Assembly: GCA_037200445.1 (NCBI GenBank)
Contig: JBBCGH010000001.1
Location: forward strand, 1,860,001 to 1,924,000
Origin: Alphaproteobacteria bacterium
GTDB taxonomy: Bacteria; Pseudomonadota; Alphaproteobacteria; Rhizobiales; Xanthobacteraceae
Reading direction: 5' to 3'
DNA: 64,000 nt
Shown here in pieces: positions 1-64,000 of the stretch. The first letter of the stretch is position 1. Each line of letters starts with the position of its first letter. The notes beneath the pieces are model-generated. The model saw nothing but the letters and a program-made list of their open reading frames with translations. It was not told where the DNA came from and ran no database searches. Made by a program: the position numbers and the translations under genes.

Positions 1-562
1 GAAGGGCGCGCCGCTTCTATCTTGCGGCACGCGAAATCCGTTACGATCCCGACCTCGACTACGCCGATCCGGAATCTATCGCCGCCTCGAGCGTGCTCAA
101 GGCGGGCCATGCCTACTGCGTCGGCAAGGCCAGCGCTCTTCGCCGCGCTTTGCCGTGCGGGCGGCATTCCGGCGCGTGTCGCGTTCGCGGATGTGACCAA
201 TCATCTCTCAAGCGAGAAGCTGCGCGAAAAGATGGGCACCAATTATTTCGCCTGGCATGGCTTCACCGAGGTGTTCCTCGATGGCCGCTGGGTGAAGGCG
301 AGCCCGACTTCAATTCGACGCTGTGCAGCCGCTTCGGCGTTGCGCCACTCGACTTCGATGGGGGCTCGGATGCGCTGCTGCAGGCCTATGACGGCGACGG
401 CCGCACTTTCATGGCGGTACGAGGTGCTGCACGGCGCTTTCCACACGACGTGCCGGCGAAATTCCTGAGACCGAGATGGCGCGGCTTTATCCTCAGTTGA
501 AGGGAAAACGCGGCCCACCGACAGGCGGTATGGAATTCGAGGTGCCCATCGCAACCGCTTGA
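1..562 (+). pseudogene. Transglutaminase-like cysteine protease family protein, 5' truncated and frameshifted
   Basis: The conserved signal runs through several frames. Frame 3 gives 'RRFYLAAREIRYDPDLDY' and 'GHAYCVGKAS'. Frame 1 gives 'RAGGIPARVAFADVTNH' and 'WHGFTEVFLDGRWVKASP'. Frame 3 returns with 'DFNSTLCSRFGVAPLDF', and frame 2 closes with 'MEFEVPIATA' before a TGA at 560-562. The Cys in the YCVGKAS context, the GGIPARV segment and the later His (FAWHGF) are the usual transglutaminase-core landmarks. At least four frame switches are needed. The 5' end lies outside the window. Because the protein signal survives on both sides of every switch, these may be indel errors and not true decay. 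Its substrate is unknown. Confidence 0.7.
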
Positions 563-632
563 TCTCCCTTGCTTTGTCGCACCGGCCGGTCCACTAATCC
601 GCCCTATCTCTTGAGGGCCGGGAGTTTTTCGC

Positions 633-1621
633 GTGGGCACGTTCAGGCGGTGCGTATCGACAAGACCGAAACCGGGTCAGACCGCAAAGCTCGTCGATTT
701 CGACGAAAGCGAATTGATGGACGGCGACGTGGACGGTGCGCGTCGAGTGGTCCACCGTCAATTACAAGGACGGCCTCGCGGTCAGCGGCAAGGCGCCGGT
801 GGTACGCCGCTTCCCGATGATCCCCGGCATCGATTTCGTCGGCATGGTGGAGAACTCTACGCATCCGGAATGGAAGCCGGGCGATCGCGTCATCCTCAAC
901 GGCTGGGGGATGGGGGAGACGCATCTCGGCGCCTATGCGGAGAAAGCGCGCGTCAACGGCAACTGGCTGGTGCCGTGCCCGAGCGGCATGACCGGCCCGC
1001 GAGGCGATGGCGATCGGTACGGCGGGCTACACCGCGATGCTCGCCCGTGATGGCTCTGGAGCGCCACGGCGTCACGCCGGAGCGCGGGCCGATCGTGGTG
1101 ACCGGCGCCGCGGGCGGGGTCGGCTCGGTTGCGATCGCGATCCTCTCCAAGCTCGGCTTCAAGGTGATCGCCGCGACCGGGCGGCTGCAGGAGGAGCCCT
1201 ACCTGCGCGGGCTCGGCGCCTCGGAGATTCTCGACCGCAAGGAATTGTCAGCGCCCGGCAAGCCGCTCGCCAAGGAGCGCTGGGCGGGGGGCATTGACTC
1301 GGTCGGCTCGACGACACTCGCAATGTGCTCGCGGCACCCGCTACGGCGGCGCGGTCGCGGCCTGCGGCCTCGCCGGCGGCATGGACCTCCCGACCACGGT
1401 CGCGCCCTTTATCCTGCGCGCGGTCTCGCTGCTCGGCCATCGACTCGGTGATGTGCCCGCAGGCGGTGCGCCGGGAGGCCTGGAAGCGCTTGGCAACCGA
1501 CCTCGACCGGGGCAAATTGCAGACCATGACCAACGAGATCCAGCTTCCCGGGGTGCTGGTTGCAGCCCCCGCGATCCTGGACGGCCGCATTCGGGGCCGA
1601 ATCGTGGTCAAGATCGGGTAA
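633..1621 (+). pseudogene. acuI: Acrylyl-CoA reductase / YhdH-type quinone oxidoreductase, frameshifted
   Basis: Zinc-independent medium-chain dehydrogenase of the AcuI/YhdH family, which reduces acrylyl-CoA to propionyl-CoA with NADPH. Pieces appear in order in different frames: '[10 protein letters not shown]', '[17 protein letters not shown]', '[17 protein letters not shown]', '[12 protein letters not shown]', the nucleotide-binding '[17 protein letters not shown]', '[18 protein letters not shown]' and '[17 protein letters not shown]', ending at a TAA at 1619-1621. About six frame switches lie in under 1 kb. Assembled, the product would be a normal length of roughly 328 residues from the GTG at 633. 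Either a recent pseudogene or, more likely, sequence errors. The family call is firm; the intactness of the gene is not. Confidence 0.75.
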
Positions 1622-1692
1622 ACGCGTTCAGGATTTGGCGACAATCTCCGGGCAATATGCCTGCGCCGGGATGGTAAACGGGGAGTGAATTC

Positions 1693-2253
1693 ATGGTCTT
1701 GCGTGCCGCTGCCGCATTGGCTGGCCTGTTGGCCGTTGCGCCCGCGCTGGCCGAGCCGATGAATGCCGAATCGCGCGCCGCTTCGTCGCCGGCAAATTGT
1801 TCTCGTTCACCTGCTTCGAGGGTTCGACCGGCACCGGCCGCATTTTCAATGACGGCTCGGTCGCGGGTGTGATGCGCATGCGCGCCGACGGCCCGACGCG
1901 CTTCATGCACCTGCCGCCCGGCTCGCTCTATCCGAAAGAGGGCCGCATCTGCTCGAACCGTGAAGGGTGCGTTCTTCAATCCGTGCTTCGAGCTGAACAA
2001 GACCAGCGAGCGCAGCTTCCGCGGCTCGATCTCGGGCTTCGGCTTTGCCTATTGCGACTTCACGCGGCGCGGTCATGAGACCATCCAGGCCTCGGTGGCG
2101 CCGGATGCGACGGGGTCGGTGATCCGCGCCTCGATCCGGCGCGGAGCAAAGTCGCAGCATGAAAGGCCCGCCGCAGCGCCGACGACGCCGGTCACCTCCG
2201 CGCCGCTTCCGGCCGTCGAGCAGGCCGCGATCCGCAGCAGCATCGCGCCGTAG
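1693..2253 (+). pseudogene. Secreted conserved hypothetical protein, frameshifted
   Basis: The ATG at 1693 opens a Sec-type signal peptide ('LAGLLAVAPALAEP'). The frame then changes near 1775 to 'LFSFTCFEGSTGTGRIF' and 'PTRFMHLPPGSLYPKEG', and changes back near 1965 to 'GAFFNPCFELNKTSERSF' and 'SGFGFAYCDFTRRG', ending at a TAG at 2251-2253. Two frame switches are needed. The product would be about 186 residues with paired cysteines, consistent with a periplasmic protein. It resembles uncharacterised secreted proteins of rhizobia. I cannot assign a function. Confidence 0.6.
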
Positions 2254-2264
2254 CGCACGTCTGT

Positions 2265-2402
2265 GTCCCGCACGCGATGCAGCGCGTCTTCGCGGTGCAT
2301 CGCAGATGCGGGACCGCCAAGAACTCCGAGCTTTGGGCGATCCCGGGTCTGCGGCTCACCACTTCGTACTGCGCAGCGCCCGGGATGACACCTTCGGTGT
2401 CA
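2265..2402. repeat. Compound palindromic intergenic repeat
   Basis: Begins GTCCCGCA and folds back to TGCGGGAC after about 50 bases. A second arm pair reads GATCCCGGG and CCCGGGATGAC. A 7-bp hairpin, TGACACC-TTC-GGTGTCA, closes it at 2386-2402. The final TCA is the stop codon (read on the minus strand) of the adjacent thioesterase. Confidence 0.6.
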
Positions 2403-2875
2403 CTTCGCCGGAAAAATCACGCACGTCGTGGTGCCGTGCGCGAGCAGGTTGCCGGCGCCATCGCGGATGTCGCCTTCCGCGGTGCCGGTGGTGCGGCCGC
2501 GATGAATGAGCCGCCCGGTCGCGCGCACAAGACCGTGTCCTTGGTGATCGCGCGCGTGAGGTTCACCTTTAATTCGAGCGTCGTGTAGAGCTCGCCCTTG
2601 GCCAGCGTGGTCTGCACCGCGCAGGACATGCACGAGTCGAGCAGCGTCATGGCTAGGCCACCGTGCACCGTGCCGATCGGATTGTAGTGGCGGAATTCCG
2701 GCAGGCCTTCGAACACCGCCTTGCCGGGCTCGGCGTCCACGATGTCGAAGCCGAGCAGCGCGGAGATCGGCGCCTTGGGCAGCGTGCCGTCGATGATCGC
2801 CTTGAGAAAGCCAAGCCCGTCATAGCCGAGAATCGTCTCGACCGGCGTGACGCCAACGTTGCGCATCTCGTCCAT
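2400..2875 (-). pseudogene. PaaI-type hotdog-fold thioesterase, single frameshift
   Basis: Hydrolyses acyl-CoA thioesters, often aryl or medium-chain. Start chosen at the ATG at 2875, which follows GGAAGGAGCG. The hotdog core is clear: 'ALLGFDIVDAEPGKAVFEG', 'HYNPIGTVHGGLAMTLLDS' (the HGG motif around the catalytic region) and 'GELYTTLELKVNLTRAIT'. Near 2540 the frame changes. The genuine C-terminus 'GLVRATGRLIHRGRTTGTAE' and 'NLLAHGTTTCVIFPAK' continues in the second frame to a TGA at 2400-2402. Joined, it is about 158 residues, normal for the family. This is the last of four broken neighbours; all genes after it are intact. Confidence 0.75.
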
Positions 2876-2948
2876 GTCACGCTCCTTCCGGTTGGGCTTG
2901 CGGCGAAAAAGCACGATCGTTCGATTTTCTCAAGTCACGTTCTCGGTC

Positions 2949-3068
2949 GTCATCCCGGGCGAGCGAGGCGAGACCCGGGATCCAGTAAACGCAGGCAGAG
3001 CGATACGGAATGCCCGGTGTTTACTGGGTCCCGGCTCGCGCGGCCTTCGGCCGCTTGGCCGGGATGAC
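2949..3068. repeat. GTCATnCC...ACTGG family palindromic element, copy 1
   Basis: Imperfect inverted repeat starting GTCATCCCGGG and ending CCGGGATGAC. The inner arms are CCAGTAAAC and GTTTACTGG. It lies between the thioesterase and LysR genes, both on the minus strand. Same family as 23094-23209, 28712-28807 and 31717-31808. Confidence 0.75.
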
Positions 3069-3077
3069 AGCTGTGCA

Positions 3078-3962
3078 TTACCCCAACCCCTCCAGCTCCT
3101 TCCTTCGCTTCGCAATCTCAGCTCCGGCGAAGTCCATGAAGGCGCGCACGCGCGCGGTCGCGCGCAGATCCGCATGGGTCAGCAGCCACAGCCCGTCGAC
3201 CACCTCGTCAATCGGCGGCGTGATGCGGGTCAGCCCTGGCGTCTTCACGCCGATGAAGCAGGGCAGCAGCCCCAGCCCCATGCCGGCGGCGGTCGCCTCG
3301 GCGAGGCCGAGGATCGTGTTGATGCGATAGACGACACGCCCCGCGTGCTCCTTCAGCCATTTGGCGGCTTTCAGGTTCGCGAGATTGTCGCCGTAGCCGA
3401 TCCAGTCGGCGTCGCGGCCGTCGCTTGCCGGATCGAAATTCTGCGGCGTCCTGTCGGATGCGGCGAACACCGCCCACGAGATGCCGGCGGCGCGCCGGCC
3501 GATCAGCGTTTCGGGCGGCCGCTCGGTGGCGCGGATCGCGACGTCCGCGTCGCGCTTGGACAGATTGAGCGCCTGGTTCGCCACCACCACGTCGAGCGAG
3601 ATCTCCGGATAGGCGCGGCGGAAGCCGGCGAAGATGTCGGTCATCAGGTAGATCAGCGCGGTGTCGTTGGTGGTGACGCGCAGCTCGCCCGACGGACGCA
3701 GGTCGTGGCCGGTGACCTGGCGCTCGAACGCCACGATGTCCTCGCCCATGCGCTCGGCGAGCCGCACCATCTCCTCGCCGCAGGGGGTGAGCGCATAGCC
3801 GCCGCGGCTGCGCTCGAACAGGCGCGAGCCGAGCTGGCTTTCGATCTGCGCCAGGCGGCGAAAAACCGTCGAATGATTGACCGAGAGCTCGGCCGCGGCG
3901 CCGCCGAGCGAGCGCGTGTCGGCGATCGCCTTCACGTAACGAAAATCGTCCCAGGAGAGCAT
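3078..3962 (-). CDS. LysR-family transcriptional regulator
   Basis: 294 residues from the ATG at 3962 (MLSWDDFRYV). An in-frame start at 4019 would add residues unlike the family. The N-terminal winged helix-turn-helix (residues 1-60) has the typical 'SLGGAAAELSVNHSTVFRRL' recognition region. The substrate-binding periplasmic-type domain fills the rest. The sequence resembles the single-domain AaeR/CrgA-like LysR group, in which the helix-turn-helix is followed by 'RLFERSRGGYALTPCGEEM'. No divergent target gene adjoins: upstream is a long non-coding stretch, and the downstream neighbour on the same strand is the thioesterase. The regulon and inducer are unknown. Confidence 0.9.
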   Translation of the reverse strand: MLSWDDFRYVKAIADTRSLGGAAAELSVNHSTVFRRLAQIESQLGSRLFERSRGGYALTPCGEEMVRLAERMGEDIVAFERQVTGHDLRPSGELRVTTNDTALIYLMTDIFAGFRRAYPEISLDVVVANQALNLSKRDADVAIRATERPPETLIGRRAAGISWAVFAASDRTPQNFDPASDGRDADWIGYGDNLANLKAAKWLKEHAGRVVYRINTILGLAEATAAGMGLGLLPCFIGVKTPGLTRITPPIDEVVDGLWLLTHADLRATARVRAFMDFAGAEIAKRRKELEGLG

Positions 3963-4070
3963 GAGTGTCGTTTGCGCTGGTGCAATCGAAGTTGAGGTTC
4001 GTTCGCCATTGTATTGCATTTTTCGGACGGGCGCCGCCTTCTAGTGCCCTGACGGTGCACCGCGCTCCGT

Positions 4071-4203
4071 CACCCTCCCCTGGAGGGGGAGGGTCGACAC
4101 GCGCAGGCGAGTGTCGGGGTGGGGTGACTTTTCTTGCACAAGGTTCGCCCACCCCGGCTCCCACTTTCGGTGCTCGCCGACCCTCCCTCTCCAGGGGAGG
4201 GTG
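4071..4203. repeat. Inverted repeat with 15-bp perfect ends
   Basis: CACCCTCCCCTGGAG at 4071-4085 is the exact reverse complement of CTCCAGGGGAGGGTG at 4189-4203. The interior has further partial symmetry (GGGTCGACAC, TCGCCGACCC, GGGGTGGGGTGAC). From memory, similar dispersed elements occur in Bradyrhizobium-group genomes. Its function is unknown; a transcript could form a long stem. Confidence 0.7.
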
Positions 4204-4509
4204 TTCGAGCATGCGGCTCGATTCGCGCATGATCTCTCCATCAATCATCCGGTGATTTTGGCAGCCGCTCCCGTTCTCGCGGCGCGTTTGCGTCCGAGCT
4301 TTGTCATCGAGAGCGCCGCGAAAGTGAGGGCGGCGCGGGACGCCGGGGTCCTGGATTGCAGGCGAAGCCTGCCGGGACCCGCGGGCTTCAATCTCTTGCG
4401 AGACTGAAGCGGGACGATGCTTTTCGATGAAGCGCCGTCCGGTTTGGTAGTCCGCAAGTCCGCCATTTCTCCGGCGTCCCGCGCGCGGTGTTTGAAGCCT
4501 GCTCTGCAC

Positions 4510-4571
4510 GACCCCCGGTGGCCTTACCCTTTCAGGTCCGAACCGCGGACCTAACCACCGCTGCGGGGGTC
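4510..4571. other. Nested hairpin in the non-coding stretch
   Basis: The outer arms are GACCCCC (4510-4516) and GGGGGTC (4565-4571). A second pair is GGTGG (4517-4521) with CCACC (4555-4559). The inner perfect 7-bp stem is AGGTCCG (4534-4540) with CGGACCT (4546-4552) around a 5-base loop. The coaxial arrangement could mark a structured RNA or a recombination site. No T-run follows, so it is not a standard terminator. Confidence 0.45.
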
Positions 4572-4864
4572 TCGCTGCGCGCGGGCGACGGGCAAGTCGC
4601 TAAGGCGCGCAGCCACCCGAACCCCCAGTGGCGCGCGGCTGGCGCGCCGGGACCGCTCAGCTTCGGCTGCCGCGACGCGGGTGTGCGTGTTGCACCCTTT
4701 CGCGGCCACCGCCCCCGATCCGCACTCCAAGACGCCTCTAGAAGCGCCCCTCGTGGATCGAGGCAACCCGCCAGTATGACGGGCGATGTGGCGGAGAGTG
4801 GGTCGAAACTTGTTCGGAATATGATTTTTATCTATAAATAGGAATATAAAGACAACAGAAGGAC

Positions 4865-7075
4865 TTACCGTTGACGACCTTTCCCACTTTCTTCGGCCGC
4901 CAGGAATTTCCTATAGGTGGCTTTGACTTCCTCGGTGGCGTGGGTTTTGGATGCCAAAGCTTTAAGACGACTCTTCATGTCTTCAACGTCTAGTATGTCC
5001 TTATAATTTTCCGCCTTGAAGTACCGAACGGTCTTCTGTCCATCGCCGCTGGATTGATAGGAGGTGTCTGGCAAAAAATCGGCGAGCCGTACGAGAGCGT
5101 CTTTGTTCTTCACTGTCTTAGCTAGCCAGGCCTTCACCTCCGAAGGGTTTGCTAGGCGCCTCCATGCCCAAATCAGACTCACCGGATCGGGCGTAGCCAT
5201 CAGCCGTCCACTCTTTGCAACTTTGCGAATGCGTTCGGTTATTTTGCCGGCCGCCCTCTTTGCATCCTCTAGAGGGATTTGACGGTCACTCTCGAATGAT
5301 GGCTCCTGGCCAAATAGGCCATGCTGAGCGGCAATACGCTCTATTACCCTCGTGCAGGTGGTCAATGCGGAATCATATGCCGCGATCAGATTTACGCGTT
5401 GAACTCTCTCATCTTGCGAAAGTGGCTCGAGGCCAGCGTGAAAGATTGAATCCAATCGCTCAAAATTGTCTATTGGGAACAGCTCCCAAACAGTATCTTT
5501 GCGAGAAATCAGTTCGTCGCTCAGATCAAGGAGAGCCCGAACGACCGCATCGGACAGTATAGGCTTCGAATATACGAGTTCAATAATCTGGTCCAACAAC
5601 GTTGCAACTTTCGGGGCACCTCTGCGAGAGGGGGAGTCTCCAAGTTGGCTGACAAATTCGAGCAGTCGTTCGTGGGGGTTCTGGTCGCCAAGCGCTGCTT
5701 CGATTCTCTCTCTAGATAGGCGGTCCGGGTCTCGGCCGAAGAGGAAGTAGTTGCGATAATATTCTTTTGTGCAAATTCTGCGCTGCTCGCGCTTTCTTAG
5801 CCGAACAGTGCCATCCCAAACATGAGTGTTCCATGCTTTCGCTAAGCGAGGAAACAGATGAGCCAAGGCTGTCTTCGCAGCTTTCTGATTGTTTGCGTCA
5901 TTAGGCTCGAACCGCGCGGCGACTATCTTGTCATCCTCAAACGATATAGAATCACCGGCGAGAAACTCAATGCTCTCGAAAACACGCTGGTAGATCTTTG
6001 GTTCGAACAATTGCAGCGTAACGAGTACAACTAGATCAGTCAGATCCACATCGCCAACAACATTTGGCCACATGACCTGCATCGTATTTGAAAATCTCGC
6101 AACATCTCTCGGCGTTTGGAAATAGGACGAAATCGAATCAATATAGACGCGGCGCCACCTTGATTCATCGTTGGGCGTGGCATCGCCGATGATTGAGTTC
6201 AGCCTCTGAAAGAAAAGCTGCCTAACTTCCGGCTGCCATGGTGGCGGAAGCTGCAGAGGAACTTGGACGATTTTTTCTAGAAAAGCTGGCTCAATCGGCT
6301 CCGGGCCACCTTCAAGAGCCTTTGATACAACGCGTTCGTCAAACGAGAGTACGTACAAGACATTGGGGAGGTCGCCCAAAGATTTTACCAGTGCAAACAT
6401 TGCGCGCATTTCGCTCGGCAATAGCCGATCGAGATCATCGATTATAACAATGATGCGTTTGTCGGCTTCCCTAAGGGCCGAGCCCAGTTCGCGCTTGGCG
6501 GATTCAAGCGTTTCACTTGAGCCGAGTAGCCTTTGAGCGCCTTCTCCAGCGGCACGCCCAAGCGCAGCGCCAGCACCCGCGCCCCCTCCCGCGAGCGCTC
6601 CAATTAGGCCGCCGACCAACGTGGCGCCGCTTGGCAGGTGCTCTGTCATTTTGTTGATCGCCCGACTGATAGCACCGTCAGCGGGATGCCCAATGGTCGC
6701 ACCAACTTCCTTGAAGAATGCTCGAACTAGATTTTCTTGTCCGCTGAAGTTCCACGGATTAAACCGAATGATATGGGTGCGCCTAATCGAAGCTAGTGCA
6801 TCCCATTCAGTCTTGGTCGAAGACCATGGTTGCTTTTCGGCACCTTCGAGCGAGATTCCCCGCTCCCTCGCTAACTCCAGAATAACTACGCGCCGCTGCG
6901 TGAGTTCGATGGCGCTCGTCTTACCCGATCCCCATTCGCCTTGGACGGAGATGACGATCCCCTCTTCGGGAGCCATCTCCGTGAGAGATTTCGCGAGCGA
7001 CGCTGCGAACGAAGAAAGTCCAAGGACATCTTCGCTTTCAGATGTGATGGGTTTGTCGCTAGCGAGATTCGCCAC
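4865..7075 (-). CDS. KAP-family P-loop NTPase
   Basis: 736 residues from a GTG at 7075 (MANLASDKPI). Walker A is GEWGSGKTS (about residues 46-54) and Walker B is 'RIIVIIDDLDRL' (about 207-218). 'FNPWNFSGQE' and 'LYVLSFDERVVSKAL' are typical of KAP NTPases. Between the Walker motifs lies a Gly/Ala-rich hydrophobic stretch (about 149-185), where KAP proteins usually carry membrane segments, so membrane association is likely. The C-terminal half is helical and unassigned. The gene is clearly AT-richer than its neighbours and uses codons they avoid, suggesting horizontal acquisition. It has no operon partner. KAP NTPases are often found near defence and other accessory genes, but the role here is an inference. 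Confidence 0.85.
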   Translation of the reverse strand: MANLASDKPITSESEDVLGLSSFAASLAKSLTEMAPEEGIVISVQGEWGSGKTSAIELTQRRVVILELARERGISLEGAEKQPWSSTKTEWDALASIRRTHIIRFNPWNFSGQENLVRAFFKEVGATIGHPADGAISRAINKMTEHLPSGATLVGGLIGALAGGGAGAGAALGRAAGEGAQRLLGSSETLESAKRELGSALREADKRIIVIIDDLDRLLPSEMRAMFALVKSLGDLPNVLYVLSFDERVVSKALEGGPEPIEPAFLEKIVQVPLQLPPPWQPEVRQLFFQRLNSIIGDATPNDESRWRRVYIDSISSYFQTPRDVARFSNTMQVMWPNVVGDVDLTDLVVLVTLQLFEPKIYQRVFESIEFLAGDSISFEDDKIVAARFEPNDANNQKAAKTALAHLFPRLAKAWNTHVWDGTVRLRKREQRRICTKEYYRNYFLFGRDPDRLSRERIEAALGDQNPHERLLEFVSQLGDSPSRRGAPKVATLLDQIIELVYSKPILSDAVVRALLDLSDELISRKDTVWELFPIDNFERLDSIFHAGLEPLSQDERVQRVNLIAAYDSALTTCTRVIERIAAQHGLFGQEPSFESDRQIPLEDAKRAAGKITERIRKVAKSGRLMATPDPVSLIWAWRRLANPSEVKAWLAKTVKNKDALVRLADFLPDTSYQSSGDGQKTVRYFKAENYKDILDVEDMKSRLKALASKTHATEEVKATYRKFLAAEESGKGRQR

Positions 7076-7401
7076 AGGCTCTTTCTATCTCGAAAATAAA
7101 AATCCGTCATCACGAGATAACTTAGCGTCGTGAATGCCGCGCGAACTGACGGCGGCCCGCGCCATGTCGACGGAGCGGTCATCCGGGCTACGTTCGAACG
7201 AGCCTCATACCCCCCGCTTCACCACCTCGTCAGCCGCAAACGCGCACCCGCCCTGCGCCTTCGCGAGCCCCAGCGCCTTCGCGATCCCCTGCGCCGCGAT
7301 CCCGCTATCCAGCCCGTCCTCCCTCCGTCATAATGCGGTAGCATGTTAGGCTAACCTGGGGTGCAACGGACACAAGTCTTACGGCCGTCGAGGCGGCCAT
7401 C
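7076..7401. other. Intergenic region upstream of the KAP gene and the histidine kinase
   Basis: The first 55 bases are AT-rich and should hold the KAP promoter. The composition switches back to GC-rich near 7130. The stretch from 7205 to 7327 holds a short open remnant on the minus strand (separate entry). No terminator or clear sigma-70 boxes were identified. Confidence 0.5.
7205..7327 (-). pseudogene. Possible 3' remnant of an unknown gene
   Basis: A 40-codon open stretch reads 'GLDSGIAAQGIAKALGLAKA' and ends 'CAFAADEVVKRGV' at a TGA (7205-7207). It has no start codon and is closed upstream by an in-frame stop at 7328-7330. It reads like the tail of a soluble enzyme more than random GC-rich translation. 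I do not recognise the family. It could be the leftover of a gene displaced when the KAP segment entered, or chance. Confidence 0.3.
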
Positions 7402-8994
7402 ATGTTCAACGACACGCAAGTACCCGCGGACATCGTGCGGAAGTGGCAGGAGATCGTGGATCTCCTGGCCGACATCGTGCACGTGCCCTCCGCGTTGATC
7501 ATGCGGGTCGAGCCGCCCCACATCAAAGTCTTCCTGTCGAGCGAGTCCAAGGGCAACCCTTACGAGCCGGACGAGGAAGCGCCGCTCAACACGGGCCTCT
7601 ATTGCGAGACCGTGATGAACACCCGCCGGCCGCTGATCGTGCCGGATGCGCTGGCGGACGACGACTGGAAAACCAACCCTGACATCAAGCTCGGCATGAT
7701 CTCCTACCTTGGGGTGCCGATCAGCTGGCCCGACGGCGAAATTTTCGGAACGATTTGCGTCCTCGACCGCAAGAGCAACGGGTACAGCGACCTCTATCTC
7801 AAATTGCTGCTGCAGTGGCGCGACGTGCTGCAGGCGGACTTGAGCTCGATTACGACTACACGGCGCGAGATCGAACAGCGTGAAGAGAAAATCCGCCGCC
7901 TCGTCGATGCGAACATCATCGGCATCGTCTTCTGGACTCTGGATGGCCCGATTCTCGATGCCAATGCCGAGTTTCTCCGCATCGTCGGATACGACCGGGA
8001 CGATCTGCGCGCCGGCCGGGTGAGTTGGATGGCGATGACGCCGCCTGAAGGGCGCGACCGCATTGCGCCGGCGATGTCGGAGCTCAGGAGCACGGGGACC
8101 GTGCAACCCTTCGAGAAGGAATACATCCGGAAAGACGGCAGCCGGGTTCCGGTGCTGATCGGCATCGCGAGCCTCGAAGGGACGGAAAATCAGGGCGTCG
8201 CCTTCGTGCTCGATTTGACCGAGCGCAAGCGGGCCGAAGCGCAAGCGCGCGAGAGCGAGCGGCGATTCCAGAACATGCAGGTGGAGCTCGCGCTCGCCAA
8301 CCGGCTGGCAACCCTGGGCCAGCTCACGGCCTCGATCTCGCACGAGGTCAAGCAGCCGATCGCGGCCGCGGTGCTGAATACCCAGACCGCCCAGCGCGCG
8401 CTGACGCGCGAGCCGCCTGACCTCGCAACGGCGCGACTAGCGATCGACCGCGCCGTGCGTGACGGCGAACGGGTCAGCGACATTGTCGACCGCACGCGCG
8501 CGCTGGTGCGCAGGGAGCCGGTGCGCAAGGACAGCCTGGCGATCAACGAGATCATTGCGGAGGTGGTCGAACTGACGCTGGGTGAAGCGGCGAAAAACGG
8601 CGTTGCGGTGCGGACGGAGCTTGGCGAGGGCCTGCCCGCCATTCAGGGCAATCGGGTGCAGCTTCAGCAGGTGATGCTGAACCTGATCGTGAATGCCGTT
8701 GAGGCAATGAGCCAGATGCGCGACGGCCCTCGCGAATTGTTGATCAGCACACGGGCTGACGCCGACTGTGTTCTCGTCGCGGTGCGCGACTCCGGCCCGG
8801 GCTTTTCAGAGGGCGCGATCGAGCGGGTGTTCGAGACGTTCTACACGACGAAGTCGGGCGGGCTGGGGATGGGACTATCCATCTGCCGTTCCATCGTGGA
8901 GGATCACGGCGGGCGGCTGTGGGCCGCCGCAAACGAGCCGAAAGGCGCGGCGTTTCAATTCACGATTCCTGTCGGTGCGAACCGCCCGGACTGA
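7402..8994 (+). CDS. GAF-PAS sensor histidine kinase (orphan)
   Basis: 530 residues. An N-terminal GAF domain (about 1-150) contains 'LGVPISWPDGEIFGTICVLD'. A PAS domain with a PAC-like end (about 163-275) includes 'EYIRKDGSRVPVL' and 'DLTERKRAEA'. The HisKA domain has the phospho-acceptor His314 in 'SISHEVKQPIAA'. The HATPase_c domain has its N box in 'NLIVNAVEAM', G1 in 'DSGPGF', F box in 'FETFYTTK' and G2 in 'GLGMGL'. There is no transmembrane segment, so it is a cytosolic sensor. No response regulator lies nearby, so it is an orphan. The layout resembles rhizobial PAS kinases of the FixL/DctB-like HisKA subgroup. The signal is unknown; the GAF and PAS domains have no obvious heme or bilin ligand that I can read. 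Confidence 0.92.
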   Translation: MFNDTQVPADIVRKWQEIVDLLADIVHVPSALIMRVEPPHIKVFLSSESKGNPYEPDEEAPLNTGLYCETVMNTRRPLIVPDALADDDWKTNPDIKLGMISYLGVPISWPDGEIFGTICVLDRKSNGYSDLYLKLLLQWRDVLQADLSSITTTRREIEQREEKIRRLVDANIIGIVFWTLDGPILDANAEFLRIVGYDRDDLRAGRVSWMAMTPPEGRDRIAPAMSELRSTGTVQPFEKEYIRKDGSRVPVLIGIASLEGTENQGVAFVLDLTERKRAEAQARESERRFQNMQVELALANRLATLGQLTASISHEVKQPIAAAVLNTQTAQRALTREPPDLATARLAIDRAVRDGERVSDIVDRTRALVRREPVRKDSLAINEIIAEVVELTLGEAAKNGVAVRTELGEGLPAIQGNRVQLQQVMLNLIVNAVEAMSQMRDGPRELLISTRADADCVLVAVRDSGPGFSEGAIERVFETFYTTKSGGLGMGLSICRSIVEDHGGRLWAAANEPKGAAFQFTIPVGANRPD

Positions 8995-9174
8995 CGAGCG
9001 CAGCGCCTTGATCCCGCATTCCGGCGCTTCATGCGGGCCGCCGAGATGCAACACCCCAATACCACTCGCGGCGTTCAGTTTCGTTCATCTGTTGGGGTCA
9101 ACCCATTCATGTTCAATTCATTTACCGGGACGTAGCCTCTCAATCTCTGAACTACCAACCACGAGGCTTCAAAC

Positions 9175-9375
9175 ATGAAAATTCTCAGCACTGCACTTAT
9201 CGGCGCGGCCGGTCTCCTGGCCCTGTCGCTGTCCGCTCAGGCGGCCGGCTCGACCTCGGTCACGGACACGGCGGCGATCAAGTCGTCGAAGTCGACCCAG
9301 TACATGCAGATGGCGCGGAACGAGAATCCGGGCGGCGGCATGTACAAGAAGTCGAAGAAGAAGAAGAAGAAGTAG
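9175..9375 (+). CDS. Small secreted peptide with a polylysine tail
   Basis: 66 residues. A clean Sec signal peptide ('LIGAAGLLALSLSAQAAG') is cut near residue 24. A Ser/Thr-rich mature part follows ('STSVTDTAAIKSSKSTQYMQ') and a strongly basic end of eight lysines in the last ten residues. An intrinsic terminator begins about 38 bases after the stop, so it is a monocistronic unit. The mature peptide would be about 42 residues and very basic at its C-terminus. The function is unknown; binding to an anionic envelope or nucleic acid is only a guess. Confidence 0.75.
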   Translation: MKILSTALIGAAGLLALSLSAQAAGSTSVTDTAAIKSSKSTQYMQMARNENPGGGMYKKSKKKKKK

Positions 9376-9412
9376 GATTTCCAAAGCGCACGCCGTTCAA
9401 TCGGCGCGCTGA

Positions 9413-9443
9413 AGTCCGGGGCGATTTGCCCCGGACTTTTTTT
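9413..9443 (+). terminator. Rho-independent terminator
   Basis: A perfect 10-bp stem AGTCCGGGGC / GCCCCGGACT around GATTT is followed by a run of T. It terminates the small secreted peptide gene. It also sits at the 3' end of the convergent metallopeptidase gene. Confidence 0.9.
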
Positions 9444-9453
9444 ATGCCTCCCG

Positions 9454-10392
9454 TCAGAGGCCCTCGCGATATCTTTTTGGCAGCGTCTTCCAATAGCCCT
9501 GGAAGAGGTCAGCGAAGTCGCCGGCGAGTTCGTAGCACAGCGTCAGCGTCCGCTGCCTCCATCGGGCATTCGCTTCTCCGCACTCGCGCGCCTCCATCAC
9601 GAACGGATTCGGCCATGCGTAACGATCCGCCAGATGCGCGGCCAAGGCCTCGAACAAGCCGGTGTGGCGCAGCACCTGCTGCTGGACGGCGTACTTCTTG
9701 CTGTCCACGTAGTTGATCTTGATGTCGACCTTGGGCTGGTCGGGCTTGCGCAGGTGCGGCTTGAGCATCTCGTCCCAGGACCAGGCGACGTTCTTGTAGT
9801 CCCAAACGCACGACTCCTGCCGCTCCTCGGGAAGCTTGGAGTCCTTGGCGAGCTGCTTGTATTTTTTCGGGTCGGATCCGTACATGTAGCAGACGATGTT
9901 GTAGGCCCGCTGCGGATCGAGGCCGTGCTCGTCATAGAAGGCGGGGGCGTCGCCTTCCTTCTTGGCTTGCTTGGTGGAGAAGAGCAGACCCTTGATCTGC
10001 TCTTCCAGCACGCGCTCGGAGAACTTCGTATTCATCCTGATCGCGGTCGTGATCGCGAAGGAGTCCGCGGCGTCCTCCTCGCGTCCGAGCACCGGCATGT
10101 TCATTTCGTTGATCACACCGTGGCCCATTTCGTGCGACAGCACGAACAGCGTATTTCCAATGATGAATTCCACGAGCTGACGTTTCATTTGCGGCGACAG
10201 CTTTTTGAACCGCGGGATGCCGTCGAGCGCTTTGACCGCGTCGTCGATGCCGGCAAGAATTTGGGACCCTCCCGCCGCCGGCTGTGCCGGGGGCGAGGTC
10301 GGTTGCGCGCTTGCCGCCGGGACGTTGATCATGAGGGCGGCGACGGCCATCGCGCCTGCCAGGTTCGTGCGATACGAGATCCGGTATGTCAT
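9454..10392 (-). CDS. DUF4344-type secreted metallopeptidase
   Basis: 312 residues with an N-terminal signal peptide ending near 'PAASAQP' (about residue 31) and a Pro/Gln-rich linker. The zinc-metallopeptidase signature HEMGH lies at residues 87-91 in 'NTLFVLSHEMGHGVINEM'. A downstream acidic motif 'GREEDAADSFA' about 15 residues on is a plausible third-ligand region. Two cysteines ('YNIVCYMYG', 'QESCVWDY') may form a disulfide. This matches the DUF4344 putative metallopeptidase family, whose substrates are not known to me. It is convergent with the small secreted peptide gene. Confidence 0.85.
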   Translation of the reverse strand: MTYRISYRTNLAGAMAVAALMINVPAASAQPTSPPAQPAAGGSQILAGIDDAVKALDGIPRFKKLSPQMKRQLVEFIIGNTLFVLSHEMGHGVINEMNMPVLGREEDAADSFAITTAIRMNTKFSERVLEEQIKGLLFSTKQAKKEGDAPAFYDEHGLDPQRAYNIVCYMYGSDPKKYKQLAKDSKLPEERQESCVWDYKNVAWSWDEMLKPHLRKPDQPKVDIKINYVDSKKYAVQQQVLRHTGLFEALAAHLADRYAWPNPFVMEARECGEANARWRQRTLTLCYELAGDFADLFQGYWKTLPKRYREGL

Positions 10393-10611
10393 CGCGATGC
10401 TCCGCGTTGGAGTGCAAAGGCGCGCCCCGCGGGAAAGACGTTAACACGCGCATCCCGCCTCGGGGCTCAGCGCACCAGCCATATTGTGCAGGTAAGGGGC
10501 TACTGTACGCATGGATAGGTGATCGATGCGTCCGTTTAGACGCGCGCGAAGAGCTCACGGCAGTTTCCGTGGCCCTAACGAAGCGAACCGAAATCCGATT
10601 AGCAGGCAGTC

Positions 10612-10803
10612 CTATGCGGCGCGCCTGGCAATCACGGGCTTGACCGCAAGAACGATGCACGCCGGCGTCATGGCGTGGCAGTACAACTGTCCGTCCAGAC
10701 CGACCTGGACCTCACTACGGCCTTTGCGCACCGGAAACGGCTTGTTGCATCCGACACAGAACTTGGGACATGCGCTGGCGCGCAGGGCGACTATGTTCGT
10801 CAT
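10612..10803 (-). CDS. Small conserved-looking protein with CxxC
   Basis: 63 residues beginning MTNIVALRA. It has a zinc-knuckle-like pair 'CPKFCVGCNKPF', with Cys also at 'LYCHAMTPAC'. The start codon follows the TGA of the upstream small gene by one base (TGACATG), so translation is probably coupled. Four or more cysteines in a 63-residue protein suggest metal binding. I do not recognise a named family. Confidence 0.55.
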   Translation of the reverse strand: MTNIVALRASACPKFCVGCNKPFPVRKGRSEVQVGLDGQLYCHAMTPACIVLAVKPVIARRAA

Positions 10804-10804
10804 G

Positions 10805-10930
10805 TCACAACCCCGTTGTGATCATCAGCGCGAAGGTGCCCACGACGAGGCACAGGCACACGGCCGGAGTCATGTCGAGTTCGCGGGTGCGAACGTCGCC
10901 GAGCCGAAACTGCGCGTGTACCTGCCACAT
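10805..10930 (-). CDS. Very small single-pass membrane protein
   Basis: 41 residues starting MWQVHAQFRL. The start is the ATG at 10930, preceded by a strong AGGAGG-type site (CAGGAGGAACCC). One hydrophobic segment ('AVCLCLVVGTFALMI') occupies residues 23-37, giving an N-in or N-out single-pass topology. Its stop is one base before the start of the CxxC protein, and the two form an operon. The strong ribosome site and the tight coupling are the reasons for calling a gene this short. Function unknown. Confidence 0.5.
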   Translation of the reverse strand: MWQVHAQFRLGDVRTRELDMTPAVCLCLVVGTFALMITTGL

Positions 10931-11097
10931 GGGTTCCTCCTGCTGGCGTGGCGTCATCATCCGCTGATTTGACGGCGCAGGATGTGAGCAGGTTCACTGA
11001 CGACCGTGTGATCCGGTCGTGATTGTGTGTCGTCTGTGTCGCGAGAGGTACGGACGAACGCCTATGTGGCGCCAACCGTGCGGCGTGGGCGCGCTTG

Positions 11098-12153
11098 CTA
11101 ACGACTCGCGCGCTTGCGCGCATGGCCTGCATTTGGGTCAAGCTTGGTCGCGGCGGCGATGTCGGTCGCGCCGCCGGCCTTGTCGCCATTCTGCTGCTTT
11201 GCGACGCCGCGCAGATAGAGGGCGTCGGCGTAGCCGGGCTTGAGCCGCAGCGCCTCGCTGTAGTCGTCGATGGCGCGATCCTGGTCGCCCTTGTCGCTCC
11301 AGGCGTTGCCGCGGTTGAAAAAGAAAACCGGCGCACGCCGATTGATGCGGATCGCGGCGGTAAAATCCGCGATGGCGCGGTCGTTATCGCTCTTCTCCTG
11401 CCAGACGACGCCACGGTTGTTCAGCGCGGCCGCGTAATTCGGCGCGATGCGGATCGCCTCGCTGTAATCCGCAATCGCGCGGTCTCTGGCCCCCGTGTCC
11501 TCCCAGGCGAGCGCGCGGTTGTAGAATGCGCAGGCATCGTCTGGATTGAGGCGGATCGCCTCGTTGAAGTCGCCGATGGCACGCCGCGGATCGCCGTTCA
11601 GCTTGAGGGCGGCGCCCCGGTTGGAAAATCCGTCGGGATCTTTCGGATCGAGCCGGATCACCGCGCTGAAATCCGCGATGGCGCGGTCGTAGTCCTCCTT
11701 GGCGAGCCAGGCGGTGCCGCGATTGTTGTAGGCATTGAGGTAGTCGGGACTGAGCCGGATTGCCTCGCTGAAATCCGCGATGGCACGATCGTTGTCGCCC
11801 TTGGCCTGCCAGGTGTTGGCGCGGCCGAAGAAGGCGAACGCAAATTGGGGGTCGAGACGGATCGCCGTGGTGAAGTCGGCAATCGAGCTGTCGTAGTCGC
11901 GCGTGACGCGATACTCGATCGCGCGATTGTTGTGAAGTTCGGCGAGCTCGTGGCCGTGGTACTGGCTCGACTCGATCGCACGGGTGCAGGCCGCGATCGC
12001 GGTGATGCCGGACGCCTGCTCGCACTTTTGCGCATCGTCGGATGAGGCGTGTGCACGCGGCGACGCGGCGGTGACTGCCAGGAGGGCGCCGAGGATCAGC
12101 GCCGCGCCGACGGGCCGCTGAATACGCGGCCCGTGAAAGATATTCGGGTACAT
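11098..12153 (-). CDS. Secreted TPR-repeat protein
   Basis: 351 residues with a signal peptide ('ALILGALLAVTAASPRAHA'). About eight tandem 34-residue TPR units follow, each with the pattern 'DRAIADFSEAIRLxPxYxxAYNNRG'. The repeats are unusually regular at the nucleotide level as well. Two cysteines near the mature N-terminus ('AQKCEQASG', 'AACTRAIE') may pair. Typical of periplasmic protein-protein scaffold proteins in rhizobia. The partner is unknown; the gene stands alone upstream of the two small genes. Confidence 0.88.
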   Translation of the reverse strand: MYPNIFHGPRIQRPVGAALILGALLAVTAASPRAHASSDDAQKCEQASGITAIAACTRAIESSQYHGHELAELHNNRAIEYRVTRDYDSSIADFTTAIRLDPQFAFAFFGRANTWQAKGDNDRAIADFSEAIRLSPDYLNAYNNRGTAWLAKEDYDRAIADFSAVIRLDPKDPDGFSNRGAALKLNGDPRRAIGDFNEAIRLNPDDACAFYNRALAWEDTGARDRAIADYSEAIRIAPNYAAALNNRGVVWQEKSDNDRAIADFTAAIRINRRAPVFFFNRGNAWSDKGDQDRAIDDYSEALRLKPGYADALYLRGVAKQQNGDKAGGATDIAAATKLDPNAGHARKRASR

Positions 12154-12262
12154 GGTGTCTCGTTGTTATGAAATGGTGATTGAAAACAAACGCGAACCTA
12201 TTGGTCGCCCGGGTCGCCCAAAAGGTTCGAACGTGGCGTACCTGCGGCCGGGCGGCGGTGCG

Positions 12263-14935
12263 CTACGAAGCGGCCGCCGCCTCCACCGGCGGCGGCTTCC
12301 TGAACAACAGCCGCTGATAGAGATAGCCGATCCCGACCAGCACCAGGCCGAGCCCGATGAAGGAGAGCGCGCGCCACACGCCGGTGAGCCCGCCCATGTC
12401 GATCAGGAACACCTTGCCGACTGTGAGCAGTACGACCGCCGCCGAGCAGAGCCGCACCGGCTGCGAGCGCAGCGCGATGCCGACGAGGAGCAGTGCCACG
12501 CCGAAGACGAGCCAGACCGCCGAGTAGGTGTAACCCTCGGCACCGGTGAATTCGCCATGGGTGAGCACCGGCCCGTGATAGGCGCGCGCCACCATCAGCG
12601 AGAGATAGGCGAGCGCCAGCCCGACCGCCGCGACCGCATAGACGGTGCTGTAGATCTGCGGGCGCTTGCCGCGCACCTTCAGCGCAAGCACGGCCATCAG
12701 GATCGCCGGCAGGCCGTAGCCGAGCAGGATCAGGTTGAAGAACGGCCCGCCGACCGCGGCGCCGGTGAGCAGCGGATTTTCCAGCACCATCAGCCCGAGC
12801 ACGATCGCGATCAGCGTCAGCGCGGTGATGATCTGCGCGGCGACATCGTGCACGGCCGAGTTCGTGCGTTCGCGCAATCGCTCGAGACCGATCGCAAGCG
12901 CGAGTCCGCCGCACACCTGAAGCGCAAGCTCGTTCAGACCCGCCGAGCGATAGTAGATATCGCCTCCATGGATGTAATGGCGAATTTCCAGGAATGCGCA
13001 GAGCACCGTGAACAGGACCGCGCCGGCTTCCACCATGCGTGTCGGCACATCGTCGGCGCGCTTGCGCAGGATGAAGCCCGCGACCCAGAAAGCGAGCGCC
13101 GGAATTCCGTAGCCGTAGAGAATCCAGTTGAAGATCGGCGTGGCGCCGGCATCCGCGACGATGCGCGGTTCCCAGGCGATGCGCGCCATCACCAGCGCGA
13201 CCAGGATGCCGCAGAGCCAGCGCAGCCAGGGGAGCGGGCGTTTCTCGCTGACCCAGGCGGTACCCGGCACCATCAGGGCGAGCGCGACCGTGAGCCAGCC
13301 TTTCTCCAGCGCAAACGTAAGTGCCAGCGCGAGCGCGGCGATCGAGCCGGTCGCGAAGATCGCGGCCGCGGAGGCTGAGCCGGGGTGTGGTTCGCGCTTT
13401 CCGATGAACTCGGCCGCGAGCGCGAACAGTGCGGCGATGAGCAGCGCTAGCGCGGCGAACGGCAGCGAGCGGTCGAAGACATAGATGCGGTAGTAGAGCG
13501 CGACCAAAATCGCGAGCGGGGCGGCGGCGGCGGTCGCGGCCCAGAGGATCGGGGCGAGCGGCTTCACCGCGCGGTCCTGTGCGAGGAAGCCGGAAGCCGC
13601 GAACAGCGTCATGAAACCGAAGCCGAGCACAAGGTGCATCCCGTAGAGCGCCGGGTTCGGTTCGGGCGGAAGGGCACCCGGGCCGCCGGGGACGACCAGC
13701 GACTTGAAGTTCATCTGGACGGCCCAGTTCGCCATCACGAGGAACGTGAGAACCGCCGCTGCCGGAACGGCAGCGGCTGCGGCATCCGTGCGCCACGCGA
13801 TTGCGACGGTGCCCACGATCAGCAGCGTGAACGCGCTGAGCGCGACGCCGTCGTGCTGCGAGGCGAGCACCAGCATGGTTGCGCCGAACAGGTAGGCGGC
13901 GAGCGCGCCGGATGAGACCGCGTCGATGTCACCGGGCTCGGCGTCCGGTCCGTAGAACAGGCCCGAGACAAGCAGCGCGGCGACGAGGGCGAAGCCGGCC
14001 ACGGCATGGAATGCGTGCGCGCCGATCGATCCTGACGCGATCGTGTCGTTGATGCCGGGGAAGATCCAGAGCGTGCCGAAGGCCACCGCCGTAATCGCGA
14101 GCCAGCGCCACAACCGCACGCGTGCGAGCGCGAACGAAGCCGCAGTGACGATCGCGAGATAAATGGTGAGCGCCCAGTAGTTCGGCACCTCGGTGGCAAT
14201 AAGCAGCGGCGCGACGAACGCGCCGACCTGCCCGAGCGCCGCGAGCGCCGGTCCATGCAGCAGCGCGGCCGCCAGCGTCGCGAGCGCCACGATGCCGAGC
14301 AATACGAACGCCGTGCCGGGCACGAGGAAGCCGTAGAGGGCGTAGGCAGCATAGATCGTCGCGTAGGCGACGGTGGTGCCGGCCGCGGTGAGGATGCTCG
14401 GGATGTGGGCGTTCTCGGCGTAGACCGGGTTGCCGCCGACCTCGCGCCGGCGGGTCCATTCGCCCGCCGCGATCAGCGCTGCGGCGAGCAGGCCGCCGAG
14501 GAAGACGCGCACGCCGGGACCGATCAGGCCGGCCTCGATCGAGTACTGCACGAGGAAAATGCCGCCGAGCGCGAGCGCGAGCCCGCCGATCCACACCACC
14601 CAGCTCGCGCCGAAGCGCTCCTCGAAGCTCTTCGCGGGCGCGGGCGGTTCGGCTGGAGGCGAGGGCGGCGGCGACGCCTCCGCGATGATCTTTTCGACGT
14701 CGGATTCGTCCATCCGCGCCGGTTGCGGCTCGGCGGGCGTCGCGGGCTGCGGCGCAAAGACCTCGAGCGGAGAAACCGGCTTTGCCTCCCCGGCAGGCGC
14801 GGGTGCTACAGCCGTGCCGCCTTCGAGACGTTTCGCGATCAGCGCGATGTTGTGCTCGAGCAGCGCGAGCCGCGAGCGCGACTTCAGCGCCAGGCCGAAA
14901 GCGATGATCGCAAGAATGAAAGCAATGAATTCCAT
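12263..14935 (-). CDS. DUF2339 polytopic membrane protein
   Basis: 890 residues from the ATG at 14935, which follows GGGAGAAGACCC. A longer reading to 14995 lacks such a site. A first helix ('FIAFILAIIAFGLAL') is followed by a charged coiled segment, then a Pro/Ala-rich cytoplasmic linker (about residues 55-105). From about residue 115 more than twenty hydrophobic helices follow, some with 'GFGFMTLFAASGFLAQ' and 'WILYGYGIPALAFWVAGF'. This is the layout of DUF2339 proteins, whose function is not established. The last residues are a short cytosolic tail. No neighbour suggests a pathway. Confidence 0.85.
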   Translation of the reverse strand: MEFIAFILAIIAFGLALKSRSRLALLEHNIALIAKRLEGGTAVAPAPAGEAKPVSPLEVFAPQPATPAEPQPARMDESDVEKIIAEASPPPSPPAEPPAPAKSFEERFGASWVVWIGGLALALGGIFLVQYSIEAGLIGPGVRVFLGGLLAAALIAAGEWTRRREVGGNPVYAENAHIPSILTAAGTTVAYATIYAAYALYGFLVPGTAFVLLGIVALATLAAALLHGPALAALGQVGAFVAPLLIATEVPNYWALTIYLAIVTAASFALARVRLWRWLAITAVAFGTLWIFPGINDTIASGSIGAHAFHAVAGFALVAALLVSGLFYGPDAEPGDIDAVSSGALAAYLFGATMLVLASQHDGVALSAFTLLIVGTVAIAWRTDAAAAAVPAAAVLTFLVMANWAVQMNFKSLVVPGGPGALPPEPNPALYGMHLVLGFGFMTLFAASGFLAQDRAVKPLAPILWAATAAAAPLAILVALYYRIYVFDRSLPFAALALLIAALFALAAEFIGKREPHPGSASAAAIFATGSIAALALALTFALEKGWLTVALALMVPGTAWVSEKRPLPWLRWLCGILVALVMARIAWEPRIVADAGATPIFNWILYGYGIPALAFWVAGFILRKRADDVPTRMVEAGAVLFTVLCAFLEIRHYIHGGDIYYRSAGLNELALQVCGGLALAIGLERLRERTNSAVHDVAAQIITALTLIAIVLGLMVLENPLLTGAAVGGPFFNLILLGYGLPAILMAVLALKVRGKRPQIYSTVYAVAAVGLALAYLSLMVARAYHGPVLTHGEFTGAEGYTYSAVWLVFGVALLLVGIALRSQPVRLCSAAVVLLTVGKVFLIDMGGLTGVWRALSFIGLGLVLVGIGYLYQRLLFRKPPPVEAAAAS

Positions 14936-15039
14936 GGGTCTTCTCCCAGGCGCCAAGGTGCCGCGCGGTTGCGCCGGGACGGACCGGCGCCTCACAATGG
15001 TCGCGTGGAGCGTGAACCTAGTTCAGAAATGAACGATGT

Positions 15040-16014
15040 TCAAGTACGCCCGCCGAGCCGTAACCCCGGGGCCGGGCGCTCGGCCAGAACCTCGCGGCGG
15101 AAGCGGAAAAGGGCCGCGGGGCGGCCCCCGGTCGCGGTCGAGGTTTCCCCGGTCGGCTCGACCAGCGCGGTGCCTTCGACCAAGCGGCGGAAATTCTGCT
15201 TGTGCAGCACGCGGCCCGAAATCGCCTCGACGGTGTGCTGCAATTCCGTGAGGGTGAATTCGGCCGGCATCAGCTCGAACACCACCGGGCGATATTTCAG
15301 CTTGGCGCGCAGCCGCGCGATCGCGGTGCCGAGGATGCGGCGATGGTCGAAGCGCATCGGCTCACCGAGCGCCGGCAGTTTGTCGCGCGCCAGCGCTGCG
15401 GCGCGTCCGTCGCGCCGCGCTTCCTCGATCAGTCCCGCCTCGTAGAGCATCTCGTAGCGGTCGAGCACCTTCTCCTCGTCCCATGGCGAGCCGCCGACCC
15501 CGAAGCAGAGCCGCAGCCGCTCGCGCCAGCCGAGCGCGCGGCCGAGCTCGCCGTGCGGCGGGCCGGTCCATTGATCGAGCAGCGGGATGATCGTCTCGTT
15601 GAGGATCGCGGGGCGCTTCTTGCGCCAGTCCTCCCAGGGGAAGAACCGATACCAGGGCTCGAACCCGGCACCGCTGGTTTTCAGCACGGCTGCGCTTTGC
15701 ACGCGCGTCAGCGCCAGATAGCCGACCGAGACCATATGCGCCTCGTCGGCGGGCCCCGCGTGGCGGCCACGATCGCCGAAGGTATAGAGCTGCTCGACGT
15801 ACCCGACGCGCAAGCCGGTCTGCTGCTCGACCCAGGCGCGCAGGCCGATCTCGAAGGTACGATGCGCCAGCGGGTCGAACGGACCGAAGGGAAGCCCGGC
15901 ACGCGGCTCGGATGTCCCGTCGCCCGCAATGAGGATCGCGGGCTCGCCGCCCTCAACGCCGACGATCGCGGCGGTGAGCCCGATTTCGATCGGCGTGAGG
16001 GCGGTTTCCGCCAT
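15040..16014 (-). CDS. NrtR-like Nudix-domain regulator
   Basis: 324 residues from the ATG at 16014. An N-terminal Nudix-like fold (about 1-170) contains 'FEIGLRAWVEQQTGLRVGYVEQLYTFGD', shown here only as its known pattern, within a degenerate Nudix box. The C-terminal winged-helix region has 'PAEFTLTELQHTVEAI' and 'NFRRLVEGTALVEPTGE', the hallmark of NrtR-type regulators of NAD metabolism. The gene may therefore encode an ADP-ribose-sensing repressor; annotation as a hydrolase would be misleading. A palindromic element begins two bases upstream of the start codon, which leaves no normal ribosome site. An extended start inside the element is possible. Confidence 0.7.
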   Translation of the reverse strand: MAETALTPIEIGLTAAIVGVEGGEPAILIAGDGTSEPRAGLPFGPFDPLAHRTFEIGLRAWVEQQTGLRVGYVEQLYTFGDRGRHAGPADEAHMVSVGYLALTRVQSAAVLKTSGAGFEPWYRFFPWEDWRKKRPAILNETIIPLLDQWTGPPHGELGRALGWRERLRLCFGVGGSPWDEEKVLDRYEMLYEAGLIEEARRDGRAAALARDKLPALGEPMRFDHRRILGTAIARLRAKLKYRPVVFELMPAEFTLTELQHTVEAISGRVLHKQNFRRLVEGTALVEPTGETSTATGGRPAALFRFRREVLAERPAPGLRLGGRT

Positions 16015-16016
16015 CG

Positions 16017-16092
16017 CTAGTGTCCCGATTCCGAAGTTCGTCTCATCGTGCAGCACCCTCGTATGCGAACTTCGGAATCGAAAGGACACTAG
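16017..16092. repeat. CTAGTG palindrome, GATTCCGAAGTTCG subfamily (a)
   Basis: Ends CTAGTGTCC and GGACACTAG. The arms GATTCCGAAGTTCG and CGAACTTCGGAATC flank a 20-odd-base centre. It lies two bases upstream of the start codon of the NrtR-like gene and shares its distal CTAG with the next element. Confidence 0.85.
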
Positions 16093-16165
16093 TGCCCTGA
16101 ACCTGAAGTTCGCACTCACCAAACCGCAAACACGATTGCGAACTTCAGGTTCAAAAGGGCACTAG
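16089..16165. repeat. CTAGTG palindrome, GAACCTGAAGTTCG subfamily (b)
   Basis: Ends CTAGTGCCCT and AGGGCACTAG. The arms are GAACCTGAAGTTCGC and GCGAACTTCAGGTTC. It overlaps element a at a common CTAG (16089-16092), so the two are joined end to end. Confidence 0.85.
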
Positions 16166-16178
16166 ATTCATAAGGTTT

Positions 16179-16253
16179 CTAGTGTCCTTCGATTCCGAAG
16201 TTCGCTTCAGAGCGTGCCGCAAGGTAGGGCGAACTTCGGAATCGGGACACTAG
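16179..16253. repeat. CTAGTG palindrome, GATTCCGAAGTTCG subfamily (c)
   Basis: Same subfamily as element a but in the opposite orientation. Ends CTAGTGTCC and GGACACTAG, arms GATTCCGAAGTTCGC and GCGAACTTCGGAATC. Thirteen bases separate it from element d. Confidence 0.85.
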
Positions 16254-16266
16254 CAACTTATTGGTT

Positions 16267-16344
16267 CTAGTGTGGCTTAGGTTCAGAAGTCCGCATTGTG
16301 GACTCGCCGCAAGTCTGTTGCGGACTTCTGAACCGCCACACTAG
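16267..16344. repeat. CTAGTG palindrome, GGTTCAGAAGTCCGCA subfamily (d)
   Basis: Ends CTAGTGTGGC and GCCACACTAG, arms GGTTCAGAAGTCCGCA and TGCGGACTTCTGAACC. The distal CTAG (16341-16344) supplies the TAG stop codon of the phosphatase gene on the minus strand. Confidence 0.85.
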
Positions 16345-16883
16345 TCGATATCGAGCCGGAACGGCTCGCTCGCATGAGCCGCCATGCCCGGTCCGATCTG
16401 TTCGATTGCCATGACCATGCGGCCGTTGCGGGCGAGGATGCGGTCGGCGAGTGCAACGATGCGCCGGTTGGGCGTGGCGGTCGGCGAGGCGTCGCGCAAG
16501 GCGCGCGCGATCACCGTTTCGTTCCGGCCCGGATTAAGCGCACAGGCGGTGACGAAGGCGCCCGCGGTCGAGCGGCTGATGCCGGCGTAGCAATGCACCA
16601 CCAGCGGGGCGGCGCGCGGCCAGGCACGCACGAAGCGCAACAGGTCGCCGACATGCTCCTCGGCCGGGGCGACATACCCGTCCAGGTGCTCGTTGATGTC
16701 GTCCATGTCGAGCAGCAGATGGTTTTCCGGCGCGATGCTCGTTGGCCGGTGCACCAGGGTGATATCCTTCATCAAGGTCACGACATGCCGCGCGCCGGTT
16801 TCGCGCACGGTGTCATGGAGGCGGGCGAGGGAACAAACGTGAATCATTTCGGTCTCGGTTGATGAGACCTGTGAGTTATTCAC
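16341..16883 (-). CDS. Protein tyrosine phosphatase family (dual-specificity-like)
   Basis: 180 residues if read from the GTG at 16883. An internal ATG at 16847 (MIHVCSLARL) is the alternative start and fits the family better. The catalytic P-loop is 'VVHCYAGISRSTAG' (HCX5R). An upstream acid loop ('LLLDMDDINEHLDGY') carries candidate general-acid Asp residues. The family hydrolyses phosphotyrosine or related phosphoesters in the cytosol. It overlaps the upstream HD-hydrolase gene by 8 bases (with the GTG start), so they form an operon. Its stop codon is provided by the terminal CTAG of a palindromic element. Confidence 0.85.
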   Translation of the reverse strand: MNNSQVSSTETEMIHVCSLARLHDTVRETGARHVVTLMKDITLVHRPTSIAPENHLLLDMDDINEHLDGYVAPAEEHVGDLLRFVRAWPRAAPLVVHCYAGISRSTAGAFVTACALNPGRNETVIARALRDASPTATPNRRIVALADRILARNGRMVMAIEQIGPGMAAHASEPFRLDID

Positions 16884-17490
16884 TTTTCAGCGAGTCCGCA
16901 AACCGCTTCAGATAACGCGCCTCCGCGTCGCCGGCGTTCCACGGCGTGAGATAATCGCGCTCCAGCTTCGCGGGAACCTGCGGCGGAGTGCCAAAAAAGC
17001 GCTGCGCCTCGGCCTCGCCGAATTCCGCAAGCCGCGTCGCTTCGAGGTAGGCGGCAGCGCGGTCCGCGCTCTTGATCAGCCTGGTGAGCTCGGCGGGCAA
17101 TATCGCCGGCAGGCCGAAGCGCAGATGAATGGCGGCGAGCAGGCGCTTCTCGATCGCCTTGTAGGAATCGCCGATCACCGCCTTGAACGGCGTGATCATG
17201 TCGCCGATCACGTATTCGGGCGCATCGTGCAGCAGGATCGCGAGCCGCGCGCGCCGGTCGAGCGAGGTGCGCCGCCGCGCGATCGCCTCGACGAGGAGCG
17301 TGTGCTGTGCCACCGAAAAAATGTGCGCGCCTGAGGTCTGGCCGTTCCAGCGCGCGACGCGGGCCAGTCCGTGCGCGATATCCTCGATCTCGACATCGAG
17401 CGCCGATGGGTCAAGCAGATCGAGCCGCCGGCCCGACAGCATGCGCTGCCAGGCGCGCGGCCGAGGTCGATATGCGCGGTCCCCTGGCAC
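16876..17490 (-). CDS. HD-domain phosphohydrolase (YfbR-like)
   Basis: 204 residues. The HD motif is visible as 'FSVAQHTLLVEAIA', then 'LAILLHDAPEYVIGDMITPF', then 'KSADRAAAYLEA', in the order H, HD, D of metal-dependent phosphohydrolases related to YfbR 5'-nucleotidase. The region before it starts with a basic, Arg-rich segment ('RAYRPRPRAWQRM'). It is followed directly by the phosphatase gene. The two may act together on phosphorylated nucleotides or protein, but the sequence does not say which. Confidence 0.85.
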   Translation of the reverse strand: MPGDRAYRPRPRAWQRMLSGRRLDLLDPSALDVEIEDIAHGLARVARWNGQTSGAHIFSVAQHTLLVEAIARRRTSLDRRARLAILLHDAPEYVIGDMITPFKAVIGDSYKAIEKRLLAAIHLRFGLPAILPAELTRLIKSADRAAAYLEATRLAEFGEAEAQRFFGTPPQVPAKLERDYLTPWNAGDAEARYLKRFADSLKSE

Positions 17491-17766
17491 CGGGAGAGTG
17501 TAGCAGGTTTGCCCCTTTTTGCAGGCGGCAAATAATCTGGATTAGCGGTCACTGATTCATCGGCATGGCAATAACCCTCTGTAAACCGCGAATGCAGTCC
17601 TGCGACAATGCTGGGTTGCTTTGCTTCGCGCGATGGAAAGTATATGAAACGAGCGAGCTCGATGCGGCCAATATTCGCTTGCTAAATGTTCGGCAAGGAT
17701 CGCCACTCTCCTAATTAGCCGCATCCGCTTTCATCGAAGCGAATCCCCCAACCCGAAAGGTGAATT
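17491..17766. other. AT-richer leader of the H-NS-like gene
   Basis: A 276-base gap between divergent genes. It is locally AT-rich from about 17560 to 17720 (for example 'TATATGAAACGAGCG' and 'CTAATTAGCC'). H-NS-type proteins bind curved AT-rich DNA and commonly regulate their own genes, so autoregulation is plausible. No sigma boxes are assigned. Confidence 0.4.
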
Positions 17767-18135
17767 ATGGCAAGGAAGGCCAAGCGGCGGGGCCGACCCC
17801 CAGGCTCCAAATCTCCGGATAAAATGGATGTCGGCCAGCTCCGGCAGTATATCGATCGCATGGAAGGGCTGTTGAAGAGAAAGGTCGGCGAGCAGCGGGC
17901 TTACCTCGAGGATAAACTGAGCGAGTTGTCCGGCTACGCTTCCGCCAAGGCCGCGGGCGTGATGCGGGCGGTCGGGGGCAAGAAGGGCACCCGGCGCAAG
18001 GCCACGCCCAAATACCGCTCGCGCAAGAATCCAAAAATCGTATGGTCCGGCCGCGGCGTGACGCCGGTCTGGATGCGCGATGAGATGAAGGGCACCAAGC
18101 TGAAGAAGGACGACTTCCTGATCGCGAAGGCGTAG
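17767..18135 (+). CDS. H-NS-family nucleoid protein with N-terminal AT-hook-like motif
   Basis: 122 residues. The N-terminal basic segment contains RRGRPPG (residues 7-13), an AT-hook-like core. A coiled oligomerisation helix follows ('QLRQYIDRMEGLLKRKVGEQ', about 25-55). The C-terminus has the H-NS/HvrA DNA-binding motif 'YRSRKNPKIVWSGRGVTPVW' (about 83-102) and ends 'KLKKDDFLIAKA'. The protein would silence or organise AT-rich DNA, such as the KAP segment in this window. Typical alphaproteobacterial H-NS proteins of about 105 residues lack the AT-hook-like start as far as I recall. A ribosome site (GAAAGG) precedes the ATG. Confidence 0.85.
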   Translation: MARKAKRRGRPPGSKSPDKMDVGQLRQYIDRMEGLLKRKVGEQRAYLEDKLSELSGYASAKAAGVMRAVGGKKGTRRKATPKYRSRKNPKIVWSGRGVTPVWMRDEMKGTKLKKDDFLIAKA

Positions 18136-18144
18136 CGTTCGCCC

Positions 18145-18193
18145 GGGCGTGATCTTTTCCGAAAACCGGTACCCACTTTTCGGGATCACGCCC
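18145..18193. repeat. CATGATC-CGAAAA palindrome, copy 1
   Basis: GGGCGTGATC (18145-18154) and GATCACGCCC (18184-18193) are exact inverted ends. The inner arms are CCGAAAACCGG and CTTTTCGG. It lies between the convergent H-NS and tag genes. Family copies are at 21810, 39322 and 48120. It resembles dispersed rhizobial intergenic elements. Confidence 0.85.
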
Positions 18194-18203
18194 AAATCTC
18201 CCG

Positions 18204-18806
18204 CTATTTTGCGGGGCCACCGCTCAAATGTTCGTGACGATAGCAGTCGACCAGATGGTCGTTGACCATCCCGGTCGCCTGCATGAAGGCGTAGACGATC
18301 GTCGGCCCGACGAATTTGAATCCGCGGCCTGCCAGTTCCTTCGACATCGCTTTCGAGACCGGCGTCTCCGCCGGGACTTGCTTGACCGAACGGAAGCGGT
18401 TCACTTTGGGGGCGCCGTCGAGAAATCCCCAGAGCAGCGCGGAAAACCCCGGGCCTTTTTCCATCACGTCGAGCCAGGCCCGCGCTGACGCGACGGCACC
18501 TTCGATCTTCATGCGGTTGCGCACGATGCCGGTATCCTGCATCAACCGCTCGATTTTCCTCGGTGTATAGCGCGCGATCCTGGCCGGGTCGAAGCCATCG
18601 AAGGCTTTGCGGAAATTCTCCCGCTTGCGCAGGATCGTGATCCAGGACAGTCCGGCCTGGAATCCATCGAGCACGAGCTTCTCGTAAAGCGCGCGGTCGT
18701 CGCGTTCCGGCACGCCCCATTCGTCATCGTGATAGGCGACGTAGAACGGGTCCTGTCCGGGCCACGGACAGCGGCGCTTGCCGTCGGGATGCAGGAGGGC
18801 GGCCAC
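18204..18806 (-). CDS. tag: DNA-3-methyladenine glycosylase I
   Basis: 200 residues from a GTG at 18806. It excises 3-methyladenine in base-excision repair. 'RRCPWPGQDPFYVAYHDDEWG' (known as the Cys/His N-terminal half of the HhH-like Zn snap; longest run shown only here) and 'VNDHLVDCYRH' near the C-terminus supply the Cys/His zinc ligands. 'LDGFQAGLSWITIL' is the conserved active-site strand. The length matches the Tag family. The stop of ygfZ lies three bases before the start, so the two are co-transcribed. No Ada or AlkB gene adjoins. Confidence 0.93.
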   Translation of the reverse strand: MAALLHPDGKRRCPWPGQDPFYVAYHDDEWGVPERDDRALYEKLVLDGFQAGLSWITILRKRENFRKAFDGFDPARIARYTPRKIERLMQDTGIVRNRMKIEGAVASARAWLDVMEKGPGFSALLWGFLDGAPKVNRFRSVKQVPAETPVSKAMSKELAGRGFKFVGPTIVYAFMQATGMVNDHLVDCYRHEHLSGGPAK

Positions 18807-18809
18807 AGA

Positions 18810-19706
18810 TTACTCCGCGGCCTTGGCTTCGCCCGGCCAATCGAAACGCGCCCAGGCGGGCTTCACCGGCCGCAGCGTCATCCCGCCGGACATCAGCGGC
18901 GTTCCCGCCGCCATCGCGTCGCCGACGCGGTCGAGGCGCAGCATCGCAAGGCCGCGCCCGCTGCCGCCGACCGAGGTCCCCATCACGCCAATGTCGATGT
19001 CGCCGGCCTTGACCGCGACGCCGGCCTCCGCGGCGAAATCCTCGAACGCCACCGGCACGACACGCTTGCGCGCGGTGCCGCGATGCTCGACGCGCGAGAC
19101 GACTTCCTGGCCGACGTAGCAGCCCTTGTCGAAATCGATGCCGTTGAGCTGGTCCATGTCGGCTTCGTGCGGAAAGGCGTCGTTGTAGTAGAAATCAAGC
19201 CCGCCGCGCGGCGCGCCGAGCATGATGCGGTGGGCTTCATACGCGCTGGCGTCGAGGAGCGCGGCGGCAAGATCCGCGGCAGCGTCGCGCGCCAGATGCG
19301 GCGGCAGCATGCAGCGCATCCCAAGCTCGGCAAGGCGCGGATCGGGATAGCACAGTCCATACTCGGTCTCGCCCGTGCCATCCCAGACGGCCATGACGCC
19401 GAGCACCTCCGACAGGTCTTCAGCGATGACCTTGGCGCGCAGCTTGTAGAAATTCAGCCGCTCGACCAGGTTCGGGCAAAGCGCGCGCGGGCAATCGAGG
19501 AAGAAGCCGCCGCCATCTTCCGCGGGCGCTTCGGCCACGATCACGTCGATCATGATCTTGCCCTGCGGCGTCAGCAGGGCCGCATAGGCGGCACGCTCCG
19601 GCGTCACCTTCGCGATATCGGCGGTAAGCAGTCCGTTGAGAAACTTGCGGGCGTCTTCGCCGGCGACCTTCACGGCGCCGCGCTCGGGCAACAGTGCAGC
19701 TTTCAT
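18810..19706 (-). CDS. ygfZ: YgfZ/GcvT-type folate-binding protein
   Basis: 298 residues from the ATG at 19706 (MKAALLPERG). A longer reading frame exists but adds an unlike N-terminus. The diagnostic motif KGCYVGQE is present ('DFDKGCYVGQEVVSR', around residue 185). YgfZ is a tetrahydrofolate-dependent protein that supports maturation and repair of certain iron-sulfur enzymes and affects tRNA modification. It reads into tag with a 3-base gap. The Cys of the motif is intact, so it is presumably active. Confidence 0.92.
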   Translation of the reverse strand: MKAALLPERGAVKVAGEDARKFLNGLLTADIAKVTPERAAYAALLTPQGKIMIDVIVAEAPAEDGGGFFLDCPRALCPNLVERLNFYKLRAKVIAEDLSEVLGVMAVWDGTGETEYGLCYPDPRLAELGMRCMLPPHLARDAAADLAAALLDASAYEAHRIMLGAPRGGLDFYYNDAFPHEADMDQLNGIDFDKGCYVGQEVVSRVEHRGTARKRVVPVAFEDFAAEAGVAVKAGDIDIGVMGTSVGGSGRGLAMLRLDRVGDAMAAGTPLMSGGMTLRPVKPAWARFDWPGEAKAAE

Positions 19707-19787
19707 TGCAAACAATATCCTCCGCCGCCACAAGCTATGGCGCGAAGCCGGCCGGCTCAAGAGCGGTGGATTGGAGGAAGTCGAGAT

Positions 19788-20054
19788 TTACTGGCGCGAC
19801 AGGCGCACGGAGAATTCGCCGTTGCGGATGCGCGCGGGCAGGCCCTCGGCATACTTGGCGGTCGCATCCTCGCCATAGGTGGTGATGAGCTCGGAGAGCG
19901 CGGAAAACAGCGAGGCCTGCGCCAGGCAGTCGCCGTCGACGCCTTCAAGCCGCGCCTCGCTCCAGGCTTCCAGCAAATAGCTGAGCGCGATCTGCTTCTG
20001 CTCGGTGTCGGAGGCCGGCTCGCGGGCCGGAGTAAGGTTCGGCGCAATCGTCAT
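19788..20054 (-). CDS. Small conserved hypothetical protein
   Basis: 88 residues, acidic and helical ('QIALSYLLEAWSEARLEG', 'SLFSALSELITTYGEDAT'), ending 'SVRLSRQ'. No signal peptide, cysteine pair or membrane segment. It lies 81 bases upstream of ygfZ on the same strand and may share its transcript. I recall similar short proteins in Bradyrhizobium-type genomes but know no function. Confidence 0.6.
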   Translation of the reverse strand: MTIAPNLTPAREPASDTEQKQIALSYLLEAWSEARLEGVDGDCLAQASLFSALSELITTYGEDATAKYAEGLPARIRNGEFSVRLSRQ

Positions 20055-20192
20055 TACTTCCCAAGCCCCAGCGTGGCGTCGTCGCGCCGTCCCAGAGCCA
20101 GGACGTTAGCACGCGAGCCTGGCGCGAATAGCCAAGACTTTAGGAAAGGTTAATAGGCGAATAGCAATCCCGGTTACCGTCCATGCGACAAT

Positions 20193-20567
20193 TTAATTCG
20201 CATAGCGCGCAGTGATATCGCGCGCGATCTTCGAGCCTTCGTCGAGATAGCGGCGGATCGCGTAGTCGGCGGCGGGCGTGCAGGTGCGGTAGGTCTGCTG
20301 GAACCCGCGGTAACCGCGGTTGAAGCTCGCGACCAGCCGTTCGCGACGCTCCCCGCTCGGCGCCTCGGCATCGACCAGCGCCTGCATTTCGTTGCGCCAG
20401 ACCTGCCCTTCCCGCGCCCCGCAGAGATCGCGCAGATAGTGCAGCGCGCCCATGATCTCGGAGAGCCGCTGCAGGTCGCTCTCATAAGGTGCGCGTCCGC
20501 CGGCCGAGGGCTGGGCGAGGGCGGAGGTCGCCGACAAGGCGAGCAGGAGGAGGGCGCGGAGGAGCAT
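20193..20567 (-). CDS. TIGR02301-family secreted protein
   Basis: 124 residues. The signal peptide 'LLRALLLLALSATSALAQ' is cut near residue 19. The mature part has 'LQRLSEIMGALHYLRDLC' and 'SFNRGYRGFQQTYRTCTP', with two cysteines that could pair in the periplasm. This is the pattern of the uncharacterised TIGR02301 family of Hyphomicrobiales, which I recall next to a Nudix gene as here (20781-21221). The function is unknown. Confidence 0.8.
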   Translation of the reverse strand: MLLRALLLLALSATSALAQPSAGGRAPYESDLQRLSEIMGALHYLRDLCGAREGQVWRNEMQALVDAEAPSGERRERLVASFNRGYRGFQQTYRTCTPAADYAIRRYLDEGSKIARDITARYAN

Positions 20568-20619
20568 CGGCCTCGATATGCCTCGTCCGGTAGGGCGAGA
20601 GCAAGGCGTAGCCGGGCCG

Positions 20620-20694
20620 CTAGTGTCCCGATTCCGAAGTTCGCATCATTACGCGGCACCCTGGGTTGCGAACTTCGGAATCGAAGGACACTAG
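20620..20694. repeat. CTAGTG palindrome, GATTCCGAAGTTCG subfamily (e)
   Basis: Same ends and arms as the copies at 16017 and 16179. It lies 53 bases upstream of the TIGR02301 start codon. Twelve bases separate it from element f. Confidence 0.85.
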
Positions 20695-20706
20695 CAACGT
20701 ATTGAT

Positions 20707-20784
20707 CTAGTGTGGCTTTGGTTCAGAATTCCGCATGTTGGACGCGCTGCAAGAATGATGCGGACTTCTGAACCGCCACACTAG
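20707..20784. repeat. CTAGTG palindrome, GGTTCAGAAGTCCGCA subfamily (f)
   Basis: Near-identical to the copy at 16267-16344, with one arm changed to GGTTCAGAATTCCGCA. Its terminal CTAG (20781-20784) again provides the TAG stop of the adjacent minus-strand gene, here the Nudix hydrolase. The pair e+f mirrors the pair c+d in order and spacing. Confidence 0.85.
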
Positions 20785-21221
20785 CCCCCCATGCGCGTGA
20801 ACGCCGCCGCGATGATGTCCGCCAACCCTTCGGTCGTCTTGAGTTCCCCAATCTCCGAGGGTCGCAGCCAGCGCAGCTCCGACAATTCCTCGATCTGCGG
20901 CGTGCCTTCGCCGGCAAGCCAGCGCGCCGCAAAGCACAGGATTACGAAATGGCGCGAGACCCGTCCGGCCTCGTCGCGCGTGATGAATTCCCGGTGGCCC
21001 GCAAGCGCGACCGGTTCGATGGTGATGGCGGTTTCCTCCGCGATCTCGCGCACGATTGCCTGGTGCAGCGTCTCGCCGGCTTCCACGACCCCGCCGGGCA
21101 GCGTGTAGAGCCCGGTGCTCGCGCCCTTGGCGCGCCGCGCGACCAGCACATGGCCGTCGCGGATGATCGCCGCGCTCACCGCAAGGTACGGGCGCTGCGG
21201 ATACATGCGGGGATCGGTCAT
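20781..21221 (-). CDS. Nudix hydrolase
   Basis: 146 residues. A complete Nudix box is present: 'GGVVEAGETLHQAIVREI' followed by AEET, with the metal-binding RExxEE residues intact. The central 'VARRAKGASTGLYTLPGG' and the later 'SELRWLRPSEIGEL' match the MutT/ADP-ribose pyrophosphatase-like group that clears oxidised or nucleoside diphosphate derivatives. The exact substrate cannot be read. The upstream gene ends 2 bases before the start codon. The stop codon lies inside a palindromic element. Confidence 0.92.
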   Translation of the reverse strand: MTDPRMYPQRPYLAVSAAIIRDGHVLVARRAKGASTGLYTLPGGVVEAGETLHQAIVREIAEETAITIEPVALAGHREFITRDEAGRVSRHFVILCFAARWLAGEGTPQIEELSELRWLRPSEIGELKTTEGLADIIAAAFTRMGG

Positions 21222-21223
21222 GA

Positions 21224-21754
21224 TCAGGTTTCCAGCAGCGCGTCCACTGTCGCCTGTTGCTCGCCGGTCGTCATCTCTTCGGAGTGGTCGATGTCGTATC
21301 CGTTGATCACCGCGCCGGCGCGCGCGATCAGCGGCTTGAGACGTGCCGCGGTCTCGGCCGCGAGCGCGTTCGCGGATTGGAGCGAAGCGCGTTTCTGAAA
21401 GGCCTCGCAGGTTGCGACCAGAAGCGCGTTCATGGTGTCGGCGAGCTCATCGAGCTGTGCCCGCGCGGCCGGCTCGGCCACCGCGTAGGCGGCGATCGCG
21501 AGGTCCTTGTCCTTGAAATGCGAGCCCGCGAAATGCTCGTGGTAGCTCAGGGGCTCCCAGCCGATCAGCTCGACGATGCACTCCGGCGTGTCCGGCAGCA
21601 GGTCGAGCAGCATGATCGCTTCGTTGAAGTGGTTGAGGTAGTCGCTGGCGAGGCCCGTCTTGGGATTGATGTTGGCGGCCGCAAGCCGCGCCGGGTCGAG
21701 CGCTGGCGAGCCGTTTTGGGCGTGCTGCGGAAGCGGGGCGATCATGGGATTCAC
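21224..21754 (-). CDS. Conserved hypothetical protein
   Basis: 176 residues, without signal peptide or membrane helix. It has a conserved-looking core 'TGLASDYLNHFNEAIMLLDL' and 'IVELIGWEPLSYHEHFAG', then a helical C-terminal half ('TMNALLVATCEAFQKRAS'). Only two bases separate its stop from the Nudix start, so they are translationally coupled. Similar proteins occur in Hyphomicrobiales, uncharacterised as far as I know. The 'HEHF' residues could bind a metal, but that is a guess. Confidence 0.7.
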   Translation of the reverse strand: MNPMIAPLPQHAQNGSPALDPARLAAANINPKTGLASDYLNHFNEAIMLLDLLPDTPECIVELIGWEPLSYHEHFAGSHFKDKDLAIAAYAVAEPAARAQLDELADTMNALLVATCEAFQKRASLQSANALAAETAARLKPLIARAGAVINGYDIDHSEEMTTGEQQATVDALLET

Positions 21755-21758
21755 AGGA

Positions 21759-21799
21759 CTAGAGCCCTATCATCCTTGGTGAATCAGAGTTGGCTCTAG
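21759..21799. repeat. Short CTAGAGCC palindrome
   Basis: CTAGAGCC (21759-21766) and GGCTCTAG (21792-21799) are perfect inverted ends. It lies 4 bases upstream of the start of the hypothetical gene at 21754 and shares the CTAG terminus with the longer CTAGTG families. Confidence 0.65.
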
Positions 21800-21809
21800 C
21801 TTCTTGTTC

Positions 21810-21858
21810 GAGCATGATCTTTTCCGAAAACCGGCACCCGCTTTTCGGGATCATGCTC
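21810..21858. repeat. CATGATC-CGAAAA palindrome, copy 2
   Basis: GAGCATGATC and GATCATGCTC are exact inverted ends. The inner part carries CCGAAAACCGG and GCTTTTCGG, as at 18145. It lies in the divergent intergenic region upstream of the SRAP gene. Confidence 0.85.
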
Positions 21859-21911
21859 TGGCCAGTGTCACGGCGCATGGTTAAATCCGCATTAAGGATG
21901 AAGGCATTGGC

Positions 21912-22649
21912 ATGTGCGGCCGCTACGCCATAACGACGGCACCGGAGGCGATCCGGCAGCTGTTCCGGTATCTGGAACAGCCGAATTTCCCGCCGCGCTA
22001 CAATGTCGCGCCGACGCAGCCGGTTCCGATCGTGCGCATGGTCGAGGGCAAGCGGCAGTTCGCGCTGGTGCGCTGGGGGCTGATCCCGGCCTGGGTGAAG
22101 GACCCGCGCACGTTCTCGCTGGTGATCAACGCGCGGGGTGAGTCGGTGCTCGACAAGCCCGCGTTCAAGAACGCCATGAAATACCGGCGCTGCCTGTTTC
22201 CGGCCGACGGGTTCTATGAATGGGAGCGCAAGGGAGAAAAGAAGCGGCCCTATTTCGTGCGCCGGAAGGGCGGCGGTCCGCTCGCGTTCGCAGGCCTGTG
22301 GGAAAGTTGGATGGGACCGAACGGCGAGGAGCAGGAGACCGCCGCGATCATCACGACAACCGCGAGCCGCTCGATCTCGCATATTCACGATCGCATGCCG
22401 GTCATCGTGCCGCCGGAGGCGTTCGATTTCTGGCTCGACCCGAAGGTCGATGCCGAGACGGCGACGGCTGCGATCCAGCCCGCGAAGGACGAGGCGATCG
22501 AGCACTACGAGGTGTCGCGGGCGGTGAACCGGTTCGAGAACGATTCGCCGAAACTGGTCGAGCCGCTGACCGAGCCGGAGCCGGAAACGGCGCCGCCGAA
22601 GCGGATAAAGAAAGAGCAACAAGACGACCGGCAGGGGAGTTTGTTCTAA
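21912..22649 (+). CDS. yedK: SOS response-associated peptidase (SRAP/YedK family)
   Basis: 245 residues. Begins MCGRYAIT, exposing the catalytic Cys2 after Met removal. SRAP proteins crosslink to abasic sites in single-stranded DNA and shield them. The other conserved pieces are present: 'RWGLIPAWVKD', 'INARGESVLDKPAF', 'DGFYEWERKG' (active-site Glu) and 'SHIHDRMPVIVPP' (active-site His). The C-terminal tail is Pro/Glu-rich, as in relatives. No LexA-type GTTC-N7-GTTC box was seen upstream. The gene ends immediately against the convergent GNAT stop with no gap. Confidence 0.94.
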   Translation: MCGRYAITTAPEAIRQLFRYLEQPNFPPRYNVAPTQPVPIVRMVEGKRQFALVRWGLIPAWVKDPRTFSLVINARGESVLDKPAFKNAMKYRRCLFPADGFYEWERKGEKKRPYFVRRKGGGPLAFAGLWESWMGPNGEEQETAAIITTTASRSISHIHDRMPVIVPPEAFDFWLDPKVDAETATAAIQPAKDEAIEHYEVSRAVNRFENDSPKLVEPLTEPEPETAPPKRIKKEQQDDRQGSLF

Positions 22650-23087
22650 CTACGGCGTCATCGGCCGCCCATCGAGCCACTTCGCGTAGATCACGCGCTC
22701 CTGCGTGGCGTAGCCGAGCCGGTCGTAAAACGCGCGCACCTGCGCGTTGTCGGGGCGCACCATCAACTGCACCTTCTCGATGCCCTGCGCGCGCAGCCAG
22801 TCTTCCGCCGCCGCCATCATGGCGCGGCCGAAGTCTTTTTTCTGGTGATCGGGATCGACCGCGACGTAGTAGACCCAGCCGCGGTGCCCGTCGTGGCCGA
22901 CCAGTGCGGTCGCGACGATGGCGCCCTCGGCGCGGCCGATCAGGATCGCGGCATTGGCGCCGCGGCGCGCCAGCGCGATGTCGGCGGCCGGATCGTTCCA
23001 TGGCCGCGTCAGGCCGCAGCGCTGCCACAATGCGACGACGTGCGGGACGTCGGTGTCGGTGATGGGGGAGATGGAAAGGGAGGTCAT
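22650..23087 (-). CDS. GNAT N-acetyltransferase (YpeA-like)
   Basis: 145 residues from the ATG at 23087. The acetyl-CoA binding motif 'VDPDHQKKDFGRAMMAAAE' is recognisable (QxxGxG/A type, slightly altered to QKKDFGRA). 'NAQVRAFYDRLGYATQERV' forms the usual beta4-alpha4-beta5 end. It resembles the small YpeA group, whose substrates are not established. A palindromic element begins 7 bases upstream of its start codon, so little native promoter remains. Confidence 0.85.
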   Translation of the reverse strand: MTSLSISPITDTDVPHVVALWQRCGLTRPWNDPAADIALARRGANAAILIGRAEGAIVATALVGHDGHRGWVYYVAVDPDHQKKDFGRAMMAAAEDWLRAQGIEKVQLMVRPDNAQVRAFYDRLGYATQERVIYAKWLDGRPMTP

Positions 23088-23093
23088 GGTCTG

Positions 23094-23209
23094 GTCATTC
23101 CGGGGCACGCCGAGGGCGTGAGCCCGGAATCCATAACCACTATCCTCGCGATACGGAATGCCCTGTGGTTATGGATTCCGGACAGCCGCTTCGCGGCTTC
23201 CGGAATGAC
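23094..23209. repeat. GTCATnCC palindromic element, copy 2
   Basis: Ends GTCATTCCGG and CCGGAATGAC, inner arms GGAATCCATAACCAC and GTGGTTATGGATTCC. It lies between the GNAT gene (start at 23087) and the FAD-enzyme gene (stop at 23217). Confidence 0.75.
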
Positions 23210-23216
23210 GGGAGAG

Positions 23217-24656
23217 TCACAGCACCTTCCCGGGATTCAAAATCCCGTTCGGGTCGAGCGTGCGCTTGAGCGTGCGCATCAGCTCCATCGCCACCGGGTC
23301 CTTGATGGTGGGAAGAAGGTCGCGCTTCATGATGCCGATGCCGTGCTCGGCCGAGATCGAGCCGCCGTATTTCAGCACCACGTCGAACACGGCCATGTTC
23401 ACGTCGTGCCAGCGCTCGAGGAATTTCTCTTTGTCGGCATCGACCGGCTGCGCCACGTTGTAATGGATGTTGCCGTCGCCGAGGTGGCCGAAGGGCAGCG
23501 GCCGCGCGCCCGGGATCAGCTTTAGCACGGCGGCGTCCGCCTCGCGAATGAACGCCGGCACGTTCGCCAACGGCACGGAAATATCGTGCTTGATGGAGCC
23601 GCCGACCTGGCGCTGCACCTCGCCGAACATCTCGCGGATGCGCCAGAAGGCTTTTGTCTGTTCGAGCGTCGAGGCGATCGCAGCATCCGCCACGATACCG
23701 CGCTCGACCCCTTCGGCGAGGATCGCTTCCATTGTGTCGCGCAGGCCCTCGCGCTGCTGCGAGGACAATTCGATCAGCACGTACCATGGATGCGGCTCCC
23801 CGAGCGGATCGCGCGCGCCGGAATCATGCTTCAGCACCGCATCGAGGCCGAGCCGCACCATCAGTTCGAACGAGGTGACGCCGGGCGTCGCCTCGCTCGC
23901 AATCCCGAGCAGCTCCAGCGCGGCTTCGGGCGACGCCACCCCGACGAAGGCGGTCTCGACCGAGCGCGGGCGCGCGATCAGCCGCAAGCTCGCCGCCGTG
24001 ATGACGCCGAGCGTGCCCTCGGCGCCGATGAACAGGTTCTTCAGGTCGTAGCCGGTATTGTCCTTCTTCAGCTTGTTGAGGTTGTTGAGCACGCGCCCGT
24101 CGGCGAGCACGACTTCCAGCCCGAGCGCCTGCTGGCGCGCGATGCCCCAGGCGACAGCGGTGGTGCCGCCGGCGTTGGTCGAGAGGTTGCCCCCGACCGT
24201 GCAGGTGCCCTCGGAGGGCAGGAGCAGCGGATAGAGCCGGTCGGCATTGGCCGCGGCCTCGCGCACGCGCCCGAGCGAAACGCCGGCTTCCGCGGTGATC
24301 GTGTTCGAGGTCGCGTCGACCTCGCGGATCTTGTCCATGCGATTGAGCGAAAGAACGATCTCGCCATGGTGCGGGATCTGCCCGCCGACGAGGCCGGTGT
24401 TGCCGCCCTGCGGCACGATTGCGGTCTTGGTCTCGTTCGCGAGCTTGAGGATCGCCGATACCTCCGCGACCGAGCCCGGGCGCAGCACCATCGGAGTGTG
24501 AGCGTGATAGAGATCGCGCATCTCCTTGAGATACGGCTGCTGCAGCGCCGGATCGGTGACGGCGTAGCGCTCGCCGACGATCGCGGCGAAGCGGGCGAGC
24601 AGGTCGGATTTGATTTGGATTTCGCCGAGCTTTGCCGGTGGTGTCGCGATATTCAC
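23217..24656 (-). CDS. FAD-linked dehydrogenase (D-2-hydroxyacid / D-2-hydroxyglutarate type)
   Basis: 479 residues of the vanillyl-alcohol-oxidase flavoprotein superfamily. The FAD-binding loop is 'VPQGGNTGLVGGQ' (about 81-93), then 'LLPSEGTCTVGGNLSTNAGG' and 'NLFIGAEGTLGVITAASL'. The C-terminal cap has 'PFGHLGDGNIHYNVAQP' and 'SISAEHGIGIMKRD', which carry metal- and substrate-binding His residues of the D-2-hydroxyglutarate and D-lactate dehydrogenase group. It ends 'NPGKVL'. The reaction is probably FAD-dependent oxidation of a D-2-hydroxyacid, feeding electrons to a carrier. The divergent cytochrome c gene could be that carrier, which is an inference. Confidence 0.9.
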   Translation of the reverse strand: MNIATPPAKLGEIQIKSDLLARFAAIVGERYAVTDPALQQPYLKEMRDLYHAHTPMVLRPGSVAEVSAILKLANETKTAIVPQGGNTGLVGGQIPHHGEIVLSLNRMDKIREVDATSNTITAEAGVSLGRVREAAANADRLYPLLLPSEGTCTVGGNLSTNAGGTTAVAWGIARQQALGLEVVLADGRVLNNLNKLKKDNTGYDLKNLFIGAEGTLGVITAASLRLIARPRSVETAFVGVASPEAALELLGIASEATPGVTSFELMVRLGLDAVLKHDSGARDPLGEPHPWYVLIELSSQQREGLRDTMEAILAEGVERGIVADAAIASTLEQTKAFWRIREMFGEVQRQVGGSIKHDISVPLANVPAFIREADAAVLKLIPGARPLPFGHLGDGNIHYNVAQPVDADKEKFLERWHDVNMAVFDVVLKYGGSISAEHGIGIMKRDLLPTIKDPVAMELMRTLKRTLDPNGILNPGKVL

Positions 24657-24722
24657 GGTGTTTCCATGCGATTGACGTTCATGGTGCTATCTTAGCGTTG
24701 TTTTGACGCTGTGCCCAAGCGG

Positions 24723-24748
24723 AACGCGGGGAAGCCGCCCCGCGTTTT
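24723..24748. promoter_or_regulatory. GC hairpin in the leader of the cytochrome c gene
   Basis: AACGCGGGG (24723-24731) pairs with CCCCGCGTT (24738-24746) and is followed by TTTT-type bases. It has terminator shape but sits between divergent genes, 25 bases before the cytochrome c start. It could be an attenuator or the 3' end of a small transcript. The T-run is short. Confidence 0.4.
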
Positions 24749-24770
24749 CGTCATAGAGCAGGAGCCGCGC

Positions 24771-25136
24771 ATGAAAATCGTTTGCCTCATCATCGGCCTT
24801 TGCGCTCTCGCGGCCCCGGCGCGCGCGCAATCGCCGGATGACGCGGGTCAGCTCCTGTTCAACAACGCCTGCCGCACCTGCCATTCGGTGAAGGATGGCG
24901 ACAACCGGCTCGGGCCGAACCTGCACGGCATCGTGGGGCGCAAATCGGGCGCGCTGAAGAACTATCCCTATTCGGACTCGATGGCGAAATCGGACCTCGT
25001 CTGGGACAAGGCGACGCTCGACCGCTTCATGGCGAACCCGGAATCCGTGGTGCGCGGCAACGGCATGCAGCCCTATGGCGGCATCGCGTCGGCCGATGAC
25101 CGCGCGAAGATCATCGCTTATCTGGAAAAGAATTGA
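24771..25136 (+). CDS. Class I cytochrome c, periplasmic
   Basis: 121 residues from the ATG at 24771, which follows GCAGGAGCC. Signal peptide 'IIGLCALAAPARAQ' (cut near residue 20). The heme c attachment motif is CRTCH (in 'NNACRTCHSVKDGDN'). The class I fold continues with 'RLGPNLHGIVGRKSGALKN', and the distal Met ligand is probably in 'GNGMQPYGGI'. A soluble electron carrier related to cytochrome c2/c550. It ends at 25136 with no bases before the convergent sua5 stop. The neighbouring FAD dehydrogenase may donate electrons. Confidence 0.93.
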   Translation: MKIVCLIIGLCALAAPARAQSPDDAGQLLFNNACRTCHSVKDGDNRLGPNLHGIVGRKSGALKNYPYSDSMAKSDLVWDKATLDRFMANPESVVRGNGMQPYGGIASADDRAKIIAYLEKN

Positions 25137-26108
25137 TCAGCGCGGCGCAGCAGCGCGGGAGAGCCGGTCATTGATCGCTTCGCCGAGCCCCTCGTTCGGG
25201 ATCGGCATCACGGCGATCGCGCGCGCGCCGGAGGCATCGAGGGTGCGCAGGTGCGAGAACAGGTTGGCGGCAGCTTCGACGAGATCGCCCGATGCAGAAA
25301 GATTGAGCGTGCGTTCCACCTTTGGAGCGTCAACACCGAATGCGAGCAGCGCCTCGCCAACTCTCACGTCGTGCGCGTTGAGTCGCAAAGGCGTACGCGG
25401 CGCGTAGTGCGAGGCGAGCATCCCGGGTGCGAGCGGCGCTTCGTCCGACATCGGATGTTCGAGGTCGAGCAGCGCGTGGCCGAGCGCCTGCTCGATCTCC
25501 TCGCGCGGCAGGCCGCCGGGACGCAGCAGCGTCGGCATCTCGAGGCACGACACGATCGTCGACTCGATGCCCACATGGGTCGCACCGCCGTCGAGAATGA
25601 GATCGATGCGGCCGTCGAGATCCGCGCGCACGTGTGAGGCAGTCGTCGGCGACACGTGGCCGGATTGGTTGGCGGAAGGCGCGACCACCGGCTTGCCGAA
25701 TGCTTTCAAGAGATCGCGCGCGACCGGATGCGCCGGCACGCGCACCGCGATCGAGTCGAGCCCGGCCGTCGCCAGCTCCGACACCGGGCAGCCACCCATC
25801 TTCGGCAACACCAGCGTAAGCGGCCCGGGCCAGAACGCCTCCGCGAGTTTCTTCGCCCGGAACGAGAAGCGCGCAAGCGCAAACGCCGCCGCCGCGCTCG
25901 TCACATGCGCGATCAGCGGATTGAATCGCGGCCGGCCCTTGGCGGCGTAGAGCCGCGCAACCGCCTCGCCATTCGTCGCGTCGGCGCCGAGCCCGTAAAC
26001 CGTCTCGGTCGGAAACGCGACGAGCCCGCCATCGGCAAGCACGCGCGCCGCCGCCGCGATTGCGTCGCGGTCCGCGTTCAGCATGCGCGTGGTGAGTTCG
26101 ACAGCCAT
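25137..26108 (-). CDS. sua5: Threonylcarbamoyl-AMP synthase (Sua5 type)
   Basis: 323 residues from the ATG at 26108. Makes L-threonylcarbamoyladenylate for the universal t6A37 tRNA modification. The YrdC domain occupies the N-terminal two thirds: 'GLVAFPTETVYGLGADAT', 'KGRPRFNPLIAHV', 'PHPVARDLLKAFG' region and 'VVAPSANQSGHVSPT'. A Sua5-type C-terminal extension with 'LAPGMLASHYAPRTPLR' shows that this is the long Sua5 form, not short TsaC. The gene is essential in most bacteria. It is convergent with the cytochrome c gene, with the stops touching. Confidence 0.93.
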   Translation of the reverse strand: MAVELTTRMLNADRDAIAAAARVLADGGLVAFPTETVYGLGADATNGEAVARLYAAKGRPRFNPLIAHVTSAAAAFALARFSFRAKKLAEAFWPGPLTLVLPKMGGCPVSELATAGLDSIAVRVPAHPVARDLLKAFGKPVVAPSANQSGHVSPTTASHVRADLDGRIDLILDGGATHVGIESTIVSCLEMPTLLRPGGLPREEIEQALGHALLDLEHPMSDEAPLAPGMLASHYAPRTPLRLNAHDVRVGEALLAFGVDAPKVERTLNLSASGDLVEAAANLFSHLRTLDASGARAIAVMPIPNEGLGEAINDRLSRAAAPR

Positions 26109-26177
26109 GGCGCCTTTCGATATGGAAATGGCGCGGGTACATTGGCCAGCAAGCATGAGCCGTCAAGGGTTACCGTC

Positions 26178-27941
26178 ATGACCTACCGCGCGCCGGTTTC
26201 CGACATCGCCTTCACGCTCAAGCACTCCGCCGGGCTGAAGCAGGCGATGGAGGAGGGGCTTTACGGCGATCTTTCCGAGGACGTGGTCGACGCCGTGCTG
26301 GAGGAGGCCGGCAAGTTCGCCACCACCATGATCGCACCGCTCAATACGGTCGGCGACAGGCAGGGCACGCCCTTCCGGGACGGCGCGGTGACGATGCCGC
26401 CGGGCTGGAAGCAGGCCTACACTGCGTGGGCGCAGGGCGGCTGGAACGGGCTCGCGGCGCCCGAAGAATGGGGCGGGCAGGGGTTGCCTCATGCGCTCAA
26501 TTCCGCGTGCCTTGAGATGTGGAATTCGGCCTCGATGGCCTTCGGCATCGGCCCGGTGCTGACCATGGGCGCCATCGAGGCGCTGGAGAAGCACGGCGCG
26601 CAGGCGCTGAAGCAGAGATATCTCGCCAAGCTCACGACCGGTGAATGGACGGGCACGATGCAGCTTACCGAGCCGCAGGCGGGCTCGGATGTGGGCGCGC
26701 TGCGCTCCAAGGCCGAGCGCAATGGCGACGGCAGTTATCGCATCACCGGTTCGAAGATCTTCATCACCTACGGCGAGCATGATCTCACCGACAACATCAT
26801 TCATTTCGTGCTGGCGCGGCTGCCCGATGCGCCGCCCGGCACCAAGGGCATTTCGCTTTTTCTCGTTCCGAAGTTCTTCGTCAACGACGATGGCTCGATC
26901 GGCGCGCGCAACGACGCGCGCTGCCATTCGATCGAGCACAAGCTCGGCATCCATGGCTCGCCGACCTGCACGATGGTCTATGGCGACAAGGGCGGCGCGA
27001 CGGGCTGGCTGGTCGGTGAGGAGAACCGCGGGCTCAACTGCATGTTCACGATGATGAACAATGCGCGGCTCGCGGTCGGGCTGCAGGGCGTCGGCATTGC
27101 GGAACGCGCCACGCAACAGGCTTATGCCTATGCGAGCGACCGCAAGCAGGGCAGGGCGGGAGCGAACGCGTCGGCGCCGATCATTCTGCATCCGGACGTG
27201 CGGCGCATGCTGCTCACCATGCGGGCGCTCACCCATGCGGCGCGCGCGATCTGCTACGCGACCGGCGCCGCGATCGATCGCGCGACGCGGGCCAAGGACG
27301 ATGCGGCACGCAAGGCCGGCGACCAGCGCGCCTCGCTGCTGACGCCCATCGCCAAGGCCTTCTCGACCGACATCGGCACGGAAGTCGCTTCGCTCGGCGT
27401 GCAGGTGCACGGCGGCATGGGGTTTATCGAGGAGACCGGCGCGGCGCAGCACTATCGCGACGCGCGCATCGCGCAGATCTACGAGGGTACCAACGGCATC
27501 CAGGCGATCGATCTGGTCACGCGCAAGATCCCGATGATGGGCGGCGCGGTGGTGCGCGGCTATCTGGACGAGCTGCGCCGTACCGTTGCATCCGTGAAAG
27601 CGACGAACGATCCGGCCTTTGGCGCGACCGGCGTGCGCCTTTCCGATGCGGTCGAGAGCCTCGACCGCGCGACCGGGTGGCTCATCGGAAAGGTCGATAA
27701 ATCTCCCGACGCTGCGCTCGCCGGCGCCACGCCCTATCTGCGGCTGTTCGCGTCGGCCGCAGGCGGCTGCATGCTCGTGGAGGATGCGCTTGCCGAGAGC
27801 CGCGGCGGCAACGGCAATGGCCGCGTGGCGCTCGCGCGCTTCTTTGCCGAGAACATCGCCGTGCAGGCTGGCGGGCTCGAAATCACGATCACCGAAGGCG
27901 CGGAGTCGGTGTCCGATGCCGCGTTGCGCGGCGCCGCTTGA
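26178..27941 (+). CDS. Acyl-CoA dehydrogenase (DmdC / long C-terminal type)
   Basis: 587 residues from the ATG at 26178. The FAD acyl-CoA dehydrogenase core spans about 40-450: 'MQLTEPQAGSDVGALRSKA', 'MTMMNNARLAVGLQGVGIA' in the FMMN style, and the catalytic Glu in 'AQIYEGTNGIQAIDLVTRK'. The extra C-terminal domain is the kind seen in 3-methylmercaptopropionyl-CoA dehydrogenases (DmdC) and related enzymes. It begins 'MTYRAPVSDIAFTLKH', also typical. The substrate could be an aryl or sulfur-containing acyl-CoA; the frameshifted acrylyl-CoA reductase in this window would fit DMSP-like catabolism only loosely. The hydratase follows 7 bases downstream. Confidence 0.93.
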   Translation: MTYRAPVSDIAFTLKHSAGLKQAMEEGLYGDLSEDVVDAVLEEAGKFATTMIAPLNTVGDRQGTPFRDGAVTMPPGWKQAYTAWAQGGWNGLAAPEEWGGQGLPHALNSACLEMWNSASMAFGIGPVLTMGAIEALEKHGAQALKQRYLAKLTTGEWTGTMQLTEPQAGSDVGALRSKAERNGDGSYRITGSKIFITYGEHDLTDNIIHFVLARLPDAPPGTKGISLFLVPKFFVNDDGSIGARNDARCHSIEHKLGIHGSPTCTMVYGDKGGATGWLVGEENRGLNCMFTMMNNARLAVGLQGVGIAERATQQAYAYASDRKQGRAGANASAPIILHPDVRRMLLTMRALTHAARAICYATGAAIDRATRAKDDAARKAGDQRASLLTPIAKAFSTDIGTEVASLGVQVHGGMGFIEETGAAQHYRDARIAQIYEGTNGIQAIDLVTRKIPMMGGAVVRGYLDELRRTVASVKATNDPAFGATGVRLSDAVESLDRATGWLIGKVDKSPDAALAGATPYLRLFASAAGGCMLVEDALAESRGGNGNGRVALARFFAENIAVQAGGLEITITEGAESVSDAALRGAA

Positions 27942-27948
27942 GGAACCC

Positions 27949-28701
27949 ATGACCGACCACGTCATCGTCACCGACGAAGGGCCGATCCGCACGATCCGGA
28001 TGAATCGCCCGGAGAAGAAGAATGCGCTGACCTTCGCGATGTACGACGCGATGTCGGAGGCTATTACCAGCGCGGGCGGCTCCTCGCCGATCCGCTGTCT
28101 GGTGATCTGCGGCGCACCGGGTGCGTTTTCGGCGGGGAATGACTTGGGCGACTTCATGAAGGCCGCGACCGGCGGCCAGGGGCTCGGCAACTCGATCCTG
28201 AATTTCCTCTACACGCTGGTGCGCTGCGAACGACCCTTGGTCGCTGCGGTCACCGGCGTTGCCGTCGGCATCGGCACCACCATGATGCTCCACTGCGACT
28301 ACGCGGTCGCGGCGAACGATGCGCGCTTCTCCACGCCGTTCGTCGCGCTCGGGCTGGTGCCGGAAGCGGGCTCCAGCCTGATCGCGCCGCGCCTGATGGG
28401 GCATCGGCGCGCGTTCGAACTGCTGGTGATGGGCAAGCCGTTCAACGGCGAGGAGGCGAAGGCGATTGGCCTTGTCAATCAGGTGGCGCCGGCCGACCAG
28501 GTGGAAGCCGAGGCAATGAAGGCTGCGCAAGCCATTGCCGCGCTGCCGCCCGAAGGCGTCGCCATCTCGCGCCGCCTGATGAAGGGCACGCCGGACGACG
28601 TGGTGAAGCGCATCGACGAGGAGGCGGCGGCGTTCGGGCAGCGGCTGTCGTCCACGGAGGCGCGGCAGGCCTTCGCGGCGTTTTTCGCGCGCAAAAAGTA
28701 G
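27949..28701 (+). CDS. Enoyl-CoA hydratase / isomerase family protein
   Basis: 250 residues from the ATG at 27949, after GAGGAACCC and 7 bases past the dehydrogenase stop. Crotonase fold: 'GAFSAGNDLGDFM' is the first oxyanion loop, 'AAVTGVAVGIGTTMMLHCD' the second. 'VALGLVPEAGSSLIAPRLMG' contains the region with the catalytic Glu (here PEAG). It hydrates or isomerises enoyl-CoA from the preceding dehydrogenase. The two form a beta-oxidation-type operon. Substrate specificity cannot be read. Confidence 0.92.
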   Translation: MTDHVIVTDEGPIRTIRMNRPEKKNALTFAMYDAMSEAITSAGGSSPIRCLVICGAPGAFSAGNDLGDFMKAATGGQGLGNSILNFLYTLVRCERPLVAAVTGVAVGIGTTMMLHCDYAVAANDARFSTPFVALGLVPEAGSSLIAPRLMGHRRAFELLVMGKPFNGEEAKAIGLVNQVAPADQVEAEAMKAAQAIAALPPEGVAISRRLMKGTPDDVVKRIDEEAAAFGQRLSSTEARQAFAAFFARKK

Positions 28702-28711
28702 TACCGCGCTC

Positions 28712-28807
28712 GTCATGCCCCGCGAAGGCGGGGCATCCAGTAAACACCAGCCGAGCGATATCGCTGCGACTGCGTCTACTGGATCGCCCGCCTTCGCGGG
28801 CGATGAC
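28712..28807. repeat. GTCATGCC...ACTGG palindromic element, copy 3
   Basis: Ends GTCATGCCCCGCGAAGGCG and CGCCTTCGCGGGCGATGAC. The inner arms are CCAGTA and TACTGG. It starts 10 bases after the hydratase stop, between convergent genes. Confidence 0.85.
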
Positions 28808-28832
28808 GACCGAGTGTCCGCGAGAGCGTCGC

Positions 28833-29777
28833 TTAGAGCGCCTTCAGACCCGCTTCGATCTGCTTGCGCCGTCCCTCCAGGAACGGCGGCAGCACCAGCT
28901 TCTCGCCGAGTCTGTCCATCGGCTCGTCGACGCCGAAGCCGGGGCCATCGCTGGCGATTTCGAACAGGATGCCGTTCGGCTCGCGGAAATAGAGACTGCG
29001 GAACCAGAAGCGGTCGACCTTGCCGGAGTTCGGCACGCTCAGTTTGTTCAAACGTTCGGCCCAGGCATCGTATTCATTGTCGGGCGTGCGGAACGCGACG
29101 TGATGCACGCCGCCCGCGCCCTGGCTTGCGGGGCGGAGGTCCGGCTGCACCGCGACGTGCAGCTCCGCGCCCGCGCCGCCTTCGCCCATCTGGTAGACGT
29201 GCACGGTGTGCTTCGCGCTATCGGGATGCGGATAGGTGCGCACCTCGCGCATGCTCATCAGCGTGGTGAGCACTGCGTCAGTGGCTTTAAGGTTCGGCAC
29301 GCTCAGCGTGATCGGCCCGAGCCCGCGGATTTGCTGCGCCGCCGGCACCGGGCTCTTCTCCCAGGGGTAAGCTTCGCCCTTGGCTCCGTCGTCGATCAGT
29401 GAGAGCCGCTGCCCTTCCGGGTCCTCGAAGTCGAGGGTCATGCGGTTATCGCGCTCGATGATCTCAGCCGTCTTCACGCCGGCCTCGTTGAGGCGCTCCT
29501 TCCACCAGGTGAAGCTTTCCGGTCCGGCGATGCGCAGGCCGGTGCGCGCGATCGAGTGCGTGCCGTGGCTCTCGGGAGGCGCCGGCCAGTCGAAGAAGGT
29601 GAGGTCGGTGCCGGGCCGCGCCAGCGCGTCGGCATAGAACAGGTGATAGGCGGAGGTATCGTCCTGGTTGACGGTCTTCTTCACCATCCGCATGCCCATC
29701 GTGCCGGTGTAGAAGCGCTTGTTGCCTACCGCGTCGGCCGAAATCGCGGTCAGGTGATGAATGCCGGTGAGCTGCAT
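28833..29777 (-). CDS. Ring-cleaving dioxygenase, VOC superfamily
   Basis: 314 residues from the ATG at 29777. Two vicinal-oxygen-chelate modules. The first begins '[15 protein letters not shown]' (metal His) and the second '[17 protein letters not shown]' (metal His), with a later metal Glu region '[16 protein letters not shown]'. This is the pattern of hydroquinone-type dioxygenases (MhqO/LinE-like, Fe(II)-dependent extradiol cleavage). In relatives these enzymes open (methyl)hydroquinone. It is divergent from the SDR at 29876, so the two may share a control region. Substrate is inferred. Confidence 0.88.
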
Positions 29778-29875
29778 GGCGCCCTCGTTGATTGGTCGGC
29801 CGTGATGTAGGCTGGCGAGCACGCAATTGCGAGGCACGGCAAGGTCCGTTTGCAGGATTGCCGGGGAGAAAAGCC

Positions 29876-30736
29876 ATGTCGCTCGAGGGCAAGACGCTGT
29901 TCATCACCGGGGCCTCGCGCGGCATCGGGCTGGCGATCGCGCTCCGTGCGGCGCGCGACGGCGCCAATATCGCGGTCGCCGCCAAGACCGACACGCCACA
30001 CCCGAAACTGCCCGGCACGATCCACACCGCCGCCGCCGAGATCGAGGCGGCCGGCGGCAAGGCGCTGCCCATGGTGGTCGATGTGCGCGACGAGGAGAAC
30101 GTCAAGCAGGCGCTCGACGCGACGGCGGAGAAGTTCGGCGGCATCGATATCGTGGTGAACAACGCGAGCGCGATCCAGCTCACCAATTCGCAGCAGACCG
30201 ACATGCGCCGCTTCGACCTGATGCATCAGATCAATGCGCGTGGCACCTTCATGGTCAGCAAGCACGCGATCCCGCATCTGCTGAAGGCTGCAAACCCGCA
30301 CATCCTGATGCTCTCGCCGCCGCTCGACATGAAAGAGAAATGGTTCGCGGCCTACACGGCCTATTCGATGGCGAAGTTCGGCATGAGCCTTGTCGTGCTG
30401 GGCCTGGCCGGCGAACTTAAGGGCAAGGTCGCGGTCAATGCGCTGTGGCCGCGCACCACGATCGCGACCGCGGCGGTGAAGAACCTGCTCGGCGGCGACG
30501 CGCTGATGCGCGCCTCGCGCACGCCGGAGATTCTCAGCGACGCGGCCTATGCGATCTTCAACAAGCCGAAGACCTTCACCGGCAATTTCCTGCTCGACGA
30601 TACGTTCCTGACCGGCGAAGGCGTGACTGATTTCGACAAATACCGCGCCGACCCGACGCAGCGCCTGCAGGTCGATTTCTTCGTGCCCGACGACATGCCG
30701 CCGCCGAAGGGGGTGAGCCTGGAGAAGCTCGCCTAA
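29876..30736 (+). CDS. Short-chain dehydrogenase/reductase (HSDL2-like)
   Basis: 286 residues from the ATG at 29876, after GGGGAGAAAAG. Rossmann motif '[16 protein letters not shown]', '[13 protein letters not shown]', '[11 protein letters not shown]'. The catalytic region '[20 protein letters not shown]' shortened here to the SPP and YTAYSMAK pieces, with Tyr and Lys of YxxxK. The SPPLDM and '[14 protein letters not shown]' motifs mark the HSDL2-like group of 3-hydroxysteroid or fatty-acyl SDRs. It probably oxidises or reduces a hydroxyacyl compound with NAD(P). It is followed by the HDAC-family gene 41 bases downstream. Confidence 0.92.
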
Positions 30737-30777
30737 TGGCCTAGGTCCGACGCGGTCGATGGCCTATATCTGACCGC

Positions 30778-31707
30778 ATGACCACGCTCCTGCTCAGCCA
30801 CCCCGCCTGTCTCAATCACCTGATGCCGATGGGGCACCCCGAGCGGCCGGACCGCTTGCGCGCGGTCGAGCGCGCGCTGGAGCATGAGAAGTTCCAGTCG
30901 CTGGCGCGTGAGCAGGCGCCGGTGGCGAGTCTCGAAACCGTCGCGCTCGCGCATCCGCGTGAGTACATCGAGGAAGTCCGCGCGGCCTCGCCCAAGGAGG
31001 GCATGGTGCGGCTCGATGCTGATACTTCAATGTCGCCGGGCACGTTCGAGGCGGTGCTGCGTGCGGCCGGCGGCGCCTGCCTTGCGGTCGACGAGGTGAT
31101 GGGCAAGAAGGTTGCGAACGCATTTGTGGCGACGCGGCCGCCCGGCCATCACGCCGAGACCGCGACACCGATGGGCTTCTGCCTGTTCAACAGCGCGGCA
31201 ATCGCGGCACGCCACGCGCAGAAGAGCCACGGCGCCGAGCGCGTCGCGATCGTCGATTTCGACGTGCATCACGGCAATGGCAGCCAGGACATTTTCTGGA
31301 ACGACCCGACCGTGATGTATTGCTCGACGCACCAGATGCCGCTCTATCCCGGCACCGGCGCGGTCTCGGAGCGCGGTGCGCAGAACACCATCGTGAACGC
31401 GCCGCTCCGCCCAGGCGACGGCGGCGACCAGTTCAAGGATGCGATGCAGACCACGATCCTGCCGCGGCTCGAAAGCTTCGGTCCCGACCTGATCATCATC
31501 TCGGCCGGCTTCGACGCGCACATGCGCGATCCGCTCGCCAACCTGAATTTCGTCGAGGCGGACTATACCTGGGTGACGCAGAGGCTGATGGAGGTCGCCG
31601 ACCGGCACGCGAATGGCCGTGTGGTTTCGCTGCTCGAAGGCGGGTATGACCTGGAGGGGCTTGCGAAATCGGTGGCCGCGCACGTCACCGCGCTGATGCG
31701 GGGGTAG
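30778..31707 (+). CDS. Histone-deacetylase-family amidohydrolase
   Basis: 309 residues. Class II-type HDAC / acetylpolyamine amidohydrolase fold: 'HPERPDRLRAVERAL', 'ATRPPGHHAETATPMGFCLF', the zinc motif 'VDFDVHHGNGSQDIFW' (Asp and His ligands) and 'IIISAGFDAHMRDPLA' (second Asp ligand). It ends with 'VSLLEGGYDLEGLAKSV', the active-site Gly-rich loop. In bacteria such enzymes deacetylate acetylated polyamines, small amides or proteins. Two SET-domain genes lie 15 kb away in this window, but no link is shown. Typically a neighbour of xseB in related genomes, as here. Confidence 0.93.
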   Translation: MTTLLLSHPACLNHLMPMGHPERPDRLRAVERALEHEKFQSLAREQAPVASLETVALAHPREYIEEVRAASPKEGMVRLDADTSMSPGTFEAVLRAAGGACLAVDEVMGKKVANAFVATRPPGHHAETATPMGFCLFNSAAIAARHAQKSHGAERVAIVDFDVHHGNGSQDIFWNDPTVMYCSTHQMPLYPGTGAVSERGAQNTIVNAPLRPGDGGDQFKDAMQTTILPRLESFGPDLIIISAGFDAHMRDPLANLNFVEADYTWVTQRLMEVADRHANGRVVSLLEGGYDLEGLAKSVAAHVTALMRG

Positions 31708-31716
31708 CGCTCCGGC

Positions 31717-31808
31717 GTCATGCCCCGCGAAGGCGGGGCATCCAGTAAGCGATGAGCAAAGTTACATATTCTGTGGCTACTGGATCATCCGCCTTCGCGG
31801 ATGATGAC
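31717..31808. repeat. GTCATGCC...ACTGG palindromic element, copy 4
   Basis: Starts with the same GTCATGCCCCGCGAAGGCG as copy 3, ends CCGCCTTCGCGGATGATGAC, and has inner CCAGTA / TACTGG arms. It begins 9 bases after the HDAC stop and ends 30 bases before the xseB start, so it lies inside the presumed transcript. Confidence 0.85.
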
Positions 31809-31838
31809 AGGGGTGGCGAGTCGCACTATCAGAGTCCC

Positions 31839-32090
31839 ATGGCCGACAACCCCAATGCCGACGTCGCAAAGTTGTCCTTCGAGAAGGCGCTCGCCGAGCT
31901 CGAGCAGATCGTGCAGAAGCTCGAACGCGGCGATGTCGCGCTCGAGGAATCGGTCACGATCTATGAGCGCGGCGAGGTGTTGAAACGGCGCTGCGAGGAA
32001 CTGCTGCGGCAGGCCGAGGCGCGGGTCGAAAAGATCACCCTCGACGCGACTGGCAAGCCGACCGGAACCGAGCCGCTGGATGTGAAGTGA
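31839..32090 (+). CDS. xseB: Exodeoxyribonuclease VII small subunit
   Basis: 83 residues from the ATG at 31839. The conserved helix '[20 protein letters not shown]' with '[19 protein letters not shown]' and '[15 protein letters not shown]' is the XseB family pattern. XseB binds XseA to make the exonuclease that degrades single-stranded DNA in repair. No xseA is in the window. The gene is followed by convergent genes, so it ends the HDAC-xseB transcript. From memory, xseB and dxs are neighbours in related genomes; here about 8.4 kb lies between them. Confidence 0.93.
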
Positions 32091-32094
32091 CGGT

Positions 32095-32667
32095 CTAGAC
32101 CTTCCTGCACACCAGCAACGACTTGAACGTGCCGTTCCGCTCCAGCTTCATCTCGCGCGCCAGCGTCTCGACGATCGCCTCTGCCTTGTCGAAGGCAAAC
32201 GAGCCCGTGTAGAACAGCACATGGCCGCCGGGCCGCATGCGCTCGAGCAGCAGGCGCGCCAGTCCGAGATCGTCCATGCCGCCATACTCCGGCGTTGTGG
32301 TGTTCGCGCCGATATATTCGCCGGCGTGGAACATGGTGGCGACATCGAGCGGCGGAATGAGCTTCGGGTTCGTCAGATACGCATCGCCGAAATAGGCGAC
32401 ATAGCTTTTCAAGATCGCCGGCCGCTCCAGGGCGAGCTTGATGTAGGTGTCGTATTCAGTCGGCGAGGCCGTGATGGCGAACACGGCGTTGCCGGCGCCG
32501 TTCGCAGCCTGCGTCAGCCCGACGATGTGATGCGTGCCGGTGCCGAAGTGATAGATCGCCTTGCCGGTGATGCCGTTCGTTTCGAGCCACTGGTTGAAAT
32601 GGATGTCGCAGGGACACTGGGCCTCGTCGAGGTCCCACTTCGCGTCCCAGAAATTCATCTTCAGCAT
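32095..32667 (-). CDS. Conserved hypothetical, methyltransferase-like C-terminus
   Basis: 190 residues. No signal peptide. The C-terminal part 'RMRPGGHVLFYTGSFAFDKA' followed by 'AIVETLAREMKLERNGTF' and 'LLVCRKV' looks like the last strands of a class I methyltransferase fold. The N-terminal part ('MNFWDAKWDLDEAQCPCDI', 'TGKAIYHFGTGTHHIVGLT') has a GxGT-like loop. The cofactor-binding motif I is not convincing, so I call it a methyltransferase-like hypothetical. It ends 4 bases after the xseB stop and is convergent with it. Confidence 0.7.
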   Translation of the reverse strand: MLKMNFWDAKWDLDEAQCPCDIHFNQWLETNGITGKAIYHFGTGTHHIVGLTQAANGAGNAVFAITASPTEYDTYIKLALERPAILKSYVAYFGDAYLTNPKLIPPLDVATMFHAGEYIGANTTTPEYGGMDDLGLARLLLERMRPGGHVLFYTGSFAFDKAEAIVETLAREMKLERNGTFKSLLVCRKV

Positions 32668-32783
32668 TTAGGTCGAATGCCCCGGAGCCCCGCGCGAGGT
32701 TTGAATGACCGCGCCGGAGCGTTCAAGCGGGAATCCGTGGCCTGCGACAAAGCGACAGGTGAGTGCACTGCAGCAGAGTCGCC

Positions 32784-34520
32784 CTACGCCGTGACCAGGA
32801 CCGGCCTTGCCTTCGCCGAAGCGGGCGCCCCGGCAAGGACGATGGCGCGGCGGTGCAGTGCCGACAGCGCGGCGGGCCGGCCGATCGAGATCACGATCGT
32901 CTCCGGCAGATGCTGCGCGATCGTGCGGTAAAGCTCCGCGCCGTCGCTTTCCTCCAGCGTTGTCACGGCCTCGTCGAGAAGGAGCACCGCTGGCCGCGCG
33001 ATCAGTGCGCGCGCGAATGCGACGCGCTGCTGCTCACCGCCCGAAAGGACGGTGCCCCATTCGGCTTCCTCGTCGAGCCGGTCGGCGAGGTGGCCAAGCC
33101 CGGCGGCCGCCATGGCTTCGCGCAGGGCGGTGTCGTCCACTTTCTCGGCAAGCGTCGGGTAGGCGAGGGCCTGACGCAGCGTGCCGAGCGGGAAGTAGGG
33201 CCGTTGCGGCAGTGCGAGCACGCGCCCGCCCGCGGGCAGCCGGACCGTGCCGTCGCCCAGCGGCCACAGGTGGGCGAGCGCGCGGAACACGCTCGATTTA
33301 CCGGAGCCCGACGGGCCGCTCACCAGCAGGCCTTCGCCGGGCTTGAGCGCGACGTTCGATACCGACGCGATCGGTTCGCCGGAGGCGAGGCGCACGGTCA
33401 GATGGTCGATCGCGAGATCGTAGCCTGCGGTTTCGACGAATGCGATGTTCGCGAGCGGGTCGCGATAACTGTCCACCACCGTCATGGCGGCTTCGAACTG
33501 GGCGAGCCGGTCCACGATCGCCTTCCACTCGGCGATCTTCGGATAGGCCCCGATGCAGAACGCAAACGCGCCCTCGACACGCTGAAAGGTGAGGTGCGCC
33601 TGGATGAGGGCGCCAAGCGGAATTGCACCGGTGAGATAGGCGGGACTGACGACGAGGATCGGGAACACGGTCGAGACGTGCCCATAGCCCGCGGTGAACG
33701 CGATCAGCCGCGTCTGCCGCGCGACCAGCGTCGTCCAGTTGCGCACCAGCCGGGCAAAGCGCGCGCGCAGCTCCGCGCGCTCGACCGCTTCGCCACCCAT
33801 CAGCGCGACCGGTTCCTCGTTGTCGGTGACGCGCGCCATCGCGAAGCGGAAGTCGGACTCGTAGCGCTGCTGCGAGAACTGCAGCGGGATCAGGCGCCAG
33901 CCGATCAGATGCGCCACCAGCGTGCCGATGCCCGCATAGGCAAGCGCCGTGAAGACGAGATAGCCAGGAAACGCGAAATCGCGCCCGAACAGCGGCAGTG
34001 GCGTGGTTGCCGAGAGGCCCCACAGGATGATGGCGAAGGAAAAGAGCGCGACCACGCTTTGCAGGAGCCCGGTGCCGAGCTCGTGCGTGCGCTGCACGAA
34101 CAGGAGGATGTCGTTGCCGATGCGCAAATGGATGTTGTCGACCGTATTGTCGACGAAGCGCAGCCGGTAGTGGCGGCCGTTCGACATCCACATCGCGACG
34201 TAGCGCTCGGTCATGAAGCGGCGCACGCGGATCTGCAGCGTGGTGCCGAAGAAATACTGGGCCATGCCGACCGCGATCGCGCCCATGGTGATGAACACGA
34301 AGATGAGGAGCTCTCGCTTGAACGCGTCCCAGTCGCGCGCCTCGAGCGCATTGAAGAAGCGCGCGTTCCACTGGATCACCGTCACCGCCACCGCCACGAA
34401 CCCGAGCTCGCCCGCGACTACCCCGGCAAGGAGCCCGCGCGCGACCCAGCGCTCGTCGGAGCGGAAATAGGGCAGCGCGAGGGTCAAGAAAGTACGGAGG
34501 GCGGCGATGATGCGGCTCAT
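32784..34520 (-). CDS. ABC transporter, fused permease and ATPase (SbmA/BacA-YddA type)
   Basis: 578 residues. The N-terminal transmembrane domain (about 1-300) has the SbmA/BacA-like permease pattern 'YVAMWMSNGRHYRLRFVDNT' and 'NIHLRIGNDILLFVQRTHEL'. The ABC domain has Walker A 'VSGPSGSGKSSVFRAL', signature 'LSGGEQQRVAFARAL' and Walker B 'VLLLDEAVTTLEE'. The family exports or imports peptides, long-chain or very-long-chain acyl groups or vitamins; BacA-like members influence sensitivity to cationic peptides. The substrate is unknown. No partner gene adjoins, and it functions as a homodimer in relatives. Confidence 0.9.
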   Translation of the reverse strand: MSRIIAALRTFLTLALPYFRSDERWVARGLLAGVVAGELGFVAVAVTVIQWNARFFNALEARDWDAFKRELLIFVFITMGAIAVGMAQYFFGTTLQIRVRRFMTERYVAMWMSNGRHYRLRFVDNTVDNIHLRIGNDILLFVQRTHELGTGLLQSVVALFSFAIILWGLSATTPLPLFGRDFAFPGYLVFTALAYAGIGTLVAHLIGWRLIPLQFSQQRYESDFRFAMARVTDNEEPVALMGGEAVERAELRARFARLVRNWTTLVARQTRLIAFTAGYGHVSTVFPILVVSPAYLTGAIPLGALIQAHLTFQRVEGAFAFCIGAYPKIAEWKAIVDRLAQFEAAMTVVDSYRDPLANIAFVETAGYDLAIDHLTVRLASGEPIASVSNVALKPGEGLLVSGPSGSGKSSVFRALAHLWPLGDGTVRLPAGGRVLALPQRPYFPLGTLRQALAYPTLAEKVDDTALREAMAAAGLGHLADRLDEEAEWGTVLSGGEQQRVAFARALIARPAVLLLDEAVTTLEESDGAELYRTIAQHLPETIVISIGRPAALSALHRRAIVLAGAPASAKARPVLVTA

Positions 34521-34578
34521 TGTGCGGGCTCGTTATTGGCGAGCCGCACTCATAGCACGATATGCGCGCCGCAAAGGT

Positions 34579-35409
34579 TTACGCGTCTTCCCAGCGGCGC
34601 AGGCGGCCGTAGACCTGGCTGGCGATGAAGCTGCGCGGGAGGAAGCGGGGCAGCCATGGGATGAGCTTGTTGTGCAGGCCGGGCACGACGACCGGTTTGC
34701 CGCGCATCAGGCCACGATATCCCTCGCGCGCGACGTCCTCGGCGGAACGGTCGAAGCCGCGCGGGTAGTGCACGTCATGAATGCCGGCGCGCGCCTGGAA
34801 TTCGGTCGGGACCGGGCCGGGGCACAGCGCCGTGACGCGGACGCCTTTCGGCTGGAGCTCGCGGCGCAGGCCGACGGAAAACGAAATCACATAGGCCTTC
34901 GAAGCGTTGTAGACCGACATGCCCGGCCCCGGAATGAATCCGGAGATCGACGCGACGTTGAGGATGCCGCCGCGATGGCGCGCGAGGCTGTTGATCCAGC
35001 GCAGCGACAGGTCGGTGAGCGTGCGGCAGTTGAGATCGATCATCGCGAGCTGCTCATGGCGATCGAGCTTCGCGGCCGGTCCAAGCAGGCCATAGCCCGC
35101 ATTGTTGACCAGGAACGCAGGCTCGAGATTGCGCGCCGAAAGCTCGTGGGCGATGAACTCCGTGCTGTCGCGGCGCGTCAGGTCGACGGGGAGGATGTGC
35201 GGCGCGCGATGTCCGGCGCTGCGGATGCGCGCGGCGATCTCGGCGAGCTGCGGCGCCCGGCGCGCGGCAAGCACGACCTCATGACCGTTTTGCGCGAAGA
35301 CATGGGCAAGCGCAGCGCCGATACCCGATGAAGCGCCGGTAATCAGCGCCACCGGTCTTGCTTCGACTGCATCCACCCGACCCGCGCTGGCCGGAGTGTC
35401 CATATCCAT
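34579..35409 (-). CDS. Short-chain dehydrogenase/reductase (DltE-like)
   Basis: 276 residues; an internal Met at about residue 3 is an alternative start. Rossmann motif 'ALITGASSGIGAALAHVF' and 'FLVNNAGYGLLG'. The active site has Ser in 'ILNVASISGFIPGPGM' and YNASK. It ends with a membrane-proximal basic helix ('WLPRFLPRSFIASQVYGRLR'), seen in the DltE-like SDRs that may act on membrane lipids. Substrate unknown. It is convergent with nothing near, and divergent from pirin. Confidence 0.9.
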   Translation of the reverse strand: MDMDTPASAGRVDAVEARPVALITGASSGIGAALAHVFAQNGHEVVLAARRAPQLAEIAARIRSAGHRAPHILPVDLTRRDSTEFIAHELSARNLEPAFLVNNAGYGLLGPAAKLDRHEQLAMIDLNCRTLTDLSLRWINSLARHRGGILNVASISGFIPGPGMSVYNASKAYVISFSVGLRRELQPKGVRVTALCPGPVPTEFQARAGIHDVHYPRGFDRSAEDVAREGYRGLMRGKPVVVPGLHNKLIPWLPRFLPRSFIASQVYGRLRRWEDA

Positions 35410-35596
35410 GGATCACCAGCACCCAGTCGCCCCAATTATGCGGATACCATGCGGCCCGCGCCCCGGTTCTTCACGTTCGCGGGAGTGATGCCGCTCCCGC
35501 CGCATTGCGGGCATGCAAATTGCGCTTGCCGCGCTTTCGTTTGACATTGTGAACTCTCGCTCCGACATAGCCGTGAACGCGAGACGGAGGTGCCCC

Positions 35597-36538
35597 GTGA
35601 GCTTCTTCCCCGGCAAGGACCCGGCGGCCGGCGATCGTTTCGCCTGCGATGCGCTCGAAACCGTGGTGGTTCCACGCTCGGTCGACCTCGACGGCTTCTC
35701 GGTGCGGCGGGCGCTGCCGCACGTCAATCGCCGCACCGTCGGCCCGTTCGTATTCTTCGATCATTTCGGCCCGGCCGAATTCAAGAGCGGGCACGGCCTC
35801 GATGTCCGGCCGCATCCCCATATCGGGCTCTCGACGCTCACCTATCTCTATGACGGCGAAGTCATCCATCGCGACAGCCTCGGCGTCAAAGCCGCGATCC
35901 ATCCCGGTGCGGTGAACTGGATGACGGCGGGACGCGGCATCGTGCACTCGGAGCGCACCGCGCCCGAACATCGCCTCGACGGCGAGCCGCTGCACGGCCT
36001 GCAGTTCTGGGTCGGCATGCCGCGCGAGAAGGAGGAGATCGATCCGGGCTTTGCGCATCTCGACGGGAACGAACTGCCCACCGTGAGCGGCGAGGGGAAG
36101 ACCGCCCGCATCGTCGCGGGTTCGATCTTCGGGAAGCGCTCCCCGCTCAAGACGGTCTCCGAAACGCTGTTCGCCGATGTCGCACTCGATGCGGGCGCGA
36201 CGATGCCGCTCGATGCCGAGTGCGAGGAGCGCGGCATCTACATCGTGGCGGGCGAACTGGACGTATCGGGCGACACATTCGGCGCCGGCCAGCTGCTCGT
36301 GTTCCGGCCGAGCGATCGCATCACGGTTCGCGCGACGCGGCCGAGCCGCATCGCGGTGATCGGCGGTGCGACGCTCGACGGTCCGCGTCACGTCTGGTGG
36401 AATTTCGTGTCGTCGCGCAAGGAGCGCATCGACCAGGCGAAGAACGAGTGGAAGGAAGGCCGCTTCCAGGGCGTGCCCGGCGATGAGATCGAGTTCATCC
36501 CGCTGCCGGAGAACCGGCCCTACACGGCGGGGGGGTAG
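35597..36538 (+). CDS. Pirin-family protein (bicupin)
   Basis: 313 residues from a GTG at 35597, preceded by ACGGAGGTGCCCC. An ATG 84 bases upstream is less well supported. The pirin signature is 'HPHIGLSTLTYLYDGEVIHR' with metal-binding His, then 'GRGIVHSERTAPEHRLDGE'. The C-terminal cupin covers about residues 190-300. Pirins bind Fe in the N-terminal cupin and can oxidise quercetin or act as redox-sensitive regulators. No quercetin pathway is nearby. A palindromic repeat follows the stop. Confidence 0.88.
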   Translation: MSFFPGKDPAAGDRFACDALETVVVPRSVDLDGFSVRRALPHVNRRTVGPFVFFDHFGPAEFKSGHGLDVRPHPHIGLSTLTYLYDGEVIHRDSLGVKAAIHPGAVNWMTAGRGIVHSERTAPEHRLDGEPLHGLQFWVGMPREKEEIDPGFAHLDGNELPTVSGEGKTARIVAGSIFGKRSPLKTVSETLFADVALDAGATMPLDAECEERGIYIVAGELDVSGDTFGAGQLLVFRPSDRITVRATRPSRIAVIGGATLDGPRHVWWNFVSSRKERIDQAKNEWKEGRFQGVPGDEIEFIPLPENRPYTAGG

Positions 36539-36548
36539 CGAGGCACCC

Positions 36549-36655
36549 GTAGGGTGGGCAAAGCAGCCGCGAAGCGGCGTGTGCCCACCATTTGATCGGC
36601 GCAGGAGCGGAATGGTGGGCACGGCGCGCAAGCGCGCACCTTTTGCGCACCCTAC
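36549..36655. repeat. GTAGGGTGGGC palindromic repeat
   Basis: GTAGGGTGGGCAAAG at the left pairs with CTTTTGCGCACCCTAC at the right. The inner arms are GTGCCCACCATT and AATGGTGGGCAC. The right-hand CCTAC contains the TAG stop codon of ligD on the minus strand (36652-36654). It separates the convergent pirin and ligD genes. Confidence 0.8.
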
Positions 36656-39300
36656 TTGGCAAACTTCGGCAGCTTCTGCTTCACCTTGGCGATGTCCGCC
36701 CAGGGATCCTTCTTCAGCGTCGCGAGCCGCTTCCCGATATTGCGCACCGTGAACTTGTTGGGCGTGAGTTTGGGCCCCAGCTCGTCCCAGGTGACCGGCA
36801 CCGATATCGCCGCGCCGGGCCGCGCCCGCGTCGAATAGGCGACGATCGCGGTCGCGCCGCGCCCGTTGCGCAGATAGTCGACGAAGATCTTTCCGCCGCG
36901 GATGCTCTTGGTCATCTTCGACACGTATCTGTCCGGCGAGTCCGCCTCCATGGCGAGCACCATCGCGTGCGCGAAGTCCTTCGCCTCGTCCCACGGCGTG
37001 CCGTTTGTCGGCACCATCACGTGCAGCCCCTTGCCGCCGGTCGTCTTCACCAGGCTTTCGAGCTTCAAGTCGGCGAGGCGCTCGCGCAACTCGCGCGCCG
37101 CCTTGTTGACCGCCGCCCACGGCACATCATCGCCCGGGTCGAGATCGAACACGATGCGGTCGCAGTGCTCGACATCCGCGATGGTCGAGCCCCAGACATG
37201 GATCTCCAGCACGCCCGCCTGCACCAGCGTGAGCAGCCCGTCGAGGCTGGAGATGGACAGCAACTCCTCGCCCTGATCGTCCTTCATGCGCTGGATGTGC
37301 TCGCTGACGAGACCGGCGCCGGCGTGCTTCTGGAAGAAGCATTGCCCGGCGATCCCGTCCGGGCAGCGCACCAGCGCGAGCGGCCGGTTCACCAGATGGG
37401 GCGCGATGTGTTCCCACGCGGCGGTGTAGTAGTCGGCAAGCTGCTGCTTGGTGACCTCGGCGTCGGGCCAATAGACGCGCTCGGGGTGGGTGAATTTCAC
37501 CGCGGTGCCGTTCGGGGCGGCCGATCCTTTCACACCGCGCTTCGCCGGTTTCGTTGATGTTTTCTTTGCCTTCGATTTCGTCGGCATCGGCGTCTCCTGC
37601 ACGACTTCTCTCGCTGGCTTGTCCTCGCGCAGGCCCTTGAACGCCGCGTGGCGCACATGGCCTTGCGCGGTGAAGCCGGTGAACTCGATCTCGGCTACGA
37701 GCTTCGGCTCCACCCAGATACCCTTGCCGTCGCGGCCACGCCCGCGTTCTTCGTCGGGGAGTTTCCCGAAGGCGGGCGTATCGCGGCGCAGGGGCTGGAG
37801 CCTCTTCCAAAGATCGCGCGCGACCTGCGTCGTATAGCCGGTGCCGGAGCGGCCCGCATAGGTGAGCTTGCCGCCCTTGTTGTAGCCGAGCACCAGCGCG
37901 CCGATCGCACCCTTCAGGTGGGTTGAATCCTTGTAGCCGACGATGACGAATTCCTGGTTGGCGTGGACCTTCGCCTTGATCCAGTCGTCGCTGCGCCCGG
38001 AGCGGTAGGGCGCATCGTGCCGCTTCGAGATCACGCCCTCGATCTTCAGCTCGCGCGCATGCTGCATCATCTCGGATCCAGGGATGGCGAAGTGATCGCT
38101 GTAGCGGATGATGCCGCCGCCGTCTGTCTTCTCCAGCAATTTCTTCAGCGCGGCCTTGCGCTCAGTGAGCGGCGCGGCGGTCAAGTCCGCGCCGTCGAGG
38201 TGCAAGAGATCGAACACGTAGTAGGTGAAGGTGTCCTTCTTCGTCTTGAGCGCGTCCTGCAGCGCCGAGAAATCGCTCACCCCGTTTTTCTCGACCACAA
38301 CCTCACCGTCGATCAGTGCGGTGTCGGCGCCGAGCCCTTTAAGCGCATCGGCGACCGGCCTGAATTTGTCGGTCCAGTCGAGCGCCTTGCGGGTCAGCAA
38401 CTGGACTTTGCCGTCATTGATGCGCGCCTGCAGGCGGTAGCCGTCGAACTTTGCCTCATGCACATAGGCCGGATTGTCGGGCGCGGTGTCGTGCAACTCG
38501 GCGAGCTGCGGCTGCACGAAGGCGGGGAGCGGGTCGCCCTTCGATGTGCGCTTCGGCTTCTCGCGCAGCACGTCGGAGGTCGCGACCTGTGCGCGCGCTT
38601 TGGTCTCGGTCTTTGCTTTCTTCGCCGGCGCCGTCTTTTTGCGGGATGCAGTGGCATTCTTCGGTGTCTTGGCCGCCGCCTTTATGGTCTTCACGTTGTC
38701 GCTGACGCCGCGATTGGATTGCCACACCGCGCCGCCCGCCTTGGCGATGCCTTCGATGGTGCGGCGGCTCACCACCGAGCGGTCCTTTTCCTCCAGGATA
38801 TCCGGATCGTCCGGGCCGCGCGCCGCCTCGTCCTTCGACTTGATCAGCAGCCACGGCTCCTGCCGCTCGCCCGGCCGCTTGCGCATCCGCACCAGATGCC
38901 AGTGCCCGGAGAGCTTCTGGCCTTCCAGCACGAAATCGAGCTTGCCCTTGGCATAGCCCCGACGGGGATCGCCGTCCGGGATCCAGCGCCCGCGATCCCA
39001 GATCATGACGGTGCCGCCGCCGTACTGGCCCTTCGGGATCGTGCCCTCGAAGGCGTTGTACTCGACCGGATGGTCCTCGACGTGGACGGCAAGACGCTTC
39101 TCGCCCGGCACCAGGCTGGGCCCTCGCGTCACGGCCCAGCTCTTCATCACGCCGTCGAGTTCGAGACGCAGGTCGTAGTGCAGCCGCGTCGCCGCATGCT
39201 TCTGGATCACGAAGGCATCGCCGCCGCGCTTGACCTTGCCGCCGCGCGGCTCGGCGGTGACCTTGAAGCTGCGCTTTGCGCGATATTTCTCGAGCGCCAC
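36652..39300 (-). CDS. ligD: ATP-dependent DNA ligase D (PE-LIG-POL)
   Basis: 882 residues with all three NHEJ enzyme domains. The 3'-phosphoesterase (about 1-175) has 'ATRLHYDLRLELDGVMKSW' and 'VEDHPVEYNAFEGTIPKG'. The ligase (about 255-560) has the nucleotidyl-lysine Lys284 in 'EAKFDGYRLQ', plus 'ALIDGEVVV' and 'PYRSGRSDDWIKAK'. The primase-like polymerase (about 590-875) has 'VFDLDPGDDVPW' with catalytic Asp residues. A basic linker rich in Lys and Ala (about 205-250) joins PE and LIG. It repairs double-strand breaks with Ku, which lies directly upstream on the same strand. Its stop codon is inside a palindromic repeat. Confidence 0.96.
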   Translation of the reverse strand: MALEKYRAKRSFKVTAEPRGGKVKRGGDAFVIQKHAATRLHYDLRLELDGVMKSWAVTRGPSLVPGEKRLAVHVEDHPVEYNAFEGTIPKGQYGGGTVMIWDRGRWIPDGDPRRGYAKGKLDFVLEGQKLSGHWHLVRMRKRPGERQEPWLLIKSKDEAARGPDDPDILEEKDRSVVSRRTIEGIAKAGGAVWQSNRGVSDNVKTIKAAAKTPKNATASRKKTAPAKKAKTETKARAQVATSDVLREKPKRTSKGDPLPAFVQPQLAELHDTAPDNPAYVHEAKFDGYRLQARINDGKVQLLTRKALDWTDKFRPVADALKGLGADTALIDGEVVVEKNGVSDFSALQDALKTKKDTFTYYVFDLLHLDGADLTAAPLTERKAALKKLLEKTDGGGIIRYSDHFAIPGSEMMQHARELKIEGVISKRHDAPYRSGRSDDWIKAKVHANQEFVIVGYKDSTHLKGAIGALVLGYNKGGKLTYAGRSGTGYTTQVARDLWKRLQPLRRDTPAFGKLPDEERGRGRDGKGIWVEPKLVAEIEFTGFTAQGHVRHAAFKGLREDKPAREVVQETPMPTKSKAKKTSTKPAKRGVKGSAAPNGTAVKFTHPERVYWPDAEVTKQQLADYYTAAWEHIAPHLVNRPLALVRCPDGIAGQCFFQKHAGAGLVSEHIQRMKDDQGEELLSISSLDGLLTLVQAGVLEIHVWGSTIADVEHCDRIVFDLDPGDDVPWAAVNKAARELRERLADLKLESLVKTTGGKGLHVMVPTNGTPWDEAKDFAHAMVLAMEADSPDRYVSKMTKSIRGGKIFVDYLRNGRGATAIVAYSTRARPGAAISVPVTWDELGPKLTPNKFTVRNIGKRLATLKKDPWADIAKVKQKLPKFAK

Positions 39301-39321
39301 AACGTATCTCGGTTATCCTTG

Positions 39322-39394
39322 CCGCATGATCTGATCCGAAAACCGGTACCCATCCCCGATCAGGGTCGAGGACATGCTTTTCGGGATCATGCGG
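39322..39394. repeat. CATGATC-CGAAAA palindrome with insert, copy 3
   Basis: Ends CCGCATGATC and GATCATGCGG. It carries a 20-odd-base central insert (CCCCGATCAGGGTCGAGGAC) not found in copies 1 and 2 but shared in part with copy 4. It abuts the ku stop codon (39395-39397) and lies between ku and ligD. Confidence 0.8.
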
Positions 39395-40270
39395 TCAACC
39401 CGCCTTCTTCAGCCGCTTGTGTTTCGCGGTCTTCCTTTTAGCCGAAGTGCGGCGGCCTGACGACTTGGTCGGCGCGGCCCCGCGCGACTTGCCGCCCTTC
39501 TCACCCACGCTCCGCCGGAGCGCATCCATCAGGTTGATCACGTTGGAAGGCTTCGGCTCAGGCGCGGCCGGCGGCTCCTTCCCGGCGCGCTTTGCCTTGA
39601 TCAGCGCCGAGAGCGCGTCCTCGTAGCGGTCCTCGAACTTCTCCGGATCGAAGTGACTCATCTTCTGCTTGAGGATGTGCTCGGCGAGCGCGAGCATATC
39701 GCTCGTTACTTTCACGCCCGGGATCTCATCGAAGTATGAGTCCTCGTCGCGCACCTCGGGCTTGTAGCGCAGCGCCGTCGCCGCAAGGCCCTTGTGGCGC
39801 GGCCCCAGCATCAACAGCCGCTCGCGCCGGTGCATCACCACGCGGCCGAGCCCGACCATGTCGGTCTTCTTCATGGCCTCGCGGATGACCGCGAAGGCCT
39901 CGTAGGCGGCCTCGCCGTCCGGCACGACGTAGAAGGATTCATCGAGATAAATTTCATCGACTTCGTCGCGCGGGACGAACGATTCGATGTCGAGCGTGTG
40001 GGTCGATTCGAGCGCCACGTCGTCGAGCTCATTGTCTTCGAGCAGGACGTACTTTCCGTCCTTGAGCTCGTAGCCTTTGACCTTGTTTTCCGTCTCGACC
40101 ACGTCGCCGGTTTCGGAATCGAGCGCCTGGTTGCGGATCCGGTTGCCGGTTTCCCGGTTGATGATGTGCAGGCGAATGCGGCTCGACGTGCTCGTTGCGG
40201 TGTACATGGTGACCGCACACGACACGAGCGACAGCTTGAGATATCCCTTCCAGATCGGGCGCGGTGCCAT
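39395..40270 (-). CDS. ku: Ku homolog, DNA end-binding
   Basis: 291 residues. The single-core bacterial Ku: 'PIWKGYLKLSLVSCAVTMY', 'HIINRETGNRIRNQALDSET', the bridge region 'DDVALESTHTLDIESFVPRD' and 'VMHRRERLLMLGPRHKGL'. The C-terminal tail is Lys/Ala/Arg-rich ('KRKTAKHKRLKKAG'), which in relatives aids DNA binding and ligase recruitment. It forms a homodimeric ring on double-strand ends and recruits LigD. It is followed by ligD across a palindromic element of about 70 bases. Confidence 0.96.
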   Translation of the reverse strand: MAPRPIWKGYLKLSLVSCAVTMYTATSTSSRIRLHIINRETGNRIRNQALDSETGDVVETENKVKGYELKDGKYVLLEDNELDDVALESTHTLDIESFVPRDEVDEIYLDESFYVVPDGEAAYEAFAVIREAMKKTDMVGLGRVVMHRRERLLMLGPRHKGLAATALRYKPEVRDEDSYFDEIPGVKVTSDMLALAEHILKQKMSHFDPEKFEDRYEDALSALIKAKRAGKEPPAAPEPKPSNVINLMDALRRSVGEKGGKSRGAAPTKSSGRRTSAKRKTAKHKRLKKAG

Positions 40271-40481
40271 GGTGCAGGCTCGAGGCGGTTGGCGCGACGA
40301 ATGGGAACGCGCCAGCGTCCGGCCAAGTTCCCGCTTCAGTTCCGGATCAAAGGCTTAGCCGAAATGATGGCGCCGCCACCATTAAGTCTGATTTGCGCTT
40401 CCGCGTGCCTTTGGTGTAAGGCACGGTAAATCTTACGCCTTTCCGGCCCCTTGAAGGCTGGCGCAATGCGTGGAGAAACGC

Positions 40482-42401
40482 GTGTCCGATTCCAAGACGC
40501 CCCTGCTCGACCAGATCAATACGCCTGCCGATCTTCGCGGGCTCGATGAAGCCCAGCTTCGTCAGGTCGCAGACGAACTGCGCCAGGAGACGATCGACGC
40601 CGTGTCGATCACCGGCGGCCATCTCGGCGCGGGCCTCGGCGTGGTCGAACTGACCGTCGCCCTGCATTATCTGTTCGATACCCCGCGCGACCGCATCGTC
40701 TGGGACGTCGGCCATCAGGCTTACCCGCACAAGATTCTCACCGGACGGCGCGATCGCATCCGCACGCTGCGCATGGGCAACGGCCTTTCCGGCTTCACCA
40801 AGCGCGCCGAGAGCGAATACGATCCGTTCGGCGCGGCGCATTCCTCGACCTCGATCTCGGCCGGCCTCGGCATGGCGGTCGCGCGCGATCTCGCCGGCAA
40901 GGACAACAATGTCATCGCGGTGATCGGCGACGGCGCGATGACCGCCGGCATGGCCTACGAGGCGATGAACAACGCGGGCGCGATGGACTCCCGCCTGATC
41001 GTGATCCTCAACGACAACGACATGTCGATCGCGCCGCCGGTCGGCGCGCTGTCGGCGTATCTGGCGCGGCTCATCTCGGGGCGCACTTATACGTCGCTGC
41101 GCGAGATCGGCATGCAGCTTGCGCACAAGATGCCGAAGGGGCTGGAAAAGAAGGCGTTGCGCGTCGAGGAATACGCGCGCGGCTTCCTCACCGGCGGCAC
41201 GATGTTCGAGGAGCTCGGCTTCTACTATGTCGGGCCGATCGACGGGCACAACCTCGATCACCTCATCCCGGTGCTCAAGAACGTGCGCGACGCCAAGCAG
41301 GGCCCGATCCTGGTCCACGTCGTGACGCAGAAGGGCAAGGGCTACGAGCCGGCCGAGAAATCCGCCGACAAGTACCACGGCGTGGTCAAGTTCGACGTCG
41401 TCACCGGCGTGCAGGCGAAGGCGAAGTCGAACGCCCCGCAATACACCAAGGTGTTCGCCGAGAGCCTGATCAAGGAAGCCCGCAAGGACGACAAGATCGT
41501 CGCCATCACCGCCGCCATGCCCTCCGGCACCGGGCTCGACCTGTTCGGCAAGGAATTCCCCAACCGTACCTTCGATGTCGGCATCGCCGAGCAGCATGGC
41601 GTGACGTTCTGCGCCGGTCTGGCGACCGAAGGCTACAAGCCGTTCGCCGTCATCTATTCGACTTTCCTGCAGCGCGCCTACGACCAGGTGGTGCACGACG
41701 TCGCGATCCAGCGGCTGCCGGTACGCTTTTCGATGGACCGTGCGGGTCTCGTCGGCGCCGACGGACCGACGCATGCCGGCTCGTTCGACGTCGCGTACCT
41801 GGGCTGCCTGCCGGGCTTTGTCGTGATGGCGGCGGCGGACGAGGCCGAGCTCGTCCACATGGTCGCGACGCAGGTCGCGATCGACGATCGCCCGTCCGCG
41901 CTGCGCTATCCGCGCGGCGAGGGCGTCGGCGTCGAGATGCCGGAATTCGGCGTGCCGCTCGAGATCGGCAAGGGCCGTATCGTGCGCGAGGGCCACAAGG
42001 TCGCGCTGCTCTCGTTCGGAACGCGGCTTGCGGAATGCGTGAAGGCCGCCGACGAGCTGGCGCAGCTCGGGCTCTCGACCACCGTCGCGGATGCGCGGTT
42101 TGCCAAGCCCCTCGACACCGACCTGGTACTGCGTCTTGCGCGCGATCACGAGGTCCTGGTGACGATCGAGGAAGGCGCGATTGGCGGGTTCGGCACCTAC
42201 GTGATGCAGGCGCTTTCCGAGCACGGCATGCTCGACCGCGGCGACCTGAAGGTGCGCATGATGGTGCTGCCCGACACGTTCATCGATCAGGATTCGCCGA
42301 ACGCGATGTACGCGAAGGCCGGCCTCGACGCGAAGAGCATTGTGGCGAAAGTGTTCGAGGCGCTCGGCCGCGAGAAGATCGGCGTCATCAAGCGCGCCTA
42401 G
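40482..42401 (+). CDS. dxs: 1-deoxy-D-xylulose-5-phosphate synthase
   Basis: 639 residues from the GTG at 40482 ([11 protein letters not shown]), which follows GGAGAAACGC. A GTG 12 bases upstream is less well placed. DXS makes 1-deoxyxylulose-5-phosphate from pyruvate and glyceraldehyde-3-phosphate, the first step of the MEP isoprenoid pathway. Thiamin motif '[20 protein letters not shown]' (GDG...NN). The catalytic His is in '[17 protein letters not shown]'. The C-terminal transketolase half has '[18 protein letters not shown]'. The gene overlaps the convergent hypothetical by 4 bases sharing CTAG. Close to tlyA and the RNA methyltransferase as in relatives. Confidence 0.96.
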
Positions 42402-42868
42402 CGCTTCCCCGAACACAGCCTCTCGAACGCTGCGACATGCGGCGTAGCGCCGGCGAGCGGGATTGTCTCGCTCGCCCCCGGCACCTCGATCGTCAGCGAC
42501 GGTCCGGCCTTGAGCAGCGCGAAGACGCGCGGATTGACCGTGCCGGTCACCTCGATGCTGACCGCGCCGTCGGTTTCGTTGACGATCGCGTTGCCGGTGA
42601 GCGTGAGGCTTGTCGCGCCCGCGGAGAGCTTGAGCGGAACGCCGGCGCCGGGATTGACCTTGGTCGACGCGACCGATTCCACGATGGTCATTTGCTTCGT
42701 GCCAGGTTCGCACGAGAATCCGATCAGGATATCGTCCGAATCCGGGGCGCCGAAGCCGAGCGCCGGCGCTTCCGGGTTGTCGTCGAAATTCCACACGCGC
42801 GCCTCTTGCGCCAAAGCCGGCGCCGTAAGCGCCAGCGCGATCAGGATGATGAGGCGGTGCATACCCAT
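42398..42868 (-). CDS. Secreted hypothetical protein
   Basis: 156 residues (or 154 from the second Met). Signal peptide '[17 protein letters not shown]' cut near residue 20. The mature part has two cysteines ('[12 protein letters not shown]', 'FERLCSGKR') near the middle and the end, and beta-rich '[19 protein letters not shown]'. No known family recognised. It sits antisense to and overlapping the last 4 bases of dxs, so the two mRNAs would share a CTAG end. Confidence 0.7.
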
Positions 42869-42902
42869 GGCCGATGCCGTGACCCATTGCTAAGTCAACT
42901 TT

Positions 42903-43634
42903 ATGACAAAGCGCAAGCGAGCCGACGTGGCTCTGGTCGAGCGCGGCCTGTTCGAAAGCCGGGCGCGCGCGCAAGCGGCCATTGCCGCGGGGCTGGTGAC
43001 CGCTGACGGCGCGGTGATCCGAAAGTCATCCGATGAGGTCGCCGCGGGCGCTGTACTCCAGGCGACCCCGGAGCATCGGTGGGTTTCCCGTGGAGCGCTG
43101 AAGCTTGTCGCCGCGCTGGATCACTTCGGTTTCGATCCCGGAGGCGACGTTTGTCTCGATGTCGGCGCGTCGACCGGCGGCTTCACCGAAGTGCTGCTCG
43201 CCAACGGCGCGAACAAGGTCTACGCCGTCGATGTGGGTCGCGGACAATTGCACGCGCGGCTGCGCGGCGATCCGGCCATCGTATCGCTGGAAGAGACGGA
43301 CATCCGCAAGCTCGATTCAACGTGGCTCGCCGAAGCGCCGGAGTTCGCCACGGTGGATGTCAGCTTCATCTCGCTCAAGCTGGTTCTGCCGGCGCTCGAT
43401 CGGTTGCTGCGCAGACCTTCGCACCTTGTCGCGCTGATCAAGCCGCAATTTGAAGCGGGGCGCGCTCACGTGAAGAAGGGCATTGTGCGGGATCCGGCGG
43501 TGCATGGGGCGGTGCGCGAGGAGATCGCGGCCTTCGCTCGCTCGCTTGGTTGGACGGTCGTCGGCACCATTGCGTCACCGATCGAAGGTGGAGAGGGGAA
43601 CAAGGAATTCTTGCTCGGGGCGACGCGTGACTGA
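42903..43634 (+). CDS. tlyA: TlyA-family rRNA 2'-O-methyltransferase / hemolysin-like
   Basis: 243 residues. The N-terminal S4 RNA-binding domain is '[20 protein letters not shown]' and '[17 protein letters not shown]'. The FtsJ-type methyltransferase has motif I '[16 protein letters not shown]' and the K-D-K-type residues '[11 protein letters not shown]' and '[15 protein letters not shown]'. TlyA methylates ribose in 16S and/or 23S rRNA, which confers capreomycin sensitivity in relatives. It overlaps the next gene by 8 bases. Confidence 0.93.
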
Positions 43635-44859
43635 GCGCCTCACCATCTCCCGCCTCGGCCAGCGCGGCGATGGGATCGCCGATACGCCGGACGGGCCGGT
43701 GTACGTTCCCTACACGCTGCCGGGCGAGACCGTGGAGGTCGAGGCGTTTCCCGGCCATCCGGACCGCCGCCACCTCCTGCGCGTGGAGAATGCGAGCCCG
43801 GAGCGGATCGCGCCGATCTGCCCGCACTTCGCCGTGTGCGGCGGCTGCCAGACGCAGCATTGGGATTTTTCCCGCTACCGCGGCTGGAAGCGCGGGCTTG
43901 TTTCCGAGGCGTTGCGCCACGCGGGGCTCGACACGCCGGTCGGCGATCTCATCGACGCGCATGGCGCGGGACGGCGCCGCGCGGTGTTCCACGCGCTCTG
44001 GGGCCCGCACGGTGTCCTGGACGTCGGGTTTGCGGCTTTTCGCGCGCACAACATCGTTGCGATCGACCGGTGCCCGGTGCTCGCCCCGTCGCTTGACGGC
44101 GCGCTGCGGGCCGCATGGGCGATCGCTGAGGCGATCGGCCCCGGGAAGCCGCTCGACATTCAGATAACCGCAACCGACGCCGGGCTGGACGTCGACGTGC
44201 GCGGCTCGGGGCCGCTCGGGGCGCGTCACACGGCCGCGCTCGCGCGACTTGCGCAATCGCACGGCCTGGCACGGCTGACGCGGCACGGCGAACTGATCGT
44301 GCAGCATGCCGCGCCGACGGTGCGAATGGGAAAGGCAACCGTCGCATTGCCGCCGGGCGCGTTCCTGCAGGCGACGGCCGAAGGCGAGACGACATTGGCG
44401 CAGCTGGTGATGGAGCATGTGGGGCAGGCGAAGCGCATCGCCGATCTCTTCTGCGGCGTCGGTCCGTTTGCGCTGCGGCTTGCGGAGCGCGCGCGCATCA
44501 CCGCGGCGGATTCCGACGCGGGTGCCATCGCGGCGCTGGGTCAGGCGGCGAAAACCCCGGGGCTCAAGCCGATTGCCGCCGAGGCGCGCGATCTCTTCCG
44601 GCGTCCGCTTGCCTCGGACGAGCTCAAATCATTCGACGCTGTCGTGTTCGATCCGCCGCGCCAGGGCGCCGAGGCGCAGGCGCGCCAGCTCGCGGCGTCA
44701 CGTGTCCCGCTGATCGTCGCCGTGTTCTGCAGTGCCGCGACCTTCGCGCGCGATGCGCGCATCCTCAGCGACGGCGGCTACCGGCTCACCTCGGTCACGC
44801 CAGTCGACCAGTTCCGGCACTCGGCGCAAGTCGAGATCGTCGGAGCCTTCCGGCGCTGA
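43627..44859 (+). CDS. RumA/TrmA-like RNA m5U methyltransferase with Fe-S motif
   Basis: 410 residues from the GTG at 43627, overlapping tlyA by 8 bases. An [4Fe-4S] cluster motif C-x5-C-x2-C ('[16 protein letters not shown]') with a fourth Cys in '[11 protein letters not shown]' matches the RumA-type N-terminal region. Motif I is '[19 protein letters not shown]', and '[11 protein letters not shown]' with '[17 protein letters not shown]' supplies the DPPR and catalytic Cys. It places 5-methyluridine in rRNA or tRNA. The N-terminal TRAM-like domain is short. Operon with tlyA. Confidence 0.92.
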
Positions 44860-44863
44860 GCCG

Positions 44864-45112
44864 CTACGCCGTTAGCCACAAGGCCTTGATCAGTCCGAAC
44901 ACACTGATCAACAGCCACGCACTCTCCAGCAAAATGGAAGGGATGTTGGGCGCGATCGCGAGCGAGAACAGGATCAGGGCAGCGCCGACGAGGTTGGCGC
45001 CTGGAAAGAGCCAGTGCTCTGAACTGAGCCAGCCGTACTGGTTGGCGAAATAGGCGCCGAGAACGATGAGCGCACCCGCGGTGCCGAAAGCTGTGCCGAC
45101 GCGCGACCATAT
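44864..45112 (-). CDS. Small membrane protein (CBU_0592-like) with a non-ATG start
   Basis: 82 residues from an ATA at 45112, or 87 from a CTG at 45127; no ATG or GTG start is in frame. The ATA is preceded by GGAGG at the ideal distance (ACGGAGGTCAGC), so either ATA initiates or an ATG has been lost. The protein has 'GTAFGTAGALIVLGAYFAN', 'FPGANLVGAALILFSLAI' and 'IPSILLESAWLLISVFGLI', three hydrophobic segments with the NLxGAxxL and PSxxLExxW patterns of the CBU_0592 membrane family. Its stop lies 5 bases past the stop of the convergent RNA methyltransferase gene. Function unknown. Confidence 0.55.
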   Translation of the reverse strand: MWSRVGTAFGTAGALIVLGAYFANQYGWLSSEHWLFPGANLVGAALILFSLAIAPNIPSILLESAWLLISVFGLIKALWLTA

Positions 45113-45149
45113 GCTGACCTCCGTCAGGCAAGATCGGCCGTGAGCCGCA

Positions 45150-45998
45150 TCAGCGCCAATCGATTCCGCCGCTGCCCCAGCGCCGCTGCCACATCATCTC
45201 GCCGATCGTGCAGGAGATGCGCGGCGCCTCCGCCGACGCCGGGACGACGCGCGGCGCCCCATCGTCGCGCGCGATATCGAGCACCAGCTTGGTGCGGATC
45301 GCGTCCTTGAATTTCTCGCGCTCGCGGATCGGCACCACGAACGCGCCCGGCCCGCCGATCACGCAGTCTTCGTAATAGATATCGAGATCCTTGATATCGA
45401 TCGAATTCGGCTGCGGCTCCTTGAGCATGATCGGCAGGCCGTTGATCACGATGCCCTTGGCGATCACATCGTCGCGCACCTGCGTGACGATCGGTCCCTG
45501 GTTGTTGGTGCCGTCCCCCGAGACATCGATCACGCGGCGGATGCCGCGGTACCCGTTGTTCTCGAACAGGCCGGAGGAAAACATCAGCGCGCCCGCGATC
45601 GAGGTGCGGAAGGCGCGCCGCACCGGCGCGCGCGACATTTCCTCCGACACCGCCTGCGCGGTGGCGGGCCCGTCGATCAGCCGCCAGGGTACGACCACGC
45701 GCTGATCGGCGACGCCCGCCCATTCCACCAGCGTGACGGCGACCTTGCCGTTTGTGCCCTGCTTTAAGGCGTTGAGGAATTCCTGCGAGGCGATTGCCTG
45801 CGCGTAGCCTTCGCGCTGCAGCGCGAGCTCGTCCATGTCCATCGAGTAGGAGATGTCGACCGCCATCACGAGCTCGACGTCGACCTCGACGGAGTTCGCC
45901 GCCTTGCCCGGGACATCGGCGAGACGCGGCGCCGCCAGCGCCGCGCAGGCGATGAGCGCGAGTGCTCCTCCGATCGTTCCAAGCAGCAGCCGTGGCAT
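45150..45998 (-). CDS. DUF1194 VWA-domain secreted protein
   Basis: 282 residues from the ATG at 45998, after AAGGAGC. Signal peptide 'LLLGTIGGALALIACAALAA' cut near 24. The VWA fold has the metal-ion site 'VELVMAVDISYSMDMDE' (DxSxS) and 'RRVIDVSGDGTNNQGP'. The DUF1194 family is uncharacterised as far as I know; VWA domains usually bind a partner through a divalent metal. The small membrane protein follows on the same strand, and the SET genes lie upstream. Confidence 0.88.
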   Translation of the reverse strand: MPRLLLGTIGGALALIACAALAAPRLADVPGKAANSVEVDVELVMAVDISYSMDMDELALQREGYAQAIASQEFLNALKQGTNGKVAVTLVEWAGVADQRVVVPWRLIDGPATAQAVSEEMSRAPVRRAFRTSIAGALMFSSGLFENNGYRGIRRVIDVSGDGTNNQGPIVTQVRDDVIAKGIVINGLPIMLKEPQPNSIDIKDLDIYYEDCVIGGPGAFVVPIREREKFKDAIRTKLVLDIARDDGAPRVVPASAEAPRISCTIGEMMWQRRWGSGGIDWR

Positions 45999-46042
45999 GG
46001 CGGGCTCCTTGCCTCGATGGTGGCAGGAGAGGTGCGCCGCGA

Positions 46043-46624
46043 CTAGCCCCACAGGAGGCGGTCCACCTCCGCGCGCATGAAGCCCGGCAGGCGCAGGCCC
46101 ATGCGCACCAGGCTCTTCCAGTCGTCACGCTGCACCTTGCCGCGGCATCCCCAGGCGCCGCACGTGCAGGTGAACTCGTGATCGAAGGAAAAGCTGTAGC
46201 TTCCGTAATCCATGCGGATTTCTTCGCCGGGCGAGATGCCGCAGAGCGCGATGATCGCGTCCATCCCGTCGTATCCGAGATTGGGGTCGCAACTGTGATT
46301 GATGAAGTTCACCGGATGGCGCACGGCCTCGGGATGGAACGTGCCGCTGACCTGGTCGAGCGCGATGTTGTAGCCATAGCGGACAAAGTCGCTGCGCAGC
46401 GCGGGAGACAGCTTTTCGAGCTGCGCTACCGTGAGCACCGAAAACGCGCGCGCTTCGGTTTCATCGACCCAGTCGTCTTCGCTGAACACCGGCGTGCCGC
46501 GTGCGATCGGCTGGCAGGCGAACAGGCCACGCCCGATTTTTGTCTCGCGCACCTCGAACAGGTGTGCGACCGCGTCGAACGGAGAAGGTGAGGCGCGTGG
46601 TTTTTCCCGCGGAAGTGCACTCAT
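46043..46624 (-). CDS. SET-domain protein with post-SET cysteines (first of two)
   Basis: 193 residues. The SAM-binding start 'ETKIGRGLFACQPIARGTPV' has the GxG loop. The core has 'VNFINHSCDPNLGYDG' (NHSCxPN), 'EIRMDYGSYSFSF' and post-SET cysteines 'FTCTCGAWGCRGKVQ' (CxCxxxxCRG). The SET fold methylates protein lysines in eukaryotes; bacterial members often target ribosomal or other proteins. It follows the second SET gene by 7 bases in an operon. Substrate unknown. Confidence 0.9.
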   Translation of the reverse strand: MSALPREKPRASPSPFDAVAHLFEVRETKIGRGLFACQPIARGTPVFSEDDWVDETEARAFSVLTVAQLEKLSPALRSDFVRYGYNIALDQVSGTFHPEAVRHPVNFINHSCDPNLGYDGMDAIIALCGISPGEEIRMDYGSYSFSFDHEFTCTCGAWGCRGKVQRDDWKSLVRMGLRLPGFMRAEVDRLLWG

Positions 46625-46631
46625 GGCGTGG

Positions 46632-47243
46632 CTACCCGGTCGAGGCCGCTGAGGGGTTCGGCTGCGCGGCCAGCAGCACCTGAGGCGAATAGCGTGCCGG
46701 CCGTTCGCGTTTCATCGTCGCGATGCGGCCGTGCAGGAAGCGCGGCATGTTCATGCCGTAGGTGACGGCGAGCTTTTTCCAGTCCTGCCGCCGGATGCGG
46801 CCGCGGCAATCCCGCGCGCCGCAGGTGCAGGTGAACGGCTCGTCGAAGTTCACGACGAAGAAGCCGTAGTCGATGAAGACTTCCTCGCCTTTGCGGATGT
46901 CGCGGGCCGCAACGACATTGCCGGCGGTGTCGTAGCGCAGGTTCGGATCGCAGGAGTGATTGATGAAATTGTCGGCATCCGTGACGAAGCTGATGTCCAC
47001 CGGCCCGAGGATCTGGTCGAAGTCGGTGTCGAGGCCATAGCGGCGGAATAGCGCCTTGGCGTCGGGGGGAAGCTTCTGCACCTGCCGCCGGTCGAGGCGG
47101 ATCCAGCCCTCGCCGTCGCTCGCTTCATTCCATTGGGGGATGACGATCGTGCTTTCGTCGAGGTCTACGGTCGCGTAGGCGCCCGTGTCGTACCGGCTGG
47201 GCCGTGTGGCCAGCGGGGTCCGACTCCAGAGTGTGGGGTCCAT
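46632..47243 (-). CDS. SET-domain protein with post-SET cysteines, atypical N-terminus (second)
   Basis: 203 residues from the ATG at 47243, after AGCGAAAG. Shares 'ADNFINHSCDPNLRYDTAG', 'EEVFIDYGFFVVNF' and 'FTCTCGARDCRGRIRRQDW' with its neighbour. It lacks a clear GxG-type SAM loop at the start; the N-terminus reads 'YDTGAYATVDLDESTIVIP'. It may be weakly active or act with the first SET protein. It is upstream in the operon and its stop lies 7 bases before the start of the first. The C-terminal tail is Arg/Pro-rich. Confidence 0.85.
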   Translation of the reverse strand: MDPTLWSRTPLATRPSRYDTGAYATVDLDESTIVIPQWNEASDGEGWIRLDRRQVQKLPPDAKALFRRYGLDTDFDQILGPVDISFVTDADNFINHSCDPNLRYDTAGNVVAARDIRKGEEVFIDYGFFVVNFDEPFTCTCGARDCRGRIRRQDWKKLAVTYGMNMPRFLHGRIATMKRERPARYSPQVLLAAQPNPSAASTG

Positions 47244-47471
47244 CTTTCGCTGTTGGTTGGAAAAGGTGAATGCTGCCAGGCGAAACGCAAGCAACGCGCA
47301 CGCGAGCGACGCAACGGAAGGGACACAACGCGAATCACCGCACCACGACAATCATGGAGCAGGGGCTGACTTTTCGCGAAGCGCATTCTTGATGCAATGC
47401 TGGCCGAAGCCGCGGCAGCGGGGATTTGTGGATAAGGTGGATAAAATCTTGGGTGGCGATGGTCGAAGCGC

Positions 47472-48074
47472 TCAGGCGACGCCGAGGCCCGCCTCGCTGC
47501 GGTCGAGGATCAGGGGGATGATCAGGTCCTCCTCGTCGCCGAGGTGCCGCCGCAACTGCCGCAGCAGCGCATCGCTGGCTGCCGCGTAGGCGTCGCCAGC
47601 CCTGCGCAGCGCCTGCGCATCATTGACTGGCGCGCGCAGGAAGGCGTTGGCCATCTCGACCGCCCGCTCGATCGACCGGTGGATGGTCGCGTGGTCGCGC
47701 TCCAGGACCTCAAAGCCGTGGGCGAGCCGGGATTCCGCCGCCTGGAATACCGGAAAGAAATGCAGATCCTCGACCTGGTGGTGGGCGTTGAGCTGCTGCA
47801 GGAAGAATTGCAGCCGGGGCGGAAACCAGGCGCGGAAGTGTTCGGCCGTCGCGGTCCCGGCACGGAAGGCCAATGTCGCCTCCTCCAGCGCCGTGCCGAT
47901 GTCGCGGAACATGTCGTGCCGCGAGAGCCAGAACTGCGCCATGGCGCCGAGATTGGCGTGCCCCTGCCACACCGCGCGGGGATAGCGGTCGATCAGGAGC
48001 CGCAAATCGGCGGGCCAGCCGGCGCGGGTATCGAGCGCAAGCGCGGTGGGCGCGGTGTTGGGTAATTCGCTCAT
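47472..48074 (-). CDS. Hemerythrin-domain protein
   Basis: 200 residues from the ATG at 48074. His and acidic residues spaced as in hemerythrin: 'WQGHANLGAMAQFWLSRHDM', 'LNAHHQVEDLHFFPVFQ' (HHxxED), 'LERDHATIHRSIERA' and 'LRRHLGDEEDLIIPLIL'. The fold binds a non-heme diiron site for oxygen or nitric-oxide sensing or iron storage. Adjacent 228-base intergenic gap separates it from the SET operon. Role here unknown. Confidence 0.88.
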   Translation of the reverse strand: MSELPNTAPTALALDTRAGWPADLRLLIDRYPRAVWQGHANLGAMAQFWLSRHDMFRDIGTALEEATLAFRAGTATAEHFRAWFPPRLQFFLQQLNAHHQVEDLHFFPVFQAAESRLAHGFEVLERDHATIHRSIERAVEMANAFLRAPVNDAQALRRAGDAYAAASDALLRQLRRHLGDEEDLIIPLILDRSEAGLGVA

Positions 48075-48119
48075 CGGACCTTGGCTAGATAGAGGCTGAC
48101 CAGAGCGAGGCAAGCCTCA

Positions 48120-48192
48120 GAGCATGATCCCGAAAAGCAGGTCCTCGAGCCCGGTCGGGGATGGGTACCGGTTTTCGGACAAGATCATGCTC
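48120..48192. repeat. CATGATC-CGAAAA palindrome with insert, copy 4
   Basis: Ends GAGCATGATC and GATCATGCTC, and reads as the reverse complement of copy 3 (GGTCCTCGAGCCCGGTCGGGG in the insert). It overlaps the last two bases of the ltrA stop codon (48191-48193). Confidence 0.8.
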
Positions 48193-49378
48193 AAACAGGG
48201 AGTTTACTGCCCGATCGGCGGCCAAGCGAAAGCCATTCCCACACGGCGACCAGGATCAGCACGGCGGTGGTGGCTGTCGCGAGCGCCAGCGGCGGCGCGA
48301 ATGGGACCGCGACGCTCAGCGCGGCCAGGAGTCCGAGTCCGACCATATGCGACAGCGGCGGGTGAGGGGCGGTCAGCCATTTGAACATCAGATTGCCCGC
48401 AAGGTAGAGCGCCGGGCCACCGAGGATCACGGCGGCCGTCTTGATGTCGGTGTGGCCGCCGGGGTGATGCAGCGTCAGCTCGTCGGCGACCGCCGCCACG
48501 ATGATGCCCGCGACGATCGGGATGTGCATGTAGGTGTAGCCGGAGCGCGCGAGCCGCCCCGGGTCGTCCGAGGCCGCGACCGCCCGGCTCGAGCGCTCCG
48601 CCCCGATGTTGAAATAGACCGCCCACATGGCGGTGCTGCCGATGAAGCCGTTCGCGAAAGCGGCGAGCGTGACGGCGTCCCATGTGAGTTCGGCAAACGT
48701 CGCGCCGGTGATCAGGATCGATTCGCCGAGCGCGATGATGACGAAGAGGCCGCAGCGCTCGGCCATGTGGGCGCCCTCGACGGTCCAGTCGGCGGTGGTC
48801 GAGCGCCCGAGCCCCGGCACCCAGAAACCCAGGATCGGGGAGGCCGTGTCGATCGCGAGCGCGAGCGTCCAGACGGGAAGCCTTGCCTCGGCCGGGACGA
48901 AGCCGCCCGCAACCCAGCACGCGGCGCCGAGCACGCGCCACACCGAGATGCGCAGGAAGTTCCGGTAGTTGCCGCGATCGTGGCGCTTGAGCGCCCAGAG
49001 CATGAACAGCTTTGGCGTGATCTCGAGCGCGCCGTAGGCGAGCGCGAAGGCGGCCGCGCGCTCGTCGAAGGCCTTCGGAATGGCGGCGGAGACGAAGAGC
49101 CCGAGCAGCATCAGCAGGAACAGCAGCAGCCGCACCGGTGCGCGCTCGGGATCGAGCCAATTGGTGATCCAGGCGTTGTCGATCCAGGCCCACCAGACGG
49201 CAAGCATCAGGATCGCGGTCTGCAGCACGCCGAGCGGCGTCAAATGTGCGAGCAGCCCGTGCGAAAGCTGCGTGATCGCGAACACGAAAACCAGATCGAA
49301 GAACAGCTCGACGAAGGTGACGCGATGATGCTCGTGGCCGCGGCGGACGCGGAGCTGGCTGGTGCGGGCGGAGAGCAC
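48191..49378 (-). CDS. ltrA: Low-temperature requirement A family membrane protein
   Basis: 395 residues. The family start 'VTFVELFFDLVFVFAITQLS' is present at about 20-39, giving confidence in the reading. About eleven or twelve hydrophobic helices follow, with 'AVWWAWIDNAWITNWLDPE' and 'GLFVIIALGESILITGATF' (the GES motif). LtrA proteins are named for a Listeria cold-growth phenotype; the transported or catalytic function is not known to me. The gene ends inside a palindromic element. It is convergent with nothing near and divergent from the PsiF-like gene. Confidence 0.9.
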   Translation of the reverse strand: MLSARTSQLRVRRGHEHHRVTFVELFFDLVFVFAITQLSHGLLAHLTPLGVLQTAILMLAVWWAWIDNAWITNWLDPERAPVRLLLFLLMLLGLFVSAAIPKAFDERAAAFALAYGALEITPKLFMLWALKRHDRGNYRNFLRISVWRVLGAACWVAGGFVPAEARLPVWTLALAIDTASPILGFWVPGLGRSTTADWTVEGAHMAERCGLFVIIALGESILITGATFAELTWDAVTLAAFANGFIGSTAMWAVYFNIGAERSSRAVAASDDPGRLARSGYTYMHIPIVAGIIVAAVADELTLHHPGGHTDIKTAAVILGGPALYLAGNLMFKWLTAPHPPLSHMVGLGLLAALSVAVPFAPPLALATATTAVLILVAVWEWLSLGRRSGSKLPV

Positions 49379-49494
49379 GCTCCTTGATACTTGGGGCGCC
49401 GGCCAAGCGCGAGAGGGGCCTTGCCCGCCGCGGGCCTATCCGTAAGCTTGGCCGTGCCGCGCTGGCGGGCGCCAGCACGGGAGAGGAGACCCCG

Positions 49495-49764
49495 ATGACA
49501 CGGATCGTCACGACCGCAGCCACGCTTGTGTGCTTCATCAGTGCGACAGCGTTTCTTTCGCCGATCAGCGTGAGCCCGGCGCTCGCGCAATCCTGCAAGA
49601 ATGAGGCGATGAGCAAGGACGGCAAGCCGCTCGCCGGGGCCGCGAAAACGTCTGCGATCAAGAAGTGCTGCGAAACCGCGGCGGTGAGCAAGGACGGCAA
49701 GGCGCTTGCGGGAGCCGCCAAGAAAAGCTCGGTCGACAAGTGTATCGCGGAGAGCAGCACCTGA
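49495..49764 (+). CDS. Secreted PsiF-like repeat protein
   Basis: 89 residues from the ATG at 49495, after GGGAGAGGAGACC. Signal peptide with 'FISATAFLSPISVSPALAQ'. Two repeats follow: 'CKNEAMSKDGKPLAGAAKTS' with 'IKKCCE', and 'TAAVSKDGKALAGAAKKSS' with 'VDKCIAES'. The repeat (S)KDGKxLAGAAK...K.C is like the PsiF repeat of phosphate-starvation proteins. Cysteines sit at the repeat ends. Function unknown. Confidence 0.75.
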   Translation: MTRIVTTAATLVCFISATAFLSPISVSPALAQSCKNEAMSKDGKPLAGAAKTSAIKKCCETAAVSKDGKALAGAAKKSSVDKCIAESST

Positions 49765-49843
49765 GCGCGTAGCAGAACGCCCGATGATCGCTGGATTAAC
49801 TTTGCCGCCGCTGAATAAAGCGGCGGCACCCTCCGCCCTCAGT

Positions 49844-50068
49844 TCACATGCCGCCGAAGCTCATGCCGCCGGAGCGATCGCCGGTATACGTGCCGCCATA
49901 GCTCGAGCCGAAGCCGCCGCGGTAGTCCCAGCGGCTCTGGGCGCTTGAGCCGGTGCTGTAGCTGTCGCCGTAGGTGATCGCGCTGGAGCGGCGTTGGCCC
50001 TGCGCGCTGGCAATCGAAGCGGTCGCAAGCAAAGCGGCGACAACGGTCAGGACGCCGATCGTTTTCAT
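49844..50068 (-). CDS. Small secreted Gly/Ser-rich peptide
   Basis: 74 residues from the ATG at 50068, after AGGAGCACACC. Signal peptide 'GVLTVVAALLATASIASAQ'. The mature part is Gly/Ser/Tyr-rich ('YGDSYSTGSSAQSRWDY', 'GGFGSSYGGTYTGDRSGG') and ends 'SFGGM'. Low complexity without domains. Possibly a structural envelope peptide; no function is evident. Confidence 0.65.
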   Translation of the reverse strand: MKTIGVLTVVAALLATASIASAQGQRRSSAITYGDSYSTGSSAQSRWDYRGGFGSSYGGTYTGDRSGGMSFGGM

Positions 50069-50326
50069 GGTGTGCTCCTGCTGCCGGCGAGGGGGTGCCA
50101 CCCGCTGGCGGCCCGTTCAATCAACCTTTCGGACGGCCGGCCATCCTTTCGAGTTTCGCGTTTTGTGGAGCAAGCGGAGAGAGGCAGGTCGTGCCGGCGA
50201 CGTACTCGCCATTTCTCCGCCCGTGTGTATCCTGCTCTCGCTGCCCGTCGCTGGGTTTGTGCACTCGATGAACTGAACGCCGCACCGGGCCGAGGGGCGG
50301 CACTGAAATTAAAGGGGAGGAAAACA

Positions 50327-51142
50327 ATGAATCGCATGAAGGTCGCTCTGGCGTTTGGAGCCTGCGTCTTCGCCGCGCTCGCGGCGCCCGCGCACGCCGC
50401 CGACATGGCGCTCACGCGCCTCGACTGCGGCACGTCGCCGGCGCCGGTGCCGGTCAACCAGCGCTTTTCGGATACTTATGCCTACGGCGATCTGAAGATC
50501 GCGTTCGTCTTCAGCTGCTATCTCATCAAGCACGACAACGACTATCTGTTGTGGGATACGGGCCACGCCATGACGGCGCCGAATGTCGCGCCGAAGGTGA
50601 GCATCGTCGATCAGCTGGCGAAGCTCGACGTGAAGCCCGAGCAGATCAAATATGTCGGGATCAGCCACTATCACGCCGATCACACCGGCCAGGTGGCCTC
50701 GTTTCCGAATGCGACGGTGCTGATCGGCAAGGGCGACTGGGATGCGATTACGGCTCCGAAGCCGGCGACGGGCGTGAACTTCGCGCCGTTCGAGCACTGG
50801 ATCAAAGGCCAGGGCAAGGTCGAACCGATCCCGACCGACAAGGATGTGTTCGAAGACGGCAGCGTGATCGTCCTGCGCACGCCGGGGCACACGCCGGGCC
50901 ATTCGAGCCTGCTGGTGAAGCTGCCGCAGACGGGCGCGTACATACTGGTCGGCGATGCGATTCACTTCCGCGAGAATTACGACGCCTTTGGCGTGCCGTG
51001 GTTCAACTTCGACCGCGCCCAGACCGTGGCCTCGATCGAGCGCATCAAGCAGATCGCCGCGAACCTGAAAGCGAAGGTCATCATCCAGCACGACGCGCGC
51101 GACGTGGAAAAATTGCCGGCGTTTCCCGCGGCCGCGAAGTAG
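50327..51142 (+). CDS. Secreted MBL-fold metallohydrolase (lactonase-like)
   Basis: 271 residues from the ATG at 50327, after AAAGGGGAGGAAAAC. Signal peptide 'MKVALAFGACVFAALAAPAH' region (cut near 25). The zinc motif HxHxDH is 'VGISHYHADHTGQVASF', with later metal ligands in 'VLRTPGHTPGHSSLLVK' and 'ILVGDAIHF'. This is the layout of AiiA/AttM-like N-acyl-homoserine lactonases and related quorum-quenching MBL enzymes. Periplasmic placement is unusual for such lactonases, so the substrate is uncertain. Confidence 0.85.
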   Translation: MNRMKVALAFGACVFAALAAPAHAADMALTRLDCGTSPAPVPVNQRFSDTYAYGDLKIAFVFSCYLIKHDNDYLLWDTGHAMTAPNVAPKVSIVDQLAKLDVKPEQIKYVGISHYHADHTGQVASFPNATVLIGKGDWDAITAPKPATGVNFAPFEHWIKGQGKVEPIPTDKDVFEDGSVIVLRTPGHTPGHSSLLVKLPQTGAYILVGDAIHFRENYDAFGVPWFNFDRAQTVASIERIKQIAANLKAKVIIQHDARDVEKLPAFPAAAK

Positions 51143-51169
51143 TTCGCGCAAGGAGCAGCCCACGCGAAC

Positions 51170-51193
51170 GCGCTGCCCTCACGAGGGCAGCGC
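51170..51193. terminator. Perfect 10-bp hairpin after the MBL gene
   Basis: GCGCTGCCCT (51170-51179) pairs exactly with AGGGCAGCGC (51184-51193) around CACG. No T-run follows, so it may stabilise the 3' end or mark a processing site between the MBL and serine hydrolase genes. Confidence 0.55.
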
Positions 51194-51248
51194 CAGCTGC
51201 GCAGAATCGATACAACGTCATTCAATGACGGTCGGGAGGGACAAGACC

Positions 51249-52466
51249 ATGGTGCTGCGCTTGCTTGTCTTAGCTCTTTTTGTGCTTGCACATCCGCTGA
51301 GCGCGAGCGCGCAATCCGTCACATTCCCGGGAGCAAGCTGGGAGCACAAGACGCCGGCGGATGCCGGACTCAATCCGGCGGCACTCAAGGATGCGGTCGA
51401 TTTCGCGGTCGCCAACGAAACCAAGGCGCCGCGCGACCTGGTGATGAACCACTATCAGACGTTCGGCCGCGAGCCGTTCGGCACCGCGATCGGACCGATT
51501 CGCGAGCGCGGCGAGCCGACCGGGCTGATCGTCCGCGGCGGCTACGTGGTCGCCGAGTGGGGCGAGCCGATGCGCGTCGACATGACCCACAGCGTCACCA
51601 AAAGCTTTCTCTCGACGCTGGTCGGCATCGCGGTCGACCGCGGGATGATCAAGAGCATCGACGATCCGGTTCGCGACTCCATCGGGCCGATTCAAGTCTA
51701 CGATCCCAATCCCGCGGGCAACAAATCCGATCGTCTCGGCAAATCCGATCTGCTGTTTCTCTTCGAGACGCCGCACAACCGCACCATCACGTGGAATCAC
51801 ATGCTGCGCCAGACCAGCGACTGGGAGGGGACGCTGTGGGGCAAACCCGATTGGGCCGATCGGCCCGAGGCCAACGCGTCCGAATGGACGACGCGCCCCC
51901 GCAACAAGGCGGGCACCGTCTACAAATACAACGACACGCGCGTGAACGTGCTCGCGCTCGCGGCGCTCAACGTCTGGCGGCGGCCGATGCCGCAAGTGCT
52001 GAAAGAGACCGTCATGGATCCGATCGGCGCTTCGAACACGTGGCGCTGGTTCGGCTACGAGAACTCCTACGTCGTGCTTGACGGCAGCATCGTGCAGTCG
52101 GTCACGGGCGGCGGACACTGGGGCGGCGGCATGTTCATCAACGCCTACGACATGGCGCGCTTCGGCTACCTCGTGCTGCGCAATGGCAAGTGGCGCGACC
52201 GCCAGCTCATCTCCGAGCAATGGCTCACTCTCGCGCGCACGCCGACGCCGGCCGAGCCGACCTACGGCTTCATGAACTTCTTCCTCAACACGCAGAAGAA
52301 GCTGTTACCGAACGGCCCCGACACCGCGTTCATGTTCATCGGCAACGGCGCGAACGTGATCTACATCGATCAGGAGCATGACATCGTCGCGGTCGTGCGC
52401 TGGATCGACAACAAGGCGATGGACGGTTTTGTGAAGCGGCTGCTCGCCGCGGTGCAGGGGAGTTAG
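51249..52466 (+). CDS. Secreted serine hydrolase, beta-lactamase family
   Basis: 405 residues from the ATG at 51249, after GGGAGGGACAAG. Signal peptide 'LLVLALFVLAHPLSASAQ' cut near 23. Class C-type motifs: SxxK in 'MTHSVTKSFLSTLVGIAVDR', YxN in 'AGTVYKYNDTRVNVLALAA' and a G-rich HxGG near 'VTGGGHWGGGMFINAY'. This is the esterase / D-aminopeptidase-like penicillin-binding family. Substrate could be an ester or peptide. It follows the MBL gene by 107 bases and may be co-regulated. Confidence 0.9.
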   Translation: MVLRLLVLALFVLAHPLSASAQSVTFPGASWEHKTPADAGLNPAALKDAVDFAVANETKAPRDLVMNHYQTFGREPFGTAIGPIRERGEPTGLIVRGGYVVAEWGEPMRVDMTHSVTKSFLSTLVGIAVDRGMIKSIDDPVRDSIGPIQVYDPNPAGNKSDRLGKSDLLFLFETPHNRTITWNHMLRQTSDWEGTLWGKPDWADRPEANASEWTTRPRNKAGTVYKYNDTRVNVLALAALNVWRRPMPQVLKETVMDPIGASNTWRWFGYENSYVVLDGSIVQSVTGGGHWGGGMFINAYDMARFGYLVLRNGKWRDRQLISEQWLTLARTPTPAEPTYGFMNFFLNTQKKLLPNGPDTAFMFIGNGANVIYIDQEHDIVAVVRWIDNKAMDGFVKRLLAAVQGS

Positions 52467-52488
52467 CGCGAGGGCGCGGTTCTTGCTG

Positions 52489-53082
52489 CTAGTGCTTGTG
52501 CGGCCCTTTGGGAGCCTGCGGCCACTTTTTCCGGCAATTCGTCCCGACCGGGATTGGACCCGTTGCCATGGGTCCGGTGATCGTGCCTTTGTAGGCCGGG
52601 CCCGCGTATTTGCATGCGTGTCCGGCAAATGACGCGAACATATCCAATTGCATAACCGCCGGTGCAGCGTTGAACGCCTGATAATAATCAAACGCGATCC
52701 AGCGACTGTTTTGGTCGTCGAGCCCCGAAACGTAAACAATTGAGGAATCGAGTCCGAGGCTTTTCTTCACCTGTCCGGTCTTTGCATCGAATTGCAGCGT
52801 GAAATCGAGGTCATGGGTCGTTTGATTGCTCTCGGTGAACTTCATCACGACGACGAGGCTTTGCAACGCGCAGCTCGGGCTGCTGTCGAAAACGAGGGTC
52901 CACCCAACCGCGTTGGCGTTGGATCCAAAATTGAGGATCCGTGAATTCGGGCATGCCGCCTGTGCGGCCGTCGGCAGCGCTGCGAACAGCACCAGGAAAC
53001 TTGTGAAAATGGCTGCAACCAGCCGCGCGAATACGGCCGCGCGCGGCACGAGCCGCCTCCTCGCCAAGACGAGATCGCGCAT
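52489..53082 (-). CDS. Secreted hypothetical protein
   Basis: 197 residues from the ATG at 53082 (MRDLVLARRR). A long signal peptide region 'LVAAIFTSFLVLFAALPTAA' is cut near residue 41. The mature part has three cysteines ('AACPNSRIL', 'SSPSCALQSL', 'GHACKYAG'), 'LDFTLQFDAKTGQVKKSLGL' and a basic C-terminus ('RKKWPQAPKGPHKH'). No family is recognised. It is convergent with the serine hydrolase gene. Confidence 0.65.
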   Translation of the reverse strand: MRDLVLARRRLVPRAAVFARLVAAIFTSFLVLFAALPTAAQAACPNSRILNFGSNANAVGWTLVFDSSPSCALQSLVVVMKFTESNQTTHDLDFTLQFDAKTGQVKKSLGLDSSIVYVSGLDDQNSRWIAFDYYQAFNAAPAVMQLDMFASFAGHACKYAGPAYKGTITGPMATGPIPVGTNCRKKWPQAPKGPHKH

Positions 53083-53179
53083 GGATAGCCCCCGTTGCCC
53101 AATGCCCGACTCTAGCCGGAGCAATCGAGCCGAGATAGCGGCTCGAGAATACGTCTTGCGCAACGGCGCCGCGCGAGGC

Positions 53180-53320
53180 CTAGCCCTCCAGCCCCTCCGT
53201 CTCGTTAATCTCGATCCCGAAGCCGCCCAGCCCCACATAGGTGTGCTGGCCGGTCGAGAGCAGGCGGATCGAGCGCACGCCGAGGTCGCGCAGGATCTGC
53301 GCGCCGAGCCCGATCTCGCC
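53180..53320 (-). pseudogene. 3' fragment of a second ribBX copy
   Basis: About 140 bases are roughly 91% identical (by hand alignment) to the last 140 bases of ribBX at 55547-55687. It encodes '[20 protein letters not shown]' and '[20 protein letters not shown]' and ends at a TAG (53180-53182). Upstream of it the reading frame has no riboflavin sequence. With ribBX itself it brackets the GGDEF-EAL gene as a same-strand direct repeat. Confidence 0.85.
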
Positions 53321-53500
53321 ACTGAAGCGTGCGGGGCGTTGTGGTGCAACCGCCAGGACCTGGGTCATGGCGCCGAGCGAGGCAGGAAGGGCCAACTGGA
53401 AGTATCCAGTTAACCGTAGCTCTTGGACGAATGGTCTCGTTAGGACCAGGTAAGCCTTATCTCCTTAGTCCAATACCACGGGACTATCGGGGGCGTCGTC
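53321..53500. other. Leader of the GGDEF-EAL gene
   Basis: 180 bases between the ribBX remnant and the MHYT-GGDEF-EAL start. No riboflavin sequence and no reading frame of note. It should hold the promoter of the diguanylate cyclase gene. Confidence 0.4.
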
Positions 53501-55537
53501 ATGTTTCGCGTATTGTCGTGCCTGACCTTCGAACACGACCTGCGTCTGGTCGGGCTCGCCGGCATTGTCTGCTTTCTCGCAAGCCTGGCGGCGATCAATC
53601 TGTTTCATCGCGCGGTGGCAACGAAAGGCCGCGCGCGCGCCGTTTGGTTGGGGACCGCCGGTGCTGCGAGCGGCTGCGGGATTTGGGCGACGCATTTCAT
53701 CGCCATGCTTGCCTATGATCCGGGCCTCGGGGTGAACTACAACATCACTCTCACCGTCCTGTCCCTCCTTCTGGCCGCAGGCCTGACCGCAAGCGGCCTG
53801 TCCGTCGCCGCCTGCAATCGGAACCCTTGGGCAACTTGCGCCGGCGGGGCTCTGGTCGGCGGTGGCGTCGCCTGCATGCACTATCTCGGTATGTCGGCGC
53901 TGGAAATGCCGGGCCACATTGCATGGTCCTGGGATCTCGTGGCGGTCTCGGTTCTCATCGGCATGGTGCTCGGCGCCGCAAGCCTGTGGGTTGCGATCCA
54001 CCGCGGCGGCACGTCCGGCATGTTGACCGCCGGCGTATTGCTCACGCTCGCCATCGTTTCGCATCACTTCACCGCCATGGGCGCGGTCGAAATCGTGCCC
54101 GATCCGGCGCGCGTCATCGATGCGTTGTCGTTGTCGCCTGGATGGATGGCGATCGGAATTGCCAGCGCCGCGGTCGCCGTTCTTGCAATGAGCCTTGCCG
54201 GCGCCTTCGTGGACAAGCGCACGGCCGAGCGTATCGCGCACATGGCCCATCACGACCCGCTGACAGGCCTGCCCAACCGGGCGGCTTTTACGGCTCAATT
54301 TGCCACGGTGCTGGAACGCTCTGCCGCCGCGCGATCCGGGTTTGCGATCCTGTGCATCGACCTGGACCGGTTCAAGGAAATCAACGATCTGTTTGGCCAC
54401 TCCGCGGGCGATCTCGTGCTGCGCCAGGTCGCGGACCGGCTTTTGACCGCCGTAGAAGGCCAGTTCGTTGCGCGTCTCGGCGGCGACGAGTTCACGATTA
54501 TCGTGCAGGGCGACGACGGGCAGGCGGAGGGAGGTTCAGTCGCCGAGCGCATTCTGTCCGCCGTGTTTGAAAACATGGAGGTCGACGGCCATCGCATCAC
54601 CGTCGGTGTAAGCGTCGGCGTCGCAGTCTATCCGCACGACGGCGCGGATGCCGCCACGTTGCTCAGCAACGCGGACGCGGCGCTCTACCGGGCGAAGGCG
54701 GAGGGACGCGGCACGATCCGGTTCTTTGCCGCCGAGATGGATCAGCAGCTTCGCAAGAAGCGCAGCCTGCAACATGATCTGCGCTCCGCGCTGGAGCGAA
54801 ACGAATTCCGCCTGTTTTATCAGCCGCAGGCGACGACCGGAGGCGAGATCATCGGCTTCGAAGCGCTGGCGCGCTGGTATCACCCGAAACGCGGTGTGGT
54901 GCCGCCGGCCGAATTCATTCCGATTGCGGAAGAGAGCAGCCTGATCATGTCGATCGGCGAGTGGGTGTTACGCGACGCCTGCGCCGAGGCCGCATCATGG
55001 CCCCGCCCGTTGCAGATCGCGGTCAACCTTTCACCGGCTCAATTCAAGCAGGGCGATTTGCCCAATTTGGTGCACTCGATCCTGCTGCAGACCGGCCTGT
55101 CGCCATCGCGGCTCGAACTGGAGATCACCGAAGGTGTCCTGATCGGCGATTTCAACCGCGCCGTCTCGATTCTGCGCAGGCTCAAGAGCCTCGGCGTGCG
55201 CATCGCGATGGATGACTTCGGCACGGGGTACTCGTCGCTGTCCTATCTGCAATCCTTTCCGTTCGACAAGATCAAGATCGACCGCTCGTTCATCGCCAAC
55301 CTCCACCTGAACCATCAGTCTGCTGCGATCGTGCGCGCCATGATCGGGCTTGCGCGCGGCCTCGAGGTGCCGGTCGTCGCCGAGGGCGTGGAGACGAGCG
55401 AACAGCTCGATTTCCTGGCCAAGGAGTCCTGCAGCGAAATTCAGGGATATCTGATCGGGAGGCCGTCTCCCATCACGGCGTTCTCCGAGATGGTCGGGCG
55501 AACCGAAACAGGCGAGACCGTTCGCGCGGTGGCGTGA
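53501..55537 (+). CDS. MHYT-GGDEF-EAL cyclic-di-GMP enzyme
   Basis: 678 residues. The N-terminal MHYT sensor (about 10-225) has three membrane His motifs, 'GIWATHFIAMLAYD', 'GVACMHYLGMSALEM' and 'IVSHHFTAMGAVEIV', thought to bind a metal for sensing a diatomic gas. The GGDEF domain has an intact 'ARLGGDEFTIIV' and the HHDPLTGLPNR start. The EAL domain has 'GFEALARWYHPKRG', 'ELEITEGVL', 'AMDDFGTGYSSLSYL' and 'VVAEGVETSEQLDFL', all catalytic pieces present. It may synthesise and degrade c-di-GMP. It is bracketed by ribBX sequences and may have entered as a cassette. Confidence 0.95.
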   Translation: MFRVLSCLTFEHDLRLVGLAGIVCFLASLAAINLFHRAVATKGRARAVWLGTAGAASGCGIWATHFIAMLAYDPGLGVNYNITLTVLSLLLAAGLTASGLSVAACNRNPWATCAGGALVGGGVACMHYLGMSALEMPGHIAWSWDLVAVSVLIGMVLGAASLWVAIHRGGTSGMLTAGVLLTLAIVSHHFTAMGAVEIVPDPARVIDALSLSPGWMAIGIASAAVAVLAMSLAGAFVDKRTAERIAHMAHHDPLTGLPNRAAFTAQFATVLERSAAARSGFAILCIDLDRFKEINDLFGHSAGDLVLRQVADRLLTAVEGQFVARLGGDEFTIIVQGDDGQAEGGSVAERILSAVFENMEVDGHRITVGVSVGVAVYPHDGADAATLLSNADAALYRAKAEGRGTIRFFAAEMDQQLRKKRSLQHDLRSALERNEFRLFYQPQATTGGEIIGFEALARWYHPKRGVVPPAEFIPIAEESSLIMSIGEWVLRDACAEAASWPRPLQIAVNLSPAQFKQGDLPNLVHSILLQTGLSPSRLELEITEGVLIGDFNRAVSILRRLKSLGVRIAMDDFGTGYSSLSYLQSFPFDKIKIDRSFIANLHLNHQSAAIVRAMIGLARGLEVPVVAEGVETSEQLDFLAKESCSEIQGYLIGRPSPITAFSEMVGRTETGETVRAVA

Positions 55538-55546
55538 TTCGAACGC

Positions 55547-56635
55547 CTACCCTTCCAGCCCCTCCGTCTGCGTAATCTCGATTCCGAAGCCGCCGAGCCC
55601 GACGTAAGTGTGCTGGCCGGTCGAGAGCAGGCGGATCGAGCGTACGCCGAGGTCGCGCAGGATCTGCGCGCCGAGGCCGATCTCGCGCCACTGACGGGTG
55701 CGGGCAGCCTCCGCGGCGCTCTCCTCCTGCGGCAGCGCCTGCACCGGCACGCCGGCGGTGCCGTCGCGCAGCACCACGATGACGCCGCGGCCGATCTGCT
55801 TGAAGCGCGCAAGTGCTGCGTTCACGCCTTTCCCGCCGCCGAAAACGTCGGTGATGATGTTTGCGCGGTGCAGCCGGGTCGGCACATCGGCGCCGTCGCC
55901 GATGCGCCCGTGCACCAGCGCCATGTGGTGCACTTTGTCGAACGGCGTCACGTAGGCATAGCCCTTGAGCGTGCCGATCGAAGTCTCGACCGTAAACTCG
56001 CCGACGCGTTCGACCAGCTTCTCGCGCGCCTGCCGGTAGGCGATCAGCTCGTCGACCGAGATTTGGCGGAGCTTGTGCTTCTGCGCGAAGGCCTTGATCT
56101 GCGGCCCGCGCATCACGGTGCCGTCGTCGTTGGTCAGCTCGCAGATGACGCCGACCGGCTCCAGATTGGCCAAGCGACACAGATCGACCGCGGCTTCCGT
56201 GTGCCCGGAACGCATCAGCACGCCGCCATCCTTGGCGATCAGCGGAAACACATGGCCGGGGCGCACGAAGTCGGCGGCGCCCGCATTGTTGTTGGCGAGA
56301 TTGCGCACGGTCGCGGTGCGGTCGTCGGCCGAGATGCCGGTGGTGGTGCCGTGCCTGTAGTCGACCGAGACCGTGAACGCGGTGCCGTGCGGCGCATCGT
56401 TGTCCGCCACCATCGGCGAGAGGCGCAGCCGGTGCGCAAGCTCGCTCGTCACCGGCGCGCAGACGATGCCGGCGGTGTTGCGGATGATGAAGGCCATCTT
56501 CTCCGGCGTCGCATGCGCCGCGGCCATCACGAGGTCGCCCTCGTTCTCGCGATCGTCGTCGTCGGTGACGACGACGATCTCGCCGCGCGCGAAGGCCTCG
56601 ACGGCTGCGGTGACGCGGACTTGCGTGTCGGTCAT
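55547..56635 (-). CDS. ribB: 3,4-dihydroxy-2-butanone-4-phosphate synthase with degenerate GTP cyclohydrolase II-like domain (RibBX)
   Basis: 362 residues from the ATG at 56635, overlapping aroC by 4 bases (ATGA). The RibB half (about 1-200) is intact: '[20 protein letters not shown]', '[20 protein letters not shown]' and '[15 protein letters not shown]'. The GTP cyclohydrolase II half lacks the zinc cysteines: the place of the CxxxxxxxxxxCxC motif reads '[18 protein letters not shown]'. It therefore matches the RibBX variant of Proteobacteria, in which only the RibB reaction is expected. Riboflavin biosynthesis. No FMN riboswitch is seen because aroC lies directly upstream. Confidence 0.93.
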
Positions 56636-57747
56636 GGCTTCTCGAATGGCCAGGCCGGCCCGTCGCCGACCTGCGCCCTGTGACGCAGATAGTGGTCGGC
56701 GATGACGCACGCCATCATGGCTTCACCGATCGGCACGGCGCGGATGCCGACGCAGGGGTCGTGGCGGCCCTTGGTGACGATCTCGGTCTCGTTGCCGTAG
56801 CGGTCCACGGTCTTGCGCGGGTTGAGGATCGAGGAGGTCGGCTTCACGGCGAAGCGCGCCACGACGGCTTGGCCGGTCGAGATGCCGCCGAGGATGCCGC
56901 CGGCGTGATTCGACAGGAAGCGCGGACGCCCGTCATTGCCCATGCGCATCTCGTCGCCGTTCTCCTCGCCGGACATTGCAGCGGTGGCGAAACCATCGCC
57001 GATTTCCACGCCCTTGACGGCGTTGATGCTCATCAGCGCGCCCGCCAAATCCGCATCGAGCTTGCCGTAAACCGGCGCGCCGAGACCCGCCGGGATGTTC
57101 TCGGCCACCACCTCGATCACGGCGCCGACCGACGAGCCCTGCTTGCGTACGCCGTCGAGGAATTGCTCAAAGGCCGTGACGCTGCCGGCGTCCGGGCTGA
57201 AGAAGGGATTGTTCTCGACCTCCTTCCAGGCCCAGCGGGTGCGGTCGACCTTGTGCGGCCCGATCTGGATCAGCGCGCCGCGCACCACCATGCCGGGCAC
57301 GATCTTGCGGGCAATCGCGCCGGCCGCGACGCGGGCCGCCGTTTCGCGCGCCGATTGCCGGCCGCCGCCGCGATAGTCGCGCAGGCCGTACTTGGCGTCA
57401 TAGGTGTAGTCGGCGTGGCCCGGCCGGTAAGTGTCCTTGATCTCTGAATAATCCTTCGAGCGCTGGTCGACGTTCTCGATCAGCAGCGCGATCGGCGTGC
57501 CGGTGGTCACCTCGCGCCCCGATTCGTCCGGGAGGGTGCCGGAGAGGATCTTCACCTTATCCGGCTCGCGCCGCTGTGTGGTGAAACGCGACTGGCCGGG
57601 CCGGCGCTTATCCAGATAGGGCTGGATGTCCGCGGCGGTCAGCGGAATGCGCGGCGGGCAGCCGTCCACCACGCAGCCAAGCGCGACACCATGGCTCTCG
57701 CCGAAGGTGGTGACGCGAAACAGGTGGCCGAAGGTGTTGTGGGACAT
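56632..57747 (-). CDS. aroC: Chorismate synthase
   Basis: 371 residues from the ATG at 57747. Catalyses EPSP to chorismate with reduced FMN, so it depends on the flavin that the next gene helps make. Conserved pieces: '[20 protein letters not shown]' start region, '[20 protein letters not shown]', '[20 protein letters not shown]' and '[20 protein letters not shown]'. The ATGA overlap with ribBX means translational coupling, a sensible pairing of FMN supply and use. Its upstream region holds the divergent NRPS promoter. Confidence 0.95.
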
Positions 57748-58104
57748 TGCGTTTCGCCCGTGCGGCGTCGTGGTAGCCCGCGTCACCATGAGGGTCAAAC
57801 AGTGATGCGCAAAGGAAGGATTCGCGGCTTAGCGCCTCCTCCTTAGCCATGCCGCAGGTGCGGCATTCTGGCTTGGGCATCCGGCAAACTACGCAGGCCC
57901 GATGGCGCTGTCTGAATACACATTCATGAAAACCTGAACGGCCGTTAAGCCACGGATATTATTGTTATATTTTGGACAGGTTCGCACAGGTTCATCGCAG
58001 GTTCATCGCCAAAACCCTACTTGTAGACCCGAGAAAACGGGGGCCTGACGCAGCGTGATTCTGCTGCTCAATCCCCCCTTTCCAAAACAGAAAAAAGCGT
58101 GCCG
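57748..58104. other. Divergent promoter region between aroC and the NRPS operon
   Basis: 357 bases. It is AT-rich from about 57905 to 57985 (for example 'TATTATTGTTATATTTTGG'), a likely core promoter. Two or three direct copies of CAGGTTC (57978-58004) follow, the last pair forming GTTC-N7-GTTC. No hairpin terminator is seen. Confidence 0.5.
57990..58004. promoter_or_regulatory. GTTC-N7-GTTC box (LexA-like) before the NRPS operon
   Basis: GTTCATCGCAGGTTC matches the alphaproteobacterial LexA box GTTC-N7-GTTC exactly. A third GTTC lies 10 bases earlier (57980). The spot is 100 bases upstream of the NRPS start, just after the AT-rich core. It could instead be an unrelated direct repeat; a single match of this 8-base pattern is not rare in a 64-kb window. 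Confidence 0.35.
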
Positions 58105-61100
58105 ATGGACCAGCCTTCCGACATCCGCAATTTGAGTGCGCACCGTCCGGTGAGTGCGCCTGTCGTCGAGCTACGCTCGGGAGCGCAACTGCGGCCCGAT
58201 CTGCGCGACGTGATCGAACCCGTCCGGCGCCGCTTCGGCCGTCCACAGCAGGTCATCCGTGAGCACACCAACAATGCGGTGCGCTGGAAGGCGGGCGAGC
58301 GGCTCAATCACGTGCTCGAAGAAGCTTGCATCCGCTTCTCGGAGAACGACGCGGTCGTCACCGAGGCGGGGACGCTCAGCTATCGCGAACTCGACTGCCG
58401 CGCCAACCAGGTCGCGCGCTACCTGATCGAGCAGGGCGTTGAGCCGGGCGACCGCGTCGGGCTCCTGTTCGAGAAATGCGCCGAGACCTACATCGCGATG
58501 CTCGCGGTGATGAAGGTGAACGCCGCCTACGTGCCGCTCGATGCCGCGTTTCCGCTCGAGCGCCTGCGCTTCATCATGGGCGACGCCGAGATCAAGACGA
58601 TCGTCTCGATGGCGAGCTTCGCCGAGCGGCTCGCGCCGCTCGAGGTGAAGAAGCTGTTCCTCGACACCGCCAGGCGCGCGATCGGCAAAAAGGACGCAAG
58701 CCGCCTCACCGGCGTGCCGCGCAGCCACGATCCGATCTGCTACATCATCTACACCTCGGGCACGACCGGAAATCCGAAGGGCGTTGCCATCGCGCACCCC
58801 AGCATCTGCAACTTCGTGCGCGTCGCGGCCGAGCTTTACGGCTACCAACCAAGCGACCGCATCTATCAGGGCATGACCATCGCCTTCGACTTCTCGGTCG
58901 AGGAGATCTGGGTGCCGCTGGTTGCGGGTGCGACGCTCGTTCCCGCGCGGCCGGGGCTCGCACTGATCGGCGACGAACTCGCGGATTTCCTGCGCGATCG
59001 TGACGTCACCGTGATGGCCTGCTGCCCGACCTTGCTCGCAACCATCGAGCAGGACCTTCCGAAGCTGCGCCTCCTGCTCGTCGGCGGCGAAGCCTGCCCG
59101 CAGAACCTCGTCGCGCGCTGGTACCGCCCGGGGCGCCGCATTCTCAATTCCTACGGCCCGACCGAGGCGACCGTCACCGCAACGCTCACCGAACTGCGGC
59201 CCGACAAGCCGGTCACCATCGGCGTTCCGCTCTCGACCTACACGATCGTCATCCTCGATCCGAACGAGGACAAGACGGTGGAGACCGGCGAACTCGGCGA
59301 GATCGGCATCGCGGGCGTCGGCCTTGCGCTCGGCTACATGAATCGCGACGAGCTCACGATGAAGAAGTTCATCCGCGATTTCCTCAATATCCAGAATAAC
59401 CCGTCCGGCCGCATCTACCGCACCGGCGACCTCGGCCGCATCGACGAGAACGGCGAGATCGAATACCGCGGCCGCATCGACACGCAGGTGAAGATCCGCG
59501 GCTATCGCATCGAGCTCAACGAAATCGAGGCGGTGCTGCTCGACCTGCCGCAGATCGCGCAAGCGGCTGTCACGACGTTCGAGCCGGAAGAAGGCGTCAT
59601 CGAGATCGTCGCCTACTACGCCTTCAAGCACGGCGCGGAGCTGCCGCGCGACGAGATTTCGCAGGCGCTGCGCGGAAAGCTTCCGCCCTACATGGTCCCG
59701 GCGTTCCTCGAAGAGCTGCCGTCGATCCCGATGACGCTCTCGAACAAGGCCGACCACAAGCGCCTGCCGAAACCGCAGCTTGCGCGCTTTTCCGCGGCGA
59801 CCTCCGGTTACGTGGCGCCGAAGACCGAGAACGAGCGCATCCTGCATACGGCGCTCTGCGAGGTGCTGCGCGTCGATCGCGTTTCGGCCGAACACCACTT
59901 CTTCGACGAACTCGGCGCGAACTCGCTCTTGATGGCGCGGGTCTGCGCGACCATCCGCAAGAATCCGCGCATGGCCAACGTGTCGATGCGCGACATCTAC
60001 ACCAATCCGACGATCGCGCGGCTTGCCGATCACCTCGACAAGGTGATCGACGGCTTCGTGGCGGTGAAGCCCGAGCCGTTCCACGTCCCGTCGAATCTCG
60101 CATATTGGACCTGCGGCGCGCTGCAGGCCGCCTTCTATGCTGCCTACGCGCTGTTCGGCTTGTGGGTTCTCGATGTCGGCTACGAGTGGACCGTTGCGGC
60201 TTCGAGCGTGCTCGAGAATTATGTCCGTGGCGTCCTGTTCGCCGCCGGCTCGTTCGTCGCGCTGACCGGCATTTCGATCGTCGCGAAGTGGCTGCTGATC
60301 GGGACGTTCGAGGAAGGCACGATCCCGATCTGGAGCCCCGCCTATTTCCGCTTCTGGGTCGTGAAGACCATGATGCGCACGTCTCCGGTAATGGCCTTCA
60401 CCGGGACGCCGATCTACAACGCCTATCTGCGCCTGATGGGCGCGAAGATCGGCAAGGGCGTGGTGCTGAGCTGCCGCTATGGGCCGGTGGCCGCCGACAT
60501 GGTCACGATTGGCGACAATACGATCCTGCGCAAGGACACGATCGCTCTCGGCTATCGCGCGCAGTCGAACTTCATCCACATCGGCCCGGTCGAGATTGGC
60601 TCAGGTGCCTTCGTCGGCGAGGCGAGCGTCCTCGACATCAACACCACGATGGGCGACGACGCGCAGCTTGGCCACGCCTCATCGCTGCAAAGCGGCCAGC
60701 ATGTGCCGGACGGCAAGCACTATCATGGCTCGCCCGCGGTCGAGACCACGTCCGACTACTGCCCGATCGAGAGCCGCGAGATCGGCGCGCTGCGCAGCGC
60801 GTTCTACACTGCGCTCGAGCTCGCCGCGCTGTTCCTGGTCGCGGTGCCGCTGCCGATCGTCGCGTATCAACTCTGGGATCAGTACGCGGCCGCGGCCGGC
60901 ATCGGCCTTGGCGTCTCGGCGCTGTCGCTGCTCGGTCTCTCGGCGGTCGCGTTCTTCGGCTCGATCATCCTCGGCGTTGCGGCGGTCTACGTGATCCCGC
61001 GGCTTTGCATGATGTTCCTCACGCCCGGCGTCACTTATCCGGCGTTCGGCTTCCACTACCTGATGCAGAACATCATCCTGCGCGTGTCCAATTCGGAATT

Positions 61101-62256
61101 CTTCTGCGTGCTGTTCGGCGACTCGACGTTCATCACGACCTGGATGAGCAAGGTCGGCTGGAACTTGAACAAGGTCGAGCAGACCGGCTCGAACATGGGC
61201 ACCAACCAGCGCCACGACAATCCGTTCCTGTGCAACATCGGCTCGGGTACGATGGTCTCCGACGGCCTGTCGATGATCAACACGCACATGTCGGCGACCT
61301 CTTTCCAGCTCGCCGAGGCCAAGATCGGCGAGAACAATTATCTCGGCAACGACATCTTCTACCCGCCGAACGGCAAGACCGGCGCGAACGTCCTGCTTGG
61401 CACCAAGGTGATGATCCCGATCGAGGGGGAGGTGCGCGAGAACGTCGGACTGCTCGGCTCGCCCGCCTTCGAGATCCCGCGCATGGTGGACCGCGACCGC
61501 GACATGAACGCCTCGTTCGACGAGGCGACGCGCCGCGCCCGTCTCGCCCAGAAGAACCGCTACAACGCCGTGACTGCGGTCATTTTCCTCGCCGCCCGCT
61601 GGATGTCCTTCTTCGCCGCGCTGGTGTTGTGGACCGCCGCGCTCGCCTCCTACGATCGCTTCGGCGTGTTCGCGCTGTTCGCCGCGACCGTTGCGATGGC
61701 GGGCGGGACGATCGTGCTCTTCGTCCTGCTCGAGCGCGCAAGCCTCGCGTTCGGGCGGCTCGAGCCGAAGCTTGCCTCGATCTACGACCCGTACTTCTGG
61801 TTCCACGAGCGGCACTGGAAGCTGTCGGAATCGCAGGTCGCGCGCATGTTCCCCGGCACGCCGTTCCGCTCCTGGATCTATCGTGCGATGGGCATGACGG
61901 TCGGCGCCAAGGTGTTCGACTGCTCGCGTTCCGTCACCGAGCGCACGCTCACGCACGTCGGCGATTACGCCAACCTCAACGAAGGCTGCGTGTTGCAGGC
62001 GCACTCGCTGGAGGAGGGCGTATTCAAGTCGGATCACATCCGCCTTGGCAAGGGCTGCTCGATCGGGCCCGGCGCGTTCGTGCACTACGGCGTCACGATG
62101 AGCGACCATGTGGTGCTCGATGCCGACAGCTTCCTGATGAAGGGCGAAGTGCTCGACTCCCACACCGGCTGGCGCGGCAATCCGGCGAAGCTCACGCGCC
62201 GCTTCGCAGCAGACTCCGCGGACGCGTGCGAGGAGTACCGCATCGCGGCGGAGTAG
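58105..62256 (+). CDS. Pls/PosA-type single-module NRPS with membrane and beta-helix acyltransferase domains
   Basis: 1383 residues from the ATG at 58105 (a GTG at 58099 is the alternative). Adenylation domain (about 65-560): A3 'YTSGTTGNPKGVA', A5 'NSYGPTEATVT', A7 'RTGDLGRIDENGEIEYRGR', A8 'VKIRGYRIELNEIE'. The carrier domain has the phosphopantetheine Ser607 in 'FFDELGANSLLMARV'. Then come transmembrane helices (about 665-760, 875-960, 1150-1215) alternating with left-handed beta-helix (hexapeptide) stretches such as 'GKGVVLSCRYGPVAADMVTI' and 'HIRLGKGCSIGPGAFVHYG'. No condensation or thioesterase domain is present. This is the layout of Pls/PosA enzymes that make linear cationic isopeptides. 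Confidence 0.9.
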   Translation: MDQPSDIRNLSAHRPVSAPVVELRSGAQLRPDLRDVIEPVRRRFGRPQQVIREHTNNAVRWKAGERLNHVLEEACIRFSENDAVVTEAGTLSYRELDCRANQVARYLIEQGVEPGDRVGLLFEKCAETYIAMLAVMKVNAAYVPLDAAFPLERLRFIMGDAEIKTIVSMASFAERLAPLEVKKLFLDTARRAIGKKDASRLTGVPRSHDPICYIIYTSGTTGNPKGVAIAHPSICNFVRVAAELYGYQPSDRIYQGMTIAFDFSVEEIWVPLVAGATLVPARPGLALIGDELADFLRDRDVTVMACCPTLLATIEQDLPKLRLLLVGGEACPQNLVARWYRPGRRILNSYGPTEATVTATLTELRPDKPVTIGVPLSTYTIVILDPNEDKTVETGELGEIGIAGVGLALGYMNRDELTMKKFIRDFLNIQNNPSGRIYRTGDLGRIDENGEIEYRGRIDTQVKIRGYRIELNEIEAVLLDLPQIAQAAVTTFEPEEGVIEIVAYYAFKHGAELPRDEISQALRGKLPPYMVPAFLEELPSIPMTLSNKADHKRLPKPQLARFSAATSGYVAPKTENERILHTALCEVLRVDRVSAEHHFFDELGANSLLMARVCATIRKNPRMANVSMRDIYTNPTIARLADHLDKVIDGFVAVKPEPFHVPSNLAYWTCGALQAAFYAAYALFGLWVLDVGYEWTVAASSVLENYVRGVLFAAGSFVALTGISIVAKWLLIGTFEEGTIPIWSPAYFRFWVVKTMMRTSPVMAFTGTPIYNAYLRLMGAKIGKGVVLSCRYGPVAADMVTIGDNTILRKDTIALGYRAQSNFIHIGPVEIGSGAFVGEASVLDINTTMGDDAQLGHASSLQSGQHVPDGKHYHGSPAVETTSDYCPIESREIGALRSAFYTALELAALFLVAVPLPIVAYQLWDQYAAAAGIGLGVSALSLLGLSAVAFFGSIILGVAAVYVIPRLCMMFLTPGVTYPAFGFHYLMQNIILRVSNSEFFCVLFGDSTFITTWMSKVGWNLNKVEQTGSNMGTNQRHDNPFLCNIGSGTMVSDGLSMINTHMSATSFQLAEAKIGENNYLGNDIFYPPNGKTGANVLLGTKVMIPIEGEVRENVGLLGSPAFEIPRMVDRDRDMNASFDEATRRARLAQKNRYNAVTAVIFLAARWMSFFAALVLWTAALASYDRFGVFALFAATVAMAGGTIVLFVLLERASLAFGRLEPKLASIYDPYFWFHERHWKLSESQVARMFPGTPFRSWIYRAMGMTVGAKVFDCSRSVTERTLTHVGDYANLNEGCVLQAHSLEEGVFKSDHIRLGKGCSIGPGAFVHYGVTMSDHVVLDADSFLMKGEVLDSHTGWRGNPAKLTRRFAADSADACEEYRIAAE

Positions 62257-62287
62257 GGCGCGCCCCACGCCGCGCGCGGCGTCTCGG

Positions 62288-62740
62288 ATGTCAGAGAAGG
62301 TCAGACTTGAGGACGTGACCGTGCGCAACTGGCGCGCAGTCGCGCGCCTCAAGCTTGCGCCCGACCAGCAAGGTCTTGTCGCCAGCAATCTCTACTCGAT
62401 CGCGCAGTCGAAATTCGATCCGAATGCGCATCCGCGCGCGGTCTATGCCGGCGACAAACCGGTCGGTTTCCTGATGTACGATGTGCGGGAGACCAAGGAC
62501 CAAACGCGCGAGGCTTCGATCTACCGCTTCATGATCGACCGCAATCATCAGGGAAAAGGTTACGGGCGCGCGGCGCTCACCCAGGCGCTTGCGGAGATCA
62601 GAGCCGTTCCCGGCATCAGGAAAATCTCGATCGGCTACATGCCGGAGAACCCGGTCGCAAAGCCGTTCTACGCCAGCTTTGGATTTGTCGAGGCCGGCAA
62701 GGACGACGACGGCGAGATCATCGCGGAATTGACCCTGTGA
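62288..62740 (+). CDS. GNAT acetyltransferase, polyamine type (BltD/PaiA-like)
   Basis: 150 residues from the ATG at 62288, 31 bases after the NRPS stop. The pattern 'VRNWRAVARLKLAPDQQGLV' and 'NLYSIAQSKFDPNAHPRA' with 'VGFLMYDVRETKDQTREAS' is that of spermidine/diamine acetylases such as BltD. The acetyl-CoA motif is 'RNHQGKGYGRAALTQAL'. It would acetylate a primary amine. Its stop overlaps the PPTase start by 4 bases (GTGA). In this operon it may modify or detoxify a basic product. Confidence 0.88.
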   Translation: MSEKVRLEDVTVRNWRAVARLKLAPDQQGLVASNLYSIAQSKFDPNAHPRAVYAGDKPVGFLMYDVRETKDQTREASIYRFMIDRNHQGKGYGRAALTQALAEIRAVPGIRKISIGYMPENPVAKPFYASFGFVEAGKDDDGEIIAELTL

Positions 62741-63378
62741 CCGCCGCTTTCGACCAAGCGCTGCAGCGCGAGCTCGATGCGCTTGCCGTGGGCGGACTGC
62801 TGATCGGCCATCGCATCATCCAACCTGGAGACGAGACTGCGTTGCGCGCCGAGGAGGCTGTTGCGCTGGCATCACGCCCCCCGAGCGCGCGGCGCGCCAG
62901 CGGCGCAGCCCGTATCGTGGCGCGCGCGCTTCTCGCGCGCCTTGGCTACCCGGGAGCACTCCTGCCGAAGGGCGCCGGCGGCGAGCCGCTCTGGCCACCC
63001 GGTATCGTCGGCTCGCTCGCGCATGACGATGATGTCGCCGTCGCGGCTGTCGCATCAACGCGTGATTTCGCGAGCATCGGAATTGACGCGGAGCCTGCGC
63101 GCGCGCTGCCGGCCGACATGCTCGACCTTGTCGTCACGCCGCCCGAGCGGCGCATGATCGCTGATGATCTGTTGCGCGCGAAGCTGCTGTTTGCCGCCAA
63201 GGAGGCCGTCTACAAGGCGGTCTATCCGGTCGATCGCGTGTTTCTGGAGTTTGGCGACATCCAGGTTGATCTCCTAGCCAGCAAGGCCACGATGCGCAGC
63301 GGACGGGTCGTATCGCTGCGGACCTGTGCGTCTTCGCGCATTGTCGTGCTCGCGCTGATCCGCGCGGATCAGGCATAG
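62737..63378 (+). CDS. Sfp-type 4'-phosphopantetheinyl transferase
   Basis: 213 residues from a GTG at 62737 overlapping the GNAT stop. Motifs: 'GEPLWPPGIVGSLAHDDDVA', 'IGIDAEPARALPADM' (metal-binding Asp/Glu) and 'LLFAAKEAVYKAVYPVDRV' (W/KExxxK type). This EntD-like group installs the phosphopantetheine arm on carrier Ser residues, here most likely Ser607 of the NRPS in the same operon. It may also serve other carriers. It is convergent with the DUF6445 gene and overlaps it by 10 bases. Confidence 0.92.
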   Translation: MTAAFDQALQRELDALAVGGLLIGHRIIQPGDETALRAEEAVALASRPPSARRASGAARIVARALLARLGYPGALLPKGAGGEPLWPPGIVGSLAHDDDVAVAAVASTRDFASIGIDAEPARALPADMLDLVVTPPERRMIADDLLRAKLLFAAKEAVYKAVYPVDRVFLEFGDIQVDLLASKATMRSGRVVSLRTCASSRIVVLALIRADQA

Positions 63379-64000
63379 AGCCGGCAGGACGACCAATCCA
63401 CACCAATCCGATAGGTCTGATATACCCGCCCCTCGCGCAGGTTCGCGCCGTAGTGACGCGAGGCGGAATGCAGCATGCCGCTTGCGTAGGCCACCATGCG
63501 ATTGAAGCGGTAGCCCGCGCGATCGATCTCCTGCCACTTTTCCCGGTTCTCCGAGTCGCGCTCCAGCCGCTCGCGCAACGCGGTCAGCGTGGTGTTGAGC
63601 CGGCGCGCATCGCGCGGCGTCGGTGCGTTGATGAGGCCGGTCGCGCGGTGCTGCCAGAGCGAGGTGCCGCAATCGACCGGCAGGCCGGGCGTCAGATAGA
63701 TCAGTACGGTGATGTCGTCGTCTGGCTCATCGTAGTGAACACCCGGGACCTCTTTCTGTTCGCCACGCGAGAAGGCCTGGTAGAAGATGCCATTGCCGTC
63801 ATCGGGATCGTCGTCCCAGCGCGTGATCTTGATGCCGAGAACGTGCTCGAGACGCCGCTTGATTCCGGGAGGGTGATAGACGCGCGTGGTCATGTAGCCG
63901 GTGATGCCCTCGACCGGTTCGAATGACATCGAGAGCGCCGTGCGGCGCACGTCCTCGGGATCGGAATAGAAATCGTCGCGGACCAGCAGGAAGCGATGCA
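63369..64000 (-). CDS. DUF6445-like protein, partial (5' end beyond the window)
   Basis: At least 210 residues, open to the window edge. Reads 'LLVRDDFYSDPEDVRRTALS' near the edge, then 'FSRGEQKEVPGVHYDEPDDD' with an HxDxPDD-like metal site, 'SLWQHRATGLINAPTP', 'GMLHSASRHYGANLREG' (second His) and 'VYQTYRIGVDWSSCRLYA'. The HxD...H...R pattern fits a 2-oxoglutarate / Fe(II) oxygenase-like fold, as in the DUF6445 family. It faces the NRPS operon and overlaps the PPTase 3' end. A role in product tailoring is speculation. Confidence 0.75.
   Translation of the reverse strand, partial: HRFLLVRDDFYSDPEDVRRTALSMSFEPVEGITGYMTTRVYHPPGIKRRLEHVLGIKITRWDDDPDDGNGIFYQAFSRGEQKEVPGVHYDEPDDDITVLIYLTPGLPVDCGTSLWQHRATGLINAPTPRDARRLNTTLTALRERLERDSENREKWQEIDRAGYRFNRMVAYASGMLHSASRHYGANLREGRVYQTYRIGVDWSSCRLYA

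Follow-up and report, generated by a model that had tools for sequence, protein, structure and literature searches.

The three tightly packed genes called as open reading frames on one strand of this soil bacterium, at positions 58105-63378 of the window (the whole stretch of 64,000 nucleotides that was analysed), appear to form a dedicated cassette for a cationic isopeptide. We favour, as the better-founded reading, that the diaminobutyrate (Dab) made by EctB in related systems has here been replaced, probably by ornithine, and that the GNAT enzyme of the cassette acts as an acetylase in the pathway. We infer that the monomer is a diamino acid which every cell has from its primary metabolism, L-ornithine being the likeliest, and that it would be polymerised and then N-acetylated. 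The synthetase family itself was already known; the novelty would probably lie in the monomer switch within clade A, the Hyphomicrobiales group to which the window synthetase belongs. A more specific proposal, namely that two substitutions in the pocket took a Hyphomicrobiales branch away from EctB-made Dab, and that its product is a new cationic isopeptide with N-acetylation (capped or partly acetylated), the first of its family with a dedicated acetyltransferase, is advanced tentatively, as something that we would sooner doubt than assert.

The features of the cassette are collected in Table 1. The synthetase and GNAT genes are separated by 31 nt, and the GNAT and phosphopantetheinyl transferase (PPTase) genes overlap by 4 nt. 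Translation of the synthetase could start at a GTG (58099) or at an ATG (58105), the latter being supported by three orthologues (L074, L077 and L080) with a Met aligned to it; residue numbers are counted from the GTG at 58099. The convergent DUF6445 gene (63369-63998, minus strand) was rejected as a fourth member, as it lacks a homologue in the other loci compared, even in the one whose synthetase is 83% identical (L074), and the upstream aroC/ribBA were discarded as divergent primary-metabolism genes. Scanning of the locus revealed no promoter-like site, and terminator predictions fell below shuffle expectation.

Table 1. Coordinates of the cassette and of its relevant sites within the window
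Feature	Position	Strand	Basis or remark
Pls/PosA-type (CHPA) synthetase	58105..62256	+	1383 aa counted from conserved ATG
Adenylation domain	58318..59748	+	Pfam profile match; specificity code
Code position 6, Gly329	59083..59085	+	alignment of clade A vs group B
Code position 7, Ser351	59149..59151	+	alignment of clade A vs group B
Carrier (PP-binding) domain	59842..60036	+	Pfam; phosphopantetheine Ser609 at 59923-59925
NRPS_term_dom (TIGR02353)	60109..62187	+	profile match; predicted 3 membrane-helix pairs and 3 left-handed beta-helix regions
Q1300, H1302, E1305, K1310 (third beta-helix region)	61996..62028	+	invariance in alignment; candidate condensation site
GNAT N-acetyltransferase	62288..62740	+	150 aa; profile and PDB matches
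Sfp/PptT-type 4'-phosphopantetheinyl transferase	62737..63378	+	213 aa; profile matches

Judged by its profile match, the synthetase is a member of the Pls/PosA (CHPA) family, whose known products are ε-poly-lysine, poly-Dab and δ-poly-ornithine. It scored 693.4 bits against TIGR02353 (cut-off 423.1) over the whole length of the model (positions 1-695 of 695), and Pfam recognised AMP-binding (268.4 bits), AMP-binding_C and PP-binding but neither condensation nor thioesterase domains at E <= 0.001, in agreement with the enzyme type that had been proposed from the DNA. The membrane helices and beta-helix domains foreseen at the same time were likewise recovered by prediction, from an AlphaFold model and hydropathy. 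The model of residues 660-1385 (mean pLDDT 86.8) displayed three pairs of helices with beta-helix-like strands after each pair, and the six helix stretches reached 19-residue hydropathy maxima of 1.47-2.36, which points to six membrane helices in three pairs and three left-handed beta-helices; the best PDB matches of this terminal domain were hexapeptide-repeat acetyltransferases. The phosphopantetheine site Ser609 was invariant in all 104 aligned sequences, while Q1300, H1302, E1305 and K1310 were invariant in the 102-103 of the 104 having a residue at those positions, making this cluster of the third beta-helix a candidate condensation site. By homology, the adenylation domain would activate a diamino acid, the PPTase would load the carrier domain, and the membrane-bound three-fold beta-helix terminal domain would, like that of Pls and PosA, use the side-chain amine to link the residues, condensation probably taking place at the Q/H/E/K cluster.

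The expectation that the cassette carries its own PPTase was borne out. The protein matched both 4PPT_N (62.3 bits, gathering 27) and ACPS (44.1 bits, gathering 25), as Sfp-type enzymes do, and was one of two PF01648 matches in the genome, the other being AcpS (TIGR00516, 96.8 bits, cut-off 59.8). Beside this proposed loading role it may be observed that the genome is devoid of condensation-domain NRPSs, with no match to PF00668 anywhere in a profile search.

The description of the third protein as a polyamine-like acetylase stood in part. Its closest solved relatives by sequence, and also its first Foldseek match, were the Enterococcus faecalis spermine/spermidine acetyltransferases, and it contains a QGKGYG motif that we take to be the acetyl-CoA loop. 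Nevertheless, it scored only 19.1 bits against PaiA (cut-off 250) and matched four NCBIfam families, each far below its cut-off, so that 'polyamine-like' denotes resemblance only; the fold search, with 758 PDB matches at E <= 0.001, did not discriminate between acetylases. As its linkage and resemblance suggest, the enzyme might place an acetyl group on an amine left free in the product and so cap or neutralise it, perhaps for self-protection.

In 24 of the 32 clade A loci with downstream sequence (window included; L080 and L095 excluded), all three genes stand in the same order and on the same strand, which argues that their association exceeds chance and agrees with the three-gene unit of the original prediction. 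The 4-nt GNAT/PPTase overlap recurred in 13 of the 25 other loci in which both starts could be placed, and a plasmid of Aureimonas bears the same cassette. GNAT, PPTase or both were absent from eight of the 32 loci; GNAT was missing from seven, and therefore is not essential to the pathway, and six loci had PPTase without GNAT. Pairwise distances of the three genes correlated over 24 loci (r = 0.74-0.83, permutation p = 0.0001), a correlation expected also from shared descent of the genomes. These comparisons used loci from 30 of 31 (all but G195) and 68 of 69 (all but G582) genomes above the TIGR02353 cut-off, plus two loci below it (L165 and L166). In the tree, from which eight sequences shorter than 1100 aa were omitted (L049, L051, L084, L085, L088, L110, L113 and L152), clade A sits inside a grade of EctB-linked synthetases, presumably of poly-Dab type and here called group B; the branch uniting it with the ten closest group B sequences had a support of only 0.778. 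Neither these EctB-linked relatives nor the change in the pocket had been noticed in the original prediction. Its view that this is not a standard known cluster holds insofar as no title or abstract opening among the open-licence papers listed by literature searches describes the three-gene cassette, but the cassette recurs in many Hyphomicrobiales, where its genes are annotated individually.

The ten-residue specificity code of the window synthetase is DFEALGSVTK (residues 264, 265, 268, 307, 327, 329, 351, 359, 360 and 550). Asp264 and Glu268 at positions 1 and 3, as expected for a positively charged substrate, support a pocket able to take an amine on the side chain. If it works like that in the PosA structure, the alpha-amine would be held by Asp264 and the amine of the side chain by Glu268, Ser351 and Thr360. 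At code position 6, all 34 clade A sequences have Gly, against Ser in 18 of 19 from group B, the nineteenth (L112) being split and misaligned; at position 7, Ser or Thr occurs in all 34 of clade A, and the 18 group B sequences that align have Ala, Val or Leu. In only three of the 468 adenylation columns do the two groups have no residue in common, and two of them are these code positions (hypergeometric p = 0.0012, in a test done after inspection of the alignment and omitting L112). Gly6 with Ser or Thr at position 7 occurs also in PosA-like and lysine-like codes, and Ser6-Val7 in a beta-lysine-like code. The window synthetase thus has the Gly6 and the Ser/Thr at positions 7 and 9 of the PosA type (Gly329, Ser351 and Thr360), not the Ser6 and Ala/Val7 of the EctB-linked type, and at position 2 it bears Phe265, not the Met of PosA. 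In PMC10522769, Phe at this position is tied to the shorter Dap/Dab substrates and Met to ornithine. The Phe counts against ornithine, so that the arguments from pocket and from supply pull apart. Extraction of the codes was checked by their agreement with those published in PMC10522769: DMEHNGTVSK for PosA (DMEHNGTVTK in L104 and L108 here), DLEDIGTVT/V/IK for Rhizobia and others (DLED[ILV]G[ST]VVK in 35 loci) and DGESISVVNK (DGESVSVVNK in L145, L146 and L157); the code table covers the loci other than six multi-module NRPS loci (L053-L058) and duplicates.

Supply of Dab follows the same division. An EctB-type diaminobutyrate transaminase adjoins the synthetase in 15 of 18 testable group B loci (the others being L193, L161 and L112; L082, with too little upstream sequence, was excluded), and in none of 30 testable clade A loci, among which L067, L070, L077 and L079, with less than 0.6 kb upstream, are not counted. 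Dat exceeded its cut-off in eight of the ten group B genomes searched, which are part of that group, versus two of 30 clade A genomes (28 from their place in the tree, and G336 and G151 from fragment identities of 62% and 78%); these two, G593 and G688, have their Dat genes on other contigs, and in the other 28 neither Dat nor EctB rose above cut-off. No Dab transaminase was found among the genes neighbouring the window synthetase, and the best TIGR00709 match of its genome reached 184.9 bits (cut-off 401.6). The absence of EctB together with the changed positions 6 and 7 is the reason why we think that the monomer is no longer EctB-made Dab.

Could the enzyme still be a poly-Dab or poly-Dap synthetase that takes in its short ancestral diamino acid or gets it from an aminotransferase not recognised as such, with code changes that only fine-tune pocket or stereochemistry? 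The Phe retained at position 2 in all 34 clade A codes, a Dap/Dab signature in PMC10522769, speaks for this, as does the EctB adjoining the synthetase in relatives. Among the five class III aminotransferases of the genome that were scanned, L169, L171 and L172 exceed the cut-off of another family, but L170 and L174 reach none in the list considered, and an unrecognised Dab transaminase may therefore exist. On the other hand, Dat is below cut-off in the window's genome and in nearly all of clade A, and the two code positions differ exactly where EctB is absent. A Dap monomer made by the SbnA route was rejected, the two best SbnA-type matches (192.8 and 211 bits, cut-off 349.95) being cysteine synthases. 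We regard this explanation as unlikely. Considerably less probable is the second product named in the original prediction, an amine conjugate: no polymer would be made, and one activated diamino acid would be moved onto an amine such as a polyamine, GNAT acetylating the conjugate; the spermine/spermidine relatives of GNAT would fit, and the cassette gives no chain length, but the synthetase ends in the complete TIGR02353 domain found in known polymerases, with the residues invariant over the 104 aligned members.

It is also conceivable, with a similarly modest likelihood to that of a Dab or Dap polymer, that the substrate of GNAT is a free polyamine or the monomer and not the product, its role being supply or detoxification beside an otherwise ordinary CHPA synthetase and its PPTase. 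Twelve of 32 GNAT members, the window's own not among them, weakly match the Dab acetyltransferase EctA (best 4.9e-9), and the six loci with PPTase alone would suit such a role. GNAT homologues also occur apart from any neighbouring synthetase: a phylum-wide search at E <= 1e-22 found GNAT in 11 of 398 genomes, seven of which have the synthetase, while in the remaining four (of other families, GNAT 38-49% identical) none of five loci showed a synthetase within ~9 kb or up to the contig end. Against this stands tight linkage, with matches of at least 115 bits, a threshold chosen after the scores were seen, in 23 of 30 clade A genomes versus one of 50 others; at E <= 1e-8 the figures were 23 of 30 and four of 50, weaker matches (78-90 bits) occurring outside clade A in G763, G630 and G128. 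Finally, an accidental neighbourhood of the three genes, to which the variable gene content might point, is hardly credible given the conserved order and strand, the recurrent overlap and the Aureimonas plasmid.

Few cationic isopeptide polymers are known. If the cassette does work as we favour, clade A would have changed its building-block pocket and gained acetylating and activating enzymes of its own, providing a clean evolutionary experiment in which two pocket residues changed and the precursor gene is absent. It would also bring acetylation of the product into this polymer family and supply a naturally paired PPTase useful in heterologous expression. According to the abstract of PMC10522769 (2023), before PosA none of these polymers had been reported in any bacterium that is not an actinomycete.

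PosA, the delta-poly-L-ornithine synthetase of Acinetobacter baumannii, shares domain order and terminal-domain family with the window synthetase, and its code, as given in PMC10522769, is identical at positions 1, 3, 6, 8 and 10, with Ser or Thr in both at 7 and 9; the window synthetase differs by Phe for Met at 2, Ala for His at 4 and Leu for Asn at 5. Whereas posA is described there as a single-gene operon, the window synthetase is followed by GNAT and PPTase. PddA, the poly-D-Dab synthetase of Streptoalloteichus hindustanus, is likewise described as a membrane-bound single-module NRPS-like polymerase; in PMC8225329, pddA is coupled to the Dab racemase gene pddB, while the cassette studied here shows neither a racemase nor a gene for Dab supply and has GNAT and PPTase instead. 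With Pls, the epsilon-poly-L-lysine synthetase, family and terminal domain are common, and nine loci with a DAES code, taken to be of lysine (Pls) type, have Gly6 and Thr7, like the window's Gly6-Ser7; Pls has Ala at position 2 (PMC10522769) where the window synthetase has Phe. The E. faecalis spermine/spermidine N-acetyltransferase (PDB 2fl4, 9dsb; E 1e-11) is 28% identical to GNAT, with a poor whole-chain alignment (rmsd 9.7, TM 0.65). The nearest relatives of the synthetase are the EctB-linked TIGR02353 loci of group B in Alphaproteobacteria (L048, L114, L191 and others), 44-57% identical over the aligned part and probably of Dab type, whose codes also begin with DFE and several of which have a PPTase downstream; they differ by the adjoining EctB, Ser6-Ala/Val7, another PPTase subfamily and mostly no GNAT, although L135 and L154 combine EctB with GNAT.

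On its sequence the synthetase falls securely within the family of the epsilon-poly-L-lysine (Pls) and delta-poly-L-ornithine (PosA) synthetases. AMP-binding, AMP-binding_C and PP-binding domains are accompanied by a complete 'Pls/PosA family' terminal domain (TIGR02353, 693.4 bits vs. a cut-off of 423.1), and the protein is 77% identical to its counterpart in Pseudolabrys MAG contigs and 83% to that of another alphaproteobacterial MAG. Neither a condensation nor a thioesterase domain was matched in it, and PF00668 (condensation) gave zero matches anywhere in the window's genome. PF01648 matched two proteins of that genome, the operon PPTase and an AcpS (TIGR00516, 96.8 bits vs. a cut-off of 59.8); since the genome has no condensation-domain NRPS, the operon PPTase very probably serves this synthetase alone. 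In the window ORFs, the GNAT gene follows the synthetase after 31 nt, and its last 4 nt are also the first 4 nt of the PPTase gene.

Features of the window (G000:C1:1860001-1924000 in its own genome, G000); residues counted from the GTG at 58099
Feature	Positions	Arrangement	Source
Operon of synthetase, GNAT and PPTase	58105-63378	three genes, all in one direction	ORFs in window
Invariant polar cluster, residues 1300-1348	61996-62142	third beta-helix region	alignment
RibBA-like protein	55547-56710
Window member of the aroC-near loci	55547-57798
DUF6445 gene	63369-63998	convergent; runs off window edge

As for the neighbouring genes, the DUF6445 gene (47.6 bits vs. 24) has no homologue in the other synthetase loci compared. 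The GTP cyclohydrolase II half of the RibBA-like protein scored 26.5 bits against the TIGR00505 cut-off of 205.85 and satisfied the Pfam model with 97 bits, and may be degenerate. Genes for aroC, mostly with ribBA, lie within about 10 kb of synthetases from two TIGR02353 subfamilies sharing only about 30% identity, in differing orientations (the window; L073, L074, L079; L116, L120, L122, L127, L128, L129, L130, L132, L148, L152, L163).

Sampling 391 genomes of the family and 397 of the order gave 31 and 69, respectively, with a TIGR02353 score above the cut-off. Loci were fetched for all of these except G195 and G582, and plasmid stretches, seven annotated and one unannotated out of 33 matching plasmid records, were added. 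A FastTree phylogeny covering 104 synthetases, with L165/L166 as root, places the window's synthetase inside a 34-member clade, here clade A, with local support of 1.0. Downstream sequence is available for 32 clade A loci; in 24 of them (window included) the three genes stand in the same order, and the remainder carry only the PPTase (six), only the GNAT (one) or neither (one). The 4-nt overlap recurs in 13 of 25 further loci with both starts placed, L051 and L085 with partial synthetases among them. Among 80 chosen genomes, GNAT matches of at least 115 bits, a threshold set after the scores were seen, occurred in 23 of 30 from clade A vs. one of 50 others (Fisher p = 6e-13, indicative only, as the genomes are related). 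That one, G720, belongs to group B, the nearest relatives of clade A; at E <= 1e-8, four of the 50 matched. Over 24 loci, pairwise distances for the three genes are correlated (r = 0.83, 0.74 and 0.75; permutation p = 0.0001), as expected from joint inheritance. All three genes occur on plasmid pAU20a of Aureimonas sp. AU20, annotated singly as Pls/PosA family NRPS, GNAT and 4'-PPTase, while a Phyllobacterium plasmid carries synthetase and GNAT, and a Shinella plasmid synthetase and PPTase. On the ant-associated Pseudonocardia plasmid pBCI1-2 (L195), AMP-binding and Pls/PosA regions are separate ORFs near TauD-family and cysteine-synthase-family genes.

The ten-residue specificity code of the adenylation domain is DFEALGSVTK; from other loci the same alignment returned near-published PosA, Rhizobia and beta-lysine-type codes (PMC10522769). 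Asp at position 1 and Glu at position 3 fit a diamino acid, and Phe at position 2 is the Dap/diaminobutyrate (Dab) signature in PMC10522769. Clade A is nested in a DFE-type clade with 53 members (support 0.939), the other 19 of which constitute group B, a grade around it; ten of these adjoin it directly (support 0.778). The group B monomer is likely Dab, because an EctB-type diaminobutyrate transaminase adjoins 15 of 18 testable synthetases (13 upstream on the same strand, two divergent); the four of these transaminases that were scanned scored 605.7, 625.0, 608.6 and 643.3 bits, each above the TIGR02407 cut-off (552.2). Across the alphaproteobacterial loci, 16 carry an EctB-type gene beside a Pls/PosA synthetase (L048, L052, L109, L110, L111, L114, L115, L117, L118, L124, L126, L131, L135, L150, L154, L191), a pairing that points to poly-Dab synthesis outside actinomycetes.

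No EctB-type gene stands beside the synthetase in any of 30 testable clade A loci, window included, and the transaminase Dat exceeded its cut-off in eight of ten group B genomes vs. two of 30 clade A genomes searched (best match in the window's genome, 184.9 bits vs. 401.6). Only three of 468 adenylation columns (309, 329 and 351) share no residue between clade A and group B, and two are code positions (hypergeometric p = 0.0012, post hoc, after the alignment was viewed and with L112 omitted): position 6 (column 329), Gly vs. Ser, and position 7 (column 351), Ser/Thr vs. Ala/Val/Leu. Gly6-Thr7 also appears in PosA-like and lysine-like codes, and Ser6-Val7 in a beta-lysine-like code. We take these differences to mark a probable change of monomer where clade A arose; the new one would most likely be ornithine, an amino acid made by every cell. 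The Thr at position 7 of the PosA code contacts the delta-amine of ornithine (PMC10522769). Ornithine is our tentative first choice, held at somewhat below even confidence, and Phe at position 2 speaks against it. That residue would suit Dab from another source, for which a route of another kind is possible because two of five class III aminotransferases scanned in the window's genome lack a family assignment; we consider this unlikely. It would also suit Dap, which appears quite improbable, and a monomer other than these three is about as doubtful as Dab.

The GNAT model is confident (mean pLDDT 94.6). Among solved structures the enzyme comes closest to E. faecalis spermine/spermidine acetyltransferases (sequence E 1e-11, also first in Foldseek), and the NCBIfam acetylase families matched all scored far below cut-off (PaiA, 19.1 vs. 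250; rimI, 28.2 vs. 86.4). Conserved Asp84, Asp139 and Glu143 would match a cationic substrate. Four genomes of other families carry homologues of 38-49% identity with no synthetase nearby, so the enzyme was probably recruited from a broader amine acetylase family. The simplest putative role is capping or neutralisation of the product, although the enzyme may instead acetylate the monomer or a polyamine. Related GNATs (36% and 45%) lie about 3.4-3.5 kb upstream, alongside EctB and synthetase, at L135:15615-16070 and L154:2290-2772; as these loci branch early, the GNAT association may predate clade A.

Literature searches of open-licence PMC papers, judged by title and abstract start, turned up neither a GNAT-PPTase cassette with a Pls/PosA synthetase nor an EctB-linked proteobacterial group; subscription papers may describe them. 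Published work drawn on comprises PMC10522769, PMC4668381, PMC9606270 and PMC8225329. In the AlphaFold model of synthetase residues 660-1385 (mean pLDDT 86.8), three pairs of long, hydrophobic helices are predicted, each followed by beta-helix-like strands, with hexapeptide-repeat acetyltransferases as best PDB matches. Q1300, H1302, E1305, K1310 and K1348 are invariant in the 102-103 of 104 aligned synthetases having a residue there; elsewhere in 570-1385 only carrier Ser609, D800 and N1084 are equally invariant polar residues. Because family-invariant polar residues cluster in the third beta-helix, this region suggests itself as a candidate condensation site. PosA has been modelled with the same helix-pair and beta-helix arrangement (PMC10522769).
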